DNA of 64,000 bases from contig JAFQCG010000001.1 of assembly GCA_017416535.1 (NCBI GenBank), positions 513,013 to 577,012 on the forward strand, read 5' to 3'. Positions 1 to 64,000 of this stretch are shown here, piece by piece. Under the pieces are notes generated by a model. The model saw nothing but the letters and a program-made list of their open reading frames with translations, did no database searches and was not told the DNA's origin. How positions within the stretch are numbered: position 1 is the stretch's first letter; every line of letters begins with the position of its first letter. The stretch comes from Bacilli bacterium (GTDB taxonomy: Bacteria > Bacillota_I > Bacilli_A > RF39 > UBA660). Both the position numbers and the translations under genes were made by a program.

Positions 1-1977
1 ATACTTAAGTGATTTATCTGCATCATAAATTCCTTGAGCATAATTTCTAATCATTTGAGTATCTTCTTTTGAATATTCTGTTTTCTTAACTTTTACATCA
101 AATTCACTTTCTTTATACATTTCTCCTTCAAAAGGATAGTGGTTTTGTGCTGTTGCACTCATAATGAATTTGTAGTTACCTTTAGATGTATCTTTTAATT
201 CTTCATAGATTGTATCCATAAATGCTTTGTCTGATAACCAACGACCTTTCTTTTCACCATCTACATTATAAATAGTTCTATCTGTTCCAAAAGAGTCATA
301 GTTCTTTTTACTTTTGTAAGAAGTTGGTGCCCATGGTGTTAGATACATTGTTTCATATCCATTATTATTAAATTCTTTAATAATGTTTGGAGCATTCTTT
401 CCTGTAAATTTATTATAGTATTGATTATATGGATTATATCCTGATTTCCAGAATGATAGGGAAGCACCTGTTAGAATTTCAAATTCTGTATTAACACTTC
501 CACCTGCGATAGTAGGTACTTGTAAATCAAATACCATTTTATCTTTATCATTTTCATAATCATCAAATACTTCAAGTAATGGTTTATCAAATTTAACTTC
601 ATCGATGTTTTCTAAGTCAGAGAATGATTCTGATAGGATAAATACTACATTTGCTTTTCCCCAACTATCATCATTGTCTTCAGCTTTTTTTAATAATTCT
701 TTAACTTTTAATGGAGTGTATCCTTCTGGTACATTATCATCAATATATAATGTATTAGCATACATTCCTTGGAAGAATCCATACTTATCATATAAGTCAT
801 TTACTGAATTAAATTTTAATAATTCATCATTTGATGTACGATAAATTTTTTCAATTGCAAATTTAGAATAATTTTCATTAACAATAAATATTGTAAGTAG
901 AAGAACTACTGCTACTGCTAGACCAATAAGTCTATTTTTAATACTATCAATTTTGATTGATTTCTTTTTAAATAAAAATATAAAGGCGATTGCTGCACCA
1001 GCTACGATAACAGTTTTACCAATTGTTGTTAGAATCCACCAACTAATACTGTTACCAGCTTCACCCATCATAGCCATATTAGCTGGATTTAAATAGTTAA
1101 CATCAGATACTTCTAATGGAAGTCCCATAACGTTATATTTAATATCACTAATAACCATTATTGCTAATGAGATAATTAATAGAGTAATTAAAGCTCTACT
1201 AGATTTTTTTGTAATACATAATAATATAATAAATATTAAATCAATGATTGCCATTAATAGTAAGACAACTAAAAAGTTTTGTGGAATTGCTTTGATTGTT
1301 GCCTTAATACTTTCTAATATAGGTAAGTGACTTAATTTATAAAATAAGTCTCCAGATACTATTAAGTATAATGGGAATATTAAAAGGTATAATACATATT
1401 TGTTAAGTACTTTATCAAAAATCTTTGCTACATTAACTTTTGGTATGTGTATTTTTAAGATAAATGATATTCCAAGTACTAGTAATAATATTGGCATTAC
1501 TGTTTTAAGTAATTCTACATTGAAGTATCTTAGAATTAAATAAACAATAGGGTATACGATTGAAGCAGTTGTAATTGGTACTCCAATGAATCCACCTTTT
1601 TTATTTTCTTCTGTAACACTTAATGTATTGAAGTAAGCAAGTCTGATTACTCCACATAATACATAGAATGCACATATTACTTTTGTAATAAGACTAGGAG
1701 ACATTGCTGCTGTTATTGTTGCAGGGACTACTCCGAAGCATATTACATCTGATAATGAATCAAGCTGTACTCCATAAGCTTTTTCCATTTTGGTACTTTT
1801 AGACATGCGAGCTACAGTACCATCAAAAGCATCGCAAATTCCACTAACAACCATACATAGTACAGCCATAGTGAAATGTTGACTTAACACTAACATTAAT
1901 CCAATAAATGAAAATAATGTACCAGTCATTGTGATAAAGTCACATTTTCGGTAAAAACCGATAATAAATTTTTTCAT
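1..1977 (-). CDS. PssA-LtaS fusion: CDP-alcohol phosphatidyltransferase fused to LTA-synthase-like sulfatase (3' end outside window)
   Basis: One uninterrupted frame of 659 codons runs from ATG 1977 to the window edge. Residues ~1-190 form a phosphatidylserine-synthase-like membrane domain with the CDP-alcohol phosphotransferase signature, read as DAFDGTVAR followed by GVQLDSLSD (Asp/Gly/Arg/Asp positions all present). More membrane segments follow (~195-375). From ~residue 440 comes an extracellular sulfatase/LtaS-type domain with SESFSD (metal-binding Glu region), AGGSVNTEFEILTG and SATAQNHYPFEGE. At the usual nucleophile Thr (GGGT in relatives) I read Ser. The family would transfer phosphatidyl to serine and glycerophosphate from phosphatidylglycerol to a growing lipoteichoic acid. 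The fusion is unusual; these are normally separate genes. SD is AAGAAG; the promoter is TGCTATAAT on the minus strand at 2027-2019. The last sulfatase metal ligands lie outside the window. Confidence 0.85.
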   Translation of the reverse strand, partial: MKKFIIGFYRKCDFITMTGTLFSFIGLMLVLSQHFTMAVLCMVVSGICDAFDGTVARMSKSTKMEKAYGVQLDSLSDVICFGVVPATITAAMSPSLITKVICAFYVLCGVIRLAYFNTLSVTEENKKGGFIGVPITTASIVYPIVYLILRYFNVELLKTVMPILLLVLGISFILKIHIPKVNVAKIFDKVLNKYVLYLLIFPLYLIVSGDLFYKLSHLPILESIKATIKAIPQNFLVVLLLMAIIDLIFIILLCITKKSSRALITLLIISLAIMVISDIKYNVMGLPLEVSDVNYLNPANMAMMGEAGNSISWWILTTIGKTVIVAGAAIAFIFLFKKKSIKIDSIKNRLIGLAVAVVLLLTIFIVNENYSKFAIEKIYRTSNDELLKFNSVNDLYDKYGFFQGMYANTLYIDDNVPEGYTPLKVKELLKKAEDNDDSWGKANVVFILSESFSDLENIDEVKFDKPLLEVFDDYENDKDKMVFDLQVPTIAGGSVNTEFEILTGASLSFWKSGYNPYNQYYNKFTGKNAPNIIKEFNNNGYETMYLTPWAPTSYKSKKNYDSFGTDRTIYNVDGEKKGRWLSDKAFMDTIYEELKDTSKGNYKFIMSATAQNHYPFEGEMYKESEFDVKVKKTEYSKEDTQMIRNYAQGIYDADKSLKY

Positions 1978-2018
1978 CTACTACACACTTCTTTTCTATA
2001 TATATTTGACTTTCTTTT

Positions 2019-2065
2019 ATTATAGCACATGTTCGATATTTTTAAATAGTTATTTGTGATATAAT
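2019..2065. promoter_or_regulatory. Divergent pair of extended -10 promoters
   Basis: TGCTATAAT on the minus strand (2027-2019) faces the PssA-LtaS gene. TGATATAAT on the plus strand (2057-2065) faces the MazG-like gene. Neither has a convincing -35, fitting the extended -10 type seen across the window. Confidence 0.6.
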
Positions 2066-2087
2066 ATTTGTATAAATAGGAGGATGT

Positions 2088-2414
2088 ATGGAAAAAGTTT
2101 ATAATAAGTTAGTACGTGATAGAATTCCTGAAATTATAGTTGGCAATGGAGGAGAACCGTTTACTAGAATATTAGATGATGTTGAATATAAAAGTGAATT
2201 AGAAAAGAAATTAAACGAAGAATATCAAGAAGTTTTAGGTGCTACTGAAAGCAGTGATAGAATAGAAGAACTTGCTGATATGGTTGAAATTATTGATGCT
2301 TTAGCAGCACTTGAAGGTAAAAGTTTAGACGATGTAATTGAAGTGCAAAAACAAAAAAGATTAAAACGTGGTGGATTTAAAGAGAAAATATTCTTAGAGA
2401 AAGTGGTAGAATAA
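2088..2414 (+). CDS. MazG-like / PRA-PH-type nucleotide pyrophosphohydrolase
   Basis: A 108-aa all-alpha protein beginning with YNKLVRDRIPEII, the hallmark of the house-cleaning NTP pyrophosphohydrolase group related to phosphoribosyl-ATP pyrophosphatase and MazG. Acidic metal-binding helices are visible as LNEEYQEV and EELADMVEIIDAL, matching the ExxE...ExxD pattern. The family hydrolyses non-canonical or excess NTPs in the cytoplasm; the substrate here is unknown. The gene has an AGGAGG SD, its own promoter and a terminator at 2413-2440, so it is monocistronic. Confidence 0.8.
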   Translation: MEKVYNKLVRDRIPEIIVGNGGEPFTRILDDVEYKSELEKKLNEEYQEVLGATESSDRIEELADMVEIIDALAALEGKSLDDVIEVQKQKRLKRGGFKEKIFLEKVVE

Positions 2415-2440
2415 GCGCATAACAATGTGCTTGTTTTTTA
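2413..2440 (+). terminator. Intrinsic terminator after the MazG-like gene
   Basis: Stem AAGCGCAT / ATGTGCTT with an AACA loop, then a T-tract; it overlaps the stop codon. Confidence 0.7.
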
Positions 2441-2516
2441 TGTAAAGTAACTTATCTTTAGATTTGTTTTTTATTATTGATATGTTATTATTTTAATGTA
2501 TGAGGGAGTGTTTAAT

Positions 2517-3908
2517 ATGGCATATATTTATGATAAAAAGTCTCATTGGCATGCTTGTAAAAGAGAAGTTTTAGAGAATAGAATAAAAAAAATAAAAGAT
2601 GGAGATTATTCTGATTTTTTCGACTATTCTAGTGATTTTTGGTTAGCTTTATGTATTAGTTATTTCACATTATCTTATGAAAAAGTATGGAAATCTAACG
2701 ATCACAGTGTTCATAGCATTTTAAATACTTTTTTTGATGAAAATCTAGATATTAAAGTTAAAGATGCTGTTTATAATTTAGCTGATCAAAGTGGTTATGA
2801 TATGGAAATGTTAAAAAAGGAAAATGAGGAATATTATAACCAGATTTATTTTGATTTAAGACAACAAGTTAATGTAGCTGGTATAGATGATTCTGGAATG
2901 GTTTCTGAGAATTGGGCAGATAATATAAAAAAAATGAACCGTAATGCTAGACGTTTAGGAGTGCTAAAAGAAAAGATTACTCGCAATTATATTTTACATA
3001 GTATGGCTAAACTTAATATTGGTAAAGAAGATAAGATTAGTATTCCTGTTTCCACTAATAATGAATATGACTTACCAGTAGAATGGTTGGTAAGTTATGT
3101 AGATGCATTGTGTTCACCTGTAAGATATTTTTTAGATGAAAGACAATCATCTTCATATACGTCTGGAGAACCAGTTTTAGATGAATTGGGTAGAATATAT
3201 AATTTATATACAGCTAATATGAGTTTAATGGACAATTATAAAGAATTTAAATGTGATGATTTGGTTAAGAGATTATTAAAACCTGGAATTACAACTGAAG
3301 AAAAAGATGTAATTTATAGTAGTATTAAGGAAAAATTAAGCGATAATCCTGTTCTTTATGATCGTATAGGTGACTTAGTTGCTGCTAAGAATGAAATGGA
3401 GTCTAAGAAAGAAAATGTATTAGCTGCTTTATTATCTGTTGCTAGTATAAATATGTTTGTTCTTAATTATCAAGATTGTTTTAAATCTGGATTAAATCCT
3501 AAAAATAATGGACCTTTTAATGCTGAAAGAGATGATGTTAGAGATCTTTATGGTAATGGAAGTTCTATTCCTGGAAGAATGGGATTTCAAAAGAACGGAG
3601 CTTCTGCACCTGGTACTTTAAGAAATTGTGTGTCTCATCCCGGTAGACTTACTGTTAAATATGAAGGTGGCACTTATAAGGTGACAATGCAAGATAGAAA
3701 TGATAATAATGATCCTACAGGTAGTTTCAATACAGATTTAGATACTTGTATTGAATTTTTAGAACATCCTTTTTTTGAAAAGAATATGGTTACTTCAATT
3801 AAATCAAGTGATGTTGTTGGTGTAAGACAAGAATTAGAGGCAATGTTTGATGATACAGATAAACAGGATGCTACAGCTGCAAGTCATAGTACAGGTGCAA
3901 AAAAATAG
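2517..3908 (+). CDS. Unknown protein with a HEPN-like RX4H signature
   Basis: 463 aa. I chose ATG 2517 because GAGGGAG (2502-2508) sits 8 nt upstream; the in-frame ATG at 2496 has no SD. The protein is helix-rich and lacks a signal peptide. Near the C-terminus is LRNCVSHPGRL (R369-H374), an RX4H motif followed by beta-like segments and QDR. This resembles the end of pEaNAY-type HEPN domains, whose members are often RNases or their inactive relatives. The first 300 residues match nothing I recognise. The gene is flanked by its own promoter and terminator. HEPN assignment is inference from a short motif. Confidence 0.5.
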   Translation: MAYIYDKKSHWHACKREVLENRIKKIKDGDYSDFFDYSSDFWLALCISYFTLSYEKVWKSNDHSVHSILNTFFDENLDIKVKDAVYNLADQSGYDMEMLKKENEEYYNQIYFDLRQQVNVAGIDDSGMVSENWADNIKKMNRNARRLGVLKEKITRNYILHSMAKLNIGKEDKISIPVSTNNEYDLPVEWLVSYVDALCSPVRYFLDERQSSSYTSGEPVLDELGRIYNLYTANMSLMDNYKEFKCDDLVKRLLKPGITTEEKDVIYSSIKEKLSDNPVLYDRIGDLVAAKNEMESKKENVLAALLSVASINMFVLNYQDCFKSGLNPKNNGPFNAERDDVRDLYGNGSSIPGRMGFQKNGASAPGTLRNCVSHPGRLTVKYEGGTYKVTMQDRNDNNDPTGSFNTDLDTCIEFLEHPFFEKNMVTSIKSSDVVGVRQELEAMFDDTDKQDATAASHSTGAKK

Positions 3909-3935
3909 AAATATCGAAAAGATATTTCTTTTTTT
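3908..3935 (+). terminator. Intrinsic terminator after the HEPN-like gene
   Basis: Stem GAAATATC / GATATTTC with a GAAAA loop and a T-tract, starting in the stop codon. Confidence 0.75.
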
Positions 3936-4001
3936 ATGGTCTAGTCTTTTTTATAAATTAGTTGTATAATAGTTTTAATAATAGTCAAAGTAGGTGAAAC
4001 G

Positions 4002-5039
4002 ATGACTTTCGGAGAAAAGGATTATAAAGGGAAATTATCTTATATCGAAAAGTATTATAAAGATGATACTTTATTTTTTGCTGCCTACTTAAATAATTAT
4101 AATAATTTTCATATTTATATTAGAATTGACTATATTGATAAATTAAAATGTTATAAACTTAGATGGTTTGATTTAGATTTCGTTAAAGATAGTAAGATAG
4201 TAAAATATGAAAGTAGTGAAATGGTAGAAGAAGATGTTATTGATACTATTGAAAAACTTTGTACTGTTATGAGTGTTGATCAAAAGAAAAACTATTGGGG
4301 TAAAGAAAATAATGTTGGTATCTATATTGATGCTAAATGTAAAAATAGTGATGAAGTTAAAATTAAATTTTATAAATATATTCCAGAAACTCAAGAAGCA
4401 TTATATCAAATAATGAGTATTATATTTGAGATTGTTCCTAGAAAGTTATATCCATTCTTTGAAGAAATTGGTTATATATTTAATGGAGGAGCAGATACTT
4501 TTGAATATGAGAAAAGATTTAGGTTTGATTTATTTAAGGGAGACTTAGATAAAGTGTTTAATATTCCTACTTGTGTTAGAGGTACTAGATACTATGATGA
4601 AAGAAGAGTCTTATTCTTAGAAAAAGTTGATGATAGATATTTTGCTGTTGTTAATGGAAATGAACTATATTTAGTAATTATTAAATATGATGAAGTTAGT
4701 AAGGATATGCAAGTATATTGTTCTTGTCCTTGTGATGTTTTCTGTAAACATATTTATGCAGTGATAATGGCTATTCGTGAAAAAGATTTTAAACCATTTT
4801 ATAAAGTAATGCCTAAGAGAGAATATACTGATATGTTTGATAAGTTAATGAATATTAATTATACTTTTTCTATTGGAATGGTAGAAGATGTTATTGGTAT
4901 CATTGGTGAAGATGGTTATATTGAATGGTTAAATATATTAGATGAAGATAATAAATCTAAATGGATTATTGTTGAAGATGATGATAAACAAAGATTTACA
5001 AAGGCAATGACTAATTTTTTAGATAGTTGTGAAAAATAA
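4002..5039 (+). CDS. SWIM zinc-finger protein
   Basis: 345 aa with a SWIM finger at residues 240-250, CSCPCDVFCKH (CxC...CxH), followed by a hydrophobic helix typical of the domain. SWIM fingers bind DNA or protein. In bacteria they often sit in proteins near Snf2-type helicases, but no helicase is adjacent here. The 230-residue N-terminal part is acidic and Tyr-rich with no recognised domain. The SD is AGGTGA. A terminator follows at 5038-5060, so the gene is a single unit. Confidence 0.7.
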   Translation: MTFGEKDYKGKLSYIEKYYKDDTLFFAAYLNNYNNFHIYIRIDYIDKLKCYKLRWFDLDFVKDSKIVKYESSEMVEEDVIDTIEKLCTVMSVDQKKNYWGKENNVGIYIDAKCKNSDEVKIKFYKYIPETQEALYQIMSIIFEIVPRKLYPFFEEIGYIFNGGADTFEYEKRFRFDLFKGDLDKVFNIPTCVRGTRYYDERRVLFLEKVDDRYFAVVNGNELYLVIIKYDEVSKDMQVYCSCPCDVFCKHIYAVIMAIREKDFKPFYKVMPKREYTDMFDKLMNINYTFSIGMVEDVIGIIGEDGYIEWLNILDEDNKSKWIIVEDDDKQRFTKAMTNFLDSCEK

Positions 5040-5060
5040 GCATCGTAAAGATGCTTTTTA
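5038..5060 (+). terminator. Intrinsic terminator after the SWIM gene
   Basis: Stem AAGCATC / GATGCTT with a GTAAA loop and a T-tract. Confidence 0.75.
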
Positions 5061-5097
5061 TTTTGTGTTGTGATATTCTTATTATAGAGGTGTAATT

Positions 5098-6264
5098 ATG
5101 GTAATAGTAAAGGCAAGTAAAGAAGAAAAAGAAATTAAGAAACAAAAGATGGAAGAACTTTATGAATATAGAAAGTATCTTTATGAACATCCAAAACTAT
5201 ATCATTTATTTTTAGAAGTTACATCTCGTTGTAATGCTAGATGTGAACATTGTGGTAGTAGTTGTGGTTATGAAAAACCTAAGAATGAAATTAGTAAAGA
5301 AAAGTTAATGGAAACATTGAAAGAAATTTCAGAACATTATGATGCAAGTGAAATATTATTAAATGTTACTGGTGGAGAACCATTCTTAAGAAAAGATTTA
5401 TTTGAGATTATGGATTATGCAGTAAGTTTAGGTTATAGATGGGGAATTACTTCTAATGGTATTTTAATTGATGAAGAACTTGTTAAAAAAATAGTTAAGT
5501 CTAAGATGAGTACTATTTCTATTAGTATAGATGGATTAAAAGAAACACATGAAGCATTTAGAAAAGTTCCTGGTGCTTGGGATAAGATTATTAAGGGAAT
5601 AAAACTTATGCTTAATGAACCTAGTATTGAATGTGTTCAGGTTACTACTGTTGCTAATAAGAAAAATATTAATGAATTAGAAGAATTATATAAAGTAGTT
5701 TTAGATTTAGGTGTTAAGTACTGGAGAGTAGTTAACTGTGATCCTATTGGAAGAGCTAAAGATAATGATGAGATTTTATTAGATCCAAAGGGTTATAGAA
5801 AGTTATTTAAGTTTATTTATGAAAAACGTAAAGAAAATAAAATAGTTGTTGATTATGGATGTAGTCATTATTTAGGTCTTAATATGGAAAAAGAAATTAG
5901 AGATCAACATTTCTTTTGTATGACAGGTTTATATGTAGGTAGTATTTTAAGTAATGGTGATATATTTGTATGTCCTAATGTTGAAAGAAGAAAAGAATTA
6001 ATTCAGGGAAATATTAATACTGATAGTTTTGTAGAAGTATGGGAAAATAAATTTAAAGAATTTAGACATGAGAGAAGAACTTCTTGTGATGATTGTCTTG
6101 CTTGTAGTCATTTTAAATATTGTGGAGGAGATTCTTTTCATACTTGGAATTTTGATGATAATAAACCTAATATTTGTATAAAGAAGATTTATAAAGAAGA
6201 AAAAGATGATAGTGACAAAAAACGTAAGAAAAAGAAAAGTGAAGATAAATTTTTAGTTGTATAG
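5098..6264 (+). CDS. Radical SAM/SPASM protein
   Basis: 388 aa. The radical SAM cluster motif is CNARCEHC (C45, C49, C52), and the SAM-binding GGE is in TGGEPFLRKD. The C-terminal third (~280-370) carries many cysteines in a SPASM arrangement, including CPNVE and CDDCLACSHFKYCGG, which would bind auxiliary 4Fe-4S clusters. SPASM proteins typically modify peptides or proteins, such as RiPP maturases and anaerobic sulfatase-maturing enzymes; the substrate is unknown here. The stop TAG is built into the SD (TAGGAGG) of the downstream 67-aa gene, 8 nt away, suggesting coupling and a common function. Confidence 0.85.
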   Translation: MVIVKASKEEKEIKKQKMEELYEYRKYLYEHPKLYHLFLEVTSRCNARCEHCGSSCGYEKPKNEISKEKLMETLKEISEHYDASEILLNVTGGEPFLRKDLFEIMDYAVSLGYRWGITSNGILIDEELVKKIVKSKMSTISISIDGLKETHEAFRKVPGAWDKIIKGIKLMLNEPSIECVQVTTVANKKNINELEELYKVVLDLGVKYWRVVNCDPIGRAKDNDEILLDPKGYRKLFKFIYEKRKENKIVVDYGCSHYLGLNMEKEIRDQHFFCMTGLYVGSILSNGDIFVCPNVERRKELIQGNINTDSFVEVWENKFKEFRHERRTSCDDCLACSHFKYCGGDSFHTWNFDDNKPNICIKKIYKEEKDDSDKKRKKKKSEDKFLVV

Positions 6265-6272
6265 GAGGATTT

Positions 6273-6476
6273 ATGGATAATAGAAAACCTAAAGTTAGTT
6301 GGTTTGATGAGTGTTTACAAGTTTCACTTTTAAAACTAACACAAATATCTATTATGGAGGATTTAACTATTCCACAAGTAAAAGCATACTTTGATGAAAT
6401 AATTAATGATCTATATGAAATGGAGAAAATTGAAAAAGAAAAGAAGTCTAAAACTGAAGAAGATGCTTTAAGTTAA
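6273..6476 (+). CDS. Small protein coupled to the radical SAM/SPASM gene
   Basis: 67 aa, not recognised. It has a predicted helical N-terminal half, one Cys (residue 14) and a charged Lys/Glu-rich C-terminus. It lacks a leader/core layout typical of a RiPP precursor, so it may be a partner rather than a substrate. It has a strong TAGGAGG SD sharing the stop of the upstream gene, and a terminator at 6476-6504 closes the two-gene operon. Confidence 0.6.
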   Translation: MDNRKPKVSWFDECLQVSLLKLTQISIMEDLTIPQVKAYFDEIINDLYEMEKIEKEKKSKTEEDALS

Positions 6477-6504
6477 ATAATCTAGTATTGCTAGATTATT
6501 TTTT
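6476..6504 (+). terminator. Intrinsic terminator of the radical SAM operon
   Basis: 10-bp stem AATAATCTAG / CTAGATTATT with a TATTG loop and a T-tract. Confidence 0.8.
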
Positions 6505-6539
6505 ATGAGTATAATATAATGTAATTAGGAGGGTTCAAA

Positions 6540-7223
6540 ATGATTAGTACAAGTAGTTATAAGAATTTTGATACAAATTTATATAGAAGATGTTCTATAT
6601 CTGGAGATAGGGGTCATAATGCAAATTTTTTTGGAGATTGTTTTCCTGAACTTGCACCTAAGAAAGATTTTTGGCAAAAGTGGCATGATAATATCGGTAA
6701 GATTTCTGAAGAAGAAAATGCTAGATATTACATAGAAGAATATTATAAACAGGTTTTATCTAAATTAGATCCAGAAATGGTTTATAGAAAGTTAGATCAT
6801 TGTACTTTATTATGTTATGAAGATAGTGATGAATTTTGTCATAGACATGTAGTTGCGGCATGGTTTAATTTATTACTTGGTGATACAATTCAACCAGTTG
6901 TTGAAATTGCATGGGAAGATGGAAAATTAGTTCGTTTGGATGATGTATCTAGTAAGTATTCAGAAATACTTGAAGATGTTATTAGAAGTAATGAAAAAAT
7001 GTGTGGATTTACTTCTGTTAGAGCGAGATATTTATTTGATCAAGGTGAAAAGTTAGAAGCAGAGGCAAGTCAAAAAGAACTTGATAATCCAGGTGTTTCT
7101 TATGACTATATGAGACAAGCTGCTTGTTATAGAAGATGCGATGCAGATGAAGCAGAAGCACAATATAAAGCAGCACAAAAGATGAAAGCAAAAGGTGTTA
7201 AAACAGATGATAAAAAAGATTAA
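6540..7223 (+). CDS. DUF488-like protein
   Basis: 227 aa. The core LLCYEDSDEFCHRHVVAAW matches the DUF488 signature (LLCYE...CHR), a conserved Cys-His-Arg. Upstream, WQKWHDNIG and a Lys/Leu-rich helix also fit. The biochemical role of the family is not settled. The C-terminal 70 residues are helical and Ala/Glu-rich, looking like a TPR-type helix pair. The SD is AGGAGG. The 3' end overlaps the start of the ATPase gene by 17-29 nt, so the two are probably translated together. Confidence 0.7.
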   Translation: MISTSSYKNFDTNLYRRCSISGDRGHNANFFGDCFPELAPKKDFWQKWHDNIGKISEEENARYYIEEYYKQVLSKLDPEMVYRKLDHCTLLCYEDSDEFCHRHVVAAWFNLLLGDTIQPVVEIAWEDGKLVRLDDVSSKYSEILEDVIRSNEKMCGFTSVRARYLFDQGEKLEAEASQKELDNPGVSYDYMRQAACYRRCDADEAEAQYKAAQKMKAKGVKTDDKKD

Positions 7224-8187
7224 TGTAAATGAATTATTATTTTCAGATTTATTAGTAAAGAAACCAGTAGATGACGTTAATGAAGATTTATCTAGCGATG
7301 TTCGTGGAAAAATAATTTTAACTGGTAGTAGAGGTTGTGGAAAAAGTGTTGTTTTAGGTAGTAGAGAAGTTAATAGTGTAAAAACAGAACATCCTGCTAT
7401 TCTAACAAGATTTGATGGTGCTGGAATGTTTGGTACTAAGGATAATAAGTATTTTAATAGAAGTTTTATTGAACATTATTATGAAGTAATTATGTGTAAG
7501 AAATTCTTAAATTATGTTAAAGAATATTATCCAGAATTATTTAGTTCTAAGTTTTCTCATTTAGATTCAGTTACTACTAGTAGATTAATGGAAGTAGATA
7601 ATTATATTAATAATGCAATGTTTAAAGATTGTGATATTAGACAAAAGTTATTTAGTGGGGAAGCGCTAAGTGAAATGTTATCAATATTTAGAAATGGAAC
7701 AGGTTGTAAAAGTTTAACTCTAATGATTGATAGATTTGATTGGACTCATAATAGTGATCCTAGAGTTCAAGATATTTTAAAAGATTATTTTAGTATGTTT
7801 GAAAAAGTAATTGTAACTTCAGATGATTCTACAATTAGAAGTGATAAGAGAAAGAAAGACTTGGTTGATAAAGGATTTAAAATATATGGAATGGAATATT
7901 CTACTCATTTAGATCCAGTAAGTGAAATTGTTGAAAGAAGATTTAAACTTGATGATGAGACTAAGTTTCCAATAGATAGAGTATTTGATGAAGATTATTT
8001 AATTATGATTGAGAAGTGTGGAGGAAACTTAGATACAATTCTTGATTCGTTCCTTTATGCAGAAACTTTACATAATTGGGATAAAAATAAAGATATTCAT
8101 ACTATTTTAAGTCAAGCAAGTGATGAAAAAGTTAAGACACTTAAACAATATAGAAGAATGACTAAAGGACCAAAATTACATATATAA
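7207..8187 (+). CDS. P-loop ATPase of unknown family
   Basis: 326 aa from ATG 7207; an in-frame GTG at 7195 is possible. It has Walker A GSRGCGKS and Walker B LTLMIDRFD, a layout resembling ORC/AAA or STAND-type ATPases. A helical C-terminal region follows the nucleotide-binding core. I see no membrane segment and no second domain I recognise. It overlaps the DUF488 gene and ends at a strong terminator, so DUF488 and ATPase form one operon and may act as a complex. Confidence 0.65.
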   Translation: MIKKINVNELLFSDLLVKKPVDDVNEDLSSDVRGKIILTGSRGCGKSVVLGSREVNSVKTEHPAILTRFDGAGMFGTKDNKYFNRSFIEHYYEVIMCKKFLNYVKEYYPELFSSKFSHLDSVTTSRLMEVDNYINNAMFKDCDIRQKLFSGEALSEMLSIFRNGTGCKSLTLMIDRFDWTHNSDPRVQDILKDYFSMFEKVIVTSDDSTIRSDKRKKDLVDKGFKIYGMEYSTHLDPVSEIVERRFKLDDETKFPIDRVFDEDYLIMIEKCGGNLDTILDSFLYAETLHNWDKNKDIHTILSQASDEKVKTLKQYRRMTKGPKLHI

Positions 8188-8190
8188 TTA

Positions 8191-8214
8191 AGAGGAGAAA
8201 TCCTCTTTTTTTTT
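8191..8214 (+). terminator. Intrinsic terminator after the ATPase gene
   Basis: Stem AGAGGA / TCCTCT with a GAAA tetraloop and nine T. Confidence 0.8.
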
Positions 8215-8275
8215 GTAGTAATTTTTTTAATTTATTGATATAATTATTTTAATATAGAGTAGTGTGGTGTAGTAT

Positions 8276-11200
8276 ATGAAGAAGGGTAAACTTGTATTAA
8301 AAAATAATATAAGAAAACTAATACTTGTATTGGTATTAGTTTTATTTGTGTCTTTATGTACTTTTGTTACTATTAATACTTTTAAGAAAAGTAAAATTGA
8401 TAAGGTATTAGAAACTTCAAGTTATTCTTATTTACCTAAAGAAGCAAAGAATTTTATTAAGGAAGTATATGAAGAAACTGGTGAAGTTGTTCTAACCGAA
8501 AAGAATAAAAAAAGTAATGCTCCTTATTTGAATACACAATATATAGCTTATTTAGAGTTAAGTGAAGAAGAAAAGAAAAATGTAGGGTATATACCTGATG
8601 TTTATACTGTTGATTATATAGAAAATGATAATTATGAAGCTGATACTTTAGAAGCGCAATTTGATTTAAAGGATTATGTTACTACAACAAGAAATCAAGG
8701 TACTCTTGGAATTTGTTGGACTATTTCTTCTGTTGAAAATGTTGAGACTTATTTAATGTGGAAAAATAAGGAACCATTTAATGCTAATTCAAAGATTTTA
8801 TCAGAAAGACAATTTGATTATGCTACTTCAACTAACGGTATGTATTATAAACAAGGTACTAGTAGTACTCAATATACTTGGAGTAATTCTAGTAATGGGT
8901 ATAGACCATTAACTAGTGGTGGTAATTATTATATGTCTGCAGTTGCGATGAGTAATGGGATTACTTTAACTGATCAAGATGTTTTACCATTTAGTGAATC
9001 TACATCTAAGAAGAAACCTGAAGAAATACTTAATTTTAATAATTCTTTATATGAAGCTAATGCAACAATTCAATTACCTATGATAAATACAGATACTGCT
9101 ACTGATAGTGAAATTAGTAGTTATACTACAATGGTTAAAAATTATATTAAAGAATATGGTGGATTATTTATTGGTACTTATTCACCACAATCATCTTGTG
9201 GATTTAAAAATACTGATGGTACTTATGCAATGAAGACAGATGACTGTGCGAATGTTAATTCTGATTTGGGACATGCGATGCAGTTAGTAGGTTGGGATGA
9301 TAATTATAGTTATACTTATTGCGATAAAGGTACTAGTCATAGTGAATATACTGCTAGTTGTGGTAGTACATATAAAAAGACAGGTAAAGGTGCTTGGATA
9401 CTTAGAAATTCATGGGGAGAAGGACATGGATATGAATATGTTTATTTAACATATGATTCTACTAGATTATCAATTGGTTTTGTTACAGATATTTCTGAAA
9501 TGAGTAATAGAACTTGGGATAATAATTATCATGTAAATATTGTAGATGACGGTTCTTTATATTTAACTAGTGATCAAACTATAAATTTAAATAAGAAAAT
9601 TGATAATATAGAAAAGATTGAAAAAGTTAAATTTCATCCCTTAACACAAGGTGGAAGTTATACTTTAAAGATTACTTCTAATGATATTAATTATTCAGAA
9701 ACTGTTAGTATTGATGAAATGGGAATTTATACATTTGATTTAAGTGATAAGAATTTATTAGTTGATGAAGATACTTTGAGTTTTAGAATTATTGGTAATA
9801 ATAGTGCTTCTTTCTTATATAGTTCAGGTTCGTTATTTACTTCAAATGTAAGTGATGAAAAGATGGTTAAGGCTGTTAATGGATATGAAACTAAAAGTGA
9901 AGATAGTTCTATTCCTTCTTTAGAAAATCCTATTTATATAGATGGTAATTATGGAACTATGATGTTAGAGTATTATACAAGAAATATTCCGGCAAATGCG
10001 GATATTAGTTTTAGAGCTATTAATAAAAATGGTGAAAATTATACTAATTATTTATTTAGTTCTAGTCAAATGAATAAAATTGTTTTAGATGGATATATTT
10101 ACTTTAATCCAGGTGTTAGAACTGGTAGTAGTGAATATAGTGATAAACCTGTATGTGGTGAAATTTTTGATTTAGAAATTTTATATAATGGTGAAGTTAT
10201 TGATACGATTCCTGTTAAGAGAATTTGTAATGATAAGACTACAAAGTCTGTAATTAATTTCCATGCTAATGACGGAAGTGGTTATGTTTCAAGTATTAGT
10301 AAGAATGATTTATATGATATTCAGATGATGAATGCTGATGGTACTGGTAGAGAGTATATTGGTTTAGAGAAGAATTTCTTCCATGCTGATAAACATATTG
10401 CATCATGGAATACTAAGAGTGATGGTACTGGTACTAATTATACAACTAATACATTCTTGTTATATGCAAATAAAGATTTATATGCTCAATGGGTGCTTGG
10501 ACATACTTATAAATTAAATTATCAATGTGCAAGATATATATGTGATGATGCTCTTATTGTTAGTAGAAATTATAGTAAAGAGTATGATCAAGAATTTGTA
10601 ATTATGGAAAACTCTTTTGAAAATTTAAATGGTGATGGTTTCTTGTATTGGTTGGATGATGATACAATTTATTATCCAGGTGAAACGGTTAATAATTTAG
10701 CTGATAAATCATCTCCATATAATGATGACGATAATGTATTTTTAGTTGCGGAATGGGCAGAGGATTATAAAACTGTTACTTTTGATAGTAATGGTGGTAA
10801 AGGTACTATGAGTAGTATTAATGTTAAGACTAATACTGATAGTAGATTAAAGTATAATTCATTTACTAAAACTGGTGCTGCATTTAGAGGATGGACTACA
10901 AATAGTGATGGTACTGGTACTAGATATACAGATGGTCAAATTATTAATATTAGTAGTGATATAACTTTATATGCACAATGGAATAATACAAAATATAATG
11001 TAAGATTTGATGCTAATGGTGGAACTGGTTCTATGGATATTCAAGAATTTGAACATACTGTTAGTGGTAATTTAAATGAAAATAAATTTAGTAGAGTTGG
11101 TTATACATTTAAAGGATGGAATACTAAGAGTGATGGAAGTGGAGCAAGTTATACTGATAAACAAAGTGTTCTTGATTTAACAGAAAATGTTGAAACAATT

Positions 11201-11878
11201 ACTTTATATGCTATGTGGGAAGCAAATACTTATAATGTAATATTTAATTCTAATGGTGGAGAAGGAGAAATGAATTCTCAAAGTTTTAAATATGATGAAT
11301 TAAAAGCATTAAGTGCAAACCAATATACAAAAGAAGGATTTATATTTGGTGGATGGAATACAAGTAGTGATTATAGTGGGACAGATTATTCTGATAAGCA
11401 AGTTGTTAAGAATTTAACAACAGGCACTACCATAAGACTTTATGCAGTATGGATAGAAAGAACATTTGAAATAGAAAATTATAAAGTTGATGATAGTACA
11501 AATATGATTGAGAAAATCAGTGTTAATACTACTGTTGATATGTTTAAAGAAAACATTAAAGTTGGTACTGATTATAAAGTAGAAGTTGATTCTAAAGAAG
11601 TAGAAGGTAAAGAAATTCTTTATACGGGTGGAAAAACTAAGATTTATAGAAATAGTAATTTAATTGCTGAATATACAAATGTTGTTTTAGGTGATGTTAA
11701 TGGAGATGGAGAAATTAACTCAGCAGACTTATTTAGAATTAGACAACATTTACTTACAATTATTACTTTAAAAGATGAATTTGCTTTAGCATCGGATGTT
11801 AATTCTGATGCAGAGATTAACTCAGCAGATTTATTTAGAACAAGACAACATTTACTTGGAATTATTAATATAGGGTAG
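8276..11878 (+). CDS. Surface papain-like protease with InlB-type repeats and a C-terminal dockerin
   Basis: 1200 aa. An N-terminal membrane segment (~12-32) serves as signal anchor or signal peptide. A C1-type cysteine peptidase follows, with oxyanion Gln141, catalytic Cys147 (NQGTLGICW), His333 (GHAMQLVGW) and Asn378 (RNSWGEG). After a beta-rich stretch come several Listeria-Bacteroides (InlB B) repeats (~650-1065), marked by GGW/LYAQW-like endings. The last ~60 residues are a type I dockerin with two Ca-binding loops, DVNGDGEINSADL and DVNSDAEINSADL. A dockerin implies docking to a cohesin on another protein. The next gene follows after 14 nt with its own SD, so both are likely one operon. 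Confidence 0.9.
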   Translation: MKKGKLVLKNNIRKLILVLVLVLFVSLCTFVTINTFKKSKIDKVLETSSYSYLPKEAKNFIKEVYEETGEVVLTEKNKKSNAPYLNTQYIAYLELSEEEKKNVGYIPDVYTVDYIENDNYEADTLEAQFDLKDYVTTTRNQGTLGICWTISSVENVETYLMWKNKEPFNANSKILSERQFDYATSTNGMYYKQGTSSTQYTWSNSSNGYRPLTSGGNYYMSAVAMSNGITLTDQDVLPFSESTSKKKPEEILNFNNSLYEANATIQLPMINTDTATDSEISSYTTMVKNYIKEYGGLFIGTYSPQSSCGFKNTDGTYAMKTDDCANVNSDLGHAMQLVGWDDNYSYTYCDKGTSHSEYTASCGSTYKKTGKGAWILRNSWGEGHGYEYVYLTYDSTRLSIGFVTDISEMSNRTWDNNYHVNIVDDGSLYLTSDQTINLNKKIDNIEKIEKVKFHPLTQGGSYTLKITSNDINYSETVSIDEMGIYTFDLSDKNLLVDEDTLSFRIIGNNSASFLYSSGSLFTSNVSDEKMVKAVNGYETKSEDSSIPSLENPIYIDGNYGTMMLEYYTRNIPANADISFRAINKNGENYTNYLFSSSQMNKIVLDGYIYFNPGVRTGSSEYSDKPVCGEIFDLEILYNGEVIDTIPVKRICNDKTTKSVINFHANDGSGYVSSISKNDLYDIQMMNADGTGREYIGLEKNFFHADKHIASWNTKSDGTGTNYTTNTFLLYANKDLYAQWVLGHTYKLNYQCARYICDDALIVSRNYSKEYDQEFVIMENSFENLNGDGFLYWLDDDTIYYPGETVNNLADKSSPYNDDDNVFLVAEWAEDYKTVTFDSNGGKGTMSSINVKTNTDSRLKYNSFTKTGAAFRGWTTNSDGTGTRYTDGQIINISSDITLYAQWNNTKYNVRFDANGGTGSMDIQEFEHTVSGNLNENKFSRVGYTFKGWNTKSDGSGASYTDKQSVLDLTENVETITLYAMWEANTYNVIFNSNGGEGEMNSQSFKYDELKALSANQYTKEGFIFGGWNTSSDYSGTDYSDKQVVKNLTTGTTIRLYAVWIERTFEIENYKVDDSTNMIEKISVNTTVDMFKENIKVGTDYKVEVDSKEVEGKEILYTGGKTKIYRNSNLIAEYTNVVLGDVNGDGEINSADLFRIRQHLLTIITLKDEFALASDVNSDAEINSADLFRTRQHLLGIINIG

Positions 11879-11892
11879 AAGTGGAGGAAACT

Positions 11893-13302
11893 ATGAAAAA
11901 AGTAAAAATATTATTATTGTTATTAATATCAGTTTTTTGTTTATACTCAAAAGATGTATATGCTGCAAGTGCTTCTTTAAGTGTTAGTTCTTCAAAAGTA
12001 TATGTTGGTGGAAGTTTTAAAGCTACAATTAATGTTTCAGCAGCAGCTGCATGGAGTGTTCATTTAAGTGCAAGTGGACCTGTAAGAAATTGTTCAATTA
12101 GTCAAGCTGATTCTACTGCAAATGCTCTTAATGCTAATAAGTCGTTTAGTGCAACTTGTACAGCAACTGGTACTGGTACAATTACATTAACTTTATCAGG
12201 AGACGTTACTTCTGCAGATGATGGATTAGCAAGAAAAGTTAGTGGTACAAGAACAGTAACAGTTGTAAATAAACCGGCAAGTTCTACTCCTAGTACAAAT
12301 AATTCAAATAGTAAACCTAGTGGTCCTGCAGATGATAGATCTACTAATACTAATTTAAAAAGTTTAACTGTTAATGGAAAAACACTTACAAAAAAGAATA
12401 ATGTTTATTCTATGGAAGTTAGTAATTATGTTGAAAAAGTAGATATAGCGGCAGTAGGCGCAGATACAAAATCAAAAGTTACTGGTACTGGTAGTAAAAA
12501 CTTAAGTGTTGGTGAAAATAAGTTTAGTGTTGTTGTTACTGCTGAAAGAGGAAATAAAACTACTTATACTGTTAAGGTTATTAGAAAAGAATATAATACT
12601 TTTAATGATTTAGATGAAGTGTTAAAACTTGGAAAAGATTCTGAAGTACAATTTAGTAATAATGATAAACTTACTAAAGAAAATCTAGATAGTATTATTA
12701 ATAGTAAAAGAAAGATTACTTTAACTAAGTATGATTCTGAAAAAAAGAAAACTTTATATAGCTTTATTCTTGATGGAAATGTTATTAAAACAGTAGATGA
12801 ATTTAATCCAAATATTTTACTTGTTAGTGATAATAATTTAATGGAAGAAGCTGTTAATTATGCAGCCGGTTTATATTTAGATTTTAGTAGTTGCATTAAT
12901 ATTCCGGAAGGAGCTATCTTAAGATATTTTGTAGGGGATATTTATAATAATGATGAAAAATTAAACTTATATTCATATAGTGATGATAAAGTTACTAAGT
13001 TACAAGAAGGTATTGTTGTTACAGATGGATATGTAGAGTTTAATGTTAGTGATAGTGTTTATCATTTGATAAGTAAGACAGTAGTTCAAAATGCTGTTGT
13101 TAAAGAAGAAGGATTAAATACCTGGATGATTTCTTCAATTGTTTTAGCTGTTATTGTTGTAATACTTGTATTATTAATTATTGTTGATAAAATGAAAATG
13201 TTAAATAATAAAGCAACAAAAGTTGAAGTAGTAAAGGAAGAGACTGAAAATATAAGTTCAACTCCAGTTGAAGAAGAAGTTGAAGATAAAGAAGTATTAT
13301 AG
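11893..13302 (+). CDS. Membrane-anchored surface protein with cadherin-like beta-sandwich domain
   Basis: 469 aa from ATG 11893 (SD GGAGG); the in-frame GTG at 11881 is less likely. It has a signal peptide ending near VYAASA, an Ig/cohesin-like beta domain (~25-130), a Ser/Thr/Asn/Pro linker, a cadherin-like beta-sandwich repeat (TNLKSLTVNG...) at ~155-235, a mixed domain, and one C-terminal membrane helix (~415-437) before a short acidic tail. The architecture suggests a cell-surface partner or scaffold for the preceding dockerin protease. Whether the first domain is a true cohesin cannot be decided by eye. Confidence 0.7.
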   Translation: MKKVKILLLLLISVFCLYSKDVYAASASLSVSSSKVYVGGSFKATINVSAAAAWSVHLSASGPVRNCSISQADSTANALNANKSFSATCTATGTGTITLTLSGDVTSADDGLARKVSGTRTVTVVNKPASSTPSTNNSNSKPSGPADDRSTNTNLKSLTVNGKTLTKKNNVYSMEVSNYVEKVDIAAVGADTKSKVTGTGSKNLSVGENKFSVVVTAERGNKTTYTVKVIRKEYNTFNDLDEVLKLGKDSEVQFSNNDKLTKENLDSIINSKRKITLTKYDSEKKKTLYSFILDGNVIKTVDEFNPNILLVSDNNLMEEAVNYAAGLYLDFSSCINIPEGAILRYFVGDIYNNDEKLNLYSYSDDKVTKLQEGIVVTDGYVEFNVSDSVYHLISKTVVQNAVVKEEGLNTWMISSIVLAVIVVILVLLIIVDKMKMLNNKATKVEVVKEETENISSTPVEEEVEDKEVL

Positions 13303-13307
13303 AAATA

Positions 13308-13327
13308 AAGAACGAAAGTTCTTTTTT
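13308..13327 (+). terminator. Intrinsic terminator of the dockerin-protease operon
   Basis: Stem AAGAAC / GTTCTT with a GAAA tetraloop and a T-tract. The next extended -10 (TGTTATAAT) begins within 10 nt. Confidence 0.8.
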
Positions 13328-13358
13328 CTTATGTTATAATTTAAATAGGTGAAGACTT

Positions 13359-13952
13359 ATGAATATAGATAAGATATGTGAAGTTATCGATAATGGTGGT
13401 TTAGTTATAACTCCTACTGATACTATTTATGGTATTATGGCAGATGCTTTAAATGAAGATGCTATAAAGAAAGTGTATGATGTAAAGAAGAGAGGTTACA
13501 ATAAACCTTTAATCGTACTTATGGATAGTTTTGAAATGGTGGAACAATATACTGAAGAGTTATCTGAAATGGAGAAAAAATTAATGGATAAGTTTTGGCC
13601 AGGACTTGTTACTTTTATTTTAAAGAAGAACGATAAGATTAGTGATTTAATTACTTCTGGTAATGATACTGTAGGAGTTAGAATTCCTGATAATAAAGAT
13701 TTGTTAGAAATAATTAGACGTTTAAAAAGACCTGTTGTTAGTACAAGTGCGAACATAACTGAAACTCCTGTTATTACTTGTATAGAGATGCTTGAAGCGG
13801 ATATTGTTTCTAATGTTGATTATATAGAAGATGGTGGATTAATTGAAAATGAGTCATCTACTATTATTAAGATGCTTGAAACGGATATGTTAGTTTTACG
13901 TGAGGGTAAGATTAGTAATGAAATAAAAAAGTATTATGAGGTGATTAAATGA
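13359..13952 (+). CDS. tsaC: L-threonylcarbamoyladenylate synthase (Sua5/YrdC family)
   Basis: 197 aa, YrdC/Sua5 fold. Recognisable motifs are TPTDTIYGI, KKRGYNKPLIVL (KxR...P), FWPGLVTFIL, VGVRIPD and VSTSANITETP. The enzyme makes threonylcarbamoyl-AMP from Thr, bicarbonate and ATP for the t6A modification at position 37 of ANN-decoding tRNAs. Its length suits the short TsaC type without the Sua5 C-terminal domain. The SD is AGGTGAAG. Its TGA stop overlaps the start of the next gene (AAATGA), one of very few TGA stops here. Confidence 0.9.
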   Translation: MNIDKICEVIDNGGLVITPTDTIYGIMADALNEDAIKKVYDVKKRGYNKPLIVLMDSFEMVEQYTEELSEMEKKLMDKFWPGLVTFILKKNDKISDLITSGNDTVGVRIPDNKDLLEIIRRLKRPVVSTSANITETPVITCIEMLEADIVSNVDYIEDGGLIENESSTIIKMLETDMLVLREGKISNEIKKYYEVIK

Positions 13953-14569
13953 AAAAAATAATTTATTTTATGAGACATTCTGAAGTATTAAAGGGTATTA
14001 ATCATGAATTTAATAATGATGATTTATTTTTAACTAATCAAAAAAGTATTTTATCTATTAATGGTGAAAAGAAGGCGGAAGAAATTTCTAACTTAGATGA
14101 GTTTTCTGATTTTGATTTAGTTGTTTCTAGTAATTATGTTAGGGCTATGTCTACTGCGAAGTATTTCTTAAATGAAAATAGTGAGTTTGCAGTGGTTGAT
14201 TTATTTAATGAAAGACGTCATGGTGTTAAATCATGGGATGAGTTACCTGAAGATTTTGAAAGAAAACAATTTGAAGATTTTAATTTTAAAGTAGGAGATG
14301 GAGAAAGTCTAAACGAAGTAAAGAAAAGAATGCTAAAAGGATTAGATTTGCTTTTAAATCATACTTCAGCAGAAAAGATATTAGTTGTAGGTCATGGAAC
14401 TGCTATTGCTAGTTTACTTAGTGTTTGGTGTAATATTATTTATGGTGGAGAGTATACTTTTAAGGATAAAGTTATTTTTAATAGACGTTGGACTTATATG
14501 GAATGTTTTAAGTTTGAATTTACAGATAATGAGTTAGTTAATATAGAGAACTTGAATATTTGGAAATAG
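13949..14569 (+). CDS. Histidine phosphatase family protein
   Basis: 206 aa, phosphoglycerate-mutase-like fold. The phospho-accepting motif RHSE is at residues ~9-12. Other conserved parts are SSNYVRAMSTA (second Arg), the Glu region ERRHGVKSWDELP, and VVGHGTA with the second catalytic His. Substrates of the family range from sugar phosphates to phosphoproteins, so no specific role is assigned. It overlaps tsaC by 4 nt and is co-transcribed with it. Confidence 0.85.
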   Translation: MKKIIYFMRHSEVLKGINHEFNNDDLFLTNQKSILSINGEKKAEEISNLDEFSDFDLVVSSNYVRAMSTAKYFLNENSEFAVVDLFNERRHGVKSWDELPEDFERKQFEDFNFKVGDGESLNEVKKRMLKGLDLLLNHTSAEKILVVGHGTAIASLLSVWCNIIYGGEYTFKDKVIFNRRWTYMECFKFEFTDNELVNIENLNIWK

Positions 14570-14574
14570 TGTGT

Positions 14575-14830
14575 TATAATTAGCGCATCAGTGATGACTA
14601 GGAAGAGTAATCAAAGATTTTATTTTAGAGAGTTATTGGTTGGTGGAAAATAACATAAAATTTAGATGAAAGACACCTACGAGCTACTTGCTTGAACTAA
14701 TAGTAGAGTGAGTCGGAAAAAGAACCGTTATTCTTCGAGTGATTATAAGTAAATATACTTTATAATAAATTGGGTGGTACCGCGGATATTAAACAGTTAT
14801 TCGTCCCTTTGTGGATAATAAACTGTTTTT
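14575..14830 (+). promoter_or_regulatory. T-box riboswitch leader, likely tRNA-Asp-responsive
   Basis: The leader starts after an extended -10 (TGTTATAAT, 14571-14579). It contains AGTA on the 5' side of the specifier loop, an AG-rich stem I and the T-box TGGGTGGTACCGCG at 14771-14784. A terminator follows (AAACAGTT...AACTGTTTTTTT, ~14790-14828) that an antiterminator can replace. On the 3' side of the specifier loop, GAAA-GAC-A (GAC at 14672-14674) matches the GAAA-specifier-A layout of known leaders, giving an Asp codon. The downstream gene is an AspRS, which agrees. Confidence 0.88.
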
Positions 14831-14860
14831 TTATTTTATATTTTTTATAAAGGAGGTATC

Positions 14861-16177
14861 ATGATGAAAAAAATATATTTTAAAAATTTAAAAGAATACT
14901 TTAACAAAGAAGTAGAAATATGTGGTTTTGTTGAAAATATTCGTGATCTACAATATGTACAATTTTTAGTAGTTAGAGATATTAGTGGTAAAGTTCAAGT
15001 TACATTAGAGAAGAATGAAGAAAATAAAGAACTAAATAATATTATTTCTAATTTAACTAATGATAGTACTGTAAAAATTAAAGGTGTTTTATTAGAAAAT
15101 GAAAAGGTTAAGTTAAATGGAATGGAGATTATTCCAAAGGAAATTGAAGTTACTAGTAAATGTTTAGGGGAAATGCCTTTGAACTATAAAGATAGTAAGT
15201 CCGCAACTATTGATACTAGATTAAACTATAGATTTTTAGACTTAAGAAATGAAAAGAATATTTTAATGTTTCAAGTACAAACTTGTTTTATTAATGCGAT
15301 GAGAAATTATTTACTTGAAAATAATTTTAATGAGATTCATACACCTAAGTTAATTGGTGCTGCAAGTGAGTCTGGTTCTGAAGTATTTGAAGTTAATTAT
15401 TTTGGTGAAAAAGCATATCTTGCACAAAGTCCACAATTTTATAAACAAATGGCTATGGCTAGTGGAATGGATAGAGTATTTGAAGTTGCTCCTGCTTTTA
15501 GAGCAGAAAATTCTAATTCTTATAGACATACAACAGATTTTACTTCTTTCGATATTGAGATGAGTTATTTAGAAAATCTAGAGGAATTGATGGATTTTGA
15601 AGAAAACTTATTTATAGCTGGACTTAGTGCTGTTAAAGAAAAGTATGGGGAAAAGATCAAAGAATATTTCAATGTAGAAGTTGTTGTACCTACTAAACCA
15701 TTTCCTAGAATTAAGTTAGAAGAATTATATAGTGAATTGGAAAATAATTATGGATTTAAGATGAATTTTGAAGATGTAGGTGATATGAATAGTGAAGCAG
15801 AGAAATTAGCAAGTCGTTATGTTATGGAAAAGTATGGACATGAGTTTGTATTTGTAACTGACTTTAGTGCGAAAAAGAGAGCTTTTTATCATAAACGTGA
15901 AAATGGTATTCCACAAGGAGCAGACCTTATTTGGAAAGGTTGTGAGACTACAACATTAGCACTTCGTGAACATCGTTATGAAGTTTTAGTAGAACAAGCA
16001 AAAGAAAAGGGACTTGGAACAGACGTAGAATTTTATTTAGAATTCTTTAAGTATGGTTGTCCACCACATGGAGGATTTGCGATAGGAGTAGATAGAATTA
16101 CTATGTTATTACTTGAGACTGGATCATTAAAAGAAACTATGTTCTTATTTAGAGGACCTAGTAGATTGACACCTTAA
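14861..16177 (+). CDS. aspS: Aspartyl-tRNA synthetase, archaeal-type (possibly non-discriminating)
   Basis: 438 aa class II synthetase: N-terminal OB-fold anticodon-binding domain (~1-105), then the catalytic domain with IHTPKLIG, AQSPQFYKQM, the motif-2 Arg region FEVAPAFRAEN, and motif 3 FAIGVDRITMLLL. The C-terminal tail RGPSRLTP and the length (~430 rather than ~590) place it with archaeal/eukaryal AspRS, not bacterial AspS, which carries an extra GAD domain. Such enzymes often charge both tRNA-Asp and tRNA-Asn, requiring GatCAB; this is inference. It is controlled by the T-box leader upstream. ATG 14864 is an equally possible start. Confidence 0.85.
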   Translation: MMKKIYFKNLKEYFNKEVEICGFVENIRDLQYVQFLVVRDISGKVQVTLEKNEENKELNNIISNLTNDSTVKIKGVLLENEKVKLNGMEIIPKEIEVTSKCLGEMPLNYKDSKSATIDTRLNYRFLDLRNEKNILMFQVQTCFINAMRNYLLENNFNEIHTPKLIGAASESGSEVFEVNYFGEKAYLAQSPQFYKQMAMASGMDRVFEVAPAFRAENSNSYRHTTDFTSFDIEMSYLENLEELMDFEENLFIAGLSAVKEKYGEKIKEYFNVEVVVPTKPFPRIKLEELYSELENNYGFKMNFEDVGDMNSEAEKLASRYVMEKYGHEFVFVTDFSAKKRAFYHKRENGIPQGADLIWKGCETTTLALREHRYEVLVEQAKEKGLGTDVEFYLEFFKYGCPPHGGFAIGVDRITMLLLETGSLKETMFLFRGPSRLTP

Positions 16178-16181
16178 TTTT

Positions 16182-16209
16182 AAGAAGAGAATTATCTCTT
16201 CTTTTTTTA
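16182..16209 (+). terminator. Intrinsic terminator after aspS
   Basis: Stem AAGAAGAGA / TCTCTTCTT with an ATTA loop and a T-tract running straight into ATGTTATAAT, the next promoter. Confidence 0.8.
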
Positions 16210-16237
16210 TGTTATAATTATTATAAGGAGAGTTTAT

Positions 16238-16663
16238 ATGAAGAAAATAATTTGTTTAATTAGTTTAGTTGTTGTAAGTATTTTACTTACTGGATGTGGA
16301 AATAATAAGAATGTAGTATTATCTTGTAAGAGTGAAGTTCATGGAGAGAATCCAACGATTACTTCTTATGAAATTTATACAATTGAAGATAATAAAGTTA
16401 AGAATATGGAATCTTATAATATTATGGATTATGAAGATAGTTATTTAAAGAATGTTACTATTGAAGATATTATTAAGATTTATTCTAAAGATAGTAGTTA
16501 TGAAGTTGTAAAGATTGATAATAATACTATTAAGAATATTAAGAAGAATCCAATTAATGTTTTTGAAAATGTTAAGAGTGATGATATGGTAGAATTTATT
16601 CGTGGTACTATGGAAGAAAATGAATTTGGATTATATGATTATACTTGTGAGATTAATAAATAA
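16238..16663 (+). CDS. Lipoprotein of unknown function
   Basis: 141 aa with a type II signal peptide and lipobox LLTGC (Cys at residue 20). The mature part is short, charged, and has one further pair of Cys residues. No family is recognised. It has its own promoter (TGTTATAAT) and SD (AAGGAG). A short gap with an extended -10 (TGGTATAAT) separates it from the peptidase gene. Confidence 0.7.
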   Translation: MKKIICLISLVVVSILLTGCGNNKNVVLSCKSEVHGENPTITSYEIYTIEDNKVKNMESYNIMDYEDSYLKNVTIEDIIKIYSKDSSYEVVKIDNNTIKNIKKNPINVFENVKSDDMVEFIRGTMEENEFGLYDYTCEINK

Positions 16664-16716
16664 CATAATTTGCACATAATTATATGGTATAATAACAATT
16701 GTTAGGAGGATTAAAT

Positions 16717-17400
16717 ATGGATTTTTTTGTAATTTATGGATTAACTATAATTTCATTAATTATTACTTTGATTGCTCAAGGGTTTGTTAGTGGAAGTTAT
16801 AGAAGATATAAGAAAATTAGTAATAGTAGAGGAATGAATGGGTGTAATGCAGCTAAGGAGATTCTTTATAAGAGTGGGCTTAGTGATGTTAAAGTCGAAG
16901 AAGTTAGTGGTGTTTTAGCAGACCATTATGATCCTAGAGACAAGACTGTTAGACTTTCAACAGATGTTTATCATGGTACTTCTATTGCTAGTATTAGTGT
17001 TGCTGCTCATGAAGTAGGACATGCTATTCAAGATAAAGATGGTTATTTCTTTATGAGACTTAGAGCAAGTTTAGTACCTGTTGTTAATTTTTCATCTTAT
17101 GCAGGATACTTTTCAATTTTAATTGGATTTATGTTTGGAGCATTAAGTTTAGTTTGGTTAGGTATTTTATGTGAAATTGCTATTTTAGGATTTCAATTAG
17201 TTACTTTACCAGTAGAATTAAATGCTAGTAAGAGAGCATTAAAGAAGATTAAAGAATATAATCTTCTTGAAGAAGGAAAAGAAATTAGAAGAGGAAGAAG
17301 AATGTTAAGAGCAGCTGCTATGACATATGTAGCAAGTGTTGCGACTACTTTAATTCAAATATTAAGATTAGTATTAATAGTAGGAAGAAGAAATGACTAA
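16717..17400 (+). CDS. Membrane zinc metallopeptidase, YugP family
   Basis: 227 aa from ATG 16717, placed 8 nt after AGGAGG (the in-frame TTG 16699 lies before the SD). It has an N-terminal TM helix (~3-25), the zinc-binding HEVGHAIQ motif in the middle, and further TM segments (~125-165 and ~205-225). It matches the neutral zinc metallopeptidase family of YugP; substrates are unknown. Its TAA stop overlaps the following ATG (TAATG), so translation is coupled to the next gene. Confidence 0.85.
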   Translation: MDFFVIYGLTIISLIITLIAQGFVSGSYRRYKKISNSRGMNGCNAAKEILYKSGLSDVKVEEVSGVLADHYDPRDKTVRLSTDVYHGTSIASISVAAHEVGHAIQDKDGYFFMRLRASLVPVVNFSSYAGYFSILIGFMFGALSLVWLGILCEIAILGFQLVTLPVELNASKRALKKIKEYNLLEEGKEIRRGRRMLRAAAMTYVASVATTLIQILRLVLIVGRRND

Positions 17401-17825
17401 TGTATAAGAACATACTTTATAATTTGTATAATAAAGCTCTTAATGGGAGAAATGGAATTGATGATTTAGTAAAGTTTCAATTTATTATATTAATTGTATT
17501 AACTATATTAGATATTTTTTTAGATAGTTATATTGTTGGTTTATTGCAATTAATTACTATGATTACTATAGGTTATAGATTTATGTCTAAGAACTTATAT
17601 AAAAGAGTAAAAGAAAATCAAATATATAATAATATTAGATATGGAATAATAAGTCCTTTTAAGAATATTATTAGAAGAATTAAAGATAGAAAACATTTAT
17701 ATAAGAAGTGTAGTTGTGGTACAACAATTAAGACACCACTTCCTAAGAAAAGAGGTATTAAACATACTACGTGTCCTAATTGTGGTAAAAGAAATAGAAT
17801 AATTGCACTACGTAAAAAGAAATAA
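17400..17825 (+). CDS. Membrane protein with C-terminal zinc ribbon
   Basis: 141 aa with two TM helices (~27-45 and ~47-62) and a basic C-terminal half carrying CSCGTTIKTPLPKKRG...CPNCGKR, a four-Cys zinc ribbon. Function unknown. It starts in the stop codon of the peptidase gene, forming a two-gene operon ended by a strong terminator; it may assist or regulate the peptidase. Confidence 0.7.
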   Translation: MYKNILYNLYNKALNGRNGIDDLVKFQFIILIVLTILDIFLDSYIVGLLQLITMITIGYRFMSKNLYKRVKENQIYNNIRYGIISPFKNIIRRIKDRKHLYKKCSCGTTIKTPLPKKRGIKHTTCPNCGKRNRIIALRKKK

Positions 17826-17850
17826 AAGTTTATGTTTATAAACTTTTTTT
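17824..17850 (+). terminator. Intrinsic terminator of the YugP operon
   Basis: Stem AAAAGTTTAT / ATAAACTTTT with a GTTT loop, followed by T. Confidence 0.8.
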
Positions 17851-17926
17851 ATTGCTATTATTAGATGTCGAAATTTTGTACTTGATTTAATATATAGATA
17901 TGATATTATGAATTTAGGAGGAGAAT

Positions 17927-18397
17927 ATGAAACTATTTAAGAAGATTAGTTTAGTTGTAATTATGCTTGTAGTTGCAATGTTAGTTACTGGATGTGGTAA
18001 TGTAAAAGGGTCATTAGAAGAAATCATGGAAAAAGTATATGCTAATATTCCAGAAGATCAAAGACCAATGATGTTAACAAATACAGAAGTAACTGAAGAA
18101 AATATTGAATATTTTTTAGGAACTAAAGATATTGAATACGAAGAAGCACTTGCTAGTGAATCAGGTGTAGGTTCAATTGCACACTCAGTTGTATTAGTTA
18201 GAACTAAGAAAAATGCAAACATTGAAGCGATAAAAGATAAAATCGAAAAAAATGTTGATCCAAGAAAATGGGTTTGCGTTGGAGTAGAAAAAGATGATAT
18301 TATCGTTGAAAATGAAGGCGACTTAATTATATTAATTATGGTTGAAGATGAAGCAACTCGTGAAAAGTTAGAAGATGCTTTTGATAATTTAAAATAA
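17927..18397 (+). CDS. DUF4358-like lipoprotein
   Basis: 156 aa with lipobox VTGC (Cys at ~23). The mature part contains AHSVVLVRTK, a KDKIEKNVDPRKW region and a GDLIILIMVED strand, fitting the DUF4358 family of small Firmicutes lipoproteins. Function unknown. AGGAGG SD; monocistronic with a terminator at 18402-18423. Confidence 0.7.
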   Translation: MKLFKKISLVVIMLVVAMLVTGCGNVKGSLEEIMEKVYANIPEDQRPMMLTNTEVTEENIEYFLGTKDIEYEEALASESGVGSIAHSVVLVRTKKNANIEAIKDKIEKNVDPRKWVCVGVEKDDIIVENEGDLIILIMVEDEATREKLEDAFDNLK

Positions 18398-18401
18398 TAA
18401 G

Positions 18402-18423
18402 AAGGTCTTAGGACCTTTTTTTA
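18402..18423 (+). terminator. Intrinsic terminator after the DUF4358 gene
   Basis: Stem AAGGTC / GACCTT with a TTAG loop and a T-tract. Confidence 0.75.
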
Positions 18424-18436
18424 ATAGAGGTGGATT

Positions 18437-19816
18437 ATGTTATTTTCAAGTATAACATTTATATATTATTTTTTACCTATACTTTTACTAGTTTATTTTA
18501 TAGTTCCTAAAAAATATAAGAATTTAGTATTATTAATATTTAGTTTAATATTTTATTTTTTAGGAGAACCTAAATATATAGTTATATTAATTTTATCTTG
18601 TTTACTTAATTATTATTTTGGTAAAAAAGTAAGTACTGATAAGAATAAAAAGTTATGGTTAATTATTTCAATTATTTATAATGTAGGACAATTACTTGTA
18701 TTTAAGTATACTGATTTCTTTATTGAAAATATTAATAATATTTTTAATAGTGGTATTAATTATTTATATATAGTGATGCCTATAGGTATTAGTTTTTTTA
18801 CTTTTCAAGCTATGGGGTATGTTTTTGATATTTATATGGGAAAACATAAACCTGCAAGTAGATTACTTGATTTTATGACTTATATTTCATTATTTCCACA
18901 ACTTGTTGCGGGTCCTATTGTTAGATATAGTGATGTTGAAAAGGACCTTGTTAAAAGGGAAAGTAATTTTGATAAGTTTGGAGAGGGTATTACTAGATTT
19001 GTTATTGGTCTTTCTAAGAAAGTATTACTTGCTAATGTACTTGGTGAATTTGCAGGAGATTTAGTAGAAGTTGATTTACTATCTAGTTGGTTAAAACCTA
19101 TTTTATTTACATTACAAATTTATTTTGATTTTTCAGGTTATAGTGATATGGCTATAGGACTTGGATTAATATTTGGATTTAGGTTCTTAGAAAACTTTAA
19201 TTATCCATTAATTGCTAGTAGTATTACAGATTTTTGGAGAAGATGGCATATGTCACTTTCTAGTTGGTTTAGAGACTATGTTTATATTCCACTTGGAGGT
19301 AATAGAAAAGGGTTACTTAAACAAATTAGAAATATATTTGTAGTTTGGTTTTTAACTGGATTTTGGCATGGAGCAAGTTGGAACTTTATTATATGGGGAC
19401 TTTACTTTGGAGTAATTCTTGTTATTGAAAAGATGTTTCTAAAGAAGTTAATTGATAGGACTAAAGTACTTAAATATATTTATACAAGTATTATTGTTGT
19501 TATTAGTTTTTTAATATTTAGTACAGATAATATAAAAGATATATTTGTTAGTTTAGGTAATATGTTTATGATAAATGATATTCCTTTAACTAGTAGTTCA
19601 ACAATTTATTATTTAAAGAATAATTTAGTTTTATTAATTATTTCAATTATAGGAGCTACACCTTTAATGAAATGTTTAGTTGAAAAATTAAGATTAAGTA
19701 AATTTAAGAAAGTTGTAGAATGTTTAGAAATAGTTATTGTTATTAGTTTATTAATTTTAACTACTGCATTTTTAGTAGATGCTTCTTTTAATCCATTCTT
19801 ATACTTTAGATTTTAG
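18437..19816 (+). CDS. MBOAT family O-acyltransferase (AlgI/DltB-like)
   Basis: 459 aa polytopic membrane protein. Typical parts are the N-terminus LFSSITFIYYFLP, PIGISFFTFQAMGYVFDIY, FPQLVAGPIVRY, FWRRWHMSLSSWFRDYVYIPLGGNR, and the active-site His in FWHGASWNFIIWG. Such proteins pass acetyl groups across the membrane for O-acetylation of surface polysaccharides. The partner is the next gene, 8 nt downstream, whose SD TAGGTGAT contains this gene's stop. No D-alanylation (dlt) genes are nearby, so AlgI-like is more likely than DltB. Confidence 0.9.
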   Translation: MLFSSITFIYYFLPILLLVYFIVPKKYKNLVLLIFSLIFYFLGEPKYIVILILSCLLNYYFGKKVSTDKNKKLWLIISIIYNVGQLLVFKYTDFFIENINNIFNSGINYLYIVMPIGISFFTFQAMGYVFDIYMGKHKPASRLLDFMTYISLFPQLVAGPIVRYSDVEKDLVKRESNFDKFGEGITRFVIGLSKKVLLANVLGEFAGDLVEVDLLSSWLKPILFTLQIYFDFSGYSDMAIGLGLIFGFRFLENFNYPLIASSITDFWRRWHMSLSSWFRDYVYIPLGGNRKGLLKQIRNIFVVWFLTGFWHGASWNFIIWGLYFGVILVIEKMFLKKLIDRTKVLKYIYTSIIVVISFLIFSTDNIKDIFVSLGNMFMINDIPLTSSSTIYYLKNNLVLLIISIIGATPLMKCLVEKLRLSKFKKVVECLEIVIVISLLILTTAFLVDASFNPFLYFRF

Positions 19817-19824
19817 GTGATATT

Positions 19825-20889
19825 ATGAAGAATAAGATTTTAGTAGTAGTATTTATTATTTATATAAGTTTGTTTTCTTTAGTAAGTATAATTTTACCTG
19901 ATAAGGAAATAAGTAATAGTGAAAGAAGAAAATTAAAGGACTTTCCAGAGTTTGAATTTGATTCAGAATGGATAAGTAAGTTAGATGGTTATTTACTTGA
20001 TCATGTTGTATTTAGAGATGAATTTAGAAGTATTAAAGCAAATTATAATTATAAGTTATTAAATAGATTAGATAATAATGGTATATATTTAAAGAATAAT
20101 TATATATTTAAAAGTAATTATCCAACTAATAATAAATCGATTAATAATTTTATTGAAACAATTAATAAATTGAGTAATGATTTTAGTAAAAATAATAATG
20201 TTTATATGATGGTTATTCCTGATAAAAATTATTATTTAGATAGTGATGATTTTTTAAAGATTGATTATGATTATATTTATAAAGAAGTTAATAAGTTAGG
20301 TTTTAAAAATATTGAAATTAGAGATTTATTAGAACTTGATGATTACTATGAAACTGATACTCATTGGAGACAAGAAAAATTAGATAAGATTGTTGAAAGA
20401 ATGAGTAAGTCATTAAAGTTTAAGTATGAGACAATTAATTATAAAACGAATAGTTATGATAAGTTTTATGGTGTTTATTATGGAGAAAGCGCGATTAATA
20501 GAAAACCAGAAAAATTAGTTTATTTAACTAATAATTTATTTGATAATGTTACTGTTAAATACTTGGAAAATGATAAATTAAATAGTATTTATAATGTGGA
20601 TAAATTAGATGGAATGGATAGTTATGATGTTTATTTAGATGGTGCGAGTAGTTTTATTGAGATTACTAATAATAAATCTTCTAGTGATAAGGAATTAGTA
20701 ATATTTAGAGATTCTTTTGGTAGTAGTTTATCTCCACTTCTTGTTAATTATTATAAGAAAATTACTGTAATTGATAATAGATATATTAGTAGTAGTTATT
20801 ATAAAGATTTAATTAAGTTTAATAATCAAGATATTTTATTTATGTATAGTACTTTATTTATTAATGAAAGTGGTAGTTTAAAGGGATAG
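19825..20889 (+). CDS. DHHW/AlgJ-like SGNH acetyltransferase partner
   Basis: 354 aa. It has one N-terminal TM helix and the NSERRKLKDFPEF start typical of DHHW proteins. The acid-His pair is in ETDTHWRQ and the nucleophile block in FRDSFGSSLSPLL. Residues Asp/His and Ser form the SGNH-like site that moves acetyl groups from the MBOAT protein to an exported polysaccharide. It is co-transcribed with the MBOAT gene. Its terminator overlaps the stop codon. Confidence 0.85.
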   Translation: MKNKILVVVFIIYISLFSLVSIILPDKEISNSERRKLKDFPEFEFDSEWISKLDGYLLDHVVFRDEFRSIKANYNYKLLNRLDNNGIYLKNNYIFKSNYPTNNKSINNFIETINKLSNDFSKNNNVYMMVIPDKNYYLDSDDFLKIDYDYIYKEVNKLGFKNIEIRDLLELDDYYETDTHWRQEKLDKIVERMSKSLKFKYETINYKTNSYDKFYGVYYGESAINRKPEKLVYLTNNLFDNVTVKYLENDKLNSIYNVDKLDGMDSYDVYLDGASSFIEITNNKSSSDKELVIFRDSFGSSLSPLLVNYYKKITVIDNRYISSSYYKDLIKFNNQDILFMYSTLFINESGSLKG

Positions 20890-20905
20890 AAATATCTCTT
20901 TTTTT
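20880..20905 (+). terminator. Intrinsic terminator of the MBOAT-DHHW operon
   Basis: Stem AAGGGATA / TATCTCTT (one G-T pair) with a GAAA loop and a T-tract. Confidence 0.7.
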
Positions 20906-20947
20906 GTTTATAGTTGTGTGTTAAAATGATGGTAGAGGAGTGATAAT

Positions 20948-20998
20948 ATGAAGTATTTAAATTGTATTAAGGGATTAGGTTGGTGTATAAAAATATAA
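20948..20998 (+). CDS. Possible 16-aa micro-ORF upstream of the GNAT gene
   Basis: An ATG with a good GAGGAG SD 8 nt upstream opens a 16-codon frame, MKYLNCIKGLGWCIKI, ended by TAA 16 nt before the GNAT start. It has two Cys seven residues apart. It might be a leader peptide, a secreted peptide or a decayed gene; only the SD supports it. Confidence 0.35.
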   Translation: MKYLNCIKGLGWCIKI

Positions 20999-21014
20999 TT
21001 TAGATGAGGTAATT

Positions 21015-21542
21015 ATGAAAAGATTAGAATTATATGTACCAAAATTAGAAGATTATTGGTATGAAAAAAGATGTTTAGAAGATCCTGATACAATGAGTTA
21101 TAATGCAGGATATGATGTTAGTTATTATGGGTATCATTATGATACTGGATGTATTGATTTTCCAGAAGAAAGATGGAAAATATCATTTGATAAGCGAGTT
21201 AATGAAAATAAGTATTTTGCTTATTTAAGAGATATTAATAATGATGAATTTATAGGTTATGTTAATTATCATTATAGTAAGGGTGATAATAGATATGACT
21301 GTGGTATTGTTATTGAGGGTAAACATAGAGGAAAAGGATATTCAAAAGAAGGATTAAAACTTTTAGTAGATGAAGCATTTAATAATGGAGTAGATGCTTT
21401 ATATGATAACTTTGAAATAAAAAGAGGTAATACTTTAAAAGTATTTGAAAGTGTAGGTTTTAAAGTAGTAGAAGAACAAACTTGGAAGAAGTTTGGTGAA
21501 GATGTTTCAGGTGTATTAGTTTGTATTAAAAATGAGGGTTAA
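21015..21542 (+). CDS. GNAT family N-acetyltransferase
   Basis: 175 aa. The acetyl-CoA-binding signature is HRGKGYSKEGLKLL, followed by the KRGNTLKVFESVGFK segment typical of the GNAT C-terminal half. The acceptor is unknown. The next gene starts 2 nt after the stop, with an SD (GAGGG) inside this gene, so the two are coupled. Confidence 0.85.
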   Translation: MKRLELYVPKLEDYWYEKRCLEDPDTMSYNAGYDVSYYGYHYDTGCIDFPEERWKISFDKRVNENKYFAYLRDINNDEFIGYVNYHYSKGDNRYDCGIVIEGKHRGKGYSKEGLKLLVDEAFNNGVDALYDNFEIKRGNTLKVFESVGFKVVEEQTWKKFGEDVSGVLVCIKNEG

Positions 21543-21543
21543 T

Positions 21544-22224
21544 ATGACAGAAGAAGAAAAAGAATTAAAGAAGAAAGAAGCATTAAAAGATTATAATGAA
21601 GCTAAAAATAGTTTAAGAAAAAGTAATAATAAAATAATTAAAAGATTTTTAATAGTTGCTTCAATTATTTTTACAGTTTGTTTATTAGTTAGAATATTTT
21701 ATGGAAGAGTTTATTTTTCTGTTTCTTTTTTAAGATTAAATAAAAGTGTAGAGTATAAGATGTTTGTAAATGATAAACATAAAACAGTAGCATTTGAGGA
21801 TACTGAAGATTCTCCTATTATTCCTGGATTATTATATTTTAGAAGAGAAAATAGTGATGCTTGGTTTAATATGAATGAGTTAAATGAAGATTTAATTTTT
21901 GAAGATGAGAAAATTAAGTTGGATTTTGTTGTTAGTGAATGCTATACATATACTGATAAAATTAGAGTTAATTGTGATTCTTCTAATGATAAGTTGATTC
22001 ATAAGAAAGTTAAACCTAAATTTAAAAAAATGTTTATTCGTAAAAATGGTGGAAAAAACAAAGTTATGTATGATGGGAAATATATTAGTGATATAAGTCA
22101 GTATGTTAAAGAAAAGGGGTATTACTATATTGAGATTAGTGCTGAATATGATGGTATTGATACTAAGTTATATTTATTCCCTAGAAGAAAGGAAAGTTTA
22201 GATGAAAACGATAATTTACAATGA
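21544..22224 (+). CDS. Single-TM membrane protein of unknown function
   Basis: 226 aa from ATG 21544, preferred over ATG 21532 because GAGGG lies just before it. It has a charged, lysine-rich cytoplasmic N-terminus, one TM helix (~35-57) and an extracellular beta-rich region. No family is recognised. The TGA stop lies inside the NUDIX gene, whose ATG is 23 nt upstream, giving overlap and coupling. Confidence 0.6.
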   Translation: MTEEEKELKKKEALKDYNEAKNSLRKSNNKIIKRFLIVASIIFTVCLLVRIFYGRVYFSVSFLRLNKSVEYKMFVNDKHKTVAFEDTEDSPIIPGLLYFRRENSDAWFNMNELNEDLIFEDEKIKLDFVVSECYTYTDKIRVNCDSSNDKLIHKKVKPKFKKMFIRKNGGKNKVMYDGKYISDISQYVKEKGYYYIEISAEYDGIDTKLYLFPRRKESLDENDNLQ

Positions 22225-22711
22225 TGATTATTTAGATAAAAAAGATATTAATAAAGTTGTAGGTAGAGCAAAAACTATAATTATTAATTCAAAAGATGAG
22301 TTGCTGCTGGCAAGTACAAATAATAATTATTATTTAGTAGGTGGCCATGTTGAAGGTAATGAAAGTGATGCGGTTTGCTTACATAGAGAGATATTAGAAG
22401 AAACTGGTATTGATTTAGATATTAAAGATATTAGACCATACTTTGTTGTTGAATATTTATGTAAGGATTATCCTAATGTTGGTGATAATACTAACTATAT
22501 TGCAAATTATTATGTTATTGAAACAGATGAAGTACCTAATTTAGAAAATGTTGAACTTACTGAAGGTGAAAAAGAAGGTGGTTTTTCATTAGATTATATT
22601 CATAAAGATAAAGTTATGGATGTATTGGAAGAATCATTAAAAACATGTACTAAGAAAAATGTTGTGAGAGATACAATTGATGCAGTAAGTGAATATTTAA
22701 GACAAAACTAA
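22202..22711 (+). CDS. NUDIX hydrolase
   Basis: 169 aa with a complete NUDIX box: GGHVEGNESDAVCLHREI continuing LEETGI (GX5EX7REUXEEXGU). It hydrolyses nucleoside-diphosphate derivatives; the specific substrate cannot be told. It is the third gene of the GNAT - membrane protein - NUDIX operon, ended by a terminator at 22721-22755. It is one of three NUDIX genes in the window. Confidence 0.9.
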   Translation: MKTIIYNDDYLDKKDINKVVGRAKTIIINSKDELLLASTNNNYYLVGGHVEGNESDAVCLHREILEETGIDLDIKDIRPYFVVEYLCKDYPNVGDNTNYIANYYVIETDEVPNLENVELTEGEKEGGFSLDYIHKDKVMDVLEESLKTCTKKNVVRDTIDAVSEYLRQN

Positions 22712-22720
22712 AAAATAAAA

Positions 22721-22755
22721 AGCAAGTTCAAAGAAGTGTGAATTTGCTTTTTTTG
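22721..22755 (+). terminator. Intrinsic terminator after the NUDIX gene
   Basis: Stem GCAAGTTCA / TGAATTTGC (one G-T pair) followed by seven T. It insulates the downstream toxin-like locus. Confidence 0.8.
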
Positions 22756-22759
22756 TCGT

Positions 22760-22788
22760 TTGCATAATATTTTTAGTTATGTTAGATT
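22760..22788 (+). promoter_or_regulatory. Promoter of the small hydrophobic peptide gene
   Basis: -35 TTGCAT (22760-22765), 17-bp spacer ending in TGT, -10 TAGATT (22783-22788). Transcription would start near 22795, just before the left arm of the flanking inverted repeat. Confidence 0.6.
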
Positions 22789-22796
22789 AGCTAACT

Positions 22797-23015
22797 GGAA
22801 TGTTCAGTTAAAAAGTGTCTACCTTCTGACTATAAAGGAAAGGAGGTTTGAGTGTTGAAGAAAAGAATATTTGTTATAAATGTTTTGAAGTATATTTCAC
22901 TCATTTTATTTCTAGTACTCCTTATTCTAATTGAAATAAAAAAATGACACTTAATTCATACTTGAATTAAATGTCTCACCCAAAAAGGTAGACATTCAGA
23001 TAACTGAATGTTCCC
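22797..23015. repeat. Imperfect inverted repeat flanking the small peptide gene
   Basis: The left arm (22797-22825) reads GGAATGTTCAGTTA...TGTCTACCTT. The right arm (22985-23015) is its near reverse complement, AAGGTAGACA...TAACTGAATGTTCC, about 29-31 nt each with a few mismatches. In the plus-strand mRNA the 5' UTR could pair with the 3' UTR, as in mRNAs of several type I toxins. Confidence 0.8.
22855..22947 (+). CDS. Small hydrophobic peptide, candidate type I toxin
   Basis: 30 aa from TTG 22855 (8 nt after a perfect AAAGGAGG SD at 22839-22846) or 31 aa from GTG 22852. It has a basic N-terminus MKKR, a hydrophobic helix of ~20 residues (positions 5-27, Leu/Ile/Val-rich) and a Lys-Lys end, the layout of membrane-active type I toxins such as TxpA or Fst. 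It is too small for routine gene calling. The two final Lys codons (AAAAAA) double as the U-tract of the opposing antisense RNA terminator. No sequence family is recognised; the toxin call rests on layout. Confidence 0.65.
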   Translation: MKKRIFVINVLKYISLILFLVLLILIEIKK

Positions 23016-23017
23016 TT
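22938..23017 (-). ncRNA. Candidate antisense (antitoxin) RNA
   Basis: A minus-strand unit of ~80 nt. It has a consensus promoter, an internal hairpin (ACATTCAG / CTGAATGT, ~22991-23012) and an intrinsic terminator (stem GACATTTAATTC / GAATTAAGTGTC, 22946-22975, then seven U). It is convergent with the small peptide gene and complementary to the last codons and the 3' UTR of that mRNA, as RatA is to txpA in Bacillus. No protein is encoded. Confidence 0.75.
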
Positions 23018-23023
23018 GATTTA

Positions 23024-23052
23024 ATTATAGCAAAGATGAAATATTGTGTCAA
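23024..23052 (-). promoter_or_regulatory. Perfect consensus sigma-A promoter of the antisense RNA
   Basis: On the minus strand TTGACA (23052-23047), exactly 17 bp, TATAAT (23029-23024). It is the only promoter I found in the window matching consensus at both hexamers with the ideal spacer, as expected for an abundant unstable antitoxin RNA. Confidence 0.85.
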
Positions 23053-23129
23053 AAGTATATTTTTGTTCTTTTAAATATAAATTTTATATGTTATACTTTT
23101 CTAGCGAATATAATTAGATGGTGAGCATA

Positions 23130-24029
23130 ATGAAATTAGATAGAGAAGAAAAGAAATTCAAAGATATTAAGTTAGCAAGTATATTTGGGATTGTTGGAAA
23201 TATATTCTTACTTATTATTAAAGCAATTGTTGGTTTTATTACTAATAGTCAAGCAATGATTGCGGATAGTGTTAATAGTGCAGGAGATATATTATCTTCA
23301 GTTATGACTTATGTAGGGAATAGAATTGCATCTAAGCCTGGAGATGATGATCATAATTTAGGACATGGTAAGGCAGAATATATTTATTCAATGCTTATTA
23401 GTATTGCGATGATTACTACTGCATTAATTATTTTAAAAGATTCTGTTTTTGTTATTATTAATAGTCAAAAATATACTTTTTCTATATGGTTAGTTATTGT
23501 ATGTTTAATAACTATTATTACTAAATTTTGTTTATTTTTATATACTTATGGTCTTTCTAAAAAGTATAATAATTTACTTATTAAAGCAAATTCAAAAGAC
23601 CATATGTGTGACTGTTTTGTGACAGGTGCCAATCTTATTTCTTGTTTATTAACTTTAGTTGGAATTTATATTTTTGATGGTATTGTAGGAATTGGTATAA
23701 GTTTATGGATGCTTATTACATATGTAAAAATATTTATTGAAAGTTATCATGTGTTAATGGATAAGGCAATGGATGAGAAAACTAAAGAGTTGGTTTATGA
23801 AATTGTTAAAGAACATAAGGAAATAATAAAGACTAATCATTTTAATTCAACTCCAGTAGGATACAAATATCAAATTTCTTTAACAATATTTGTAGATGGT
23901 AATCTTTCTACTTTTGAAAGTCATGATATTGCGAATAGATTAGAAAAAGAAATTATTAAAAGAATAGATAGTATTTATTTAGCTGTTATTCATGTTAATC
24001 CTGTGGATGTTAAAAAGACTAAAAAATAG
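23130..24029 (+). CDS. Cation diffusion facilitator (CDF) family transporter
   Basis: 299 aa from ATG 23130 (SD GGTGAGC; the upstream ATG 23118 lacks one). It has six predicted TM helices. The metal site residues are in SQAMIADSVNSAGD and NSKDHMCDCF, and DDDHNLGHGKAEY follows the second helix. A cytoplasmic C-terminal domain ends in HVNP. The family exports Zn, Fe, Mn or Cd by proton antiport; which metal cannot be decided. Its terminator lies over the stop codon. Confidence 0.9.
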   Translation: MKLDREEKKFKDIKLASIFGIVGNIFLLIIKAIVGFITNSQAMIADSVNSAGDILSSVMTYVGNRIASKPGDDDHNLGHGKAEYIYSMLISIAMITTALIILKDSVFVIINSQKYTFSIWLVIVCLITIITKFCLFLYTYGLSKKYNNLLIKANSKDHMCDCFVTGANLISCLLTLVGIYIFDGIVGIGISLWMLITYVKIFIESYHVLMDKAMDEKTKELVYEIVKEHKEIIKTNHFNSTPVGYKYQISLTIFVDGNLSTFESHDIANRLEKEIIKRIDSIYLAVIHVNPVDVKKTKK

Positions 24030-24038
24030 TCTTTTTTT
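24012..24038 (+). terminator. Intrinsic terminator of the CDF gene
   Basis: Stem AAAAAGACTA / TAGTCTTTTT overlapping the last codons and the stop. Confidence 0.75.
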
Positions 24039-24066
24039 GTGTTATTATAAAGTTAGAGGTGTTAAT

Positions 24067-24474
24067 ATGAAGAGAATGAATGTTATTGCAGTATATAATA
24101 CAGATATGACTAAATTATTAATGTGTAAGAGAACTAAGAATCCATATATGGGACTTTATAATTTAGTTGGAGGAAAAATTGAAGTTGAAAATGATGATTT
24201 AAATGAAGCTTATCGTGAATTAAAAGAAGAAACAAATATTGGTAAGGATGATATTGATTTAACTCATGTAATGAGATTTACATATTATCAAGCAGGACTT
24301 GAGTTAGAAGTTTTTTATGGAATATTAAAACATGATGTTGAGTTAATAGAAGAAGTTAATAAATTAGAGTGGATAGATATAGATGGTGAAGACTTCTTTG
24401 ATATGAATAAGTATGCTGGAGAAGGAAATATTGGTCATATGTTAGAATGGATCAAATATGATATGAATAAGTAA
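24067..24474 (+). CDS. NUDIX hydrolase
   Basis: 135 aa from ATG 24067 (SD GAGGTG). An upstream in-frame extension overlaps the CDF gene and its terminator, so I reject it. The NUDIX box is GGKIEVENDDLNEAYRELKE, then ETNI; the first part is one or two residues longer than the consensus. The N-terminal MNVIAVYN...CKRTKNPY resembles the MutT/8-oxo-dGTPase-like group. It is followed 2 nt later by the NTPase gene, probably as an operon. Confidence 0.85.
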   Translation: MKRMNVIAVYNTDMTKLLMCKRTKNPYMGLYNLVGGKIEVENDDLNEAYRELKEETNIGKDDIDLTHVMRFTYYQAGLELEVFYGILKHDVELIEEVNKLEWIDIDGEDFFDMNKYAGEGNIGHMLEWIKYDMNK

Positions 24475-24476
24475 TT

Positions 24477-24950
24477 ATGAAAATATTAATAGTAGGAATA
24501 GTTGCGAGTGGGAAAACAACTTTAGCTAAGAAACTATCAAAATTACTTGGAATTAAACATTATGAAATAGATAGTGTTGTTCATGATGATGTTAATAATG
24601 TTAAAAGAAGTGAAAAAGAACAAAAGAAAATATTTAATGAAATTAATAGAGAAGATAATTGGATAATTGAAGGTACACTTCGTAAACATTTATTTTATTT
24701 ATGTAATATGGCTGATAAAATTATTTATTTAGATATTCCACTTAATATTAGAAAAAGACGTATATTTACTAGATTTATTAAACAGTTATTTGGAACTGAG
24801 CAAAGTAATTATGAAGTGAATTTGAAAATGTTGAAAATGATGTATAAGTGGACTGATGATTTTGAAAAGAATAGAAGTGATTTTGAAAGACAATTGTTTA
24901 CATATAGTGATAAAATTATTATTGTAGATGATTTGAAACTGATGTTATAA
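24477..24950 (+). CDS. P-loop NTPase / adenylate-kinase-like (FlaR-type)
   Basis: 157 aa with N-terminal Walker A GIVASGKTT, EIDSVVHDD after the first helix, NWIIEGT, a YLDIPLNIRKRRIFTR lid-like segment and a C-terminal helix. It resembles the topology-modulation (FlaR) or cytidylate/adenylate-kinase-like group of small kinases. The true substrate is unknown. Coupled to the upstream NUDIX gene. Confidence 0.75.
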   Translation: MKILIVGIVASGKTTLAKKLSKLLGIKHYEIDSVVHDDVNNVKRSEKEQKKIFNEINREDNWIIEGTLRKHLFYLCNMADKIIYLDIPLNIRKRRIFTRFIKQLFGTEQSNYEVNLKMLKMMYKWTDDFEKNRSDFERQLFTYSDKIIIVDDLKLML

Positions 24951-24975
24951 TTTTTTTATAAGAAGGAGATAATTT

Positions 24976-25374
24976 ATGGAAATATTATTTATTATTGTAC
25001 CTATTTTTATTGGTTGTATGTTTATTTTTACGTTTGGAATGATTTTAAGTCCAACATTGAGATCTAAATTTATGGGACATCAATTAAAAATGCAAAAGAG
25101 AATGTTAGAGGATAATAAAGATGTTATTCAAGATCTTGGTAAATTAACTGGAGAAATTGGTGTTAAAACTACAAAGGGAATTATGGATGAAAATGAAGAT
25201 GATTTAAGACATATTAGTAGTAAAGGTGCTGATATAGCTTCTGATGGAATTACTAAGACTGTTAGAGCAATTAAAAAAGGAATGTCAGATGCTGGAGATG
25301 TTTATTGTAAACATTGTGGAGAAAGTATTGATAGTGACTCAACATTCTGTAAAGCATGTGGAAAAAAACAATAA
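24976..25374 (+). CDS. Membrane-anchored zinc-ribbon protein
   Basis: 132 aa with an N-terminal TM helix (~2-24), a polar helical middle and a C-terminal zinc ribbon YCKHCGESIDSDSTFCKACG (CxxC...CxxC). Such ribbons occur on many Firmicutes membrane proteins of unknown role. SD AAGGAG; monocistronic with a terminator at 25377-25403. Confidence 0.75.
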   Translation: MEILFIIVPIFIGCMFIFTFGMILSPTLRSKFMGHQLKMQKRMLEDNKDVIQDLGKLTGEIGVKTTKGIMDENEDDLRHISSKGADIASDGITKTVRAIKKGMSDAGDVYCKHCGESIDSDSTFCKACGKKQ

Positions 25375-25376
25375 TT

Positions 25377-25403
25377 AAAAGACTATTTTAAATAGTCTTT
25401 TTT
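25377..25403 (+). terminator. Intrinsic terminator after the zinc-ribbon gene
   Basis: Stem AAAAGACTATTT / AAATAGTCTTTT and a T-tract, then TGTTATAAT of the next promoter. Confidence 0.8.
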
Positions 25404-25435
25404 ATTGTTATAATATTAATACTTGGAGTGATTAG

Positions 25436-26077
25436 ATGTTAGAAGAATTAGTAAAAAAATATGATAAGATGCAAAAGAAATATGGAGATCCAAAACTTGA
25501 TTCAATTAACTTTGGAGGATGTTTAGAAAATCCGGATGTTTGTTTTGTATTTATGAATCCTACTGCTAGAAATGTAACTTCTCAAAAGACATGGAAAGGT
25601 ATTAAATCTCCTTGGGTAGGGACTAAAAATGTTTGGACATTATTTAATAAATTAGGTCTAATTGATAATGAAATTTATACAAGAATTCGTAGTATAAAAG
25701 GAAGTGATTGGACTTATGAATTTGCAGAAGAAGTATATGGACAAGTTGCGAAGAATAAGTTTTATATTACTAATTTAGCTAAGTGTACACAAGTAGATGC
25801 AAGAGCTCTTCCTGATAGTGTATATAAAGATTATTTAAATTTATTTTTAAAAGAAATGGAAATTGTAAATCCAAAAGTAATTATATTATTTGGTAATCAA
25901 GTATCATCTGTAGTACTTGGTGAAAAGATATCTGTATCTCAGGTTAGAAAGAAAGAATTTTTATTAAAAAATAAATTTAAGTGTTATTCAGTATTTTATC
26001 CTGTAGGTAATGGTAGTTTTAATGTGGATAAGTCAATTGAAGATATTTTATATATAATTGATTCTCAAAAGAAGTAA
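25436..26077 (+). CDS. Uracil-DNA glycosylase superfamily protein
   Basis: 213 aa with a UDG-fold layout: FVFMNPTARN where motif A (GEAPG) lies in classic enzymes, ITNLAKCTQ, NPKVIILFGNQV, and YPVGNGS where the HPS/HPSP loop lies. Motif A lacks the usual acidic residue, so glycosylase activity is uncertain. It is distinct from the Fe-S-type homologue at 36.3-36.8 kb. Confidence 0.65.
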   Translation: MLEELVKKYDKMQKKYGDPKLDSINFGGCLENPDVCFVFMNPTARNVTSQKTWKGIKSPWVGTKNVWTLFNKLGLIDNEIYTRIRSIKGSDWTYEFAEEVYGQVAKNKFYITNLAKCTQVDARALPDSVYKDYLNLFLKEMEIVNPKVIILFGNQVSSVVLGEKISVSQVRKKEFLLKNKFKCYSVFYPVGNGSFNVDKSIEDILYIIDSQKK

Positions 26078-26117
26078 AGTTATGTTATAATTATAGAAGT
26101 TAAGGAGTTGGTCAATT

Positions 26118-27077
26118 GTGAATGAACAATTAACAGAAAATAATATCAGAGAAAAACGTATTAGTGTATTAAAGACTTATGGTGAGTGCCTATCTGATAA
26201 GACTTATATAACTAATCCTGCTATTGGTAGAGATGAGCAAATTAAACAAATGATATTAATTTTACTTACTCCAGATAAATCTTGTGTTTTAATAGGTAAA
26301 CCTGGTGTTGGTAAAACTGCTACTATTGAAGGGCTTGCTTATCGTATTCAAAATAATGATATTCCTGATGTTTTAAAAGGATATAAGGTTATTAAACTTA
26401 GTACTTCAGCAATGATTGGTAATGACCCTGTAACTGGTGAAGCTAAGATTCAAATTTTATTAGAAGAATTAAAGAATGAAAGTAATTTAATTTTATTTAT
26501 AGATGAAATTCATACATTAATGGGAGAAAAAGGACAAGCATTAGATTTTGCAAATGCTTTTAAACCAGCACTTGATCGTGGAGATATTAAAGTAGTTGGT
26601 GCAACAACTAATGATGAATATGAAAGATATATTTTAAGGGATAAAGCTTTTGTTAGACGTTTCCAAAAAGTAGAAATATTTGAACCAACTAGAGAGGAAA
26701 ATATTGCGATATTGATGGGAACTTTACCAAAAATTGAAAAAAGAACTGGTGCTAAAATGATGTATACTTCATTTATAAAATCAAGAATAATGGAGTTTAT
26801 TACTGATATAACTAGTGAATATAAAAGAATATATGAAATTGGTTCTAGATATCCAGATGTTTCATTAACAATAGTTCAACAAGCTTTTTCAAATGCGTTA
26901 TTTAATAATAGAAGAGATGTTAATATATTAGATTTTAGAACTGCAATTATTAGTTGTAAACATATATATCCAGATGTAATTAAGAAATCTGTTCCAGTAT
27001 TTGACGAAATGTTTGCTGAACAAATAATGGAAATGCAAAGTCTTATGAATCCATCTTTTGAAAGATTAGGAGAATAG
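26118..27077 (+). CDS. Single-domain Clp-type AAA+ ATPase
   Basis: 319 aa from GTG 26118 (SD AAGGAG). It corresponds to the D1 module of ClpA/ClpB: NPAIGRDEQI, Walker A GKPGVGKT, Walker B LILFIDEIHTL, sensor GATTNDEY, arginine finger FVRRFQKVE and a C-terminal helical lid. The Clp N-domain, middle coiled coil and D2 domain are absent, although the frame is intact. It may act as a remodelling ATPase without ClpP, as no P-loop IGF tripeptide is visible. Terminator at 27098-27128. Confidence 0.85.
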   Translation: MNEQLTENNIREKRISVLKTYGECLSDKTYITNPAIGRDEQIKQMILILLTPDKSCVLIGKPGVGKTATIEGLAYRIQNNDIPDVLKGYKVIKLSTSAMIGNDPVTGEAKIQILLEELKNESNLILFIDEIHTLMGEKGQALDFANAFKPALDRGDIKVVGATTNDEYERYILRDKAFVRRFQKVEIFEPTREENIAILMGTLPKIEKRTGAKMMYTSFIKSRIMEFITDITSEYKRIYEIGSRYPDVSLTIVQQAFSNALFNNRRDVNILDFRTAIISCKHIYPDVIKKSVPVFDEMFAEQIMEMQSLMNPSFERLGE

Positions 27078-27097
27078 ATGTCTAATTGTGTCTAAAT

Positions 27098-27128
27098 GAA
27101 ATCTGAAATTGTCAGATTTCTTTTTTTT
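27098..27128 (+). terminator. Intrinsic terminator after the Clp-like gene
   Basis: Stem GAAATCTGA / TCAGATTTC with a five-base loop and eight T; separates it from the glmS leader. Confidence 0.85.
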
Positions 27129-27149
27129 GTATATAATATTATTAAGTTG

Positions 27150-27275
27150 AAGATCAGAAAGGTTGTAGATCCAACTGAGCGCCAGGACTCCTAGAGTTGA
27201 CGAGGTTAGTGGTTTTCGAAAGATTCGGCGGGTGCCACTGCGGATAAAGTGATTCGTTAGATATATTGCAAAAAG
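27150..27275 (+). ncRNA. glmS ribozyme-riboswitch
   Basis: It contains the hallmark core: AGCGCCAGGACTCC (27178 onward), AGTTGACGAGG, TTTTCGAAAGATTCGGCGGG and TGCCACTGCGG. Glucosamine-6-phosphate makes this RNA cut itself just upstream of AGCGCC, which destabilises the glmS mRNA. The glmS start codon is 65 nt downstream of my boundary. The exact ends are estimated. Confidence 0.93.
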
Positions 27276-27339
27276 TAAAATCAAAATTACAACAAAGAGT
27301 ATATCATCACACATTTTTTTGTTATGGAGGAAAATAAAT

Positions 27340-29103
27340 ATGTGTGGAATTGTTGGATATAAAGGAAAACAACAACCAAAAGATTTTTTATTAGAGGGGT
27401 TAAAAAATTTAGAGTATAGGGGTTATGATTCATCAGGAATTGCGTTAAAGAATGATGATGAAATTCAAATTATTAGAAGTGTCGGGAAAATTTCTTCTTT
27501 AGAAGAAAAAGTAAATAATGAAAATTTAATTAATTGTAGTATGGGAATTGCTCATACTAGGTGGGCTACTCATGGTATTCCGAGTGAGGAGAATGCTCAT
27601 CCACATAGAGTTGGAAATGTAACTTTAGTTCATAATGGTATTATTGAAAATGCTAGTGAATTAAAAGAAGAATTATTAAAGGATAATGTGATTTTTAATA
27701 GTGAAACTGATACAGAAGTAGCATGTGCAATTATAAATAAGTATTATGAAGGCAATGCAGTTGAAGCGATTAATAAAGCTATAAAAGTTTTAAAAGGTTC
27801 TTATGCATTTTGTATATTCTTTGAAGATAGTGATAAGTTATATGCAGTTAGAAAGGATTCTCCACTTATTATTGGTTATGGTGAAGAAGAAGTTTATGTT
27901 GCATCTGATATAGCTGCAATTATTAGTTATACAAATAAATATAGTTTAATTGAAGAAAATGAGATTGTTGAAATTGGAGATAGAGTTACAGTTACTTTAG
28001 ATGGTAATGTTGTTAATAAGGAAGTTTTGACCGCAACAATATCTGCTGACTCTAAAGATAAATGTGGTTATGAACATTATATGTTGAAAGAAATAATGGA
28101 AGAACCACTTGTTTTAGAAAAAACTTTAAAACCTTATATTGATAATTTGGATAAGTTACCTGATTTAACAGAATATGAAGAAATTCATATTGTTGCGTGT
28201 GGTTCGGCTATGTATGCAGGTATGATTGGTAAAACTTTAATTGAAGAAAATACTAATTTAAGAGTAACTGTTGAAGTTGCGAGTGAATATCGTTATAAGA
28301 AAGTTATTTATGATAGAAAAACTCTTGTAATATTAATTAGTCAGTCAGGTGAGACAGCTGATACTATTGCAGCAATGAGAAAGGCAAAGATGGCAGGTAT
28401 AGAAACACTTGCTATTGTAAATGTTGTTGGTTCAACTATTGCTAGAGAAAGTGGAAGTCAATTATTTATTGAAGCTGGTCCAGAGATTGCTGTTGCTACT
28501 ACAAAAGCATATATGTTACAAGTAGCAATGCTTTCGCTTCTTGCATATAAAGCTGCTTTAAGTAGTGGTTTAGTTAATGATTCTGTAATGAATGAGATAA
28601 AAATAGTACCTAGAATGGTTAGAGAAATATTAGATAGAAGAGATGACTATTTAGAAATAGCAAAGTCTATTTATGATAGAGATGATATATTCTTTATAGG
28701 TAGAAAGATAGATTATGCAGTATCTATGGAAGGAAGTTTAAAGTTAAAAGAAGTTTCATATATTCATAGTGAAGCATATCAAGCAGGAGAGTTAAAGCAT
28801 GGTACTATTTCATTAGTAGATGATGGTACTCCAGTCATTTCAATTATTACTGATAAGGATATAAAGGAGAAAACTATTAGTAATGTTCAAGAAGTTAAAG
28901 CAAGAGGTGCGAAATGTATCATCATTAGTAATGAAGAAATTACTGGATATGACCATTTAATTCAAGTCCCTGAAATGAGTGATTTTTTCCAACCATTAGT
29001 AGTAGTTCCTTGTCTACAACTAATTGCATATGAGGTTGCAAAACTTAGAGGTTGTGATATAGATAAACCTAAAAATCTTGCGAAAAGTGTAACTGTTGAA
29101 TAG
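27340..29103 (+). CDS. glmS: Glucosamine-fructose-6-phosphate aminotransferase (isomerizing)
   Basis: 587 aa from ATG 27340 (SD GGAGG), which leaves Cys2 as the N-terminal nucleophile after Met removal (MCGIVGYKG). The glutaminase domain includes THTRWATHG-like AHTRWATHG and HNGIIENA. Two SIS sugar-isomerase domains follow (~280-580), with SQSGETADT and the C-terminal PKNLAKSVTVE. It makes glucosamine-6-phosphate from fructose-6-phosphate and glutamine for peptidoglycan precursors. Feedback is through the upstream ribozyme. Confidence 0.97.
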   Translation: MCGIVGYKGKQQPKDFLLEGLKNLEYRGYDSSGIALKNDDEIQIIRSVGKISSLEEKVNNENLINCSMGIAHTRWATHGIPSEENAHPHRVGNVTLVHNGIIENASELKEELLKDNVIFNSETDTEVACAIINKYYEGNAVEAINKAIKVLKGSYAFCIFFEDSDKLYAVRKDSPLIIGYGEEEVYVASDIAAIISYTNKYSLIEENEIVEIGDRVTVTLDGNVVNKEVLTATISADSKDKCGYEHYMLKEIMEEPLVLEKTLKPYIDNLDKLPDLTEYEEIHIVACGSAMYAGMIGKTLIEENTNLRVTVEVASEYRYKKVIYDRKTLVILISQSGETADTIAAMRKAKMAGIETLAIVNVVGSTIARESGSQLFIEAGPEIAVATTKAYMLQVAMLSLLAYKAALSSGLVNDSVMNEIKIVPRMVREILDRRDDYLEIAKSIYDRDDIFFIGRKIDYAVSMEGSLKLKEVSYIHSEAYQAGELKHGTISLVDDGTPVISIITDKDIKEKTISNVQEVKARGAKCIIISNEEITGYDHLIQVPEMSDFFQPLVVVPCLQLIAYEVAKLRGCDIDKPKNLAKSVTVE

Positions 29104-29107
29104 TTAA

Positions 29108-29137
29108 AAAGGCACTGTAAATACGGTGTCTTTTTTG
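29108..29137 (+). terminator. Intrinsic terminator after glmS
   Basis: Stem AAGGCACTG / CGGTGTCTT (two G-T pairs) and six T, 12 nt before the poly-G promoter. Confidence 0.75.
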
Positions 29138-29148
29138 TTGTGGAAAAC

Positions 29149-29179
29149 TTGACAAAAAACGTGGGGGGGGGGGTACAAT
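29149..29179 (+). promoter_or_regulatory. Promoter with an 11-G tract in the spacer (likely phase-variable)
   Basis: -35 TTGACA is at 29149-29154 and -10 TACAAT at 29174-29179. The 19-bp spacer ends with eleven consecutive G (29163-29173). Nine G would give the ideal 17-bp spacer. A homopolymer of G in such AT-rich DNA at exactly this site is the classic layout of slippage-driven phase variation. Confidence 0.8.
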
Positions 29180-29207
29180 TTTACTAGAATGAAGGAGTGT
29201 TGATAAA

Positions 29208-29900
29208 ATGGAAAAAGCAAGACACGTAAAAATATTATCAATAGTAGCATTAGTGATTGCAATAGCTGGAATGACACTAGGTTTTGCAGCATTTTCTACA
29301 ACACTTAATATTTCTTCGAGTGCAACTGTAACACCATCAAGTGATGATTTTAAGATTACTATTTATGGTATAAAGGATTCTTCATTTTATGATACTTTTG
29401 CAGATAATAATTATGCTTATACTGATAGTGATATAAGTGATAGTTATGGTACAGCTTTGATGGACGGTGCAACAGGAACTATTGCAAGCATTGATAATGT
29501 TTCACATACAATTTCTAATATTAATGCTAGTTTTTCTAATGAAGGTAATATTCAGTATGCTTTTATCATAAAAAATGAGGGTATGTATGATGCTTATTTA
29601 GATTTGACTAACAAAAAAACAGGTAATGATATGGTTGTATTATTAAATAAAAACTGTATTGCTAAGGATGGTGCTACGGAGTCGTTAGTTGCTTCTGCCT
29701 GTGACGGTGTACAAGCTGATATTGGTTTTTTTAATAAAGAAAATGGTACTTTTATTTCAACTACAGAATCATATTATAAAATCGCACCAGGAGATGATGT
29801 TCTTTTTGCAGTTATTATGAACTATTCAGGTCCTTTTGCTGATGGACCGTTTGATGTTGAATTTGAAGATTTTCAATTAAAGTTTTCTACTACAAAATAA
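29208..29900 (+). CDS. TasA/camelysin-like secreted surface protein
   Basis: 230 aa. The N-terminal basic segment and hydrophobic helix (~8-30) are followed by AAFSTTLNISSSATVTPSS, a signal and first strand typical of the TasA/CalY family of fibre-forming or SipW-processed proteins. The rest is beta-rich and acidic, with Cys at ~145 and ~165. Likely exported and cell-surface exposed. SD AAGGAG. Transcription comes from the poly-G promoter, so expression may switch between cells. Family assignment is by N-terminal pattern and remains tentative. Confidence 0.6.
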   Translation: MEKARHVKILSIVALVIAIAGMTLGFAAFSTTLNISSSATVTPSSDDFKITIYGIKDSSFYDTFADNNYAYTDSDISDSYGTALMDGATGTIASIDNVSHTISNINASFSNEGNIQYAFIIKNEGMYDAYLDLTNKKTGNDMVVLLNKNCIAKDGATESLVASACDGVQADIGFFNKENGTFISTTESYYKIAPGDDVLFAVIMNYSGPFADGPFDVEFEDFQLKFSTTK

Positions 29901-29906
29901 ATATAA

Positions 29907-29937
29907 ATATTACTACTTTGATAGTAATATTTTTTTT
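29907..29937 (+). terminator. Intrinsic terminator after the TasA-like gene
   Basis: Stem AATATTACTA / TAGTAATATT with a CTTTGA loop and a T-tract. Confidence 0.8.
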
Positions 29938-29995
29938 GACTTGTAATTAGTGTGAGTGTATAATAATTATAGAATAGAATAGTGTGGTGAAGTAT

Positions 29996-31399
29996 ATGGG
30001 TAATACTCGTAAAAAGAAACCTGATTTTAAAGAAGGTACTATTAATGGTGTGAAGTCTAGTAGTTCTAGAAGACTTTCTAAACAAGAAAGACAACAACAA
30101 GAATATTATAGTTTAGTTAAAATGCTTGTTAGTTGTATTTGCGTTTTAATAATGGTATTTGTATTAAATTGGATAATTACAAGTAGTTTTACTTTTAATG
30201 GTATATATTATGAGGAACCTAAAGATAACGAAGTTATTGAAGTTATTGAAGACGGGGAAACTCATGAAAGAGTTAATCTTCATTTAAATGGTAAACTTAC
30301 TATTAAGTTAACTGAAGGTGAAAAGTATGTTGAACCTGGATTTACTGCGACTAGTGATCTAAAAGGAGATATTAGTGACTATGTTATTGTTTCTGGTAAA
30401 GTTGATACTGAAACAGTTGGTACATATCAATTAAAATATACTTTATCTTATAGAGGGATTAGTCCTACATTAACAAGACTTGTTAAGGTTGAAGCAAAAC
30501 CTATTAAGGAAGAGACAACTAAGAAACCTGAGACTGATAAAGAAAATACTGTTGATAAAGATAAAGAAAGCAGTTCATCTAAACCAAGTAGTGGAGGAAG
30601 TTCAAATTCTACAACTAAACCATCTACAAAACCTAGTGGAGGTTCTAATAGTAATGGTGGTTCTAATAATGGAGGAAGTACTAATACTAAACCGGAAGTT
30701 AAACCGCAAGGAAACATTACTTTAAAATTAAATGGTAATGCAACAGTTTATGTAGTTGAAGGTGGAAGTTATAAAGATGCTGGAGCTAAGGCAACTGATA
30801 ATAATGGTACTAATGTATCTAGTAAGATAACTGTTAGTGGTTCTGTAAATACAAATGTTGCTGGTACTTATAAGATTACTTATAGTATTAAAAATTATAA
30901 TGGTGAAACTTTAACAGTAGTTAGAAATGTAATTGTTCAAGCAATGGGTATTTCATTAAAACTTGATAATAGTGCTCCAACTAATAAATCAGTAAATATT
31001 TTAGTTAATACAAATGTTGATAACTTTAATAGATTAATGTTACCAAATGGTACTAAAGTTCCTAATAAAGTTTATACTTATAAAGTAACAACTAATGGTA
31101 CTTATGAATTTGTTGTATTTAATACAGCTGGTAATTCAAGAAAAGCAACTATTATAGTTAAGAATATTGATAAAGACAAGCCTAAAGGTAAATGTTATAT
31201 TACACAATTAAGTGATGCTACTCAAATAAAAATAGAGGCATCTGACTATAGTGGAATTGATAAGTATATTTATTCTGGTAAGGAATATAATGAGAATACT
31301 ATAACACTTACTCGTAAACTTGCTTCTGGTATTCAATTAAATGTTGGATTCTATGATAAAGCAGGAAATTACGGTACTGCTAATTGTTTAGTTCCATAA
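29996..31399 (+). CDS. Membrane-anchored surface protein with two DUF5011-type Ig-like domains
   Basis: 467 aa from ATG 29996; the in-frame GTGs before it form the GGTGAAG SD. It has a basic cytoplasmic start, one TM helix (~40-62), an Ig-like domain with KLTEGEKYVEPGFTA (~95-165), a long Lys/Ser/Gly/Asn low-complexity linker (~170-240), a second copy with YVVEGGSYKDAGAKA (~245-315) and a C-terminal beta region with three Cys. Such domains are spacers or binding modules on cell-wall proteins. No sortase signal is visible; anchoring is N-terminal. Confidence 0.8.
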   Translation: MGNTRKKKPDFKEGTINGVKSSSSRRLSKQERQQQEYYSLVKMLVSCICVLIMVFVLNWIITSSFTFNGIYYEEPKDNEVIEVIEDGETHERVNLHLNGKLTIKLTEGEKYVEPGFTATSDLKGDISDYVIVSGKVDTETVGTYQLKYTLSYRGISPTLTRLVKVEAKPIKEETTKKPETDKENTVDKDKESSSSKPSSGGSSNSTTKPSTKPSGGSNSNGGSNNGGSTNTKPEVKPQGNITLKLNGNATVYVVEGGSYKDAGAKATDNNGTNVSSKITVSGSVNTNVAGTYKITYSIKNYNGETLTVVRNVIVQAMGISLKLDNSAPTNKSVNILVNTNVDNFNRLMLPNGTKVPNKVYTYKVTTNGTYEFVVFNTAGNSRKATIIVKNIDKDKPKGKCYITQLSDATQIKIEASDYSGIDKYIYSGKEYNENTITLTRKLASGIQLNVGFYDKAGNYGTANCLVP

Positions 31400-31400
31400 A

Positions 31401-31432
31401 AAAAGAAGTTTGATAACTTCTTTTTTTTTATG
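31401..31432. terminator. Bidirectional terminator between convergent genes
   Basis: Stem AAGAAGTT / AACTTCTT with a TGAT loop, flanked by A- and T-tracts, serves the DUF5011 gene (plus) and the PemK-like gene (minus). Confidence 0.75.
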
Positions 31433-32315
31433 CAGCTCTTCGTCCATGATGAATTTCTTGTTCTGTACCTTGTTCTTGTGATTGGGATTCTTGAAGCATT
31501 TGTTTTAATTCCATTAATTCTTTTTTTCTTGATTCAAAATCTATCACATTATCTTTCTTTTCTTCTTTTTCTTCAGATGGACCAAATAGTTGTTCTGCTA
31601 ATCCTGCGAAAGGACTATTTTTAACTATCTCTTCTTCTGTATATTGAGGAGAGGCATATTGTTCAAAATAACTCTTATCGTCTTTTAATCTTGGTTCTCT
31701 TGGATAAGGAATATGAGGTCCTCCTCGATAAATATTATTTGTATTTTGTCTTCTTACTTTTGTACATTCTTCACGATATACTCGTAAATCATGAGCATAT
31801 TCTCTTTGAAGTTGTAATTCATTTGGATATTCTTGCATTAAGTTTTGACATTGTTTGTATAATGGTGAATATAAAATTGAAGAGTCAATTCCTAAGGCTG
31901 TACATATTTCATTAAAACCATATTGTTTTTTATCGTGAATCTCATTTTGTTGAAATAACCATTTTGTTACTATTTCTTTTAAAAGATTTCCTGTTGCGAA
32001 TCCAAATCTTGGATAATTTCTTGCTTCTTCTAATGGAACAATTATACATTGTGTTGTATTTACTAATCCACGTAAATTATTGTTTGTTTGACAATTTTTA
32101 TTAGGAATAGTTTCTACATATTTAATAGTACTATTGTATAGATTTCTTGCTTGTGAATTTTTACCTATATGTTTTATTTGAGATGTCATTGCGAAGCAGT
32201 AGGCATTTTCTGAATCGATACCTGCGATTACAACAGGATGTTCTGCTTTATCTTTATGACCATTCTCAAAATAGATGTTATCATATATAAACATTTCTGA
32301 TGGATGTGTTGGCAT
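31428..32315 (-). CDS. Candidate toxin, divergent PemK/MazF-like N-terminus
   Basis: 295 aa. The N-terminal ~130 residues contain HPVVIAGID and YCFAMTSQ, resembling the RPVLVI...PITS core of PemK/MazF ribonucleases. Later, CIIVPLEEARN and GFATGNLLKEIV fit the C-terminal strands of that fold. The remaining 160 residues are charged, helical and poorly conserved-looking, ending RRAA. Its ATG overlaps the antitoxin-like stop (TAATG). Partnership with a Panacea-domain gene supports a toxin role. Fold assignment is tentative, since catalytic residues cannot be aligned by eye. Confidence 0.5.
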   Translation of the reverse strand: MPTHPSEMFIYDNIYFENGHKDKAEHPVVIAGIDSENAYCFAMTSQIKHIGKNSQARNLYNSTIKYVETIPNKNCQTNNNLRGLVNTTQCIIVPLEEARNYPRFGFATGNLLKEIVTKWLFQQNEIHDKKQYGFNEICTALGIDSSILYSPLYKQCQNLMQEYPNELQLQREYAHDLRVYREECTKVRRQNTNNIYRGGPHIPYPREPRLKDDKSYFEQYASPQYTEEEIVKNSPFAGLAEQLFGPSEEKEEKKDNVIDFESRKKELMELKQMLQESQSQEQGTEQEIHHGRRAA

Positions 32316-32857
32316 TAGTAAATCACCAACTTTCCTGTATGCTCGTCTCTAAATACAACAAATGAATCTTGTTCTGGTTTGTTGTATAAAGATAGGGTAT
32401 CTTTTTCTTCTTCAGTAAGTGTTGTATTGTTGTTTATAAAGAAAACATTATTTCCAAACAATAAAACATATTCATTAAAATCGTAACTTGCGAATCCTTC
32501 AAGATCTGATGCTAAACGATCTTTTAAATAGTAAGTTACATTTTCTATATTTATATTTTGAATATGAGTTAAATCTAAAATTAAATATTTTAAATCTTCA
32601 TAACCATAAACATGATTAATAGTTTTTAATATTTGTAATTCTGTTTCATTAAATGTAGCAGGAGTAGATGTATCTGTAATTCCTATGTTTAAATCATTGT
32701 TTTCAAAATTTAATTCACTACATTTTAATTCTATATCTAAAAGGTTATATGCTGCTTTTGTATATAAACTTAATACTTTAATTCTTAATAAATCTTTATT
32801 TGCTAAAATATTATTTTCTTTATACCATGTAGCAATTTCATTAATAGTATGCATCAT
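32315..32857 (-). CDS. Panacea-domain (SocA/DUF4065-like) candidate antitoxin
   Basis: 180 aa. The N-terminal helix INEIATWYKENN, the LLRIKVLSLYTKAAY helix, and the later ELQILKTINHVYGYEDLKYL followed by DLTH correspond to the Panacea (PanA) pattern. This domain neutralises many unrelated toxins. The C-terminal half (~120-180) is beta-rich. SD AGGAGG; ATG 32857 or 32854. The AT-rich promoter region contains TATAAT on the minus strand and a TTAATT/AATTAA repeat that could be an operator. It overlaps the downstream toxin-like gene by one nucleotide. Confidence 0.6.
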   Translation of the reverse strand: MMHTINEIATWYKENNILANKDLLRIKVLSLYTKAAYNLLDIELKCSELNFENNDLNIGITDTSTPATFNETELQILKTINHVYGYEDLKYLILDLTHIQNINIENVTYYLKDRLASDLEGFASYDFNEYVLLFGNNVFFINNNTTLTEEEKDTLSLYNKPEQDSFVVFRDEHTGKLVIY

Positions 32858-32924
32858 TATCGTCCTCCTATTAAATTAATTATAATATAAATTAATAATT
32901 ATTAAAACAAAAGTGTAAAAAAAA

Positions 32925-32945
32925 TGACTAATTAGTCATTTTCTT
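32925..32945 (-). terminator. Terminator of the radical SAM gene
   Basis: On the minus strand, palindrome ATGACTAATTAGTCAT followed by T8; the stop codon lies inside the stem. Confidence 0.7.
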
Positions 32946-34005
32946 GTTTAATATGATTTTGAAAATTATATAGTTTTTTACATAATGGATTTTTTCTACT
33001 ACCTGAATATACTTTTACTTCTTGTAATTCAGTGTGTATATTTGGAGTTTTTATTCCTAATTGATTAAGTTTATTTGTATCATATTCTTTAAATGCTGGA
33101 CATGGTAAGACTGTTCCGTCATACTTTATCACTAATTTAGATAATCCTGCAGTACATAGATGTGTATCTTCTTGTATTAGTGGTATTCCTACACGTATTC
33201 TTCCATTGAATTTTTCTTTTGAATCTTCATATATTTTTGTGAATTCTTGCATTTCTTCAGTAGACATAAGAAGTTCTTCTTTATTTATTTCTCCACGTCC
33301 TTGAGGAACAAAGTTTAAAATACTTAAATTTTCACAATTAGCAATATTTAATAAATTTATTATTTCAGGTAATTCTTTATAATTTATTTTAGTAGGAATA
33401 AAGTGAACATCTGTCTTTAATCCTTGAGATGTTGCTTTTATAAGGGAAGATGCTAGATAAGTATAGTAGTTTTTTGTACCCATTATTTGATTATATATTT
33501 CAGGACTACCTGCTTGGAAGTCAAATACTATTTTATCTAGTCCTAATTCTTTTAGTCTTTTCATATCTTCACTACTGATACTTGTGAATGGTTCTGTTGA
33601 ACCTAATAATAGTGAAAGTTCTTTTTTGTATAATTTGTTAGCTTTTTCTGTATCTAAACCTTCAGTAATAAATTTCTTATATTTTTCTTGTAGGTAGTTT
33701 ATTATTTCTTGTTCTTCTTGAGAGTTTAGAATTGGTCTTCTTTTGATTCCGCTTGTGAATAGAACTGTTCTTATTCCTTTTTCTTTACAGTATTCAATCA
33801 TTTCAAAAATATTTGGATGTAGTAGGGGTTCTCCTCCTGATAAGGATATTTCTTCAACGCCACCTAATTTTATAAAATGATCAATTGTTTGTTTAAATAA
33901 TTCAAATGAAATTATTGTAGTTGCATCTGGAGATGAACATGATGAACAGAATAAACAATTATTTGGACAAGTTTTAATTACTTCAAAACATAAGTCTTTT
34001 AACAT
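32932..34005 (-). CDS. Radical SAM protein
   Basis: 357 aa. The cluster motif is CPNNCLFC (C13, C17, C20) directly after a short strand, followed by SCSS. SAM-binding ISLSGGEPLLHP is present. The C-terminal part contains CTAGLSKLVIKYDGTVLPCPAFKEY and a final CKKLY, a short auxiliary-cluster-like Cys set. Substrate unknown. SD AAAGGAG, 18 nt after the 110-aa gene upstream, which suggests a shared operon. Confidence 0.8.
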   Translation of the reverse strand: MLKDLCFEVIKTCPNNCLFCSSCSSPDATTIISFELFKQTIDHFIKLGGVEEISLSGGEPLLHPNIFEMIEYCKEKGIRTVLFTSGIKRRPILNSQEEQEIINYLQEKYKKFITEGLDTEKANKLYKKELSLLLGSTEPFTSISSEDMKRLKELGLDKIVFDFQAGSPEIYNQIMGTKNYYTYLASSLIKATSQGLKTDVHFIPTKINYKELPEIINLLNIANCENLSILNFVPQGRGEINKEELLMSTEEMQEFTKIYEDSKEKFNGRIRVGIPLIQEDTHLCTAGLSKLVIKYDGTVLPCPAFKEYDTNKLNQLGIKTPNIHTELQEVKVYSGSRKNPLCKKLYNFQNHIKQEND

Positions 34006-34023
34006 AAGTTCATCTCCTTTGTA

Positions 34024-34356
34024 TTATTTATTTGCTTTTTGGTATTGAGCTTGTTTTTTTGCATGCTTTTCTTCTGATAGTTGTTTCATAAGACCATATA
34101 ACTTTTTTGCATCTTCTTTTGATATTTCCATTGGTTGTGGTACTGTGTCTAAATGAATATTTTGTTTTTGTTCATCTTTTGTAAGTGAAAATCTTTCTAC
34201 TTGTAGTAGTTGTACATACTCATATGCATCTCTTGGATCAAATATCCAAGCAACCATATTGTTTCTAATTTGTTGATTTGTAATTGGTTCATCATCAGCA
34301 GGTGCTCTAAAAAGAAAAGTTCCTGCTTGAGAAATGTTTGCAGCTAATTTATCCAT
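34024..34356 (-). CDS. Small protein upstream of the radical SAM gene
   Basis: 110 aa from ATG 34356, 9 nt after AGGAG; the ATG at 34365 directly abuts the SD and is unlikely. No family is recognised. It has no membrane segment, an acidic middle and a Lys/Gln-rich helical C-terminus. Its pairing with a radical SAM gene could mean substrate, partner or chance. Confidence 0.55.
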   Translation of the reverse strand: MDKLAANISQAGTFLFRAPADDEPITNQQIRNNMVAWIFDPRDAYEYVQLLQVERFSLTKDEQKQNIHLDTVPQPMEISKEDAKKLYGLMKQLSEEKHAKKQAQYQKANK

Positions 34357-34472
34357 AAATGCCATCTCCTTTTTTGTTGCATATTATAACATTTTACAGT
34401 CATTTTTACAATATCTTGAGTTAATCTTTGAAATAAATTTAAAAGGTGATATATTTATAATAGGTGAAGAGT

Positions 34473-36245
34473 ATGAAGAAGTGGTTATTAATTATTTTGA
34501 GTACAATTTTATTATTTAGTGTTAAAAATTGTTATGCTAATGATTCTAATATAAAAATTGATACATATAGAAATGAAAACTTTGTTGTTGAATTTTCTAT
34601 TGGTGATGAAAAGGTTTATGGTTTTACAACTACGTTAGAATATGATTCTAATAAGTTTAAATTAAGTAATTGTACTGCACATAATGGATATGAGATTTCT
34701 ACTTATCAAAATAATATAGTTGTTGAAAGTATAACTGCTAAGAAAAATGTTAAGGCAGCTACTTGTTATTTTGAAATTTTAGATACAAAAGAAACTTCCT
34801 TAGCTATTAAAAATATTAATACTGGTAATTATAATGAAGTTTCTGTAGAAGAAGATATGCAATTAAAGGTATTAGGTAATAAAACACCAACTCAAGTTGA
34901 AAATATTCCAGATACTGCAGAGGGTATTGGAATGGGATATATTTTCTTTGGATGCACTTTAACTATATGTGGTGGAGTAATTATATTCTTATTATTTAAT
35001 AAGAAATATGGAATTTTATGTTCTATAGCAATTGCTTTATGTTTAGCTATTCCTGGTAGAGTAGATGCAGCTAAAGATAAAATTAATTTATCAGAAGAAG
35101 ATTTAAGTGGAGCAAGAGATATTTTACTTGGTAAAACAGAAAGTAATTTAGATTATGATTTTGATGGAGATGAAAAAATTACTATTAATGATTTGGTAAT
35201 TACTAAGGTTGATTTAAGTAGATTACAAGTAAGTTTTATATCTAGTGGTAGTCATGGTAAAACTTCTTATTATAATTTATCAATGAAATATAAAATCGAT
35301 AGTTCTAGTCAGTTAGAAAATGTTGAATTTTGTGTTAAATCAGTAGCTCAAGCATGTAACTATCAAAAAGTAAATAAAACATTTACTAGTTCGTATGTAT
35401 CTGAGCTTAGAACATTTGGAGCGATTGGTAATACAAAACAACAAATGTGTGTTAAGACTACTAATAAAGAAGGATTAACTCGAAATGTTTGTAGTAATGG
35501 TTATCTTGTTGATCCAACAAGACCATCAATTACATCAAGTTCAGAAAGCAGTGAAGTTACGGGATGTTATACTGTTTCAACTTTAATGAAAAATCGTTAC
35601 AAGGCGTATTTTACTCCCTCATATGGTTTTTCTGGTGGAGATTTAGAACTGAATTCAGTATATAAAGCAAGTGCTGTTCCTGGACTTGAATATTATAATG
35701 TGAATGTTAGAGCTGTTGGAAATAATGGATCATTTATTAATTATAGTAGAAGTATTAAATGTAAGAAAAAAGTAACATTTGTTGGTGATAATTTATCATT
35801 AGACTCTATTGGACTTAGAAGTATTTCATTGTCACCAGCAGTTGCTGATACTACTTATTTAGGTTCGAAGCGTCCTTATAGCAGTATTAATACAACTATA
35901 AATTCATTACCAGATACATTTGATAAAGTTATAATTACTACTGGATATTTGGAGAGATATAATAATAATATAAATGCAGCTATTTCGGCAATTTCAACAG
36001 TTGGAACTAGTGCGAAGAAAAAATTTGGTGATAAGGCTATATTTCTTTTAATCGGAAACAACTCAGATAGTTTTATCACAAAAGCTAGGCAAAAATTAAG
36101 TTCAGTAGGTGTTAGATATATTGACTGTGGTAGTGGTACTAGTTGTTATTCAAGTATAGCTGCTGCAGGTGGATTTTCTGGAAACTTTTATCTAAATAAC
36201 GAAGGAGTAAAAGTTTTACAAAGCGTAATTTTAAATTACATATAA
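34473..36245 (+). CDS. Surface protein: cohesin-like domain, TM helices, dockerin-like loop and degenerate SGNH-like domain
   Basis: 590 aa from ATG 34473 (SD AGGTGAAG contains the alternative GTG). It has a signal peptide to ~25 and a cohesin-like beta domain (~28-145) including FTTTLEYDSNKFKL. A membrane helix (~153-178) is followed by another hydrophobic stretch (~182-198). DYDFDGDEKITINDLV (~230) matches one dockerin Ca-loop. Beta domains with paired Cys follow. The C-terminal ~170 residues resemble SGNH hydrolases (VTFVGDNLS, IITTGYLERY, FYLNNEGVKVL), but the usual GDS Ser and the final His are not visible. Probable surface scaffold; domain calls are by pattern. Confidence 0.6.
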   Translation: MKKWLLIILSTILLFSVKNCYANDSNIKIDTYRNENFVVEFSIGDEKVYGFTTTLEYDSNKFKLSNCTAHNGYEISTYQNNIVVESITAKKNVKAATCYFEILDTKETSLAIKNINTGNYNEVSVEEDMQLKVLGNKTPTQVENIPDTAEGIGMGYIFFGCTLTICGGVIIFLLFNKKYGILCSIAIALCLAIPGRVDAAKDKINLSEEDLSGARDILLGKTESNLDYDFDGDEKITINDLVITKVDLSRLQVSFISSGSHGKTSYYNLSMKYKIDSSSQLENVEFCVKSVAQACNYQKVNKTFTSSYVSELRTFGAIGNTKQQMCVKTTNKEGLTRNVCSNGYLVDPTRPSITSSSESSEVTGCYTVSTLMKNRYKAYFTPSYGFSGGDLELNSVYKASAVPGLEYYNVNVRAVGNNGSFINYSRSIKCKKKVTFVGDNLSLDSIGLRSISLSPAVADTTYLGSKRPYSSINTTINSLPDTFDKVIITTGYLERYNNNINAAISAISTVGTSAKKKFGDKAIFLLIGNNSDSFITKARQKLSSVGVRYIDCGSGTSCYSSIAAAGGFSGNFYLNNEGVKVLQSVILNYI

Positions 36246-36272
36246 AAAGAGTTGTCATAAGACAACTTTTTT
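36243..36272. terminator. Bidirectional terminator between convergent genes
   Basis: Stem AGTTGTC / GACAACT with an ATAA loop and T-tracts on both sides; it overlaps the stop of the minus-strand UDG gene. Confidence 0.75.
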
Positions 36273-36821
36273 TAATTCTTCAAATATTGGGATATTTCCT
36301 TTATAACTTTTAGGGGATATAGGACTTGGATGATAAATAGGTAATACTTTGTAGTTATTTATTTCATATATTTTCCCGACTACGTCAGAGAAATTTTTAA
36401 ATTTAAAATTTAAAAGATTTCTTGTTGGGAATTCTCCTAAAGTTATAATTAATTTTGGTTTTAATATTTCTAATTGTTTTAACATTATATTTTTACAATT
36501 AGCTGAACATGTTTTTAAGTTTTTTCTATCTAAGGGATAACATTTAACTGATTCAATAAATGTTGTATCAAAGATATCTCTTTCAATTATATCAAAAAGT
36601 TTTTGAAGAATAACTCCACTTGGAAGTACTTTATCATTTGCATCTTTCCAAAGTTTGTGGGACTTTCTCCAACCATTATTCGCAGGTGCTTCTCCAATTA
36701 AAACAATATCATTATCTTTTCCAAGATAAACTGTTGGACTATTTGGAAATTTATCTACTAAGTTTAGGCATTTAGTACAATTATGAACTTCATTATCTAT
36801 TTCTTTTAATAGTTCTTTCAT
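36255..36821 (-). CDS. Uracil-DNA glycosylase family protein, Fe-S (family 4-like) type
   Basis: 188 aa. CTKC near residue 16 and CSANC at ~117 give the Cys set for a 4Fe-4S cluster. Motif A is IGEAPANNG. KPKLIITLGEFPTR and IYHPSPIS (HPS loop) complete the UDG layout. It removes uracil from DNA in base-excision repair; exact specificity unknown. Its SD lies across the stop of the NUDIX gene upstream (TAAGGTGAT), so both are one operon. The stop is TGA, rare here. Confidence 0.85.
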   Translation of the reverse strand: MKELLKEIDNEVHNCTKCLNLVDKFPNSPTVYLGKDNDIVLIGEAPANNGWRKSHKLWKDANDKVLPSGVILQKLFDIIERDIFDTTFIESVKCYPLDRKNLKTCSANCKNIMLKQLEILKPKLIITLGEFPTRNLLNFKFKNFSDVVGKIYEINNYKVLPIYHPSPISPKSYKGNIPIFEELKKVVL

Positions 36822-36830
36822 AATATCACC

Positions 36831-37409
36831 TTATTTAATTAGTTTTTTAATTTTTGTAACTATTTTTCCATAGTTCGGATCTTTTTCTAGTTCCTTTATA
36901 TCAATCCATTTATAATTTGATGCTTCTTCTTTATCTATTGAAATGTTATCTGTTGAATCTGTTGTGAATAAATATCTAATATCAAAATGATAATGTTCTG
37001 GTAATTTGCGATATTCATTGTATGGAATTATATGAGTATCAATGTCAAAGGGGAGTAGTGGATTATTTGTTAGAGTTAATTGAGTTAAGTCGGATAGTGA
37101 TGTTTCTTCTTTTATCTCTCTAAGTGCTGCTTCTAGTGGAGTTAAATCATCTCGATCAATATGACCTCCAGGATATAAATACATTTTTAGTTCTTTATGG
37201 TATAAAACTAAGAACTTTTGATCATTTTTTGAATATATAAATCCACCTGCTACTAGGTGTCCATTAAAATTATTCCAATCGGTTATATTTTCATTTGTTG
37301 CTGTTTCTAAATAATTTAATAGAATTTTTTGTCTTTCATGTTCTTCTGGAAATATTTCTAAATAGCTTCTTAATAATTCTTTTACTTTTTCTTTTACTTT
37401 TTCTTTCAT
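36831..37409 (-). CDS. NUDIX hydrolase
   Basis: 192 aa. N-terminal helices (~1-45), then AGGFIYSKNDQKFLVLYHK and a NUDIX box GGHIDRDDLTPLEAALREIK followed by EETSL. Substrate unknown. Third NUDIX gene in the window and upstream partner of the Fe-S UDG; such a pair could serve nucleotide-pool cleaning plus base excision. SD GGAG. Confidence 0.85.
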   Translation of the reverse strand: MKEKVKEKVKELLRSYLEIFPEEHERQKILLNYLETATNENITDWNNFNGHLVAGGFIYSKNDQKFLVLYHKELKMYLYPGGHIDRDDLTPLEAALREIKEETSLSDLTQLTLTNNPLLPFDIDTHIIPYNEYRKLPEHYHFDIRYLFTTDSTDNISIDKEEASNYKWIDIKELEKDPNYGKIVTKIKKLIK

Positions 37410-37481
37410 ATTTTCTCCTTAAACAATTATATTTTATCATATTTTGATAATAATTGTTCATATTAATAATGGTGATTTAAA

Positions 37482-38942
37482 TTGAAAAATACTAGTATTT
37501 GGTTAGATGGAATTAAGAAACAAAAATTTAGAAAATTAGAAAAAGATATTGATGTTGATGTATTAATTGTAGGTGGTGGTATTACTGGTGTAAGTAGTGC
37601 ATATCATTTAAGCACTGGTGATTTAAGTGTATGTTTAGTTGAAAAAAACAAACTATTAGAGGGAGTTACTAGTAGAACTACTGGTAAACTTACTTATTTA
37701 CAAGAAAATATTTATTCTAAGTTAGTTAATTATCATGGTAAAGAAAATTCAAAACTTTATTTGGATTCGCAAAGAGATGCTATTAAATTGGTTAGGGGAA
37801 TAATTGATTCTAATAAAATTGATTGTAATTTAGAAAAAGTTAAATCTTATGTTTTTGATTTTAAAGATATTGAAAGTGTAGAGGAAGAGATTCATTTATT
37901 AAATGAGTTTGGAGTTGATTTAAAATTAAGTGATGTTTTGCCTAGTGGTGAAAATATTAATAGTTCTTATTTTGTTGATGATACTTATGTTTTTCATCCT
38001 CTTAAATATTTAAGTAAGTTAGTAGATATTTGTGTAGAGAGAAAAGTTGATATTTATGAAGATACTAAAGTTGTTTCTATTGATGAGGAAGATGGATATT
38101 ATATTTGTAGGACTGATAACAATTTAATTAAAGCTAAATATGTAGTTATTGCTGTTCATTATCCATATTTTTTATTTCCATTTTTAATGCCATTTAAATC
38201 TTATTTAGAAAAGTCTTATATTGAGGCGTTTAAAGTAAAGAAAAATTATAATTTTAGTGCAATAAATATTAGTAAACCAATTGTTTCTACAAGGTTTTAT
38301 GAAAATAATGGTGATGTTTATCAGATTCTTTTAACTAATTCACATAATTATTGTTTTAAGAATAATGAGGAAAAGAATTTTGAAGAGTTATTTAAGAGTG
38401 ATGAAAGAGATACTTTATATACTTGGTCAAATAAAGATATTATGACTAATGATTTATTACCTTATATAGGAAGACTTAATGATAGTAATATCTTAATTGG
38501 TACTGGTTATAATACTTGGGGAATGACTAATGGTAGTTTGGCCGGTAAAATTATTTCTGATATTATTTTAGATAGAAAGAATAGATATATAGAGTTGTTT
38601 AATCCACATAGAAAGTTAAATTTAGGTAGTTTTTTAAACTTTCCAGTTGCATTATTTAGTAGTGCTTATTCGTTTATTAAAACGAAAGTTAGTAAGAATA
38701 AAGAATGGTATTCTAATAGGGTTAGATTTGAAAAAAGAAATGGTAAGAATGTAGGTATTTATGTAGATGATGAGGGAGAGGAACATATTGTTTATAATTT
38801 ATGTCCTCATATGAAGTGTAGTTTAATTTTTAATGAAATAGAAAAGACATGGGATTGTCCATGTCATGGTTCTAGGTTTAATATAGATGGTAAATCTATT
38901 GAAGGTCCTAGTAATTATGATATAACTTATTCGGAAGAATAA
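37482..38942 (+). CDS. FAD-dependent oxidoreductase with C-terminal Rieske domain
   Basis: 486 aa, TTG start after GGTGAT. The N-terminal dinucleotide fold is DVLIVGGGITGVSSAYHL, with EKNKLLEGVTSRTTGKLT typical of DAO-type (glycine/D-amino-acid oxidase-like) proteins. The C-terminal ~90 residues carry a Rieske [2Fe-2S] site, CPHMKCSL and CPCHGSRF (C-x-H...C-x-x-H). This architecture is known in Firmicutes and passes electrons from FAD to the cluster; the substrate is unknown. Confidence 0.9.
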   Translation: MKNTSIWLDGIKKQKFRKLEKDIDVDVLIVGGGITGVSSAYHLSTGDLSVCLVEKNKLLEGVTSRTTGKLTYLQENIYSKLVNYHGKENSKLYLDSQRDAIKLVRGIIDSNKIDCNLEKVKSYVFDFKDIESVEEEIHLLNEFGVDLKLSDVLPSGENINSSYFVDDTYVFHPLKYLSKLVDICVERKVDIYEDTKVVSIDEEDGYYICRTDNNLIKAKYVVIAVHYPYFLFPFLMPFKSYLEKSYIEAFKVKKNYNFSAINISKPIVSTRFYENNGDVYQILLTNSHNYCFKNNEEKNFEELFKSDERDTLYTWSNKDIMTNDLLPYIGRLNDSNILIGTGYNTWGMTNGSLAGKIISDIILDRKNRYIELFNPHRKLNLGSFLNFPVALFSSAYSFIKTKVSKNKEWYSNRVRFEKRNGKNVGIYVDDEGEEHIVYNLCPHMKCSLIFNEIEKTWDCPCHGSRFNIDGKSIEGPSNYDITYSEE

Positions 38943-38950
38943 GTTTTTTA
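38925..38950 (+). terminator. Terminator overlapping the end of the FAD/Rieske gene
   Basis: Stem ACTTATTC / GAATAAGT around GGAA, then a T-tract; the stop codon is in the stem. Confidence 0.7.
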
Positions 38951-39517
38951 TTTGTTTATAAATAATACATTAATAATATTGTTGTATCTTTCTTTTAAAT
39001 ATTCTTTAGTTCTTGGACTTAGTTTATTATAGTCTCTTTCAAGTTTTTCCTTTACATATTTTGTTCCTTCTTTAATATCTAGATTTAATCTTTGAAAGGC
39101 TAAACTAAATAGAGAAGGGATTGAGTCAAAGTGAGCCATTACATCAGCATCAGCAATAATTTCTTCTTCTAAAGTATTTCTCGGTAAATCTTTACTTCCT
39201 CGATGATTTAATACACATTGTTTTACTCTTTCAATTTTATCTTTTGGATAATTAAGATTTGTAAGAAGTTCTTCAGCAATTTTTGCACCATAGATATGAT
39301 GTTCTTCACGAGGACCAATCTTTGATGGCATAGCAATATCATGAAGTAGAGCTCCAAGTTCTACTATTTCTAAATCAGCATTATAAGCAATTGCTAGTTC
39401 TTTAGCATTTTTTACTACATATTGGATATGATCTTCCCAAAAGTCATATTTATCTTCTTCTTTAGCTGTATTTGTTCTTTTTAATAATTCTTCTTTTATT
39501 TGTTCTACTATTGTCAT
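38948..39517 (-). CDS. HD domain phosphohydrolase
   Basis: 189 aa from ATG 39517 (AAAGG 7 nt upstream); a longer start at 39541 overlaps the PHP gene. HD signature: H at ~31 region, ELGALLHDIAMPS (HD pair), HHIYGAKIAEELL, and DADVMAHFDS. It resembles the HDIG/YfbR-like metal-dependent phosphohydrolases acting on nucleotides. Co-transcribed with the PHP gene. Confidence 0.85.
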   Translation of the reverse strand: MTIVEQIKEELLKRTNTAKEEDKYDFWEDHIQYVVKNAKELAIAYNADLEIVELGALLHDIAMPSKIGPREEHHIYGAKIAEELLTNLNYPKDKIERVKQCVLNHRGSKDLPRNTLEEEIIADADVMAHFDSIPSLFSLAFQRLNLDIKEGTKYVKEKLERDYNKLSPRTKEYLKERYNNIINVLFINK

Positions 39518-39528
39518 ACTAAACCTTT

Positions 39529-40398
39529 CTATTTTATCCAACTACTTATAGTTAGTTCATCTATATTTAAGTTATTGTTTCCAGTTCCGATGTTGTGTCC
39601 TGTTTTTCTTGTTCCATGGAAGTCGCTTCCACCACACATGTACATATTTCTTTCAATACATAAATCTACTAAGTAACGAGATTGCTCTGAAGAGAATGTA
39701 GTATAGAAACATTCAATTCCATCTAAATCATAATTTCTAATTATATTTATTAGGTCTTTAGAAATATTGTTTGAGTAGGCATAAACATGTGCAAGAAATG
39801 CAAGACCATCTGCTTCATGAATAATATCTATTGTTTTTTCTAAAGAAGGAAATAGAGAAGACATATCTACATATAATGGACTTTTCGGATTAAATATTTC
39901 ATTTCTAGTAAATCCGGTGTCTGTTTTTAATGATTCTTCAAATAAGAAGAATTTATCATTTTCTCTGTAATTTTTTATTTCTTTAACAAATGCGACTCTT
40001 GATGATTCTATTTTTGGATCGAAGATTATATTTGCTTCATCAAACATAACACCAATTTTGCGATATTGTTTTTTTATAAGTTCAAATTCTTGTAATTGTT
40101 TTTGTTCAAAAGTAAGAACATTTTTTTCTAATAGTTCTTGCATTTTCTTTATATCAAAATTATATCCAAGAACTTCTATTACTTCACCTTTATATGTAGT
40201 TGTTATTTCTACACCAGTAATTATTTTTCCTTTAAATAAAGTTCTTGTTCCATAGTCTTTTAAATCGTTATAAGCAGCAATTGTATTATGATCTGTTATT
40301 GATAAGGTACTTAGACCTTGTTGTTCAGCTGCTTTTAATAGTTCTTCTGTTGAGGATGAACCATCAGAATGTTTTGTATGTGTATGTAAATCTATCAT
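39529..40398 (-). CDS. PHP domain metal-dependent phosphoesterase
   Basis: 289 aa. Motifs DLHTHTKHSDGS, LSITDHNT, GVEITT, LAHVYAY and GGSDFHG provide the metal ligands of the PHP fold. Relatives include 3',5'-nucleotidases and histidinol phosphatases; no DNA-polymerase domain is attached. It is the first gene of a PHP-HD pair. Confidence 0.88.
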   Translation of the reverse strand: MIDLHTHTKHSDGSSSTEELLKAAEQQGLSTLSITDHNTIAAYNDLKDYGTRTLFKGKIITGVEITTTYKGEVIEVLGYNFDIKKMQELLEKNVLTFEQKQLQEFELIKKQYRKIGVMFDEANIIFDPKIESSRVAFVKEIKNYRENDKFFLFEESLKTDTGFTRNEIFNPKSPLYVDMSSLFPSLEKTIDIIHEADGLAFLAHVYAYSNNISKDLINIIRNYDLDGIECFYTTFSSEQSRYLVDLCIERNMYMCGGSDFHGTRKTGHNIGTGNNNLNIDELTISSWIK

Positions 40399-40477
40399 AT
40401 TATGTACTCCTTATATTTTAAGTATAGCATATTTAATTTTGATTTTAAAAGAATATGTTCGATAATTATATTATAAA

Positions 40478-40506
40478 AAAATCTAGTTTGTTACTAGATT
40501 TTTTGT
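40478..40506. terminator. Terminator between the cotJ and PHP units
   Basis: Stem AAAATCTAG / CTAGATTTT with T-tracts. On the minus strand it ends the cotJ transcript. Confidence 0.75.
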
Positions 40507-40511
40507 TTTTA

Positions 40512-41162
40512 TTAATCTCTTAGAAAATTATTCATGTCATTAAAGATAATATTGTTTGGATTTTGGTTTACTTGATCCATCATATTTACTTTTGACATTT
40601 GACCGTTTTTTATCATTTTTTCATAGTGTTCAAATAATTCTTTAAATCTTGCATAGTGAACTATTTCTCTTTGTCTTAACCATAGTAATGGACCTAAAAC
40701 ATCTGGATCTGTTGTTAAATCTATTAAGTTTTCATATACAGCTCTTGCTTTTTGTTCTGCAGCCATATTTTCAGATATATCTGCAAGAGGGTCACCTGTT
40801 GTTGCGAAGTAGGCTACTGTGAATGGAACTCCATTAGCATCTGTTGGATATAGTGCTTTACTATGTTCTGCATAGTGAGTATCAAGACCAGCTTCACGTA
40901 ATTCTTCCATAGTAGCATCTTTCATTAGTTGGTAAATCATTGTTGAAATCATTTCGACATGTGCAAGTTCTTCTGTACCAATGTCAGTAAGCAGTGCTTT
41001 TCCTTTAGCATCAGGCATTGTATATCTTTGATTTAAGTAACGTAGAGCTGCTGCTAATTCTCCATTTGAACCACCATATTGTGTTACTAAATATTTAGCC
41101 ATTCTTAAATCTTTTTTCTTAATATTTACAGGATACTGTAATCTTTTTTTATAACTAAACAT
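40512..41162 (-). CDS. cotJC: Manganese-catalase-like protein CotJC
   Basis: 216 aa ferritin-like four-helix protein. Metal ligands are in GTEELAHVEMIS (ExxH), AEQKARAVYENL and REIVHYARF (ExxH). NQRYTMPDAKGKALL is typical of CotJC and Mn-catalase. In Bacillus CotJC is a spore coat protein; here a peroxide-decomposing role is as likely. It overlaps the CotJAB gene by 8 nt. Confidence 0.9.
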   Translation of the reverse strand: MFSYKKRLQYPVNIKKKDLRMAKYLVTQYGGSNGELAAALRYLNQRYTMPDAKGKALLTDIGTEELAHVEMISTMIYQLMKDATMEELREAGLDTHYAEHSKALYPTDANGVPFTVAYFATTGDPLADISENMAAEQKARAVYENLIDLTTDPDVLGPLLWLRQREIVHYARFKELFEHYEKMIKNGQMSKVNMMDQVNQNPNNIIFNDMNNFLRD

Positions 41163-41607
41163 TAAATCTATCCTCCCATGGCCATGGACTTTTCTCCCAC
41201 ATAAATGGAGTTTGATTTAGTGAATCACTCTTTATAGATAAAGGTCCATATTTTTGTTCATATTCTTTTGTTAATTGTTCACATCTTTCTCTATAATCAT
41301 TAAATAGTTTGATCATAGATACATCATTTGGATTTAAATCTAAGTAAAGATTTAATTCATGAGCAGCAAAATGAGTTCTAGATAATTCTAAAAATAATCT
41401 TTCTTGTTCATTAGATGCTCGTAATGTTTCTGGTCTATAATTTTTATATTGACTATATAGATTAGCAAACATGTTTCCTCTGTTATAACCTTCAGTAGGA
41501 GTAACTAAGGATGGATTAATATTGTTCATATTAGAAATGTTTCTAAATGAATATTCTTTTGGTAGACTTTTATACCATTCATCATTTAAATAATTATAAT
41601 TATTCAT
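41155..41607 (-). CDS. CotJA-CotJB fusion protein
   Basis: 150 aa. The N-terminal half (PSLVTPTEGYNRGNMFANLY) matches CotJA; the C-terminal half (HFAAHELNLYLDLNPND then IKLFNDYRE) matches CotJB. In Bacillus these are separate genes. The fused order A-B followed by C preserves the cotJABC operon. SD is GGGAG. Confidence 0.8.
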   Translation of the reverse strand: MNNYNYLNDEWYKSLPKEYSFRNISNMNNINPSLVTPTEGYNRGNMFANLYSQYKNYRPETLRASNEQERLFLELSRTHFAAHELNLYLDLNPNDVSMIKLFNDYRERCEQLTKEYEQKYGPLSIKSDSLNQTPFMWEKSPWPWEDRFNV

Positions 41608-41669
41608 AAATTCTCCCTTCTTTGTAATTTATGTAATTATTTAAAATACGTTAATTTAATAAAAAGTGC

Positions 41670-41698
41670 TTGCAATTTCTAAATATATGTAATAAAAT
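41670..41698 (+). promoter_or_regulatory. Promoter of tRNA-His
   Basis: -35 TTGCAA (41670-41675), 17-bp spacer, -10 TAAAAT (41693-41698), 19 nt before the tRNA. Confidence 0.65.
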
Positions 41699-41717
41699 AA
41701 AGAAGTCAATTAGTTAT

Positions 41718-41794
41718 GGCGGCATTGGTGAAGTGGTTAACACGCTAGTTTGTGGCACTAGTATGCAAGGGTTCGATTCCCTTATGCCGCCCCA
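41718..41794 (+). tRNA. tRNA-His (GTG)
   Basis: Cloverleaf with acceptor GCGGCAT / ATGCCGC, anticodon arm CTAGT-TTGTGGC-ACTAG (anticodon GTG), T arm GGGTTCGATTCCC. The encoded G-1 pairs with discriminator C73, the His identity element, and CCA is encoded. It stands alone with its own promoter and terminator. Confidence 0.97.
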
Positions 41795-41805
41795 TATTGG
41801 AAATT

Positions 41806-41832
41806 AAGAACATCGTTTGATGTTCTTTTTTT
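41806..41832 (+). terminator. Intrinsic terminator after tRNA-His
   Basis: Stem AAGAACATC / GATGTTCTT with a GTTT loop and a T-tract. Confidence 0.85.
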
Positions 41833-41907
41833 TGTAAAGTGGCATAAGGTAATTTTCACATTTTATATATAATGATATAATTGAATTATAAGAAAGAGGT
41901 GTTTAAT

Positions 41908-42282
41908 ATGGTAATTGGTGTAGGTTTTTTTCTTTTATTAGCGATTATAATATTATGTGTATTAAGTATTAGAAATAAGAAAAAAGGAAAAGATGTTAAA
42001 AAGATAAATAGAGTTTTATATATTTTGACATTAATCTTTTTAGGATCTATTCATTTTTCAGCAGATGTTGGGATAGACTATCCTTGTCCTTGTGGATGTG
42101 GAAGTACAGAATTTGATACAGGACTTAAAGGAATTTGGAATTTTTTTAATGAAATATCGTATGGTATATTTGATAGTTTTATTTTTTATTCTATGTATAT
42201 TATTAAATGGTGTATTGTTACTCATTTAATAATCTTTATAATAAGATTAGTAATTAAAAGATTTAAAAAGAAAAAGAAATAA
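41908..42282 (+). CDS. Small membrane protein with a Cys-rich loop
   Basis: 124 aa from ATG 41908 (SD AGAGGTG). Three predicted TM segments; between the second and third lies DYPCPCGCGSTEFDTG with three closely spaced Cys, possibly extracellular. Function unknown. Promoter TGATATAAT at ~41872. It may be co-transcribed with the following gene. Confidence 0.6.
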   Translation: MVIGVGFFLLLAIIILCVLSIRNKKKGKDVKKINRVLYILTLIFLGSIHFSADVGIDYPCPCGCGSTEFDTGLKGIWNFFNEISYGIFDSFIFYSMYIIKWCIVTHLIIFIIRLVIKRFKKKKK

Positions 42283-42304
42283 TGTAGATAAGATGGTGAT
42301 TAAA

Positions 42305-42997
42305 ATGTATATTCGAGATATAGAACCAATTGGTGATGCATCTGTTAATTTATTAGAAGATTCTACTGATATTATAGATAAAATAATTGAATTACCTTTG
42401 AGAGAAGCGTGTAGGATATTTAAGGAAAAAGGCATTGAAACAGTTATGAGTAGTGCGAATAAAACTAATTTAGTTTTAAAAGGGGAAAAGGTTATTGAAA
42501 AAGAGGATTTAGGAAACAATCCTTTAGAAACACATCTTTTCTTAGAAGCTGGAAAAGGTTATGCTTGGATTATGCTTAATTTTAATTCATTATCAAAAGA
42601 AAATAAAGAATTACTTTTTGAATTAGAAGAAAGAAAAAATGATAATGGAGATGCAGTAGGTGAAAAGTTAATTTGGTATGTTCATCCATTTGAAATGCAA
42701 GGTAATATTGAATATGGATTAAGAACAGGAAGATTTAATTATGATTATTTAAAAATGTGTTTACCTGAAGAAGATATTCCGTTAGGTATTGAAGTTGATG
42801 ATTCGTTAATTGAGTTTGAAAAAAGACATATTACATTACTTTATCCATGGACTGATTCTTCAAGTGAAGCTGTGTTTTTAAGAATGCCTATTACTGATGA
42901 GACAACAGTTGATGAAGTAAAAAGTTATTTTGTAGAATTTGCAAATTGTTTTCATAGTCAAAAATATATTGATGAAAGTACAAAGTCTAAAGTGTAA
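42305..42997 (+). CDS. Unknown acidic protein
   Basis: 230 aa from ATG 42305, preferred over ATG 42293 because GGTGAT precedes it. Soluble, acidic; segments IETVMSSANKTNLVLKG and GKGYAWIMLNFNSLS suggest an alpha/beta fold. No family is recognised with confidence. Ends at a long-stem terminator (42988-43025). Confidence 0.55.
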   Translation: MYIRDIEPIGDASVNLLEDSTDIIDKIIELPLREACRIFKEKGIETVMSSANKTNLVLKGEKVIEKEDLGNNPLETHLFLEAGKGYAWIMLNFNSLSKENKELLFELEERKNDNGDAVGEKLIWYVHPFEMQGNIEYGLRTGRFNYDYLKMCLPEEDIPLGIEVDDSLIEFEKRHITLLYPWTDSSSEAVFLRMPITDETTVDEVKSYFVEFANCFHSQKYIDESTKSKV

Positions 42998-43025
42998 ATT
43001 TATTTTTATAAATTACACTTTTTTT
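42988..43025 (+). terminator. Intrinsic terminator
   Basis: Stem AAAGTGTAAATTTA / TAAATTACACTTT (one bulge) and a T-tract; ATGTTATAAT promoter follows. Confidence 0.8.
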
Positions 43026-43060
43026 ATTTATAATGTTATAATTTATATAGGTGATGTAGT

Positions 43061-43621
43061 ATGAAGAAAAAAGAATATAAGATAACAATATATAATTTTT
43101 TTAGACATTTACATTTAGTAAATAGACATAGATTTAAAGTTTTTTGTTTATGTTTAAAAGCAGGAGAACCATGGAGAGGATTTGTTCACGATTTATCAAA
43201 ATTTAGTCCTGAAGAGTTTTGGGAAGGGGTTAAATATTTTGAAGGTAATTATAGTCCTATTAGAAATTGTAAAATAGAAAATGGTTACTCTAAAGCTTGG
43301 TTACATCACATAGGAAGAAATAAACATCATTATGAATATTGGTATGATTATAATGCGGATGTACCAAGTCCTATTATGCCTTATAAATATTTTGTTGAAA
43401 TGGTATGTGATAGTTTGGCAGCAGGAATGATTTATGAAGGAAAGAAATGGGATAATGAATATCAAATGCATTATTGGTTAAGAGCTAGAGAAAAAGCAAA
43501 AATACATCCTAAAATGGATAAGCTATTAACAAAAGTTTATACAGATATTGCGAAAAAAGGACTAAACGTTGTATTAAAAAAAGAATATTTAAGTGATTTA
43601 TATAGAAGATATACAAGATAG
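43061..43621 (+). CDS. DUF5662 family protein
   Basis: 186 aa. FVHDLSKFSPEEFW and LHHIGRNKHHYEYWYDYN match DUF5662, a family with conserved His/Asp reminiscent of HD phosphohydrolases; catalytic role unproven. Common in Firmicutes genomes and phages. Its TAG stop is part of the TAGGTGAT SD of the next gene. Confidence 0.8.
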   Translation: MKKKEYKITIYNFFRHLHLVNRHRFKVFCLCLKAGEPWRGFVHDLSKFSPEEFWEGVKYFEGNYSPIRNCKIENGYSKAWLHHIGRNKHHYEYWYDYNADVPSPIMPYKYFVEMVCDSLAAGMIYEGKKWDNEYQMHYWLRAREKAKIHPKMDKLLTKVYTDIAKKGLNVVLKKEYLSDLYRRYTR

Positions 43622-43630
43622 GTGATAGTT

Positions 43631-44236
43631 ATGCTTGATGGAAGTAATAAGTCTATTGATGTTCAAATTGAAATCTTAAAAGAAATTTTATATAAAAATG
43701 AAAAATTAGTAGAAACTTTAAAAGTATTAGAAGAATATGCTAAGAATAATCCTAAGTTTAGAAATTATTATGTAGGTGCTGGTGGTGTTAATCAAACAGT
43801 TTTTAATTATTATCATGGATATGATATAAATTATGGAATAAAAGATTTTGATATAGTTTATTATGATAATGATGAAAGTTATGAAGCAGAAGATATTATA
43901 ATTAAAGATTTAGAAAGAAAACTTTCTCATATTGATACTTCTTTTGATATTAAAAATCAAGGGAGAGTATATATCTGGTATAATGAAAAATATGGTACAA
44001 ATAGAGATAAATATACAAGTGTTGAAGATGCTATATCTAGTTGGGGAGCAACTGTTACTTGTATAGGTGTTAGACTTGAAAATAATGAATTAAAAGTATA
44101 TTGTCCATATGGACTAAATGATATTTTTTCTATGATTATTAGACCTGTAAAAAAAGATTTTGAAAAAGAAAGTTATATAAAAAGGGCTAGTAAATGGAAA
44201 GAAAAATGGAAAAAATTAAAAATAATAAAATGGTAA
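43631..44236 (+). CDS. Nucleotidyltransferase family protein
   Basis: 201 aa from ATG 43631 (SD TAGGTGAT). YYVGAGGVNQTVFN, then YGIKDFDIVYYD (catalytic Asp pair), then a C-terminal PYGLNDIFSMIIRP segment match the NTP_transf_6/DUF925-type group. Substrate unknown. Coupled to the DUF5662 gene. Terminator at 44235-44256. Confidence 0.75.
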   Translation: MLDGSNKSIDVQIEILKEILYKNEKLVETLKVLEEYAKNNPKFRNYYVGAGGVNQTVFNYYHGYDINYGIKDFDIVYYDNDESYEAEDIIIKDLERKLSHIDTSFDIKNQGRVYIWYNEKYGTNRDKYTSVEDAISSWGATVTCIGVRLENNELKVYCPYGLNDIFSMIIRPVKKDFEKESYIKRASKWKEKWKKLKIIKW

Positions 44237-44256
44237 GAGGGAAACCTCTTTTTTTA
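44235..44256 (+). terminator. Intrinsic terminator
   Basis: Stem AAGAGG / CCTCTT with a GAAA tetraloop and a T-tract. Confidence 0.8.
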
Positions 44257-44297
44257 TTTGTTAAAATATGTGTTATAATGAAAGTAGGAGTGATGTT

Positions 44298-45218
44298 ATG
44301 AAAGTTTTAAAGATTATGGGTTTGGTTATTGCTAAGATAGCATTAGTTATTACTGTGCTATTGTTTATGATTTCATTATCAGCTAGTTTTGTACTTGAAA
44401 ACGGAATATCTAGTTTGTTATTGTCTGGACTTCCTAATGTTGGTGAAAACATACAACAAAGAAATTTTACTGCTGAGCAAGTAGTAAGTAGTAATCAACC
44501 AGTAAATGGTGTTGAACTTGAAAAGGTTTATAATCAAGTTTTAGAAGACTTAGGGATTACAGAAGAACAATTGATGAAGATATTAGAAAGTCCTGTTGTA
44601 AAGGATTTGATAAATGAATTTGTAGATACTGTTTTAGAAGATATTTCTACTGGTGATACAAGTGACTTTAATTTAGGGGAAAAAATTTTAGATTTTGTTG
44701 AAGATAATAAAAGTGAAATTGAAGAATTGATTGGTGAAGAAATACCAATGGAAAAAATAGAAGAATTTGCAAATTCTAAAGAGGTAAGCGAATTTAATGA
44801 GCAATATAAAGAAGCAATTGGAACAATTAGTGGTAATATTCCGGCTCCTGTAAAAGGAATTGTTAAGGCAATTGAAAACTTTATTTCAGAAGATTTTAGA
44901 AATATTTGTTTAATTGTAGGAGTAGTATTATTAGTGGTTATCGCTTTACTACAATGGTCATGGTATAAGTGGATTAGAACTTTAGGTAATACTATTTGGG
45001 GATGTGGATTATTTATATTTATAATAAGTTTATTTGGTAATTTCTTCTCAGCAGTATTAACTAATATGCTTGGCTTAAATGCATTACAATTTGGTAAAGC
45101 ACTTGGATATAGTGCAATTACTGTAGGAATAGGATTAGCATTGTTAGTAGTTTACTTTGTTATTAAAAAGGTTACTAAGGGAGGAAATAATAATGAAATA
45201 TCCCAAAATGCTATCTAA
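44298..45218 (+). CDS. Membrane protein of unknown function
   Basis: 306 aa from ATG 44298 (SD AGGAG); the upstream reading lies over the promoter TGTTATAAT and is rejected. TM helices at ~10-32, ~207-225, ~232-258 and ~270-295 enclose a large acidic extracellular region (~35-200) rich in Glu. No family recognised. The S66 peptidase gene starts inside its 3' end. Confidence 0.6.
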   Translation: MKVLKIMGLVIAKIALVITVLLFMISLSASFVLENGISSLLLSGLPNVGENIQQRNFTAEQVVSSNQPVNGVELEKVYNQVLEDLGITEEQLMKILESPVVKDLINEFVDTVLEDISTGDTSDFNLGEKILDFVEDNKSEIEELIGEEIPMEKIEEFANSKEVSEFNEQYKEAIGTISGNIPAPVKGIVKAIENFISEDFRNICLIVGVVLLVVIALLQWSWYKWIRTLGNTIWGCGLFIFIISLFGNFFSAVLTNMLGLNALQFGKALGYSAITVGIGLALLVVYFVIKKVTKGGNNNEISQNAI

Positions 45219-46185
45219 TGGTTCAACTATAGGTGTGACTGCTTTATCTGCTGGTGTAGGAAAAAAATTAGATGAATTTGAACTATCAATAAAAAAAATA
45301 AAAGAAAATGGATTTAATGTTTTTGAAACTGAGAACGTAAGGGTAAATAATTTAGTTTCTTCTTCAGGAGAAGAACGAGCAAAACAATTAAATGATTTAA
45401 TAATTGATGAAAATATTGATATGGTAATGTGTGCGGCAGGTGGAGATTTATGTTATGAGATGTTACCTTATATTAATACAGAAAATATTTTAAAAAATCC
45501 AAAATGGATTATGGGGGCATCAGATCCAACTTCAGTATTATATTATGTTACTACTAAGTTGGATATTGCTACTATGTATGGACATAATGCTGGTGGTTAT
45601 GATGCTAAGAATTTAGATAAATCTAATTTAATTAGTTTTGATTATTTAAAAGGAAATTTAGTTAAACAAGATAGTTATCCTTTTTATGAATCTGATAAAA
45701 AATCTAGAACGGTTGAAGGTTATAAGTTAGATACAGAGGTTGTATATGAAAACTTATTTGGTGAAGTTGATGTAGAAGGACGTATCATTGGTGGATGTGT
45801 CGATGTACTTAAAGATGTAATTGGAACTAAGTTTGATGGAACAAAAGAGTTCTTGAAAAGGTATAGTAATGATGGAATAATTTGGTATTTTGATATATTT
45901 GCTTTAACTAGTGAGGATTTTTATAGAACTATGCTTCAATTTAGAGAAGCTGGTTGGTTTGATAATACTAAAGCTATTTTGGTTGGTAGAGTAATGTATC
46001 CGAATAGTTATATTGATATGAGTTATCAAGAAGCTTTAACTAAAGCATTTGATGGATTAAATATTCCGGTAGTCTTTAATATGGACATTGGACATGTTGT
46101 ACCTAAAATGACTATTATCAATGGTGCTATATGTCATGTAGTAAGTAAAGATGGTAAGGGAAGTTTAGAATTTGAATTAAGATAG
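45193..46185 (+). CDS. S66 family peptidase (LD-carboxypeptidase / MccF-like)
   Basis: 330 aa from ATG 45193, 7 nt after GAGG. The nucleophile Ser is in MGASDPT, with AAGGDLCYEMLP before it; the Glu and His regions appear later (GGCVDVL, DIGHVVPKM). The family cleaves L,D-peptide bonds in peptidoglycan turnover or, as MccF, acyl-sulfamoyl antibiotics. The length and GASD motif suit the MccF-like branch, so a self-immunity role is possible. Overlaps the preceding gene by 26 nt. Confidence 0.85.
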   Translation: MKYPKMLSNGSTIGVTALSAGVGKKLDEFELSIKKIKENGFNVFETENVRVNNLVSSSGEERAKQLNDLIIDENIDMVMCAAGGDLCYEMLPYINTENILKNPKWIMGASDPTSVLYYVTTKLDIATMYGHNAGGYDAKNLDKSNLISFDYLKGNLVKQDSYPFYESDKKSRTVEGYKLDTEVVYENLFGEVDVEGRIIGGCVDVLKDVIGTKFDGTKEFLKRYSNDGIIWYFDIFALTSEDFYRTMLQFREAGWFDNTKAILVGRVMYPNSYIDMSYQEALTKAFDGLNIPVVFNMDIGHVVPKMTIINGAICHVVSKDGKGSLEFELR

Positions 46186-46194
46186 GAGTATGTT

Positions 46195-46449
46195 ATGAAA
46201 GATTTAGAAAAAGAAATAGAACTAATAAAGGAAAGAAATCATCGTGTAGAAAAAGATAAGGCATGGGAAACTTCTTGGGTTAGAAGAATTTGTATTGCGG
46301 TATTAACTTATTTTGTAGTTGTTTGTTATAACTATGGAATTACTAAGTTAGATAATATATTTTTATCTTCATTAGTACCTGTTATGGGATTTTTACTTTC
46401 TACTTTATCTTTAAAATTAATAAGAAATATTTGGGAAAAGGGGAAATAA
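46195..46449 (+). CDS. Small two-TM protein
   Basis: 84 aa: charged coiled-coil-like N-terminus (~1-25), then two TM helices (~31-48 and ~56-74). Unknown function. The upstream stop TAG forms part of its TAGGAG SD. Third member of a tightly packed run. Confidence 0.6.
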   Translation: MKDLEKEIELIKERNHRVEKDKAWETSWVRRICIAVLTYFVVVCYNYGITKLDNIFLSSLVPVMGFLLSTLSLKLIRNIWEKGK

Positions 46450-46450
46450 T

Positions 46451-46678
46451 ATGAGTGAAGAAGAATTAGAAAGAACTGGGATGATATCTAAAGTTCTTGA
46501 TGATGATGTTACAATGGAAGAAAGACTAGAAGAAATTTTAGATAATTTAGAATATAATGATTTCCCAATATGGAAGAAAAATCAAATAAATGGTTTGATT
46601 GAAGAAATTCAAAAATCAAAGAAACAAGAAGAAAAAGAAAAGAAGTTCTTTGAATTAATTGATTTAATTGATGATTAA
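46451..46678 (+). CDS. Small acidic protein
   Basis: 75 aa, soluble, helical and very rich in Glu/Lys, starting 1 nt after the previous stop, with AAGGGG upstream. Function unknown; the spacing argues for translation with its neighbour. Confidence 0.55.
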   Translation: MSEEELERTGMISKVLDDDVTMEERLEEILDNLEYNDFPIWKKNQINGLIEEIQKSKKQEEKEKKFFELIDLIDD

Positions 46679-46702
46679 AAGTATCGAAAGATACTTTTTT
46701 TG
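46678..46702 (+). terminator. Intrinsic terminator of the S66 operon
   Basis: Stem AAAGTATC / GATACTTT with a GAAA loop and a T-tract. Confidence 0.8.
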
Positions 46703-46798
46703 TGTCAAGAACTTGTAAAGTTAATAAAATGAAGGAGAGACAAGATTTAAAAAAACTACTAATTGTAGTATAATTAGTAGTCACTGGAGGGGATTATT

Positions 46799-47677
46799 AT
46801 GAAAATATTTCATGATGTATGTAAATATTTAAGTAAGATAACTTCGATTGAAGAATTATATTTGTATTTATTATTATCTACGACAATAGTTTTATTTGTT
46901 TTCTTTTGTATAAAGAAACTTGGAACGTTTATCTTTAGAAAGAAATTAAGTGGTAGACGTGAGTTTGTATTTAATCAAATGTTTAAAGTTGTTGTTAATG
47001 TTATGCAGATATTGGTTTTACTTTTTATATGGGATGATTATATAAAAGATTTAATGACTTTAATTAGTGTTGTTTCTGCAGCAATGACAATTGCTTTGAG
47101 AGAGTTAATTTTAAACTTTTTCTGTGGATTATATATTCAAATGAAGAAACCATTTAAAGTAGAAGATAGAATAGAAATTGATGGTATTAAGGGAGATGTT
47201 ATGAATATTTCATCACTTGATTTTGAAGTTTTAGAAATTTCGACAAAAGATGAAAGAGGACAATCAACTGGTATTGTTGTAACGTTTCCAAACTCTGTAG
47301 TATTTTCTAAACCTATAAAAAATATTACAAAAGGATTTAAATATATTTGGGATGAAATTACTGTTAAAGTAAAACTGGATTGTGATTTAAGTAGTAATAA
47401 ACAAATGTTATATAAAATTGTTAATGAATTAGAAGTAGTTAAGAATATTCCTAAAAAAATGAAAGAACAAATTAATAGTATTAATACTGAAAATAGAATT
47501 TATTTTAATCAATATAATCCAATAATATATACAAAGTTAGTTGATAATTATGTTGAACTTACTATTAGATATTTAATGCATCCAAAGAAATCAAGATTTG
47601 TAGAAAGTGTTATTTGGAATAAAATTTATTTAGCTTATAAAGAAGGAAATCTTGATTTATTTACAGGAACTGATTAG
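46799..47677 (+). CDS. MscS-type mechanosensitive channel
   Basis: 292 aa. Three TM helices (~20-40, ~60-82, ~87-110). The pore-lining helix and beta-domain junction LRELILNFFCGLYIQMKKPF then VEDRIEIDGIKGDV is typical of MscS; a C-terminal cytoplasmic domain follows. It releases solutes at hypo-osmotic shock. The 5' UTR contains a hairpin (CTACTAATT / AATTAGTAG, ~46755-46779) around a TATAAT. It is convergent with the glycosyltransferase gene, overlapping it by 17 nt. Confidence 0.88.
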   Translation: MKIFHDVCKYLSKITSIEELYLYLLLSTTIVLFVFFCIKKLGTFIFRKKLSGRREFVFNQMFKVVVNVMQILVLLFIWDDYIKDLMTLISVVSAAMTIALRELILNFFCGLYIQMKKPFKVEDRIEIDGIKGDVMNISSLDFEVLEISTKDERGQSTGIVVTFPNSVVFSKPIKNITKGFKYIWDEITVKVKLDCDLSSNKQMLYKIVNELEVVKNIPKKMKEQINSINTENRIYFNQYNPIIYTKLVDNYVELTIRYLMHPKKSRFVESVIWNKIYLAYKEGNLDLFTGTD

Positions 47678-47695
47678 AAATTAGTTCCTGTTTTT
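47657..47695. terminator. Bidirectional terminator in the overlap of convergent genes
   Basis: 12-bp stem CAGGAACTGATT / AATTAGTTCCTG with an AGA loop, followed by T (plus) and A-rich bases; both stop codons lie in or near the stem. Confidence 0.8.
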
Positions 47696-48752
47696 TATAT
47701 AGTTTATGATTGTTTTGGAGTCTTTCATTTGTAGGATCCATCTCCATTGCAAGTAGATTAAAGAAAATTGCGTAATTTAATTTGTTTAGGTAAAAACAAG
47801 ATACTGATAATAGATCATAAATGGTGTTATCCCAACTAAATGGTTCATTGATATATGTTTTTTCATGTGTTCTTATTTCGAGTGCTTTTAAACAGTATTT
47901 TTCTGTTTCTTGATAGTTTTTTTGTTCAAACTCTAGAATTGCTCTTTCGACATATGCATCTCTTAAATAAGGGGCTTCTTTTATTGCTTTATCTAGGTAG
48001 GATCTTGCTTCGGCATAGTTATCTAAATTTTTATAACATCTACTTATAAATCTCATTGAGGCAGCTCGTTCATCTTTCCAAGTTGCTTTTTTTAAATCTA
48101 GATGTTTTTTTAAAGTTGTAATTGATTTTAACCATTCTTTGTTATACATATATTCTCTTCCTAAATAGTGCATATTACGATCATCAGTTGGGTTTTCTTC
48201 AACAGATAATTCTAATAATGGGAGATAGGAACTTCTAGATTTAGAAGAATCAGGATAATGGTTTAGAGTTATGTTATTAATTGTAATTGTATTTTCTATT
48301 TCACCAGTAAATTCTAATACTTCATGAACTGGATGAGTCCATTTATAATTATGTCTTGTATGTATTTTTTCTATATAAAAGTTTACTATCGGTTTATTAT
48401 TTTTATCTAATGACCAGTTATAGTTGTATCTTGCTCTTGTTGTATCTTTTGTCCAGTTTTCTTCTAATGTTTTTCTCCAGCCAGGTACAAATATTTCATC
48501 TAAGTCTGTACAGACGCAAATGTCTGTATCTTCGGGTACTAATTTTAAAGATTCATTTCTAGCAATATCAAATCTCCATGGTGTAAATATTTTTGTTGTT
48601 ACATGAACATTTTCTTTTTCTAAAAGTTCTTTAGTATTGTCAGTAGAACCTGTGTCTAAAACATATATTTCGTCAGCTTCTTTCATGGACTCTACCCATC
48701 TTTTTACATGCTTAGATTCGTTTTTACAAATTGCATATACACATATTTTCAT
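47661..48752 (-). CDS. Glycosyltransferase family 2 protein with TPR repeats
   Basis: 363 aa from ATG 48752 (SD AAGGAAG; the longer frame has no SD). GT-A fold: ICVYAICKNESKHV, VLDTGSTDNT (nucleotide-sugar Asp region) and CVCTDLDEIF (DxD-like metal site). WTHPVHEVLE resembles related SunS/YqgM-like GTs. The C-terminal ~150 residues are TPR repeats. The family includes transferases that modify peptides or proteins; the acceptor here is unknown. Confidence 0.85.
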   Translation of the reverse strand: MKICVYAICKNESKHVKRWVESMKEADEIYVLDTGSTDNTKELLEKENVHVTTKIFTPWRFDIARNESLKLVPEDTDICVCTDLDEIFVPGWRKTLEENWTKDTTRARYNYNWSLDKNNKPIVNFYIEKIHTRHNYKWTHPVHEVLEFTGEIENTITINNITLNHYPDSSKSRSSYLPLLELSVEENPTDDRNMHYLGREYMYNKEWLKSITTLKKHLDLKKATWKDERAASMRFISRCYKNLDNYAEARSYLDKAIKEAPYLRDAYVERAILEFEQKNYQETEKYCLKALEIRTHEKTYINEPFSWDNTIYDLLSVSCFYLNKLNYAIFFNLLAMEMDPTNERLQNNHKLYKKQELISNQFL

Positions 48753-48834
48753 GTTTACACTTCCTTTTGAATTAAGTATATGCAAGTTAATTTTGTTTAT
48801 GTTACAATGTGTGTATAAGAGTAAGAGGTGTGTT

Positions 48835-49128
48835 ATGAAAAAAGATTTAGTTAAAAGATTAAAAACTGCAGTATGGGGAAGTAATGCTATTGTTATTTTT
48901 GCTTGTTCAGTTGTATTATGGTGGGTTTTATATTATTTATTTTCTAATCCAACTTTATTAACAGATTTTGCGAAAACTTTGAATGATGGGGGAGTTAGTG
49001 TTGCTGGAATGACTTGGTTGGTTTTTGGTATAGGATTCCCTGTTATTGTTATTTCACAATTAGGTAGCAGTTTACTTACATATGTATTATTAGATGAAAA
49101 AGGAAAGAGAAAAAGAAAAAAGAAGTAA
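48835..49128 (+). CDS. Small membrane protein
   Basis: 97 aa from ATG 48835 (SD AGAGGTG). Two TM helices (~15-37 and ~58-82), basic KRKRKKK tail. Unknown function. It shares a terminator with the collagen-like gene. Confidence 0.6.
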   Translation: MKKDLVKRLKTAVWGSNAIVIFACSVVLWWVLYYLFSNPTLLTDFAKTLNDGGVSVAGMTWLVFGIGFPVIVISQLGSSLLTYVLLDEKGKRKRKKK

Positions 49129-49144
49129 AAACTTCTTTTTTTTA
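49119..49144. terminator. Bidirectional terminator
   Basis: Stem AGAAGT / ACTTCT with an AAAA loop and T-tract, between the small membrane protein and the collagen-like gene. Confidence 0.7.
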
Positions 49145-49642
49145 TGCTGCAGGTCCAGTAGGACCAGTTGGACCAATCTCACCAGTAGGCCCAGTAGGTC
49201 CTTGAGGTATTGTTAAATTTAATACAAAGTTTGGTGATGTTCCAGTAATTGATGCAGCTGCAGCTGTACCTGGGTCTCCTGTTGTAACTGTACCGATTGT
49301 TAGTGTTGGTGTTTCTGCATCTAAACCAGTAGGTCCAGTAGGTCCGGTAGGTCCAATATCGCCAGTAGGTCCAGTTGGTCCAACATCACCAGTAGGTCCA
49401 GTTGGTCCAATATCACCAGTAGGTCCAGTTGGTCCAATTAGTCCGATATCTCCAATAGGACCGGTAGCACCAGTAGGCCCAGTAGGTCCAGTTGGTCCAG
49501 TAGCACCAGTAGGTCCAGTTGGTCCAATTCCAGGTGTTCCAGTTGGACCTGTTGGATTGATTGGATTTGCTATACAAAATATTGGTCTAATTATTGGTCT
49601 TCGTTCATTATCAAAATCATCATATGGACAATTATTTCTCAT
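49142..49642 (-). CDS. Collagen-like (Gly-X-Thr) surface protein, BclA type
   Basis: 166 aa from ATG 49642 (SD AAAGGAG). It has an N-terminal non-collagen region with NPTGPTG start, ~22 Gly-X-Y triplets, mostly GPTGPTG/GDIGPTG (~30-105), then a compact domain with [17 protein letters not shown] and [10 protein letters not shown], and a second short collagen stretch. In Bacillus such proteins form the exosporium nap. No cell-wall anchor or signal peptide is visible. The coding repeats are near-identical 9-mers and may vary in number. Confidence 0.85.
49346..49520 (-). repeat. Tandem Gly-Pro-Thr coding repeats
   Basis: Repeated units such as CCAGTAGGTCCAGTTGGT (plus-strand text), each encoding GPTGPT on the minus strand, occur many times in tandem. 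Length variation by recombination or slippage is expected. Confidence 0.7.
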
Positions 49643-49675
49643 TATAAAAACTCCTTTCATTATATAATATGTAAA

Positions 49676-49707
49676 TAAAAAAAATAAGCTCATTAAAGCT
49701 TATTTTT
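49676..49707 (-). terminator. Terminator of the LysR gene
   Basis: On the minus strand, stem AATAAGCT / AGCTTATT with a TTAATG loop, then a T-tract. Confidence 0.75.
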
Positions 49708-50587
49708 CGGTCATTAAACTTATTAATTTTTTAACACTATAATTTGGTATAGATTTATCTAATGTCACTATTCCAATTGATCTTTTTGGTACTTTAGGAA
49801 TAATTTCTATTTCATATAATGATTTTGCGTTTAGTTCATCTTTTATAAATTCTTTAGTTGCATATCCAATTCCAAATCCTATTTTTACAAATTCCATTAT
49901 TAAGTTATAACTGACTATTTCCATTTTAGGAATTAGACTTGTTTGATTATCTTTTAAATATTTATCTAAATAGTTTCTTGTATTTGAAGGACTTTTTTGG
50001 AATAGTAGAGGATAGTTATTTAAATCTTCTAATTTTAATTTGCCTGTAGTTAAATCATAATATTTCTTGTTTCCAACAAATATATCTTGAACTTCTAAAA
50101 TTTTTTGTATTTTTAAATCTTTATTTTCTATGGTTGGGAGATTTAATAATAGAATATCTAAATCTCCATTTCTTAGTTCCGTAAGTAATGTTTCAGTAAG
50201 ATTATTTACGATTTCAATGTCGATATTTGGATATTGGTCATGAAACTTTTCCAAATAAGGCATTAATACATGTTTACTGACTGTAGTTGAAGCACCTATT
50301 TTTATTTTTCCACTATCTAGATTTTTGAGATTTGTTAAGATGTTTTCTCCTTTTGTAAAATTATCTATTCCTTTTTTTACATATTCAAATAATATTTTTC
50401 CTTCATCAGTTAATGTTGCGCCTTTTTTAGTTCTTACAAAGAGTGTTACTCCAAGTTGATTTTCCAAATTTTTTAAGTGCCACGTTACTGCTGGTTGTGA
50501 TATTAATAATTTTTCTGCTGCCTTAGAAATACTTCCATGTTGTGCTACGCAACAAAAAATTTTATAAGCTTCATAATTTGTGTTCAT
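49700..50587 (-). CDS. LysR-type transcriptional regulator
   Basis: 295 aa. N-terminal helix-turn-helix GSISKAAEKLLISQPAVTWH and linker helix, then a periplasmic-binding-like effector domain (~90-290). Divergent from the methanogenesis-marker-8-like gene; LysR proteins commonly control the divergent neighbour. A 10-bp inverted repeat lies in the shared intergenic region. Confidence 0.92.
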   Translation of the reverse strand: MNTNYEAYKIFCCVAQHGSISKAAEKLLISQPAVTWHLKNLENQLGVTLFVRTKKGATLTDEGKILFEYVKKGIDNFTKGENILTNLKNLDSGKIKIGASTTVSKHVLMPYLEKFHDQYPNIDIEIVNNLTETLLTELRNGDLDILLLNLPTIENKDLKIQKILEVQDIFVGNKKYYDLTTGKLKLEDLNNYPLLFQKSPSNTRNYLDKYLKDNQTSLIPKMEIVSYNLIMEFVKIGFGIGYATKEFIKDELNAKSLYEIEIIPKVPKRSIGIVTLDKSIPNYSVKKLISLMTEK

Positions 50588-50609
50588 ATATAAACTCCTT
50601 TTATATGTA

Positions 50610-50637
50610 ATATAAATAATATATATTTTATTTATAT
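50610..50637. promoter_or_regulatory. Candidate LysR operator
   Basis: Perfect inverted repeat ATATAAATAA / TTATTTATAT (50610-50619 and 50628-50637) with an 8-bp spacer, placed between the divergent start codons. It contains a T-N11-A-like core. AT-richness makes chance possible. Confidence 0.5.
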
Positions 50638-50675
50638 CATTTTTGCTGATATATTACAACTAAGAGGTGATATGT

Positions 50676-52184
50676 TTGTTAAAGGAAAGAAAGTTATTAG
50701 AAAAAGAAGTTGTGTTTGTAAATGAGAAGAAGGAAGTTGTTTATGAAGGAGGAAGGGATATTGTTGGATGGTATGTTTATCCTGGATATATTGATGATTT
50801 ATATTTTCCTATTGCAGATGATGAAAGTAAGGAAAATATAAATGAAGAAGATTTTTATGTGACTGAGTTTAGTTCTACTGCATCAGAAAGTGATTATCAT
50901 ACATTTTCAAATGAGTTAACTTTTAATGGTGTTTATATGGCATTTAATTTAAATATTCCTAATACTAAAAAATACTTTGGTGTTGATTTAAATGAGGTGT
51001 TAATTAACAATGATGAGTTAATTAATGGAGTAAATAATATTTTAAATAGTTATTGTTTAAGAGCTAATGATGATGAACATCAAGTTGAAATATCTGATAA
51101 AGGTTATTTAAAAGTTGTTTTGTTAAATGAACATATTGATGAAAAAGTTACTTTTTGTTCAAAAGATATTTTGGAGTATATTAGAGATTATTATGATAAG
51201 AATGCAATTCATATTACTAGAATGTTTGGTAGTTATATTTTATTAAAAAAAATTAATGATAAACTTGTTGCGATTAAAGCAACACCAATTCCAATTAAAT
51301 ATTGTTCTTTGATGATTAAATTATTGGAAGAAGTTGGAGGCGATGTTGCATTAAAAATTATAGAATCTTTAAAAGTAGAAGATATAGAAAAACAAGAAGA
51401 AGCAATGTGTAGGTTAATAAATGAAGTTGTTATTAAAGGAGGATATTTTGATACTGATAGACCTTTAAATTCATGCGAGGCAAATGTTTTATTTGGTGCT
51501 AGTGAGACAATGTCTTCTGCTTTTAAAAGTGGATTAATAGATGCGGCTGTCATTGTTTCAAATAATTTAGGTACAATAATCACAACTAATGATTGTAATA
51601 CGCAAGGTGCTGTTAAAAGAATGACTGGATTATTCCATACGAGTCCTTCTTATGAGATTATGAATACAGCATATAAGGAAGGTATTATTCCTGTCTTTCC
51701 ATATACGGCAGAAATAGATCAATTAGAAGGTGTTAAAAAAGCTATAAGCTTAGGTTATAAAAATATTGCTGTATCAGTAGCAGCTAGTGATAATTATTTG
51801 CATGAAGAGTTAAAAAAAATAGAGAATGAAAATGATGTTGTTATTTATAAGTTTGGTTTATGTTCTACTGGAATTAGTTATGATGTAGCAGAAAAGATGC
51901 GTGATAATTCTGATGTTGTATGGTCTTGTGCTTCTAAATATGTAAAAGAAGAAATTGAACCTAATGCTATTGCTCAAGTTGGAGTAAAAATTCCAGTACA
52001 TATTATGACTGAACAAGGATGGAATATTATAAGTAATCATTTAAAATATATGGGTTTAGAAGAAGGTGTTTCTTTAGAATGTGGAGAGAATAAACCTGTC
52101 TTATTAAATGATAAGGGTAAAGTTAAAGTTTTAAAAAAGAAGAATTTAAGAAAATGTAGTGATTGTCCTAATCCTTGCATTTAA
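50676..52184 (+). CDS. DUF2099 / methanogenesis-marker-8-like protein
   Basis: 502 aa from TTG 50676 (AAGAGG upstream; GTG 50667 also possible). The middle and C-terminal half carries VLFGASETMSSAF, TNDCNTQGAVKRMTGLF, GIIPVFPYTAEIDQLEGV and SLGYKNIAVSV, the pattern of DUF2099 (methanogenesis marker protein 8). The C-terminus ends CSDCPNPC, possibly metal-binding. Biochemical function of the family is unknown. Oddity: a perfect SD-spaced ATG (50672) opens another frame beginning MFVKGKKV that stops after 17 codons. Joining it to the main frame by a one-base shift would give a natural N-terminus, so an indel near 50695 is possible. Confidence 0.65.
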   Translation: MLKERKLLEKEVVFVNEKKEVVYEGGRDIVGWYVYPGYIDDLYFPIADDESKENINEEDFYVTEFSSTASESDYHTFSNELTFNGVYMAFNLNIPNTKKYFGVDLNEVLINNDELINGVNNILNSYCLRANDDEHQVEISDKGYLKVVLLNEHIDEKVTFCSKDILEYIRDYYDKNAIHITRMFGSYILLKKINDKLVAIKATPIPIKYCSLMIKLLEEVGGDVALKIIESLKVEDIEKQEEAMCRLINEVVIKGGYFDTDRPLNSCEANVLFGASETMSSAFKSGLIDAAVIVSNNLGTIITTNDCNTQGAVKRMTGLFHTSPSYEIMNTAYKEGIIPVFPYTAEIDQLEGVKKAISLGYKNIAVSVAASDNYLHEELKKIENENDVVIYKFGLCSTGISYDVAEKMRDNSDVVWSCASKYVKEEIEPNAIAQVGVKIPVHIMTEQGWNIISNHLKYMGLEEGVSLECGENKPVLLNDKGKVKVLKKKNLRKCSDCPNPCI

Positions 52185-52226
52185 CATAATTCTTCTTTTT
52201 TTACATATACTTTTATGAGGTGAAAT

Positions 52227-53066
52227 ATGCAAACATATATTGTTCAGATGGGTGATACTTTATATGGAATAAGTAAACAGTTTGGTGTTTCTGTTGAAAA
52301 AATAAAGTTAGAGAATGATTTAAGTAATAATATATTAATTGTTGGTCAGACTTTAAAAATACCAACTCTTGAAACTACTACCTTATATGTAGTTAAGAAG
52401 GGAGATACATTATATAGTATTGCTTCTAAGTATGGTACTAGTGTTTTGGAATTACAAAGAATTAATAATTTAAGTAATACTAATTTATCTATTGGTCAAC
52501 AATTAAGAATTCCAATTAATGGTAATGAGGAGAATAATAATTATATTATTTATACAGTTAAGGTTGGAGATACTTTATATAATATTGCGAAAAAATATGG
52601 TGTTAGTGTTGAAATAATTGTTAGAGAAAATAATTTAAATAGTAATTTATTATCTATTGGACAAAAATTAAGAATACCTAATGTTACTAGTCCAGATTTA
52701 GATAATCAATATTCCACTTATATTGTACAAAGTGGAGATACATTATATAGTATTGCTTCTAAATATGGGATGACTGTCAGACAACTAATGGAGATTAATA
52801 ATTTAGAAAGTACAAATTTACAGATAGGACAAGTTTTAAGAGTTACTAGTGGAGGAGGAAGTAGTTCTTCTATACCTTTGGGGTCTTCTTGTTATGGTGA
52901 AGGATATAAAGAGCCCGTGTTTATTACATATACTGTTAGAAGAGGAGATAATCTTTATAATATTGCAAGAAAGTATGGAGTAAGTGTAGATAGTCTGATT
53001 GAATTAAATAATTTAAAAACTAATAATTTGTCGATTGGGCAAGTGTTAAAGATTAGGGAGGAATAA
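52227..53066 (+). CDS. Protein of five LysM repeats
   Basis: 279 aa made of five LysM domains (~3-46, 53-98, 107-153, 165-210, 231-277), each with a YxVxxGDTLYxIAxKYG start and an IGQxLRIP end. LysM binds GlcNAc in peptidoglycan. There is no signal peptide, as in some Firmicutes spore or cell-wall LysM proteins. First gene of a three-gene operon. SD GAGGTG. Confidence 0.92.
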
Positions 53067-53067
53067 A

Positions 53068-53484
53068 ATGAAAATTATTAGTTATGAAGAATTTAAAAAT
53101 ACTGATTTGTATGAGGATTTCTTATTAGAAAATTCTGATATTGGTAATTTAAAAGTTCAAGTTTTTACTGCATATGGGGCAATTCCTATACCTGATACTA
53201 AAATAGTGGTTTATAAAGATATTGAAGAATATAGAGTAATATTTTTTCAGGGTGTAACTGATTCTAGTGGAATTATTTCTGGAATTAGTTTACCTGCACC
53301 TAAGATGGTTACTTCAAATGAAGAAACGCCTATATATACTATTTATAATATGACTGCATTTAATGAAGGGTATGAGACAATTAAAAATTATACAATTGGG
53401 ATGCTTGGTGGAATTAATGTTATTCAGTATGTTAAGATGATGCCGATTGTTGATTTAGAAGGAGTTGACTTAAGTGGCAATTAG
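53068..53484 (+). CDS. Carboxypeptidase-regulatory-like domain protein
   Basis: 138 aa. NLKVQVFTAYGAIPIPDTKIVV and GVTDSSGIISGISLPAPK resemble the beta-sandwich regulatory-like domain (VxVxxxGxPLxGAxV...TDxxGxF). The rest is unassigned. It lies 1 nt after the LysM gene and overlaps the next gene by 11 nt. Confidence 0.65.
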   Translation: MKIISYEEFKNTDLYEDFLLENSDIGNLKVQVFTAYGAIPIPDTKIVVYKDIEEYRVIFFQGVTDSSGIISGISLPAPKMVTSNEETPIYTIYNMTAFNEGYETIKNYTIGMLGGINVIQYVKMMPIVDLEGVDLSGN

Positions 53485-54820
53485 AGTTCCAATCATTCCT
53501 GAAGAAATTATTGTTCATTTGGGAGAACCTGATGCGGCTGCGAGAAATATTACAGTTCCTTTTGCTGAGTATATTAAAAATGTTGCATCAGGAGAGATTT
53601 ATCCTAATTGGCCAATTGATGCGATAAAGGCTAATGTATTAGCACAAATTTCTTTTGCTTTAAATAGAGTATATAATGAATGGTATCCGTCTAAGGGATA
53701 TGATTTTGATATTACTAATAGTCCAAGATATGATCAGAGTTTTGTTGAAAACAGACAATTTTTTGAAACTATTTCACAAGTAGTTGATGAACTATTTAAT
53801 GATTATTTAGTAAAAGATGATCAAGTTCAACCATTATTTGCGATGTATTGTGATGGTAGAATTACAACTTGTGATGGACTTAGTCAGTGGGGAACTGTTA
53901 GTTTAGCTAATCAAGGTAAAAGTCCTCTTGAAATATTAAGAAATTATTATGGGAATGTAAGTATTATTTTTAATGCTCCAGTAGAGGAAAATATTAGAAC
54001 TTATCCAGGATTTCCAGTAGAGGTTGGTACAGCAGGGGATTTTGTTAGGATGTTAAATATGCAATTAAATAGAATAGGTCAGAATTATCCGGCAATTCCA
54101 GTTATATTAAATGATAGTCCTTATTTTACTATTGAGACAGAAAATGCAGTTAAGAAATTTCAAGAGATATTTAATTTAAAAGTAACAGGAATTGTTGATA
54201 AAAGTACTTGGTATAGAATTAAATATATTTATAATGCAGTTAAGAAGATTAGTGATTTATATTCTGAAGGTATTTCAATTGATGAAGCAACTCTTTTATT
54301 TAATAGAGTATTAAAGTTAGGGGATGAAGGTCAATATATTAGAACTCTTAATTATTTAGTAAACGTTATTTCTTATTTTGATTCATCAATTCCATATTTA
54401 AATTTAAGTGGGAATAAATTTACTAAAGATACAGAGACGGTTGTGAAGGCTATTCAAAATAAATATAATCTTACAGTTAATGGTATTGTTAATGCTGAGA
54501 CTTGGAAAGTTATAAGAGAAGTATATAGACAGACTATTAGAAATGTTCCAAGTGAGTATTATACTGTATTAAATGAATTTTATCCTGGTAGATTTTTATC
54601 AAGGGGAATGACAGGAGATGACATTGTTAATTTACAGAGATTTTTATATGTAATTTGTAAAAATAATAAGAGTATTCCTGGGGTAGTAGTAAATGGTATT
54701 TTTGATAATTTAACAGAGCAATCTGTTAAAGCAATTCAAAGAAAATATAATTTAGAAGAGACTGGTATTGTTAGTCCAACTGTATGGTATAGAATAGTTG
54801 AATTAAGTAAAGAAAAATAA
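53474..54820 (+). CDS. Protein with SpoIID-like N-terminus and three peptidoglycan-binding domains
   Basis: 448 aa, GTG start with AAGGAG upstream. The first ~170 residues (VHLGEPDAAARNITVPF, YIKNVASGEIYPNWP, ITTCDGLSQWGT) resemble the SpoIID/LytB domain. Three PG_binding_1 units follow (~180-255, ~270-355, ~370-445), each with a Leu-rich QxxLN...AVKKFQ...GIVDxxTW pattern. This LysM / regulatory-domain / PGB trio is recurrent in Clostridia, possibly spore- or wall-related. Terminator at 54819-54840. Confidence 0.8.
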   Translation: MAIRVPIIPEEIIVHLGEPDAAARNITVPFAEYIKNVASGEIYPNWPIDAIKANVLAQISFALNRVYNEWYPSKGYDFDITNSPRYDQSFVENRQFFETISQVVDELFNDYLVKDDQVQPLFAMYCDGRITTCDGLSQWGTVSLANQGKSPLEILRNYYGNVSIIFNAPVEENIRTYPGFPVEVGTAGDFVRMLNMQLNRIGQNYPAIPVILNDSPYFTIETENAVKKFQEIFNLKVTGIVDKSTWYRIKYIYNAVKKISDLYSEGISIDEATLLFNRVLKLGDEGQYIRTLNYLVNVISYFDSSIPYLNLSGNKFTKDTETVVKAIQNKYNLTVNGIVNAETWKVIREVYRQTIRNVPSEYYTVLNEFYPGRFLSRGMTGDDIVNLQRFLYVICKNNKSIPGVVVNGIFDNLTEQSVKAIQRKYNLEETGIVSPTVWYRIVELSKEK

Positions 54821-54840
54821 GACTAGAAATAGTCTTTTTG
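54819..54840 (+). terminator. Intrinsic terminator of the LysM operon
   Basis: Stem AAGACTA / TAGTCTT with a GAAA loop and a T-tract. Confidence 0.8.
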
Positions 54841-54867
54841 ATTTGATAAAATGAAAGTGGTGGTAAT

Positions 54868-55272
54868 ATGAAAAAGATAATAATTTTATTAATATTAAGT
54901 TTATTTATGGTTACGGGATGTAGTTATAATGAAGTGGAGAGTAAAATGATTAGTGTAAAAGATGTAAATGATATTGTAGAAAATTTTGAAAATGAGGAAA
55001 ATACTTTTATTATTGATGTTAGAGAACTAAACGAATATGAAGAAGGGCATATAATTAATTCTATTAATATTCCATTAAGTATTATTGGAAGTATTAGTGA
55101 TATTCCAGAAATTAATAAAGATTCTAAAATAATTGTATATTGCAGAAGTGGTAATAGAAGTAAATCTGCTCAAGCAAGACTTAACAGTATGGGTTATACT
55201 AATGTTTATGATATGGGTGGAATACTTGATTGGCCATATACAGTTTATAAAGATAGTGATGTAGAAGGATAG
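54868..55272 (+). CDS. Rhodanese-domain lipoprotein
   Basis: 134 aa with lipobox VTGC (Cys ~18) and a rhodanese domain: IDVRELNEYEEGHI, INIPL, and active-site loop CRSGNRS (Cys92). Sulfur transfer or redox sensing at the outer face of the membrane. The only sulfur-related neighbours are the desulfurase ~7 kb away. Terminator at 55272-55292. Confidence 0.88.
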   Translation: MKKIIILLILSLFMVTGCSYNEVESKMISVKDVNDIVENFENEENTFIIDVRELNEYEEGHIINSINIPLSIIGSISDIPEINKDSKIIVYCRSGNRSKSAQARLNSMGYTNVYDMGGILDWPYTVYKDSDVEG

Positions 55273-55292
55273 AGGACTTTGTCCTTTTTTTT
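55272..55292 (+). terminator. Intrinsic terminator after the rhodanese gene
   Basis: Stem AGGAC / GTCCT with a TTT loop and eight T. Confidence 0.7.
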
Positions 55293-55310
55293 GTGGGAAA
55301 TTATGTTTTT

Positions 55311-55351
55311 TAGCACTCTTCGTTGACAACTGCTAAAAAGAGTGCTATAAA
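55311..55351 (+). promoter_or_regulatory. htpG promoter inside a CIRCE-like operator with a 21-bp spacer
   Basis: TAGCACTC (55311-55318) and GAGTGCTA (55340-55347) are the half-sites of the HrcA operator CIRCE, but 21 bp apart rather than the usual 9. Between and overlapping them lies TTGACA (55323-55328), 17 bp, TATAAA (55346-55351). Likely heat-shock repression by HrcA or a related repressor. Confidence 0.7.
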
Positions 55352-55382
55352 TTAATTATAAATATTTTTTTAAGGAGATGAA

Positions 55383-57266
55383 ATGATGGAAAAGTATGAA
55401 TTTAAGTCAGAGTCAAAAAGACTTTTAGATTTAATGATTAATTCTATTTATACAAATAAAGATATATTTTTAAGAGAGTTGATTTCTAATGCAAGTGATG
55501 CTTTAGATAAATTATATTATCGTAGTTTAACTGATAAGAAAGTTAAAGTTGATAAAGAAGATTTGGAAATTTACTTAGAGTTTGATGAGAAAGATAGAAC
55601 TATTACAATTACTGATAATGGTTGTGGTATGACTAAGGAAGAATTAGAAAGTAACTTAGGTACTATTGCGAAGAGTGGTTCTTTTTCTTTTAAAGAAAAT
55701 ATGTCGTCTGAAGATAAAGTTAATATTATTGGACAATTTGGTGTAGGATTTTATTCTGCTTTTATGGTTGCAGATAAGATTACTGTTACAAGTAAAAGTA
55801 TTGATAGTGATGATGCATATGTTTGGGAAAGTGAAGGAATTGATGGATACACTATTACTAAAGGTAAGAAGAAAAAGAATGGTACTGAAATAGTTTTATC
55901 TATTAAGGAAGATACTGAAGAAGAAAATTATTCTAAGTACTTACAAGAATATGAACTAAAGAAATTAGTTAAGAAGTATTCTGATTATATTAATTTCCCT
56001 ATAAAGATGGAAGTTACTCATAGTGAATTAGTAGATGAAGAAAAGAAAGAATATGAAGAACATAAGGAAGAAGAAACTTTAAATAGTATGATTCCTTTAT
56101 GGAAAAAGAAAAAAGAAGATGTAAGTGATGAAGATTACAATAATTTCTATATGGATAAGTTTAGTGATTATGATAATCCTTTAAAAGTAATTGCATCATC
56201 TGTTGAAGGAATGTGTTCTTATAAAGCATTACTATTTATTCCTAGTCATGCTCCATATGATTATTATTCTCAAGAATATAAGAAAGGATTAAGTTTATAT
56301 TCTAATGGGGTATTAATAATGGAAAAGTGTGAAGAATTACTTCCTGATTACTTTAGTTTTGTTAAGGGTGTTGTAGATACAGAAGATATTTCATTAAATA
56401 TTTCAAGAGAGTTATTACAAGAATCTCATAGTTTAAAATTAATTGCTAAAAATATTGAAAGTAAAATTCGTAAAGAATTAGAAGAAATGTTAAAGAATGA
56501 TAGAGAAAATTATGAATCATTCTTTAAGACATTTGGTGTTCAATTAAAGTATGGTATTTATAATAACTTTGGAGCAGATAAAGATAAGTTAAAAGATTTA
56601 ATTATGTTTTATTCTTCTAAGAAAGATAAATTAATTACTTTAAAAGAATATGTTGATAATATGAAAGAAGGACAAGATAAGATTTATTATGCGTCTGGTT
56701 CTTCAATTGAAAAAGTTAAATCACTTCCTCAAGTTGAGAAAGTTAAAGATAAAGATTTTGATGTATTATACTTAACTGATTATGTTGATGAGTTTGCTGT
56801 TATGGCAATTCAAACATATGAAGAAAAAACATTCCAAAATGTTGAGAGTGGAGATTTAGACTTAGATACTGAAGAAGAAAAGAAAGAAGTAGAAAAAGTT
56901 AATAAAGATAATGAAGATTTATTAAAAGATATGGTTTCAGTATTAAGTGAAGTTGAAGAAGTTAAGTTTACTAATAAATTAAAGAGTCATCCGGTATGTT
57001 TAACTAGTCAAGGTGACGTATCAATTGAAATGCAAAAAGTATTTGATGCTATGCCTAATGAAATGGGTATTAAAGCTAAATTAGTACTTGAAATTAATAG
57101 TAAACATGCAATTAGTAAGAAGTTAAAAGAACTATATAAAGAAGATAAAGAATTATTTGATAAGTATGCTAAAATTCTTTATAGTGAAGCTAGAATGATT
57201 GCTGGACTTCCAATTGATAATCCAACAGAAATATCTACATTAATTTGTGATGTTATTTCTAAGTAG
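55383..57266 (+). CDS. htpG: Molecular chaperone HtpG (Hsp90)
   Basis: 627 aa (ATG 55383; ATG 55386 has better SD spacing after AAGGAG). N-terminal GHKL ATPase: FLRELISNASDALDK, ITDNGCGMT and GQFGVGFYSAFMVAD. Middle and C-terminal dimerization domains follow (VVDTEDISLNISRELLQ). ATP-dependent chaperone of the cytoplasm. Controlled by the CIRCE-like element; terminator at 57273-57305. Confidence 0.97.
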   Translation: MMEKYEFKSESKRLLDLMINSIYTNKDIFLRELISNASDALDKLYYRSLTDKKVKVDKEDLEIYLEFDEKDRTITITDNGCGMTKEELESNLGTIAKSGSFSFKENMSSEDKVNIIGQFGVGFYSAFMVADKITVTSKSIDSDDAYVWESEGIDGYTITKGKKKKNGTEIVLSIKEDTEEENYSKYLQEYELKKLVKKYSDYINFPIKMEVTHSELVDEEKKEYEEHKEEETLNSMIPLWKKKKEDVSDEDYNNFYMDKFSDYDNPLKVIASSVEGMCSYKALLFIPSHAPYDYYSQEYKKGLSLYSNGVLIMEKCEELLPDYFSFVKGVVDTEDISLNISRELLQESHSLKLIAKNIESKIRKELEEMLKNDRENYESFFKTFGVQLKYGIYNNFGADKDKLKDLIMFYSSKKDKLITLKEYVDNMKEGQDKIYYASGSSIEKVKSLPQVEKVKDKDFDVLYLTDYVDEFAVMAIQTYEEKTFQNVESGDLDLDTEEEKKEVEKVNKDNEDLLKDMVSVLSEVEEVKFTNKLKSHPVCLTSQGDVSIEMQKVFDAMPNEMGIKAKLVLEINSKHAISKKLKELYKEDKELFDKYAKILYSEARMIAGLPIDNPTEISTLICDVISK

Positions 57267-57272
57267 AGATAA

Positions 57273-57305
57273 TAAAAGACACTAATGTAAAGTGTCTTTT
57301 TTTTG
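57273..57305 (+). terminator. Intrinsic terminator after htpG
   Basis: Stem AAAGACACT / AGTGTCTTT with a short loop and eight T. Confidence 0.85.
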
Positions 57306-57324
57306 TCTTCTTTTGTCGAATGAG

Positions 57325-57353
57325 TTGCAATTTTTTTTAAAATTTGATATAAT
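57325..57353 (+). promoter_or_regulatory. Promoter of the 57.4 kb operon
   Basis: TTGCAA (57325-57330), 17-bp spacer ending TGA, TATAAT (57348-57353). Both a -35 and an extended -10 are present. Confidence 0.7.
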
Positions 57354-57383
57354 ATGCTTCGCCTAATGGAAAGGGGTAATTAT

Positions 57384-57848
57384 ATGAAAAAATTTGGAGT
57401 AACAGAAGAACAAGTTAATACTTTATCGTATGCTGTATCTGAATATATAAATGGACTTGGAGAACATGATTGGATTGAGGGAGTATTTGTTATGCCTTGT
57501 GGTGAAGATAAAGTTGATTCAATTGTGTTAGGTGTTGTTTATAATAACTGGAGAATGGGTAAATGTATTCAAGAATCTAATAAGAATAGATTACATATGT
57601 TAGCTAGCGGTGTAGGAATTGGTATGCAAGTTAAAGATGTTAGTTTAGATAAGTGTTTAGATTATTTAGCTTATCGTAATTATGAACAACCTATTAAAGG
57701 TATGGTTAAGACTGGAGCAATTATTTATGATGCTACTGGCAGACTTCATATGTTACAAGAAGAATATAAAAGAGATGTTACTATTCAATCACTTGAATCT
57801 CGTGGTGCTGTAGAAATGGAACCAGTAATTCAATATGTAAAAAAATAA
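57384..57848 (+). CDS. Unknown conserved-looking protein
   Basis: 154 aa from ATG 57384 (SD AAAGGGG; the upstream ATGs overlap the promoter). Soluble alpha/beta protein. HDWIEGVFVMPCGEDKVDSIVLGVVYNN looks like a nucleotidyltransferase-type beta hairpin, but catalytic residues cannot be recognised. A 112-aa membrane protein gene follows 14 nt later. Confidence 0.55.
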   Translation: MKKFGVTEEQVNTLSYAVSEYINGLGEHDWIEGVFVMPCGEDKVDSIVLGVVYNNWRMGKCIQESNKNRLHMLASGVGIGMQVKDVSLDKCLDYLAYRNYEQPIKGMVKTGAIIYDATGRLHMLQEEYKRDVTIQSLESRGAVEMEPVIQYVKK

Positions 57849-57862
57849 GTTAGGTGATTTTA

Positions 57863-58201
57863 ATGAGTAAATATACTTTAAAGAATAGATTGAATGATAA
57901 TAAGAAAGATATTATAAAAGACGCTTGTATTTTTGCAGGAGGAACTATTGTAACTATTGCAGGAGTATTTGGTGTTATACATTTTGGTAAAGAATTAATA
58001 GATTTTTATCAATCTGGAGAAACTTTAACTTTTGCAACAAGATTTGCAGCTGATTGGGAAGAAGCAAAAGTAGGATTTTCAGCAATACCAAGTATTATTG
58101 GTGGAATGGTTTCGTATAATAGTGGTATGAAATTAAAAGATGACATTTCATATAGAAAAGTTTTGAAAAAAGAATTAAAAGAAGAAAGAAGAACTTATTA
58201 A
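57863..58201 (+). CDS. Small membrane protein
   Basis: 112 aa from ATG 57863 (SD TAGGTGAT). One clear TM helix (~20-44) and a second hydrophobic stretch (~72-90), charged C-terminus overlapping the terminator. Function unknown; co-transcribed with the preceding gene. Confidence 0.6.
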   Translation: MSKYTLKNRLNDNKKDIIKDACIFAGGTIVTIAGVFGVIHFGKELIDFYQSGETLTFATRFAADWEEAKVGFSAIPSIIGGMVSYNSGMKLKDDISYRKVLKKELKEERRTY

Positions 58202-58217
58202 TTAAGTTCTTTTTTTG
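58189..58217 (+). terminator. Intrinsic terminator
   Basis: Stem AAGAACTTA / TTAAGTTCTT overlapping the stop codon, then a T-tract. Confidence 0.75.
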
Positions 58218-58276
58218 TATCTAGATTTATTTTTATTTGTGATATATAATTATATTAATAATAGGGAGGCTAGTTT

Positions 58277-60610
58277 ATGGCGGTATTAACTAAAAAAGAA
58301 TTAAACAAGATGGATGCTTATTTTAGAGCATTAAATTATTTGTCTGTTGCGCAACTTTATTTACTTGATAATCCACTTTTAAAACGTGAATTATTGATTA
58401 CTGATATTAAACCTAATGTAGTAGGACATTGGGGAACCGCACCAGGACAAAACTTTATTTATATGCATTTGAATCGTGTTATTAAGAAATTTAATTTAAA
58501 TATGATTTATTTATCTGGTCCAGGACATGGTGGACAAGCAATGATTGCTAATAATTATTTAGAGGGAGTTTATACTAGGTTTTATCCTGAAATAACTGAG
58601 GATGAAGAAGGATTAAAAAAGCTTTGTAAACAATTTAGTTTCCCTGGAGGAGTAAGTAGTCACGTTGCGCCTGAGACACCTGGTTCTATTCATGAAGGTG
58701 GAGAACTTGGTTATAGTTTATCTCATGCAGCTGGAGCAGTACTTGATAATAAAGATTTAATCGCAGCTTGTGTAGTTGGTGATGGTGAAGCAGAAACTGG
58801 TCCACTTGCAGCAAGTTGGAATATTAATAAATTTTTAAATAAAAAGACTGATGGTGTAGTTTTACCAATTGTTCATAGAAATGGTTATAAGATTGCTAAT
58901 CCTACTGTTATAGGTAGAATGAGTATTGAAGAATTAGAAGACTTATTCTATGGATATGGATGGAAACCTTACTTTGTAGCTGGTAGTGATACAATGAAGA
59001 TGCATGAAGAAATGGCTAAAGTAATGGATAGAGTAATTAAGGATATTAAGAAGATTAAAGAGACTGGTAAGGGTAATTATCCAATGATTATTGTTACTAC
59101 TCCTAAAGGATGGACTGGTCCTAAAGAATTTGAAGAAAAGAAAATTGAAGGAAGTTTCAGAGCTCATCAAGTTCCAATTACTATTAGTAGAAGTAATCCT
59201 GAAAATTTAGGTTTACTTGAAAAATGGTTAAGAAGTTATAAACCAGAAGAATTATTTGAACTTAATGGTAAACTACGTAAAGAATTAAAAGAATTATGTC
59301 CAACACCATCTAAATGTATGGGTGCTAGTAGTTATGCTAATGGTGGATTGTTACTTAAAGATATTGTTGTTCCTAAATGGGAAGATTATTGTTTAGATAT
59401 TAAGAAACATGGTGAAATTATTTCTCAAGATACTATGAATTTAGGACACTATGTTAGAGATGTATTTAAATTAAATGATAAGAATAAGAACTTTAGAATA
59501 TTTGGACCTGATGAAGCTTTATCTAATAGATTTAATCATGTTTTTGAAACAGAAAACAGAACTTGGAATTATAAGACATTAAAGAATGATGAATTCTTAT
59601 CTGAAAATGGACGTGTTATGGATTCTTATTTATCTGAACATGTTTGCCAAGGTATGTTAGAGGGTTATTTATTAACAGGTAGACATGGATTTATTCATAG
59701 TTATGAAGCATTTATTCGTATAGTTGATTCTATGGCTAGTCAACATGCTAAATGGTTAAAGGTATGTAATCAAATTCCTTGGAGAGCACCAATTGCTTCA
59801 CTTAACTTTATGTTAGTGTCACATGTTTTCCAACAAGATCATAATGGTTATACACATCAAGATCCAGGTTTCTTAAATCACTTAGTTACTAAGAAAGCTG
59901 ATGTTGTAAGAATGTACTTACCACCAGATACAAATTGTTTATTATCTACATTTGATCATTGTATTCAAACTAAGAATTATATCAATGTTATTGTTGCATC
60001 TAAGCATCCTAGACCTCAATGGTTAACTAAGGCTGAAGCTAAAGCTCATTGTGCTAAAGGTGCAAGTATTTGGAAGTTTGCAAGTAATGATGATGGGGAT
60101 CCAGATATAGTAATGGCTTGTTGTGGAGAAACTCCAACACTTGAAACACTTGCTGCTGTTGATATATTAAGAAAATATGTTAAAGGTATTAAGATTAGAG
60201 TAGTTAATGTAATTGACTTAATGAAACTACAATCTAATCATACACATCCGCATGGAATGACTGATGAAGAATATGATGAATTATTTACTAAAGATAAACC
60301 AATTATCTTTAACTTCCATGGATATGGTTCATTAATTCATCAATTAACTTATAAGAGAAATAATTTAGATTTACATGTACATGGATATAAAGAAGAAGGT
60401 ACAATTACTACTACTTTTGATATTCGTGTTCAAAATGAAATTGATAGATTCCATTTAGTAATTGATGCATTAAAGAGAATGCCTAGATATGCGAAGACAT
60501 CTCAATCATTAATTGATTGGTGTAATCAAATGTTAGTTAAACATAAAGAATATATTTCTGAATATGGTGAAGATATGCCATATATTAAAGATTGGAAATG
60601 GAGTGAATAG
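58277..60610 (+). CDS. xfp: Phosphoketolase (xylulose-5-P / fructose-6-P)
   Basis: 777 aa, TPP-dependent. Motifs: VVGHWGTAPGQNFIYMHLNR, GPGHGGQAMIANNYLEG, PGGVSSHVAPETPGSIHEGG, the TPP motif VGDGEAETGPLAASW, and QDHNGYTHQDPGF in the middle domain. It converts xylulose-5-P or fructose-6-P plus phosphate to acetyl-phosphate, the bifid or heterolactic shunt, giving ATP through acetate kinase. Lone gene with its own promoter; full family length. Confidence 0.96.
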   Translation: MAVLTKKELNKMDAYFRALNYLSVAQLYLLDNPLLKRELLITDIKPNVVGHWGTAPGQNFIYMHLNRVIKKFNLNMIYLSGPGHGGQAMIANNYLEGVYTRFYPEITEDEEGLKKLCKQFSFPGGVSSHVAPETPGSIHEGGELGYSLSHAAGAVLDNKDLIAACVVGDGEAETGPLAASWNINKFLNKKTDGVVLPIVHRNGYKIANPTVIGRMSIEELEDLFYGYGWKPYFVAGSDTMKMHEEMAKVMDRVIKDIKKIKETGKGNYPMIIVTTPKGWTGPKEFEEKKIEGSFRAHQVPITISRSNPENLGLLEKWLRSYKPEELFELNGKLRKELKELCPTPSKCMGASSYANGGLLLKDIVVPKWEDYCLDIKKHGEIISQDTMNLGHYVRDVFKLNDKNKNFRIFGPDEALSNRFNHVFETENRTWNYKTLKNDEFLSENGRVMDSYLSEHVCQGMLEGYLLTGRHGFIHSYEAFIRIVDSMASQHAKWLKVCNQIPWRAPIASLNFMLVSHVFQQDHNGYTHQDPGFLNHLVTKKADVVRMYLPPDTNCLLSTFDHCIQTKNYINVIVASKHPRPQWLTKAEAKAHCAKGASIWKFASNDDGDPDIVMACCGETPTLETLAAVDILRKYVKGIKIRVVNVIDLMKLQSNHTHPHGMTDEEYDELFTKDKPIIFNFHGYGSLIHQLTYKRNNLDLHVHGYKEEGTITTTFDIRVQNEIDRFHLVIDALKRMPRYAKTSQSLIDWCNQMLVKHKEYISEYGEDMPYIKDWKWSE

Positions 60611-60633
60611 AAGAGAGAAATCTCTTCTTTTTG
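60611..60633 (+). terminator. Intrinsic terminator after xfp
   Basis: Stem AAGAGA / TCTCTT with a GAAA loop and a short T-tract. Confidence 0.75.
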
Positions 60634-60689
60634 ATTCTCTTGAGAAAATTAATTACATATGATATAATATGCTCGAGAGGTGGTAAAAG

Positions 60690-61214
60690 ATGTTTTCAAG
60701 TAAAGGTAAAATTTTTCCATTAATTATTACTGTTATGTTAATAATGATTATTATCTATTTATTTGCAACTGTTGAACAACCTCTTGTAGTATGTGAGAAG
60801 AAGAACAAGAATGATTTAGATATAACTGTATCAGAAAGGTTAGAAACAACTTTAGATAGTAATGAAATTAGAAAAATGGTACTTGTTAAGACAATAGTAT
60901 TACCTGATGAGTATTTAGGAGATAATAATCAATTAGATAATATTATGTTTATATTGGATAAGTCTTATCAATATTTAGATGAAGAACAAGTTACTATTAC
61001 TAAAAGTAAAGACAGAGTTGTTGTTAAAGTTGTTGTTGAAGATGATGAGACAATTATATTAAATAATATTGAATTCTTTGATAATGAAGGACTACAAATG
61101 AGAATAAATTCTAATACAAAGAGTAGTGAAGTATTAACACTTCGTGTTGATGATGACTACAGTGAAGGAGAATTTATGACTCGATTAAAAAATAATGGTT
61201 ATCATTGTAAGTAA
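60690..61214 (+). CDS. Membrane-anchored protein of unknown function
   Basis: 174 aa with an N-terminal TM anchor (~8-26), then VCEKKNKNDLDITVSERLE and a C-terminal beta-alpha fold reminiscent of the YehR/DUF1307 lipoproteins, but the Cys is at residue ~34 rather than in a lipobox. Function unknown. Promoter TGATATAAT, SD GAGAGGTGG. Confidence 0.6.
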   Translation: MFSSKGKIFPLIITVMLIMIIIYLFATVEQPLVVCEKKNKNDLDITVSERLETTLDSNEIRKMVLVKTIVLPDEYLGDNNQLDNIMFILDKSYQYLDEEQVTITKSKDRVVVKVVVEDDETIILNNIEFFDNEGLQMRINSNTKSSEVLTLRVDDDYSEGEFMTRLKNNGYHCK

Positions 61215-61237
61215 TCATTAGAGTGAGGTAGAGATTA

Positions 61238-61507
61238 GTGGATTTCGATATAAGTTCAGTAGTTGATGGATTGGATTTTTCTACAAATCATTTTGTTGAT
61301 TGTGGAAATGGTTTAATGTTAACTAATGGAGAAATGAGTGTTTTGAAAAGATTTGGTATTAATTATTTAAAGTGTAATTCTTTAAAAGAAATTTTATATC
61401 AAATTGATATAGTACTTAAGGAAGATGAAGATGAGGATTTAGATGAATTAGATTTAGTAGCATCTTCAATTGCTGAAAGAGATTATTATCAAAATACAAA
61501 TAAATAA
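61238..61507 (+). CDS. Small acidic protein of unknown function
   Basis: 89 aa, GTG start with GAGGTAGAG upstream. Two short Cys-containing segments (FVDCGNGLMLTNGE, YLKCNSLKEI) and a very acidic EDEDEDLDELD stretch. LTNGEMSVLKRFGI looks like a partial helix-turn-helix. Follows the previous gene after 23 nt. Confidence 0.55.
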   Translation: MDFDISSVVDGLDFSTNHFVDCGNGLMLTNGEMSVLKRFGINYLKCNSLKEILYQIDIVLKEDEDEDLDELDLVASSIAERDYYQNTNK

Positions 61508-61522
61508 TTTATAAGTTTTAGG

Positions 61523-61558
61523 AGTAGTAAATTTAAGCTTTAGTTTACTACTTTTTTA
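61523..61558 (+). terminator. Intrinsic terminator
   Basis: Stem AGTAGTAAA / TTTACTACT with a loop of about 14 nt and a T-tract. Confidence 0.7.
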
Positions 61559-61578
61559 TGGAAAAAGGAGGTTAGAAT

Positions 61579-62196
61579 TTGGAATTAATTAAACAAAAAG
61601 AATATAAGGAAATGATGCTTAAGTATGAGTTTGCAAAGAAAAAATTAGAAACAGACTTAGAAATATTACTTCAAGAATATGCGTTTAAAGTTGGATATAA
61701 TCCTGTTGAACATATTAAATCTAGAATTAAAAGTTTAGATAGAATTATTGAAAAATTAAATCGAAAAGAAAAAGAAATTAATGTTGATAATATTACTAGA
61801 TATGTAAGTGATGTTGTTGGTATGAGAATTGTTTGTTCTTTTATAAAAGATGTTTATACAATTGCAGATATTATTAGATCGACTGGAGAATTTATTCTTA
61901 AGAGTGAGAAAAATTATATTGATGAGCCTAAATCATCGGGATATAGAAGTTATCATATGATTGTTTTAGTACCAATTCATTTAGAAAATAGGACAGAATA
62001 TATTCAGGTAGAGATTCAAATTAGGACAGTTGCGATGGATTGTTGGGCTAGTTTGGATCATAAACTTAGATATAGATTTCCAGGTAAGTTGAGTAAAGAT
62101 TTAGAAAATGAAATAGTTGAAAGTGCTAATGATATGCTGGAAATTGATAAGAAGATGCAACATATTTCAGATGTGTTAAATAAAGTAAAGGAGTAA
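61579..62196 (+). CDS. Small alarmone synthetase (RelA/SpoT synthetase domain, RelQ-like)
   Basis: 205 aa, TTG start after GGAGG. Synthetase motifs: DVVGMRIVCSF, EKNYIDEPKSSGYRSYHMIV (G-loop) and VEIQIRTVAMDCWASLDHKLRY. There is no HD hydrolase and no regulatory TGS/ACT domain, so it belongs to the single-domain (p)ppGpp synthetases. A 63-aa gene follows 7 nt later. Confidence 0.93.
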   Translation: MELIKQKEYKEMMLKYEFAKKKLETDLEILLQEYAFKVGYNPVEHIKSRIKSLDRIIEKLNRKEKEINVDNITRYVSDVVGMRIVCSFIKDVYTIADIIRSTGEFILKSEKNYIDEPKSSGYRSYHMIVLVPIHLENRTEYIQVEIQIRTVAMDCWASLDHKLRYRFPGKLSKDLENEIVESANDMLEIDKKMQHISDVLNKVKE

Positions 62197-62203
62197 GAGG
62201 GTA

Positions 62204-62395
62204 ATGAAATATATGTTAGAAAAAATTGAAGTACATGAAAAGAAAGAGGAAATTATTAAAACTTCTAATGAGATTTTGAAGTTATTAAAAGAAAATAATA
62301 ATTTAAATGAAAGTGAAATGTTGATGACTATTGAGTTAGCTTTAGCACAACTTAACTATGATTTATATAAAATAAGTGGAGATAATGATAAGTAG
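62204..62395 (+). CDS. Small helical protein downstream of the alarmone synthetase
   Basis: 63 aa, charged, helix-rich, no recognised domain. SD AGAGGG lies close to ATG 62204; ATG 62213 is an alternative. Likely co-transcribed with the synthetase. Confidence 0.5.
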   Translation: MKYMLEKIEVHEKKEEIIKTSNEILKLLKENNNLNESEMLMTIELALAQLNYDLYKISGDNDK

Positions 62396-62449
62396 TTATT
62401 TCCTCTTTTTTATGTTTTTGATATAATAGTTGTATTGGAAAAGAGTGAT

Positions 62450-63571
62450 ATGATGATTTATTTAGATTATAGTGCAACAACACCAGTAAATGAAAATGTA
62501 TTAGATACTTATGTAAAGGTTACTAAGGAATATATAGGGAACCCTAATTCTTTACATAGTTTAGGAGTTAATGCAAAGAAATTAATTGATGCATCTACTA
62601 ATCAAATTGCATCTATTTTAGGTGTTAAGGCTAGTGAAGTTATTTATACTAGTGGAGCAAGTGAGGCTAATAATCAAGCTATTAAAGGTATTTGTTTAAA
62701 ATATCAAAACAGAGGGAAACATATTATTAGTACAGAACTTGAACATTCTTCAGTAATTGCGCCTCTTGCTTATTTAGAAAATCTTGGATTTGATGTTGAT
62801 TTTGTTAAATTAGATGAGAATGGTGTAGTTGATTTAGATGATTTAAAAAAACTTATGAGGGATGATACTATTTTAGTAAGTATTGCTTCTGTTAATAGTG
62901 AAGTTGGTGTAAGACAACCAATTGAAGAAATTAGTAAAATAGTTAAGAATTATCCTAAGTGTTATTTTCATAGTGATGTAACTCAAAGTATTGGAAAAGA
63001 AAAAATAGATTTATCAGTAGTTGATTTAGCTAGTTTTTCTGGACAAAAATTTTATGGTATGAAGGGAATTGGTGGTTTAATTAAGAAAGAAAACATTAAT
63101 ATTGAACCGATAATTCATGGTGGTAAATCTACTACGATTTATCGTAGCGGAACTCCTGCAACTCCTTTGATCGCATCACTTGCGAAGGCATTAAGACTTG
63201 TATATGAAGATTTTGATGGTAAGTTAAATCATGTTAAGGAATTAAATGAATATTTAAAAGATAAATTAAATAATTTAGATGTTTTTATTAATAGTAATGA
63301 TAAGTGTGTGCCTCATATTGTTAATATTAGTTTAAAAGGTATTAAGTCTGAAACTATGTTACATGCTTTAGAGGGACATGATATTTATGTTTCTACTCAA
63401 ACTGCTTGTTCTACCGGGAATTATTCTAAAGCAGTATATGCTGTTGTTAGAGATGAGGAAAGAGCTGGTAAGAGTTTAAGAATAAGTTTATCTTATTTAA
63501 CTACTAAAGAAGAATTAGATAAGTTTATTAGTGTGTTTAGTAAATTAATTAATGAATTACATATTAAGTAG
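62450..63571 (+). CDS. Cysteine desulfurase (NifS/IscS-like)
   Basis: 373 aa from ATG 62450; the upstream frame overlaps the promoter TGATATAAT and lacks an SD. PLP enzyme: IYLDYSATTPVNENV start, SGASEANNQAI, HSDVTQSIGK (PLP Asp/His region), SFSGQKFYGMKG with the PLP Lys, and GTPATPLIAS. The active-site Cys loop is STQTACSTGNYSK (Cys within ACS). It liberates sulfur from cysteine for Fe-S clusters or tRNA thiolation. SD GAGTGA. Confidence 0.93.
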   Translation: MMIYLDYSATTPVNENVLDTYVKVTKEYIGNPNSLHSLGVNAKKLIDASTNQIASILGVKASEVIYTSGASEANNQAIKGICLKYQNRGKHIISTELEHSSVIAPLAYLENLGFDVDFVKLDENGVVDLDDLKKLMRDDTILVSIASVNSEVGVRQPIEEISKIVKNYPKCYFHSDVTQSIGKEKIDLSVVDLASFSGQKFYGMKGIGGLIKKENINIEPIIHGGKSTTIYRSGTPATPLIASLAKALRLVYEDFDGKLNHVKELNEYLKDKLNNLDVFINSNDKCVPHIVNISLKGIKSETMLHALEGHDIYVSTQTACSTGNYSKAVYAVVRDEERAGKSLRISLSYLTTKEELDKFISVFSKLINELHIK

Positions 63572-63580
63572 GTGAAGTTT

Positions 63581-63841
63581 ATGAAGGTTGTTAAGATAAA
63601 TGCTATTTGGTGTAGTGGTTGTCTTGTAATGAATAAGAGATGGAAAAATATTTTAAAAAGTTATGATATTGAGACTATAAACTTAGATTATGATATGGAT
63701 GAAGAAGAAGTTAATAAATATAATGTTGGGGATATTCTACCAGTATTTATATTTTATAAAGATGATAAAGAATTTAAGCGTACTGTTGGGGAAAAAACAG
63801 AAGAAGAACTTATAAATATAATTAAGGAGATGATGGATTAG
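63581..63841 (+). CDS. Thioredoxin-like protein
   Basis: 86 aa from ATG 63581 (SD TAGGTGAAG includes the upstream stop). Thioredoxin fold with IWCSGC (CxxC) and a cis-Pro-like ILPVFIF. Shorter than classical thioredoxin. Directly follows the desulfurase and precedes another redox protein, suggesting thiol-sulfur handling. Confidence 0.85.
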   Translation: MKVVKINAIWCSGCLVMNKRWKNILKSYDIETINLDYDMDEEEVNKYNVGDILPVFIFYKDDKEFKRTVGEKTEEELINIIKEMMD

Positions 63842-64000
63842 ATGAAAAAAATATTTAGTTTTTTAGTAATTTTAGTTCTATCATTTCTAGTAATTTTACC
63901 TGTAAGTGCTAAAGAAAGTGATAAGATTACTTTATATTTATTTTATGGAGATGGCTGTCCTCATTGTGCACAAGAAAAAGAGTTTTTAAGTAGAATTGAA
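63842..64000 (+). CDS. Secreted thioredoxin-like protein (partial, cut by window end)
   Basis: The first 53 codons are present. A signal peptide or anchor (~1-22, ending VSAKES) is followed by ITLYLFYGDGCPHCAQEKEF with the CPHC motif of glutaredoxin/thioredoxin-like membrane proteins. Starts immediately after the preceding TAG. The rest, possibly a DsbD-like membrane part, lies outside. Confidence 0.75.
   Translation, partial: MKKIFSFLVILVLSFLVILPVSAKESDKITLYLFYGDGCPHCAQEKEFLSRIE

Follow-up and report, generated by a model that had tools for sequence, protein, structure and literature searches.

A predicted phosphatidylserine synthase fused to a GacH-like phosphotransferase recurs among relatives of a Bacilli bacterium

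In the genome of a Bacilli bacterium (G000; about 1.5 Mb, 96% complete), we found a single gene that joins a predicted phosphatidylserine synthase (PSS) to a phosphotransferase of the LtaS superfamily. The gene lies at the start of the 64,000-nucleotide stretch of DNA that was analysed (the window). Because the fusion recurs full length in eight further genomes and both halves are under purifying selection, we conclude that it is neither a product of chance nor an assembly join. We propose that it is a bifunctional make-and-use membrane enzyme, for which phosphatidylserine (PS) would be the donor and which would move phosphoserine to a surface glycan; we hold this reading with slightly less than even confidence. 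The protein has the following features, given in window coordinates.

1..1977, minus strand: PSS-phosphotransferase fusion P0001, N-terminal 659 of 800 residues (open reading frame and Pfam)
1414..1977, minus strand: PSS domain, residues ~1-188, with six predicted membrane helices (Pfam; helices from AlphaFold2 on the homologue L087 and from the charge pattern)
1747..1833, minus strand: CDP-alcohol motif and serine-site residues, D49..D52-G53..A56-R57..G69..D73-S74..D77 (alignment; residue roles after the available text of PMC8633023)
748..1413, minus strand: five predicted membrane helices of the transferase half, residues ~189-410 (AlphaFold2 on L087; charge pattern)
1..747, minus strand: extracytoplasmic sulfatase-fold phosphotransferase domain, residues 411-659 within the window, whole domain to ~800 (Pfam, alignment and fold match)
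496..498, minus strand: S494, predicted nucleophile, equivalent of LtaS T300 (alignment)
310..339, minus strand: substrate-loop motif T547-P-W...S553-Y554-K-S556, where LtaS and GacH have a His and an Arg that bind glycerol phosphate (alignment)

The initial annotation had described a single intact frame, and this is what we observe. Starting with the ATG at window position 1977 on the minus strand, the frame stays open for 659 residues until the window ends, and the complete gene encodes 800 residues (G000:C4:512587-514989, equal to L004:7588-9990, minus strand). On the 894-kb contig that holds the window, the gene extends 425 bases past the window start, so that the window coordinates miss the last 141 residues. 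A domain search of the full protein detected CDP-OH_P_transf at residues 13-166 (53.5 bits, cut-off 22) and Sulfatase at residues 443-689 (81.7 bits, cut-off 25), both above the Pfam cut-offs. The junction of the two halves has no nearby start codon, the sole candidate within residues 170-261 being an ATG at residue 242. An AlphaFold2 model built on L087 (48% identical to the fusion; 37-row alignment; mean pLDDT 85.9, pTM 0.75) and the charge pattern predict a topology of six plus five helices, with the N-terminus in and positive charge inside. The helix count and charge pattern would fit a cytoplasmic PSS active site and a transferase domain outside the membrane.

When scoring the 385 genomes of the order-level draw, we found the full-length fusion in seven (G000, G332, G236, G271, G094, G362 and G369) and the two genes adjacent in G139; at most two candidates per genome were scored here and at most seven in the family-level draw, so transferases may be undercounted in both. 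Within the class-level draw (247 genomes), the fusion occurs in the window's own genome only. A pattern scan of genome contigs returned 38 loci; its patterns represent the transferase half only, so that it says nothing on PSS alone. According to a domain search of these loci, eight are fused, ten have the two genes adjacent (pss first in seven, the transferase gene first in three), one is a cluster with the PS decarboxylase gene psd between pss and the transferase gene (L110), and 19 show no PSS at the locus. Genomes already present in the draws (including G006 of the family-level draw) match six of the eight fused and two of the adjacent loci; L089 and L090 are additional fusions. In total, the fusion is found in nine genomes including the window's own, and in 11 more genomes the two genes are neighbours or share a cluster, whichever of them comes first. 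The named relatives are metagenome bins assigned to uncultured Bacilli, Tenericutes, Erysipelotrichaceae and Clostridia, and several carry labels that point to 'Lapin' or rumen samples. The suspicion that homologues are split and that the fusion is an assembly join is thus borne out in its first part only: homologues do occur as two genes, yet these are then neighbours, and the fusion is found repeatedly. A mobile origin is not backed either, since a tblastn search of P0001 against plasmids and phages gave partial matches only, and none of the 102 and none of the 22 records with a match covers 80% of the protein; among the matches listed, these fall in the transferase half. We found no description of the fusion in the open-access literature that was searched.

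The C-terminal half had been read as an LtaS-like sulfatase that consumes phosphatidylglycerol (PG) in LTA-type polymerisation. Its place in the LtaS superfamily stands, but its closest solved structure is GacH. The transferase domain of the L087 model matches GacH with Z 33.8 (5u9z; rmsd 2.8 over 358) and Z 33.7 (6dgm), compared to Z 26-29 for LtaP and LtaS (2w5q, 4uoo and 4uop), and Foldseek ranks GacH first too. The matches to EptC (Z 17.8) and MCR-1 (Z 16) are well below that of GacH. These two enzymes and PptA belong to the same superfamily and were compared for likeness of working: they take head groups from nitrogen-bearing phospholipids (with the donor of PptA open), and we know of no fused lipid-synthesis domain in any of them. 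GacH of Streptococcus pyogenes adds glycerol phosphate (GroP) to the group A carbohydrate, and to our knowledge it is not fused to a PSS. The fusion has the same extracytoplasmic phosphotransferase fold as GacH and SccH, its S. mutans counterpart, and their glycan-cluster setting is also seen in several relatives of the fusion. However, GacH has the His and Arg of the GroP site and a Thr nucleophile, whereas the fusion has Thr and Ser at the site and, as predicted, a Ser nucleophile. For the phosphorylcholine transferase PptA, the donor is still open in the available text of PMC10434233.

The substrate loop separates the fusion further from LtaS and LtaP, with which it has the superfamily, the metal site and the five-helix-plus-domain plan in common. 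The available text of PMC4973235 lists H416, W354, F353, D349, H347 and R356 as the GroP-binding residues of LtaS and reports that activity depends on H347, D349, R356 and W354. In the sequence alignment, LtaS H347, D349, W354 and R356 correspond to T547, W549, Y554 and S556 of the fusion, so that His347, Asp349 and Arg356 are all replaced. The equivalents of H347 and R356 are Thr and Ser in all nine fusions. Moreover, none of the 36 rows of the transferase clade that holds the fusions (support 100) has either the His or the Arg, whereas all 10 rows outside it have both. The window's own genome also encodes a separate protein of the LtaS type (L005), which keeps the GroP-binding motif and aligns to nearly the whole LtaS equivalog model NF053595 (304.9 bits, below the cut-off of 970), whereas P0001 has no match to this model at E<=0.001. 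We therefore reject LTA synthase as the main reading, based on the lost GroP-site residues and the separate LtaS-type protein; neither the consumption of PG nor the proposed polymerisation is supported. The initial annotation is thus supported in part: the second half is a phosphotransferase of the LtaS superfamily, but it is nearest to the glycan-decorating GacH and not to an LTA polymerase. The replaced His and Arg would also argue against the use of PG, short of proof.

It could nevertheless be that the transferase still uses PG and adds glycerol phosphate to a glycan as GacH and SccH do, while the PSS supplies PS for the membrane or its charge balance and the coupling is only spatial or regulatory. 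We consider this unlikely. GacH is the nearest fold, SccH takes GroP from PG according to the available text of PMC11754754, and PgsA is present in the window's own genome. In addition, the scan contains 12 transferase-clade members that are not linked to a PSS, and six of their genomes have no detected PSS (G428, G433, G436, G438, G442 and G448); some members must therefore use another donor. G428 lacks any CDP-alcohol gene and is thus incomplete, which leaves five such genomes; due to these PSS-less members, loss of the His and Arg alone is no proof of a PS or phosphatidylethanolamine (PE) donor. Against the use of PG, the GroP-binding equivalents are gone from the entire clade, and a PG donor would leave it unexplained why the transferase gene is linked to pss in either order and, in three clusters, to psd as well.

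The distribution of psd points away from PE synthesis as the role of the fused PSS. The gene is present in 57 of the 385 genomes of the order-level draw. It occurs in none of the eight genomes with a fused or adjacent pair but in 45 of the 46 with a separate PSS (Fisher 8.6e-9; the comparison covers the 55 genomes matching the fusion minus G263, which matches in the transferase half only, and the genomes are related, from 5 versus 23 genera). The one separate-PSS genome without psd is G256. Among the 145 genomes of the family-level draw, PSS was found in 24 (setting aside a weak match of G090), 19 of them with psd; those without are G000, G006, G094, G139 and G042. The transferase half is present in seven of these 24 genomes and in none of the 121 others. 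In the genomes of the scan, psd is absent from seven of the eight with a fusion and from eight of the 11 with linked genes. The psd-bearing fused genome (L089) has a second PSS beside psd, and the three psd-bearing linked genomes (L102, L106 and L110) each carry psd inside the transferase cluster. No psd was found in the window's own genome. The PSS at the transferase locus is the only one found in 18 of the 19 fused or linked genomes. As psd is missing from the fused and adjacent genomes of the order-level draw, the fused PSS does not feed PE synthesis. The transferase thus travels with whichever genes of the PS branch are present, and in the fused lineage this is PSS alone.

Alternatively, PS could be decarboxylated by an unrecognised enzyme and phosphoethanolamine transferred from PE, as in EptA/MCR/OpgE-type enzymes. 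The three clusters that hold the same transferase family with psd speak for this, and L106 adds a phospholipid N-methyltransferase-like gene. We still regard a PE donor for the fusion as improbable, given that psd is absent from its own genome and from seven of the eight other fused genomes. Furthermore, G416 and G422 have only one CDP-alcohol gene besides the fusion and G000 has two PgsA-like genes, so that no Kennedy-type route to PE is seen. The L106 cluster itself (L106:680-4666) has the order transferase, pss, PmtA/OlsG-like methyltransferase, psd. The best NCBIfam matches of its 182-aa methyltransferase-like gene are ornithine-lipid and phospholipid N-methyltransferases, under cut-off, which suggests a methylated-PE head group as donor in that cluster. 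L102 has a similar gene set in which the methyltransferase frame looks broken. Elsewhere, a flippase-like gene of the LPG-synthase-TM type is next to a PSS gene pair linked to psd (L159:4275-6899), and L110:685-1761 looks similar by eye.

We next turn to the N-terminal half, for which the CDP-alcohol phosphatidyltransferase of the initial annotation is upheld by motif, serine site and fold. The motif DxxDGxxAR(x8)GxxxDxxxD is complete in P0001 and in eight of the nine fused domains, the copy of G369/L092 being degenerate. In the available text of PMC8633023, the PSS of M. jannaschii holds serine with Asp62, Ser63, Asp66 and Phe105. By alignment, these correspond to D73, S74, D77 and F116 of P0001, which are the same in PSS genes that adjoin psd. 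The set D49, D52, G53, G69, D73, S74 and D77 is complete, with F or Y at 116, in 31 of 31 separate PSS genes outside clade A (defined below) and the Ruminiclostridium-type outgroup. Most of these 31 are near psd, thus their product should be PS. The first domain of the L087 model matches the PSS structure 7b1k with Z 18.5 (rmsd 2.3 over 167 residues, 34% identity). Compared to type II PssA and archaeal PSS (7b1k, 7pow), the fusion has the same motif, serine-site residues and fold, but it carries a transferase domain and is outside any psd operon. Arg104 of the archaeal enzyme is Tyr in the fusion, as in most PSS genes of the family; we reject this residue as a marker of fused versus psd-linked PSS, since it is common to 24 of the 31 separate genes. 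Taken together, sequence and model comparisons make a PSS well supported. It is highly improbable that the domain has shifted to another alcohol and makes a different phospholipid whose head group the transferase uses. Such a shift would be in line with the NCBIfam scores, where PssA and archaetidylserine synthase models match but all below cut-off (86.4 bits for TIGR00473, pssA, against a curated cut-off of 107). However, PSS genes linked to psd have the same serine-site residues, and one of them (L046) has an even lower score of 61.8 bits.

The transferase tree places all fusions on a single branch (support 93) with the adjacent pairs L097, L094 and L095 next to it, as would be expected from one fusion event. 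In the PSS tree (60 rows; a quick method, with many weak forks), the fused domains group with the PSS of the linked loci L094, L095 and L097 and with four separate PSS genes from G077, G256, G047 and G316, here called clade A (SH-aLRT 96). The other separate PSS (99), L111-L116 (94) and L102/L106 (93) fall elsewhere. Purifying selection acts on both halves; for the two closest pairs, dN/dS is about 0.2. In G369, six of ten motif positions are gone from the fused PSS domain, and an intact PSS gene lies directly downstream (L084:8024-10462, 10539-11120). The pN/pS of this degenerate domain is 0.88 against L096, compared to 0.64 for the intact pair L096/L091 and 0.28-0.31 for the closest intact pairs, with synonymous sites partly saturated. 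PSS activity thus seems to be kept in trans in G369. In G094 (L039), the fused and a stand-alone PSS are both intact. That neighbours fused neutrally, lacking functional coupling, or that the gene is an assembly or frameshift artefact is barely credible: the single branch means that the fusion may have arisen once, but recurrence in nine genomes, selection on both halves, adjacency in both gene orders elsewhere and the lack of a junction start codon contradict it, and we reject assembly join, frameshift and pseudogene alike.

The gene neighbourhood often includes a GtrA-type gene. In the window's own genome, a 132-aa GtrA-family gene overlaps the 3' end of the fusion by 17 bases, and GtrA-type genes also adjoin the fusion or pair in G332, G236, G271, L089, L097/G006, L094 and L095 (called by Pfam for the own, L094 and L089 copies and by likeness for the rest). 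None was seen beside the fusions of G094, G362, G369 and L090, nor next to the pairs of L102, L106, L110-L112 and L114-L116. The neighbours of several fusions include glycosyltransferases, an O-antigen-ligase/glycosyltransferase fusion or an epimerase-like gene, whereas we saw no polysaccharide genes beyond gtrA around the fusion in its own genome. The four clade A genes sit in polysaccharide clusters. In G077 and G256, an OpgB-type sulfatase gene adjoins the PSS gene (the model match was run on the G077 copy), and in G047 a 1207-aa O-antigen-ligase/WecG/TagA glycosyltransferase/sulfatase-fold protein is encoded between the PSS and GtrA-like genes (L158:6855-10478). No sulfatase-type neighbour was seen by eye for the clade A gene of G316.

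Other neighbouring genes were observed along the way. Just upstream of the fusion in G332 (L080:4437-6260) lies a UbiA prenyltransferase gene, followed by one for a HAD phosphatase with a fused GtrA domain; the two may belong to a polyprenyl-phosphate pentose pathway. Some 1-7 kb past the window start, on the same contig, a probable defence island adjoins the fusion operon (L004:1468-2832, 3835-4608 and 4601-6928), with PADLOC matches for a SIR2/ThsA-like protein (2.8e-22) and a HamB-like helicase (4.7e-57); the 257-aa partner of the helicase has no PADLOC match. Within the window, a radical-SAM-like protein, recognised by eye, is encoded at 5098-6264. Its best PADLOC match is the prokaryotic viperin model (4.9e-24), and it may simply be another radical-SAM family.

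Based on homology, motif and fold, the N-terminal domain of the proposed make-and-use enzyme would produce PS from CDP-diacylglycerol and serine on the cytoplasmic side. PS would then reach the outer leaflet, and the overlapping GtrA-type gene is, as a guess, a candidate helper of this transfer. By analogy with the family, the GacH-like domain outside the membrane may take the head group onto Ser494 and pass it to a surface glycan, releasing diacylglycerol. Since the genome has neither a PS decarboxylase nor another PSS, the donor is most likely PS and the transferred group would be phosphoserine. The linkage in both gene orders, the predicted topology, the selection on both halves and the intact PSS beside the degenerate domain of G369 speak for this reading. 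Against it are the PSS-less members of the transferase clade, the psd and second PSS in the genome of L089, and the absence of polysaccharide genes other than gtrA around the fusion in the window's own genome. We know of no precedent for phosphoserine transfer in this superfamily. The open-access literature searched (subscription papers were outside its scope) yielded neither phosphoserine transfer to glycans nor a phosphoserine-transferring enzyme of the superfamily. More tentatively, and with confidence somewhat below even, we suggest that the fusion represents a new headgroup-transfer chemistry, with PS as donor and phosphoserine moved onto a surface glycan, and that the wider clade is tuned to the donor that its cluster makes. 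This donor might be PS where only pss is present, PE with pss and psd (as in L110) and perhaps N-methylated PE with pss, methyltransferase and psd (as in L106).

Both halves belong to known families; what is new is the fused make-and-use architecture, its link to genomes lacking psd and the altered donor loop. The head groups used by known enzymes of the superfamily come from PG, PE or perhaps PC that the membrane already contains. With the fusion, a cell may instead produce a lipid head group and use it up in the same place, and in the case of phosphoserine this would be new. If the donor is PS, this would be new chemistry; if it is PG, the fusion would be curious but modest. A transfer of phosphoserine would imply a surface modification in gut bacteria of which we know no record, and, speculatively, it could matter to host recognition. 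The make-and-use reading would explain why PS synthases exist in genomes that have no PS decarboxylase. If one protein both synthesises a lipid and is built to consume its head group, it would illustrate how bacteria can reserve lipid synthesis for decorating their surface.

Follow-up and report, generated by a model that had tools for sequence, protein, structure and literature searches.

Small hydrophobic peptides held in check by antisense RNAs are known from several described type I toxin-antitoxin systems. BsrG/SR4, carried by the SPbeta prophage of Bacillus subtilis, joins a small hydrophobic peptide to a convergent antisense RNA overlapping its 3′ end, and binding of that end by the antisense RNA makes the leader mask the Shine-Dalgarno (SD) sequence more tightly (PMC6562991). 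TxpA/RatA of the B. subtilis skin element likewise consists of convergent genes with a ~75-nt overlap at their 3′ ends. The toxin TxpA is 59 aa long (PMC4147584). AapA/IsoA of Helicobacter pylori and hok/Sok combine long-distance 5′-3′ pairing of the toxin mRNA with local SD-masking hairpins and occur in several copies per genome (PMC6733600). In TisB/IstR-1 of E. coli, a ~30-aa hydrophobic peptide is expressed from a LexA-controlled promoter. IstR-1, whose gene is divergent, has its target in the 5′ UTR (PMC4147584).

Here we analysed a locus within a 64,000-nucleotide stretch of DNA (the window) and read it, with a probability of roughly 0.78, as a chromosomal type I toxin-antitoxin-like unit. 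As judged from sequence, it carries two general features of a type I system, namely a conserved, coding ORF for a hydrophobic peptide and a complementary antisense RNA with its own promoter and terminator. Together with coevolving mRNA ends, the conserved coding peptide and the antisense RNA gene support the type I-like layout put forward in a preliminary description of the window, and the peptide gene is very probably held in check by the small RNA of the opposite strand. Counting against this reading are the weak mRNA terminator of the window copy, the modest gain in SD masking predicted on antisense binding and the decay of some copies elsewhere.

Peptide gene, antisense RNA gene and their flanks

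Upstream of the locus lies a Nudix-like gene (22202-22711) and downstream a cation-efflux-like gene (23118-24029), whose ORF starts at 23118 or at the in-frame ATG immediately behind it, and the insulation claimed for it was borne out by a terminator-like hairpin behind the upstream gene (22717-22752) and by the start of the downstream ORF. Two congeners carry chromosomal, syntenic copies with 84-88% nucleotide identity: in G002 the same genes flank the locus, and in G001, whose contig stops just upstream, the downstream genes match. Elsewhere in the window, Rfam models matched a T-box leader (14585-14811, plus strand) and a glmS ribozyme (27167-27315, plus strand), the latter directly 5′ of an ORF (27319-29103) resembling glucosamine-6-phosphate synthase.

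The toxin promoter, TTGCAT-17-TAGATT with an extended −10 TGTTAGATT (22760-22788, plus strand), has invariant hexamers and spacing in three congeneric loci. It precedes the ORF of the putative toxin, here called family A (22852/22855-22947, plus strand; translation MLKKRIFVINVLKYISLILFLVLLILIEIKK), which runs from TTG 22855 to the stop TGA at 22945-22947 over 30 codons. GTG 22852 is a possible earlier start that would add one residue, and because most relatives have an ATG aligned exactly at TTG 22855, we take the latter as the start of a 30-aa peptide, LKKRIFVINVLKYISLILFLVLLILIEIKK. A perfect SD, AAAGGAGGT (22839-22847, plus strand), was read directly and is kept in relatives, in agreement with the preliminary description of a 30-aa hydrophobic peptide behind a perfect SD.

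The peptide has a single hydrophobic segment and basic ends. Conservation of the peptide, which that description had set out as a check, was found at two levels: a profile built from 23 peptides matched 191 of 386 genomes searched in the source's bacterial family (99 of 150 genera), and dN/dS across the family was 0.32, indicating purifying selection, versus 0.74 and 0.92 in the other reading frames of the same DNA, as computed on codons 2-26 with the terminator-overlapping part left out. Pfam, NCBIfam and PHROGs held no relevant match to the peptides of these loci, and the PDB held no relative of them. We infer that its target is the membrane and that its overproduction would be toxic.

Convergent to this ORF lies the gene of the putative antitoxin, an antisense RNA of ~72-80 nt running from ~23017 to ~22940 (22937-23017, minus strand) and made up of a 5′ hairpin that copies the mRNA leader, a linker and a terminator hairpin. 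Its promoter, TTGACA-17-TATAAT (23024-23052, minus strand), matches the sigma-70 consensus at 12 of 12 positions, with TTGACA at 23052-23047 and TATAAT at 23029-23024, and is the only exact match in the 64 kb. With one mismatch allowed, 5 matches occur versus 2.6 expected, so the consensus match alone is weak evidence. The two congeners keep both hexamers and the 17-nt spacing unchanged, and the spacers agree at just 4-5 of 17 positions, as counted by eye on the alignment, a pattern pointing to the footprint of a working promoter.

Transcription would end at an intrinsic terminator (22946-22975, minus strand), a hairpin of 13 pairs followed by ATTTTTTTAT, which overlaps the toxin stop codon and whose U-tract is templated by the last codons of the ORF, ATA AAA AAA (Ile-Lys-Lys); four terminator-like sites were found versus 0.2 expected. 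The predicted RNA folds into two main hairpins at −26.7 kcal/mol (z −5.9) and is fully complementary to the 3′ UTR and stop codon of the toxin mRNA. Its alignment is conserved and its stems covary, the terminator stem among them, where U.G pairs of the minus strand correspond to C.A mismatches on the opposite strand, a sign of selection on the minus-strand RNA. At the level of sequence, the gene of the convergent ~80-nt RNA, its standing as owner of the best promoter in the window and its terminator on the last codons of the peptide all held up, as did the proposed covariation, from which a covariance model was built and matched elsewhere. No relevant antitoxin RNA was found in Rfam, even at E 10.

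In most relatives, an additional antisense promoter of the form TTGNCA-17-TGTTATTAT lies farther out, downstream of the 3′ arm of the mRNA, and an extra conserved, covarying hairpin (CAAG-GAAA-CTTG or a variant of it), accompanied by an A-rich linker, would sit at the antisense 5′ end; the window's genus is without this hairpin. We considered CATAAAAT beside the arm as the antisense −10 of these relatives and rejected it, since the conserved promoter farther out fits better. The antisense RNA of most relatives would accordingly be longer and carry an additional hairpin at its 5′ end.

Pairing of the mRNA ends and accessibility of the SD

The peptide gene is flanked by a ~30-bp inverted repeat, whose copies form the two ends of the predicted toxin mRNA. 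The leader arm, GGAATGTTCAGTTAAAAAGTGTCTACCTT (22797-22825, plus strand), is defined by the repeat, the fold and covariation, and through its ACCTT end it can mask the SD as well. The 3′ arm, AAGGTAGACATTCAG..AACTGAATGTTCCC (22985-23015, plus strand), forms a hairpin that is the likely mRNA terminator, with a T-run that is clear in relatives and weak in the window copy. Since the two copies run in opposite orientation in the DNA, the mRNA ends can pair and the 5′ half of the antisense RNA is nearly identical to the leader, so that the antisense RNA and the leader would compete for the same 3′ end. The mRNA is predicted to fold end to end at −61.7 kcal/mol (z −5.9).

This orientation bears on whether the locus belongs to the Fst/par family of pAD1 RNAI-RNAII, in which direct repeats pair in trans over the toxin start region. 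The convergent genes, the short hydrophobic peptide and the repeats close to the 5′ ends of both RNAs are shared with that family, but repeats that are inverted rather than direct give the two RNAs the same sequence instead of complementary ones. Neither an Fst profile nor an RNA family matched, and the terminator here overlaps the coding region, unlike the shared terminator of par, which lies outside it (PMC4147584). Membership of Fst/par is refuted by the repeat orientation, and we give it next to no weight.

Compensatory change in the repeat arms, together with end-to-end folding, had been proposed as a check, and was found in abundance. Across 72 loci, native leader/3′-arm duplexes averaged −35.1 kcal/mol versus −32.2 kcal/mol with the 3′ arms swapped (z −10.5; 0 of 5000 permutations as low). 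In an alignment of 94 loci, 92.7% of the combinations at 26 end-to-end pairs were canonical, 13 of the 26 pairs showed double changes, and double-change cells numbered 62 versus 9.6 ± 3.3 when whole arms were swapped (0 of 500), whereas sliding the arms against each other lowered the canonical share to 37-55%. One position is a G.U wobble in 89 of the 94 mRNAs, at which the antisense RNA makes A-U, suggesting that the antisense RNA should out-pair the leader on the 3′ end. In most units, the leader finds a perfect complement in the stop-codon strand of the terminator hairpin as well, and this complementarity alters in step between peptide groups. The four strands concerned (leader, stop region, hairpin 3′ strand and 3′ arm) therefore allow two alternative pairings, which may act as a folding switch.

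A local hairpin between anti-SD and SD was predicted in the leaders of 61 distinct segments (mean z −2.3), and predicted SD accessibility was low in every modelled state, so that any gain from antisense binding would be modest. Opening the SD-start region cost on average 11.9 kcal/mol with the mRNA ends closed versus 14.4 kcal/mol with the 3′ UTR held by the antisense RNA, a difference that partly follows from the constraints set on the states; of 74 loci, 63 were harder to open when antisense-held, and the corresponding values for the window copy were 12.2 kcal/mol antisense-held versus 10.7 kcal/mol with ends closed. A simple switch in which end closure frees the SD was rejected, given that accessibility was low in every state and only the opening energies differed. 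The higher opening energy instead favours antisense binding that exposes the mRNA to RNase III and frees the leader to mask the SD.

We propose that the toxin mRNA is poorly translated because its leader can sequester the SD in the local hairpin and can also pair with the 3′ end. An antisense RNA made in quantity, with a 5′ half that repeats the leader and pairs better than it does, would capture the 3′ end of the mRNA; the displaced leader would then mask the SD, and the antisense/mRNA duplex would expose the mRNA to RNase III. Toxin would be made when the mRNA outruns the antisense RNA, as LexA derepression might allow in some relatives. For the inhibition step alone, SD masking with duplex decay, reminiscent of BsrG/SR4, falls a little short of even odds; decay only, in the manner of TxpA/RatA, is a possible though doubtful form of it, and activation by 3′ trimming, as in hok/AapA, an unlikely one.

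As an account of the locus as a whole, a hok/AapA-like scheme would have the full-length mRNA closed and inert, 3′ trimming permitting translation and the antisense RNA removing the trimmed or nascent form, with the leader, stop-codon region and 3′ arm serving as successive metastable and final partners. The end-to-end covariation of the mRNA arms is in keeping with it, as is the additional fit of the leader to the stop-codon strand, which shifts in step between groups and resembles the sequential structures of aapA3 (PMC6733600). Yet equilibrium folding of a trimmed mRNA in silico leaves the SD masked after loss of the 3′ arm, and because the antisense RNA covers the 3′ end that trimming would remove, it would bind the trimmed mRNA less well. 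We consider this joint scheme rather unlikely.

Distribution, promoter control and a shared RNA chassis

Genomes of the family carry up to 10 family A copies, some in tandem, and the antisense RNA and the two repeat arms recur at the loci examined. The one genome outside the family that matched in a class-wide draw comes from a different family of that class and holds a single family A unit near a contig end (L216, on G628:C32), which may reflect transfer or mis-binning; in a phylum-wide draw, all three matching genomes fall within the family. Scanning named genomes with a DNA pattern returned 115 stretches; those listed came mostly from MAGs named uncultured Bacilli, Tenericutes, Erysipelotrichaceae or Firmicutes and included Candidatus Onthousia and Candidatus Ventrenecus. 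No plasmid or phage matched the consensus peptide by tblastn, in which a low-complexity filter may blunt a 30-aa hydrophobic query, and no viral contig matched the DNA pattern.

A small membrane peptide under antisense control with a non-toxic role, for example in stress or signalling, would suit copies that are chromosomal, syntenic in congeners and off mobile elements. Multiple and tandem copies, patchiness, decayed copies and a strong antisense promoter are typical of toxin-antitoxin loci, and all occur here, the module being present in about half of the genomes and truncated or frameshifted in some copies elsewhere, which makes the non-toxic reading improbable. In the AT-rich window (24-30% GC), where one-mismatch promoter matches are common, ORF, promoter and repeats might also have arisen fortuitously. 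At the family level, however, this is refuted by the comparative evidence of codon-level purifying selection, arm covariation, conserved hexamers around a free spacer and hundreds of homologous units, and its residual likelihood is negligible.

Control of the toxin promoter differs between units. LexA (PF01726) was present in all 23 family genomes examined, and a matrix made from the family's own lexA promoters (box type CAAACATTTGTTTG; threshold score ≥10) detected a box in 14 of 75 toxin promoters versus 0.5% of control stretches. Thirteen of the 14 boxes lie at −28/−27, between the −35 and −10, suggesting that those units should be SOS-induced. A LexA-type palindrome is visible in the toxin promoters of L005, L010, L021, L032, L034 and L039 and likewise of L043, L051, L058, L066, L097 and L111. 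LexA control of the window copy was rejected, its best site scoring −5.3. In many relatives (L033, L056, L061, L127 and others), an element TGTTCG(C/A)TTG, not LexA-like as a whole, overlaps the toxin −35; its strict form turned up a single time in 37 genomes, at a toxin locus (L273, about 1317-1328).

The covariance model of the antisense RNA (R1) matched 66 of 117 family genomes and picked out three further units in the window's own genome, at C4:429025 and C4:429314 in tandem and at 626421. Many of these matches carry other peptides, namely family B (consensus MKKKDLLISFLILIIILLIVSxMILxIKK, plus shorter kin) and a longer family C. Family B occurs in 61 of 145 genomes, and the window's genome has four copies, including a third tandem member at C4:429532. 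Outside the window, G000:C4:428946-429618 (L251, L304) holds an array of three family B units, the first two encoding identical peptides, which suggests recent duplication; G036:C1:88200-89600 (L253) holds two adjacent family C units with 35-37-aa peptides on the same RNA chassis. Each unit examined has matched arms of its own, as in a family B leader GUUGAGUGCUUGCC with its 3′ arm GGCAAGUACUCAAC; family B arms covary independently (swap z −6.7), and cross-family arm pairs reach ~−20 kcal/mol versus −34 to −37 kcal/mol for native ones. With the pairing code rewritten together with the peptide group, units of different groups should not cross-talk.

These comparisons place the window locus as one unit of a modular superfamily rather than a one-off, and identify what we regard as an undescribed module family that is widespread in a single large group of uncultured gut bacteria. 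A fuller reading, which we hold at even odds, is that of an undescribed type I superfamily in which a reusable RNA chassis carries dissimilar small membrane peptides, the pairing code is rewritten in step and some units are wired to the SOS response; the leader and its look-alike in the stop hairpin, the 3′ strand, would pair alternatively with the stop region and the 3′ arm, and the antisense RNA would be a better-pairing copy of the mRNA's own leader. Our searches found no paper describing the module, subscription papers being mostly outside their reach, and none naming type I systems together with RF39. If correct, type I toxin-antitoxin systems would reach into a large uncultured lineage of gut Bacilli, and the module would add at least two peptide families named by no searched protein library and an antitoxin RNA absent from Rfam. 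The shared chassis with its rewritten pairing codes would offer a natural experiment on the evolution of antisense specificity and on toxin exchange, an antisense RNA mimicking the leader of its target would provide a clear, testable regulatory logic, and the LexA boxes in part of the family would tie the module to DNA damage.

Comparison with described type I systems

The module appears to work like the 3′-overlapping type I systems and belongs by sequence to no named family. TisB/IstR-1 resembles it in the size and hydrophobicity of the peptide and, for the subset of relatives with LexA boxes, in the control of the toxin promoter, a box that the window copy lacks; the divergent, 5′ UTR-acting IstR-1 differs from the convergent antisense RNA of the window, which lies on the 3′ UTR. 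AapA/IsoA and hok/Sok share the long-distance mRNA pairing, the local SD-masking hairpins and the multiple copies, but their peptides are unrelated, and the window antisense RNA covers the 3′ UTR rather than the start region.

For both TxpA/RatA and BsrG/SR4, no toxin match was found in Pfam, NCBIfam or PHROGs and no antitoxin match in Rfam. The txpA/ratA-like layout of the preliminary description therefore stands in part: the convergent overlap at the 3′ ends is present, whereas a family match is missing and the wiring differs, with 30 aa instead of 59 aa, an overlap that takes in the stop codon, and pairing that draws in the 5′ end through an antisense RNA copying the leader. BsrG/SR4 likewise shows no sequence similarity to the window locus; it is phage-borne, and the window locus is chromosomal and syntenic, with a pairing of leader and 3′ end in which the antisense RNA copies the leader. 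In both, a convergent antisense RNA overlaps the 3′ end of the mRNA of a small hydrophobic peptide, and the leader, as described for BsrG (PMC6562991) and proposed here, would be able to mask the SD more tightly once that end is bound.

Follow-up and report, generated by a model that had tools for sequence, protein, structure and literature searches.

Can a run of 11 G, placed exactly between the two hexamers of a promoter, act as a switch for the gene behind it? The question is raised by a locus in the window, the stretch of 64,000 nucleotides of a Bacilli bacterium that was analyzed here, which has a GC content of 27% and, over its 64 kb, no other G run longer than 5. According to the original prediction, the run would vary the promoter spacer and thereby the expression of an exported, TasA-like surface protein, the recorded state being a weak one. 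Judged from the sequence, we put at about 0.85 the probability that this is a sigma-A promoter whose spacer, set by slippage, makes a one-gene surface unit phase-variable.

All parts of the locus lie on the plus strand. The glmS transcript is ended by an intrinsic terminator, a hairpin with a T run (29106..29135; fold −14.4 kcal/mol, z −6.1). Following this terminator, a conserved element, GTGGAAAAC (29140..29148), directly precedes the −35 hexamer and is common to nearly all promoters of the class in the genus. The segment GTGGAAAAC / GTGGATAAC could be an UP element or a regulator site, and it resembles a DnaA box read on the opposite strand. The −35 hexamer TTGACA (29149..29154), the non-G portion of the spacer (AAAAACGT, 29155..29162; 8 nt, with 6–9 nt in the aligned promoters of the genus), the G11 tract (29163..29173) and the −10 hexamer TACAAT (29174..29179, placed by sequence and alignment) were read from the sequence. 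The tract abuts the −10 and is the proposed slippage site, with sister tracts of G8–G11. The predicted placement of G11 flush between TTGACA and TACAAT, with a spacer of 19 bp, was correct in coordinates and arithmetic. Downstream, a conserved initial region TTTACTAGAA (29180..29189), within which transcription is predicted to start near 29186, is followed by a Shine-Dalgarno-like AGGAG (29193..29197) and the ORF of an exported 230-aa protein belonging to a multigene family (29208..29900, ATG at 29208). A second hairpin with a T run (29905..29938; fold −7.8 kcal/mol, z −5.5) closes the one-gene unit. The promoter was not listed by a sigma-70 scan of the window, because that scan allows only spacers of 16–18 nt. 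A 62-aa minus-strand ORF across the G tract was treated as chance.

Homopolymers were counted by pattern searches in the window's genome (G000; 1.5 Mb in 35 contigs). Six G runs of at least 9, each G9 or G11, were found where 0.04 were expected on both strands (Poisson p ~6e-12). All six lie inside one promoter form, TTGACA-N6-9-Gn-TA[CA]AATTTTANTAGAA, and none elsewhere. A search for TTGACA followed, after a gap of 6–30 nt, by TANAATTTTANTAGAA, in which no G was required, returned the same six sites and nothing else, and the reversed-pattern control gave 0 matches in G000; promoter and G run are thus inseparable in this genome. Similarly, the three occurrences of GTGGANANCTTGACA in the whole genome are all at poly-G promoters. 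Alignment with the congeneric copies revealed conservation from GTGGAAAAC through TAGAAT beyond the −10, and the full shared block, present six times in G000, is GTGGAAAAC-TTGACA-N6-9-Gn-TA[CA]AATTTTANTAGAAT. Even where genes and species are otherwise unrelated, their blocks of ~50 bp are 92–96% identical, which suggests that the promoter block was copied or is strongly constrained. With its G11 between a recognizable −35 and −10, the window promoter has the layout of the porA / tp0126 type, which calls for a homopolymer of about 8 or more in that position.

The six ORFs behind these promoters in G000 all begin with a hydrophobic, signal-like segment. Two belong to the family of the window protein, and DUF285 / PARCEL-like domains are present in two others. 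A fifth has a C-terminal NPKTG-TM-basic tail resembling that of sortase substrates, and the sixth encodes a 639-aa protein with a signal-like N-terminus, for which no family match was obtained. A surface or exported product is thus indicated for all six promoters by the N-termini, the anchor-like NPKTG tail and DUF285. A hydrophobic N-terminus was present in 50 of 65 poly-G-driven ORFs and in 53 of 179 control ORFs (p ~6e-11), as scored by a simple hydrophobicity test rather than a signal-peptide predictor. For the window gene itself, a conserved signal-like N-terminus fits the predicted export.

The remainder of the window protein is variable in the family alignment, and neither a Pfam or NCBIfam family match of note nor a significant PDB sequence match was obtained. 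Membership of TasA/CalY (camelysin) by sequence was rejected, as no family model matched. An AlphaFold2 model, built from seven sequences, gave a beta-sandwich with pLDDT 77. Its best structural neighbors were 7pnb (Z 5.9) and 7ueg (Z 5.8), the archaeal 0406 filament and bundling pili; the TasA fibre 8aur followed with Z 5.1 (rmsd 3.7 over 127) amid a background of other sandwiches, and Z values of 5–6 are common among beta-sandwiches. Four matches above the TIGR02228 cut-off point to SipW-type signal peptidase in the genome, this model spanning archaeal/SipW-type peptidases generally. The label 'TasA-like' has no sequence match in Pfam, NCBIfam or PDB to draw on, and the similarity of fold comes at low Z; given the peptidases and the modeled sandwich, a TasA-like surface fibre is plausible though weakly supported. 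Beside a full paralogue, at L009:12012-12158, lies a truncated version (49 aa) of the N-terminus of the window protein, likely a decaying duplicate.

Tract length was compared at corresponding promoters. At an orthologous sister promoter, for which flanking genes were aligned, the run is G11 in G000, G9 in the congener G001 and G8 in the congener G002, with spacers of 17, 16 and 15 bp, respectively. A closer comparison was provided by the 85-kb contig JAFSGC010000002.1, which is filed under another genome and matches G000 over 84.7 kb with 98.9% identity; by this identity, it is conspecific DNA, misbinned or transferred. At the C4:288643 sister promoter, this contig has G10 vs G9 in G000, while only 4 of 246 A/T runs of 6–9 in the same aligned DNA differ in length. 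The contig (C4 of G398) belongs to a MAG in which the best match to glmS, on contig C12, is only ~71% identical to that of the window; misbinning is the probable explanation, transfer the other. Over 68 collected promoters, for which the search pattern had a floor of 7 G, tracts ranged from G8 to G13. In every case the tract abuts the −10, and exactly 9 nt precede the G run in 48 of the 68. Recorded spacers of the class span 13–21 bp and are mostly 18–20 bp. Loss of mismatch repair was considered as a cause and ruled against, since mutS is present in the window's genome and the system has thus not been lost outright, a point that weighs against the switch.

The two congeneric genomes carry 4 (G001) and 5 copies (G002) of the promoter, G002 reaching five by looser matches. 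The strict pattern was found in 5 of 386 genomes of the family, including all three genomes of the window's genus examined. In a broader sample, TTGACA-N4-14-G8-TATAAT matched 24 sites in 13 of 392 Bacillota genomes, and the reversed control across the same 392 genomes gave 0. A scan of a genome collection showed similar promoters in isolates such as [Ruminococcus] torques ATCC 27756 and Emergencia sp. 1XD21-10; matches from that collection with only 5–6 G were discounted as ordinary promoters or products of chance. A match in G006 lies within a coding frame and hence is not a promoter, and a search of viral contigs gave no match. Several poly-G tracts of G701 and one of G655 fall outside this promoter layout, so that poly-G alone is not diagnostic in these genomes.

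The largest set was found in G146, of the same family and another genus, with 52 tracts of G9 or longer, 51 of them followed by T. Of one form, TTGACAATACC...Gn...TTATTA, 37 promoters were aligned; their tracts are G9–G11 and their spacers 18–21 bp, none being 17 bp or shorter. This narrow range could reflect a constrained length or an optimum above 17 bp and counts against reading the tract as a switch. Nearly all G146 promoters examined precede paralogues with a membrane/signal segment and a DNVQDAIDG stretch, some of which have a C-terminal, phage tail-fibre-like Gp10_C domain. Many G146 contigs terminate at these promoters.

The surroundings of the window promoter bear on its origin. In both congeners, glmS is directly followed by the Ig-domain gene that in G000 comes after the window protein gene; poly-G promoter, gene and second terminator thus form a discrete cassette, found at this place only in G000. 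Gain of the cassette in G000 would be the more economical account, three genomes being too few to root the direction. The Ig-domain gene (29999-31399) has a separate promoter, TTGACT-17-TATAAT; its product is anchored in the membrane and carries bacterial surface Ig-like domains (PF16403, E 1e-36).

In the proposed mechanism, a single G would be gained or lost by slipped-strand mispairing in the run between −35 and −10. The distance and helical phase between the hexamers would be altered, and with them the transcription rate of the surface-protein gene. By the precedents of porA, tp0126 and tprL, discussed below, gain or loss of G should change promoter output. Six copies of one block would then give the cell a few surface genes that each switch independently, and surface proteins of G000 are probably turned up or down at random. 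Sequence comparison gives slipped-strand phase variation good support for this class of promoters; that the window tract slips in living populations and that its length sets transcription is what we infer. The predicted phase variation is thus supported at the level of the class, through the six copies, the relatives, the orthologue lengths and the G9/G10 sister, and is probable for the window tract itself. The arithmetic by which a loss of two G gives 17 bp is right. From the usual optimum it is reasonable to suppose that the recorded 19-bp state is weak, but since most recorded copies have 18–20 bp, the optimum of these promoters may be longer, or most copies may have been recorded OFF.

Other explanations of the tract were weighed against a slippage-set switch. 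The promoter blocks might serve mainly as recombination sites by which surface-gene cassettes are shuffled and spread, tract variation being a by-product. Such a role would fit the near identity of the ~50-bp blocks before unrelated genes, the cassette behind glmS in G000 and the many contig breaks of G146, although simple repetition also yields contig breaks. Recombination leaves unexplained why a full promoter with a homopolymer in its spacer is retained and is compatible with switching rather than opposed to it; as the main function, we regard it as unlikely. Somewhat less probable still is that the G run does not switch but belongs to the fixed structure of a specialized promoter, contributing the altered twist of G-rich DNA or forming a regulator site with GTGGAAAAC. 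Lengths of G8–G13, which vary among orthologues as well, spacers of 13–21 bp and the one-base difference between conspecific DNAs speak against a fixed element, for which a slippage-prone tract would moreover be needless. The strict abutment on the −10 with its prevailing 9 nt, the narrow G9–G11 range in G146 and the conservation outside the hexamers (GTGGAAAAC upstream, TTTANTAGAA downstream and GT before the G run) are nevertheless what such an element would lead one to expect. Finally, these are metagenome assemblies, in which the exact length of a homopolymer may be one base off. That the poly-G calls as such are assembly or sequencing artefacts is very improbable, since the runs are internal, have unique surroundings and turn up in the same promoter again when independent assemblies and other species are examined; runs of the same kind occur in isolate genomes such as the two named above, and the reversed pattern gave 0.

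The phase-variable promoter with its slippage-set spacer is thus our preferred reading for the window. A wider proposal is offered more tentatively, at slightly less than even odds: uncultured gut Bacillota would share a widespread, unrecognized class of phase-variable promoters with poly-G spacers, whose block in this family spreads with surface-gene cassettes and uses its own element GTGGAAAAC, and which in one related genus would comprise ~50 tracts, most of those examined standing before one family of anchored proteins, some with phage tail-fibre-like domains. If true, each cell would display a random subset of a large repertoire of binding proteins. Work on phase variation in the gut microbiota has dealt mostly with DNA inversion; the promoters described here would add a route based on slippage, used by uncultured Bacilli with reduced genomes and by other gut Bacillota. 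Surface proteins would then be expected to vary from cell to cell in organisms not yet culturable. The promoter signature is recognizable and lends itself to direct counting in existing metagenomic reads, and the isolates of [Ruminococcus] torques and Emergencia are places for testing. A literature search, of incomplete coverage and hence no proof of absence, returned no report of such promoters in gut Bacilli, nor of RF39 with phase variation.

The type of mechanism is already known from porA, tp0126 and vlp; what appears to be new is the lineage in which it is found, the use of one block by different surface genes, and the scale. In Neisseria meningitidis, the −10 and −35 of porA, fetA and opc are separated by homopolymers, whose length is considered to alter sigma-factor binding (PMC2791445). 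These share with the window locus a homopolymer spacer before a surface-protein gene, but belong to an unrelated lineage and are single genes, whereas here one block is repeated before many surface genes. In Treponema pallidum, the poly-G of tp0126 lies between −35 and −10 with an optimum of 17 nt, the promoter tract of tprL varies from G7 to G11 in vivo, and promoter poly-G length controls transcription of both (PMC7864442). Poly-G likewise occurs in the promoters of several putative surface proteins (tp0126, tprL, tprE/G/J), in a spirochaete, however, and with unrelated blocks and products. Bordetella pertussis is reported to have phase-variable loci that depend on homopolymer length (PMC1891110); the likeness lies in the principle, the organism being a proteobacterium with other loci and control. 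In Mycoplasma hyorhinis, each gene of the vlp surface family has one homopolymer-containing, phase-variable promoter (PMC10502178). This is the nearest architecture and the nearest match to the G146 set, with the differences that its tract is poly-A and its products are Vlp lipoproteins. The vlp family is far smaller than the set in G146.
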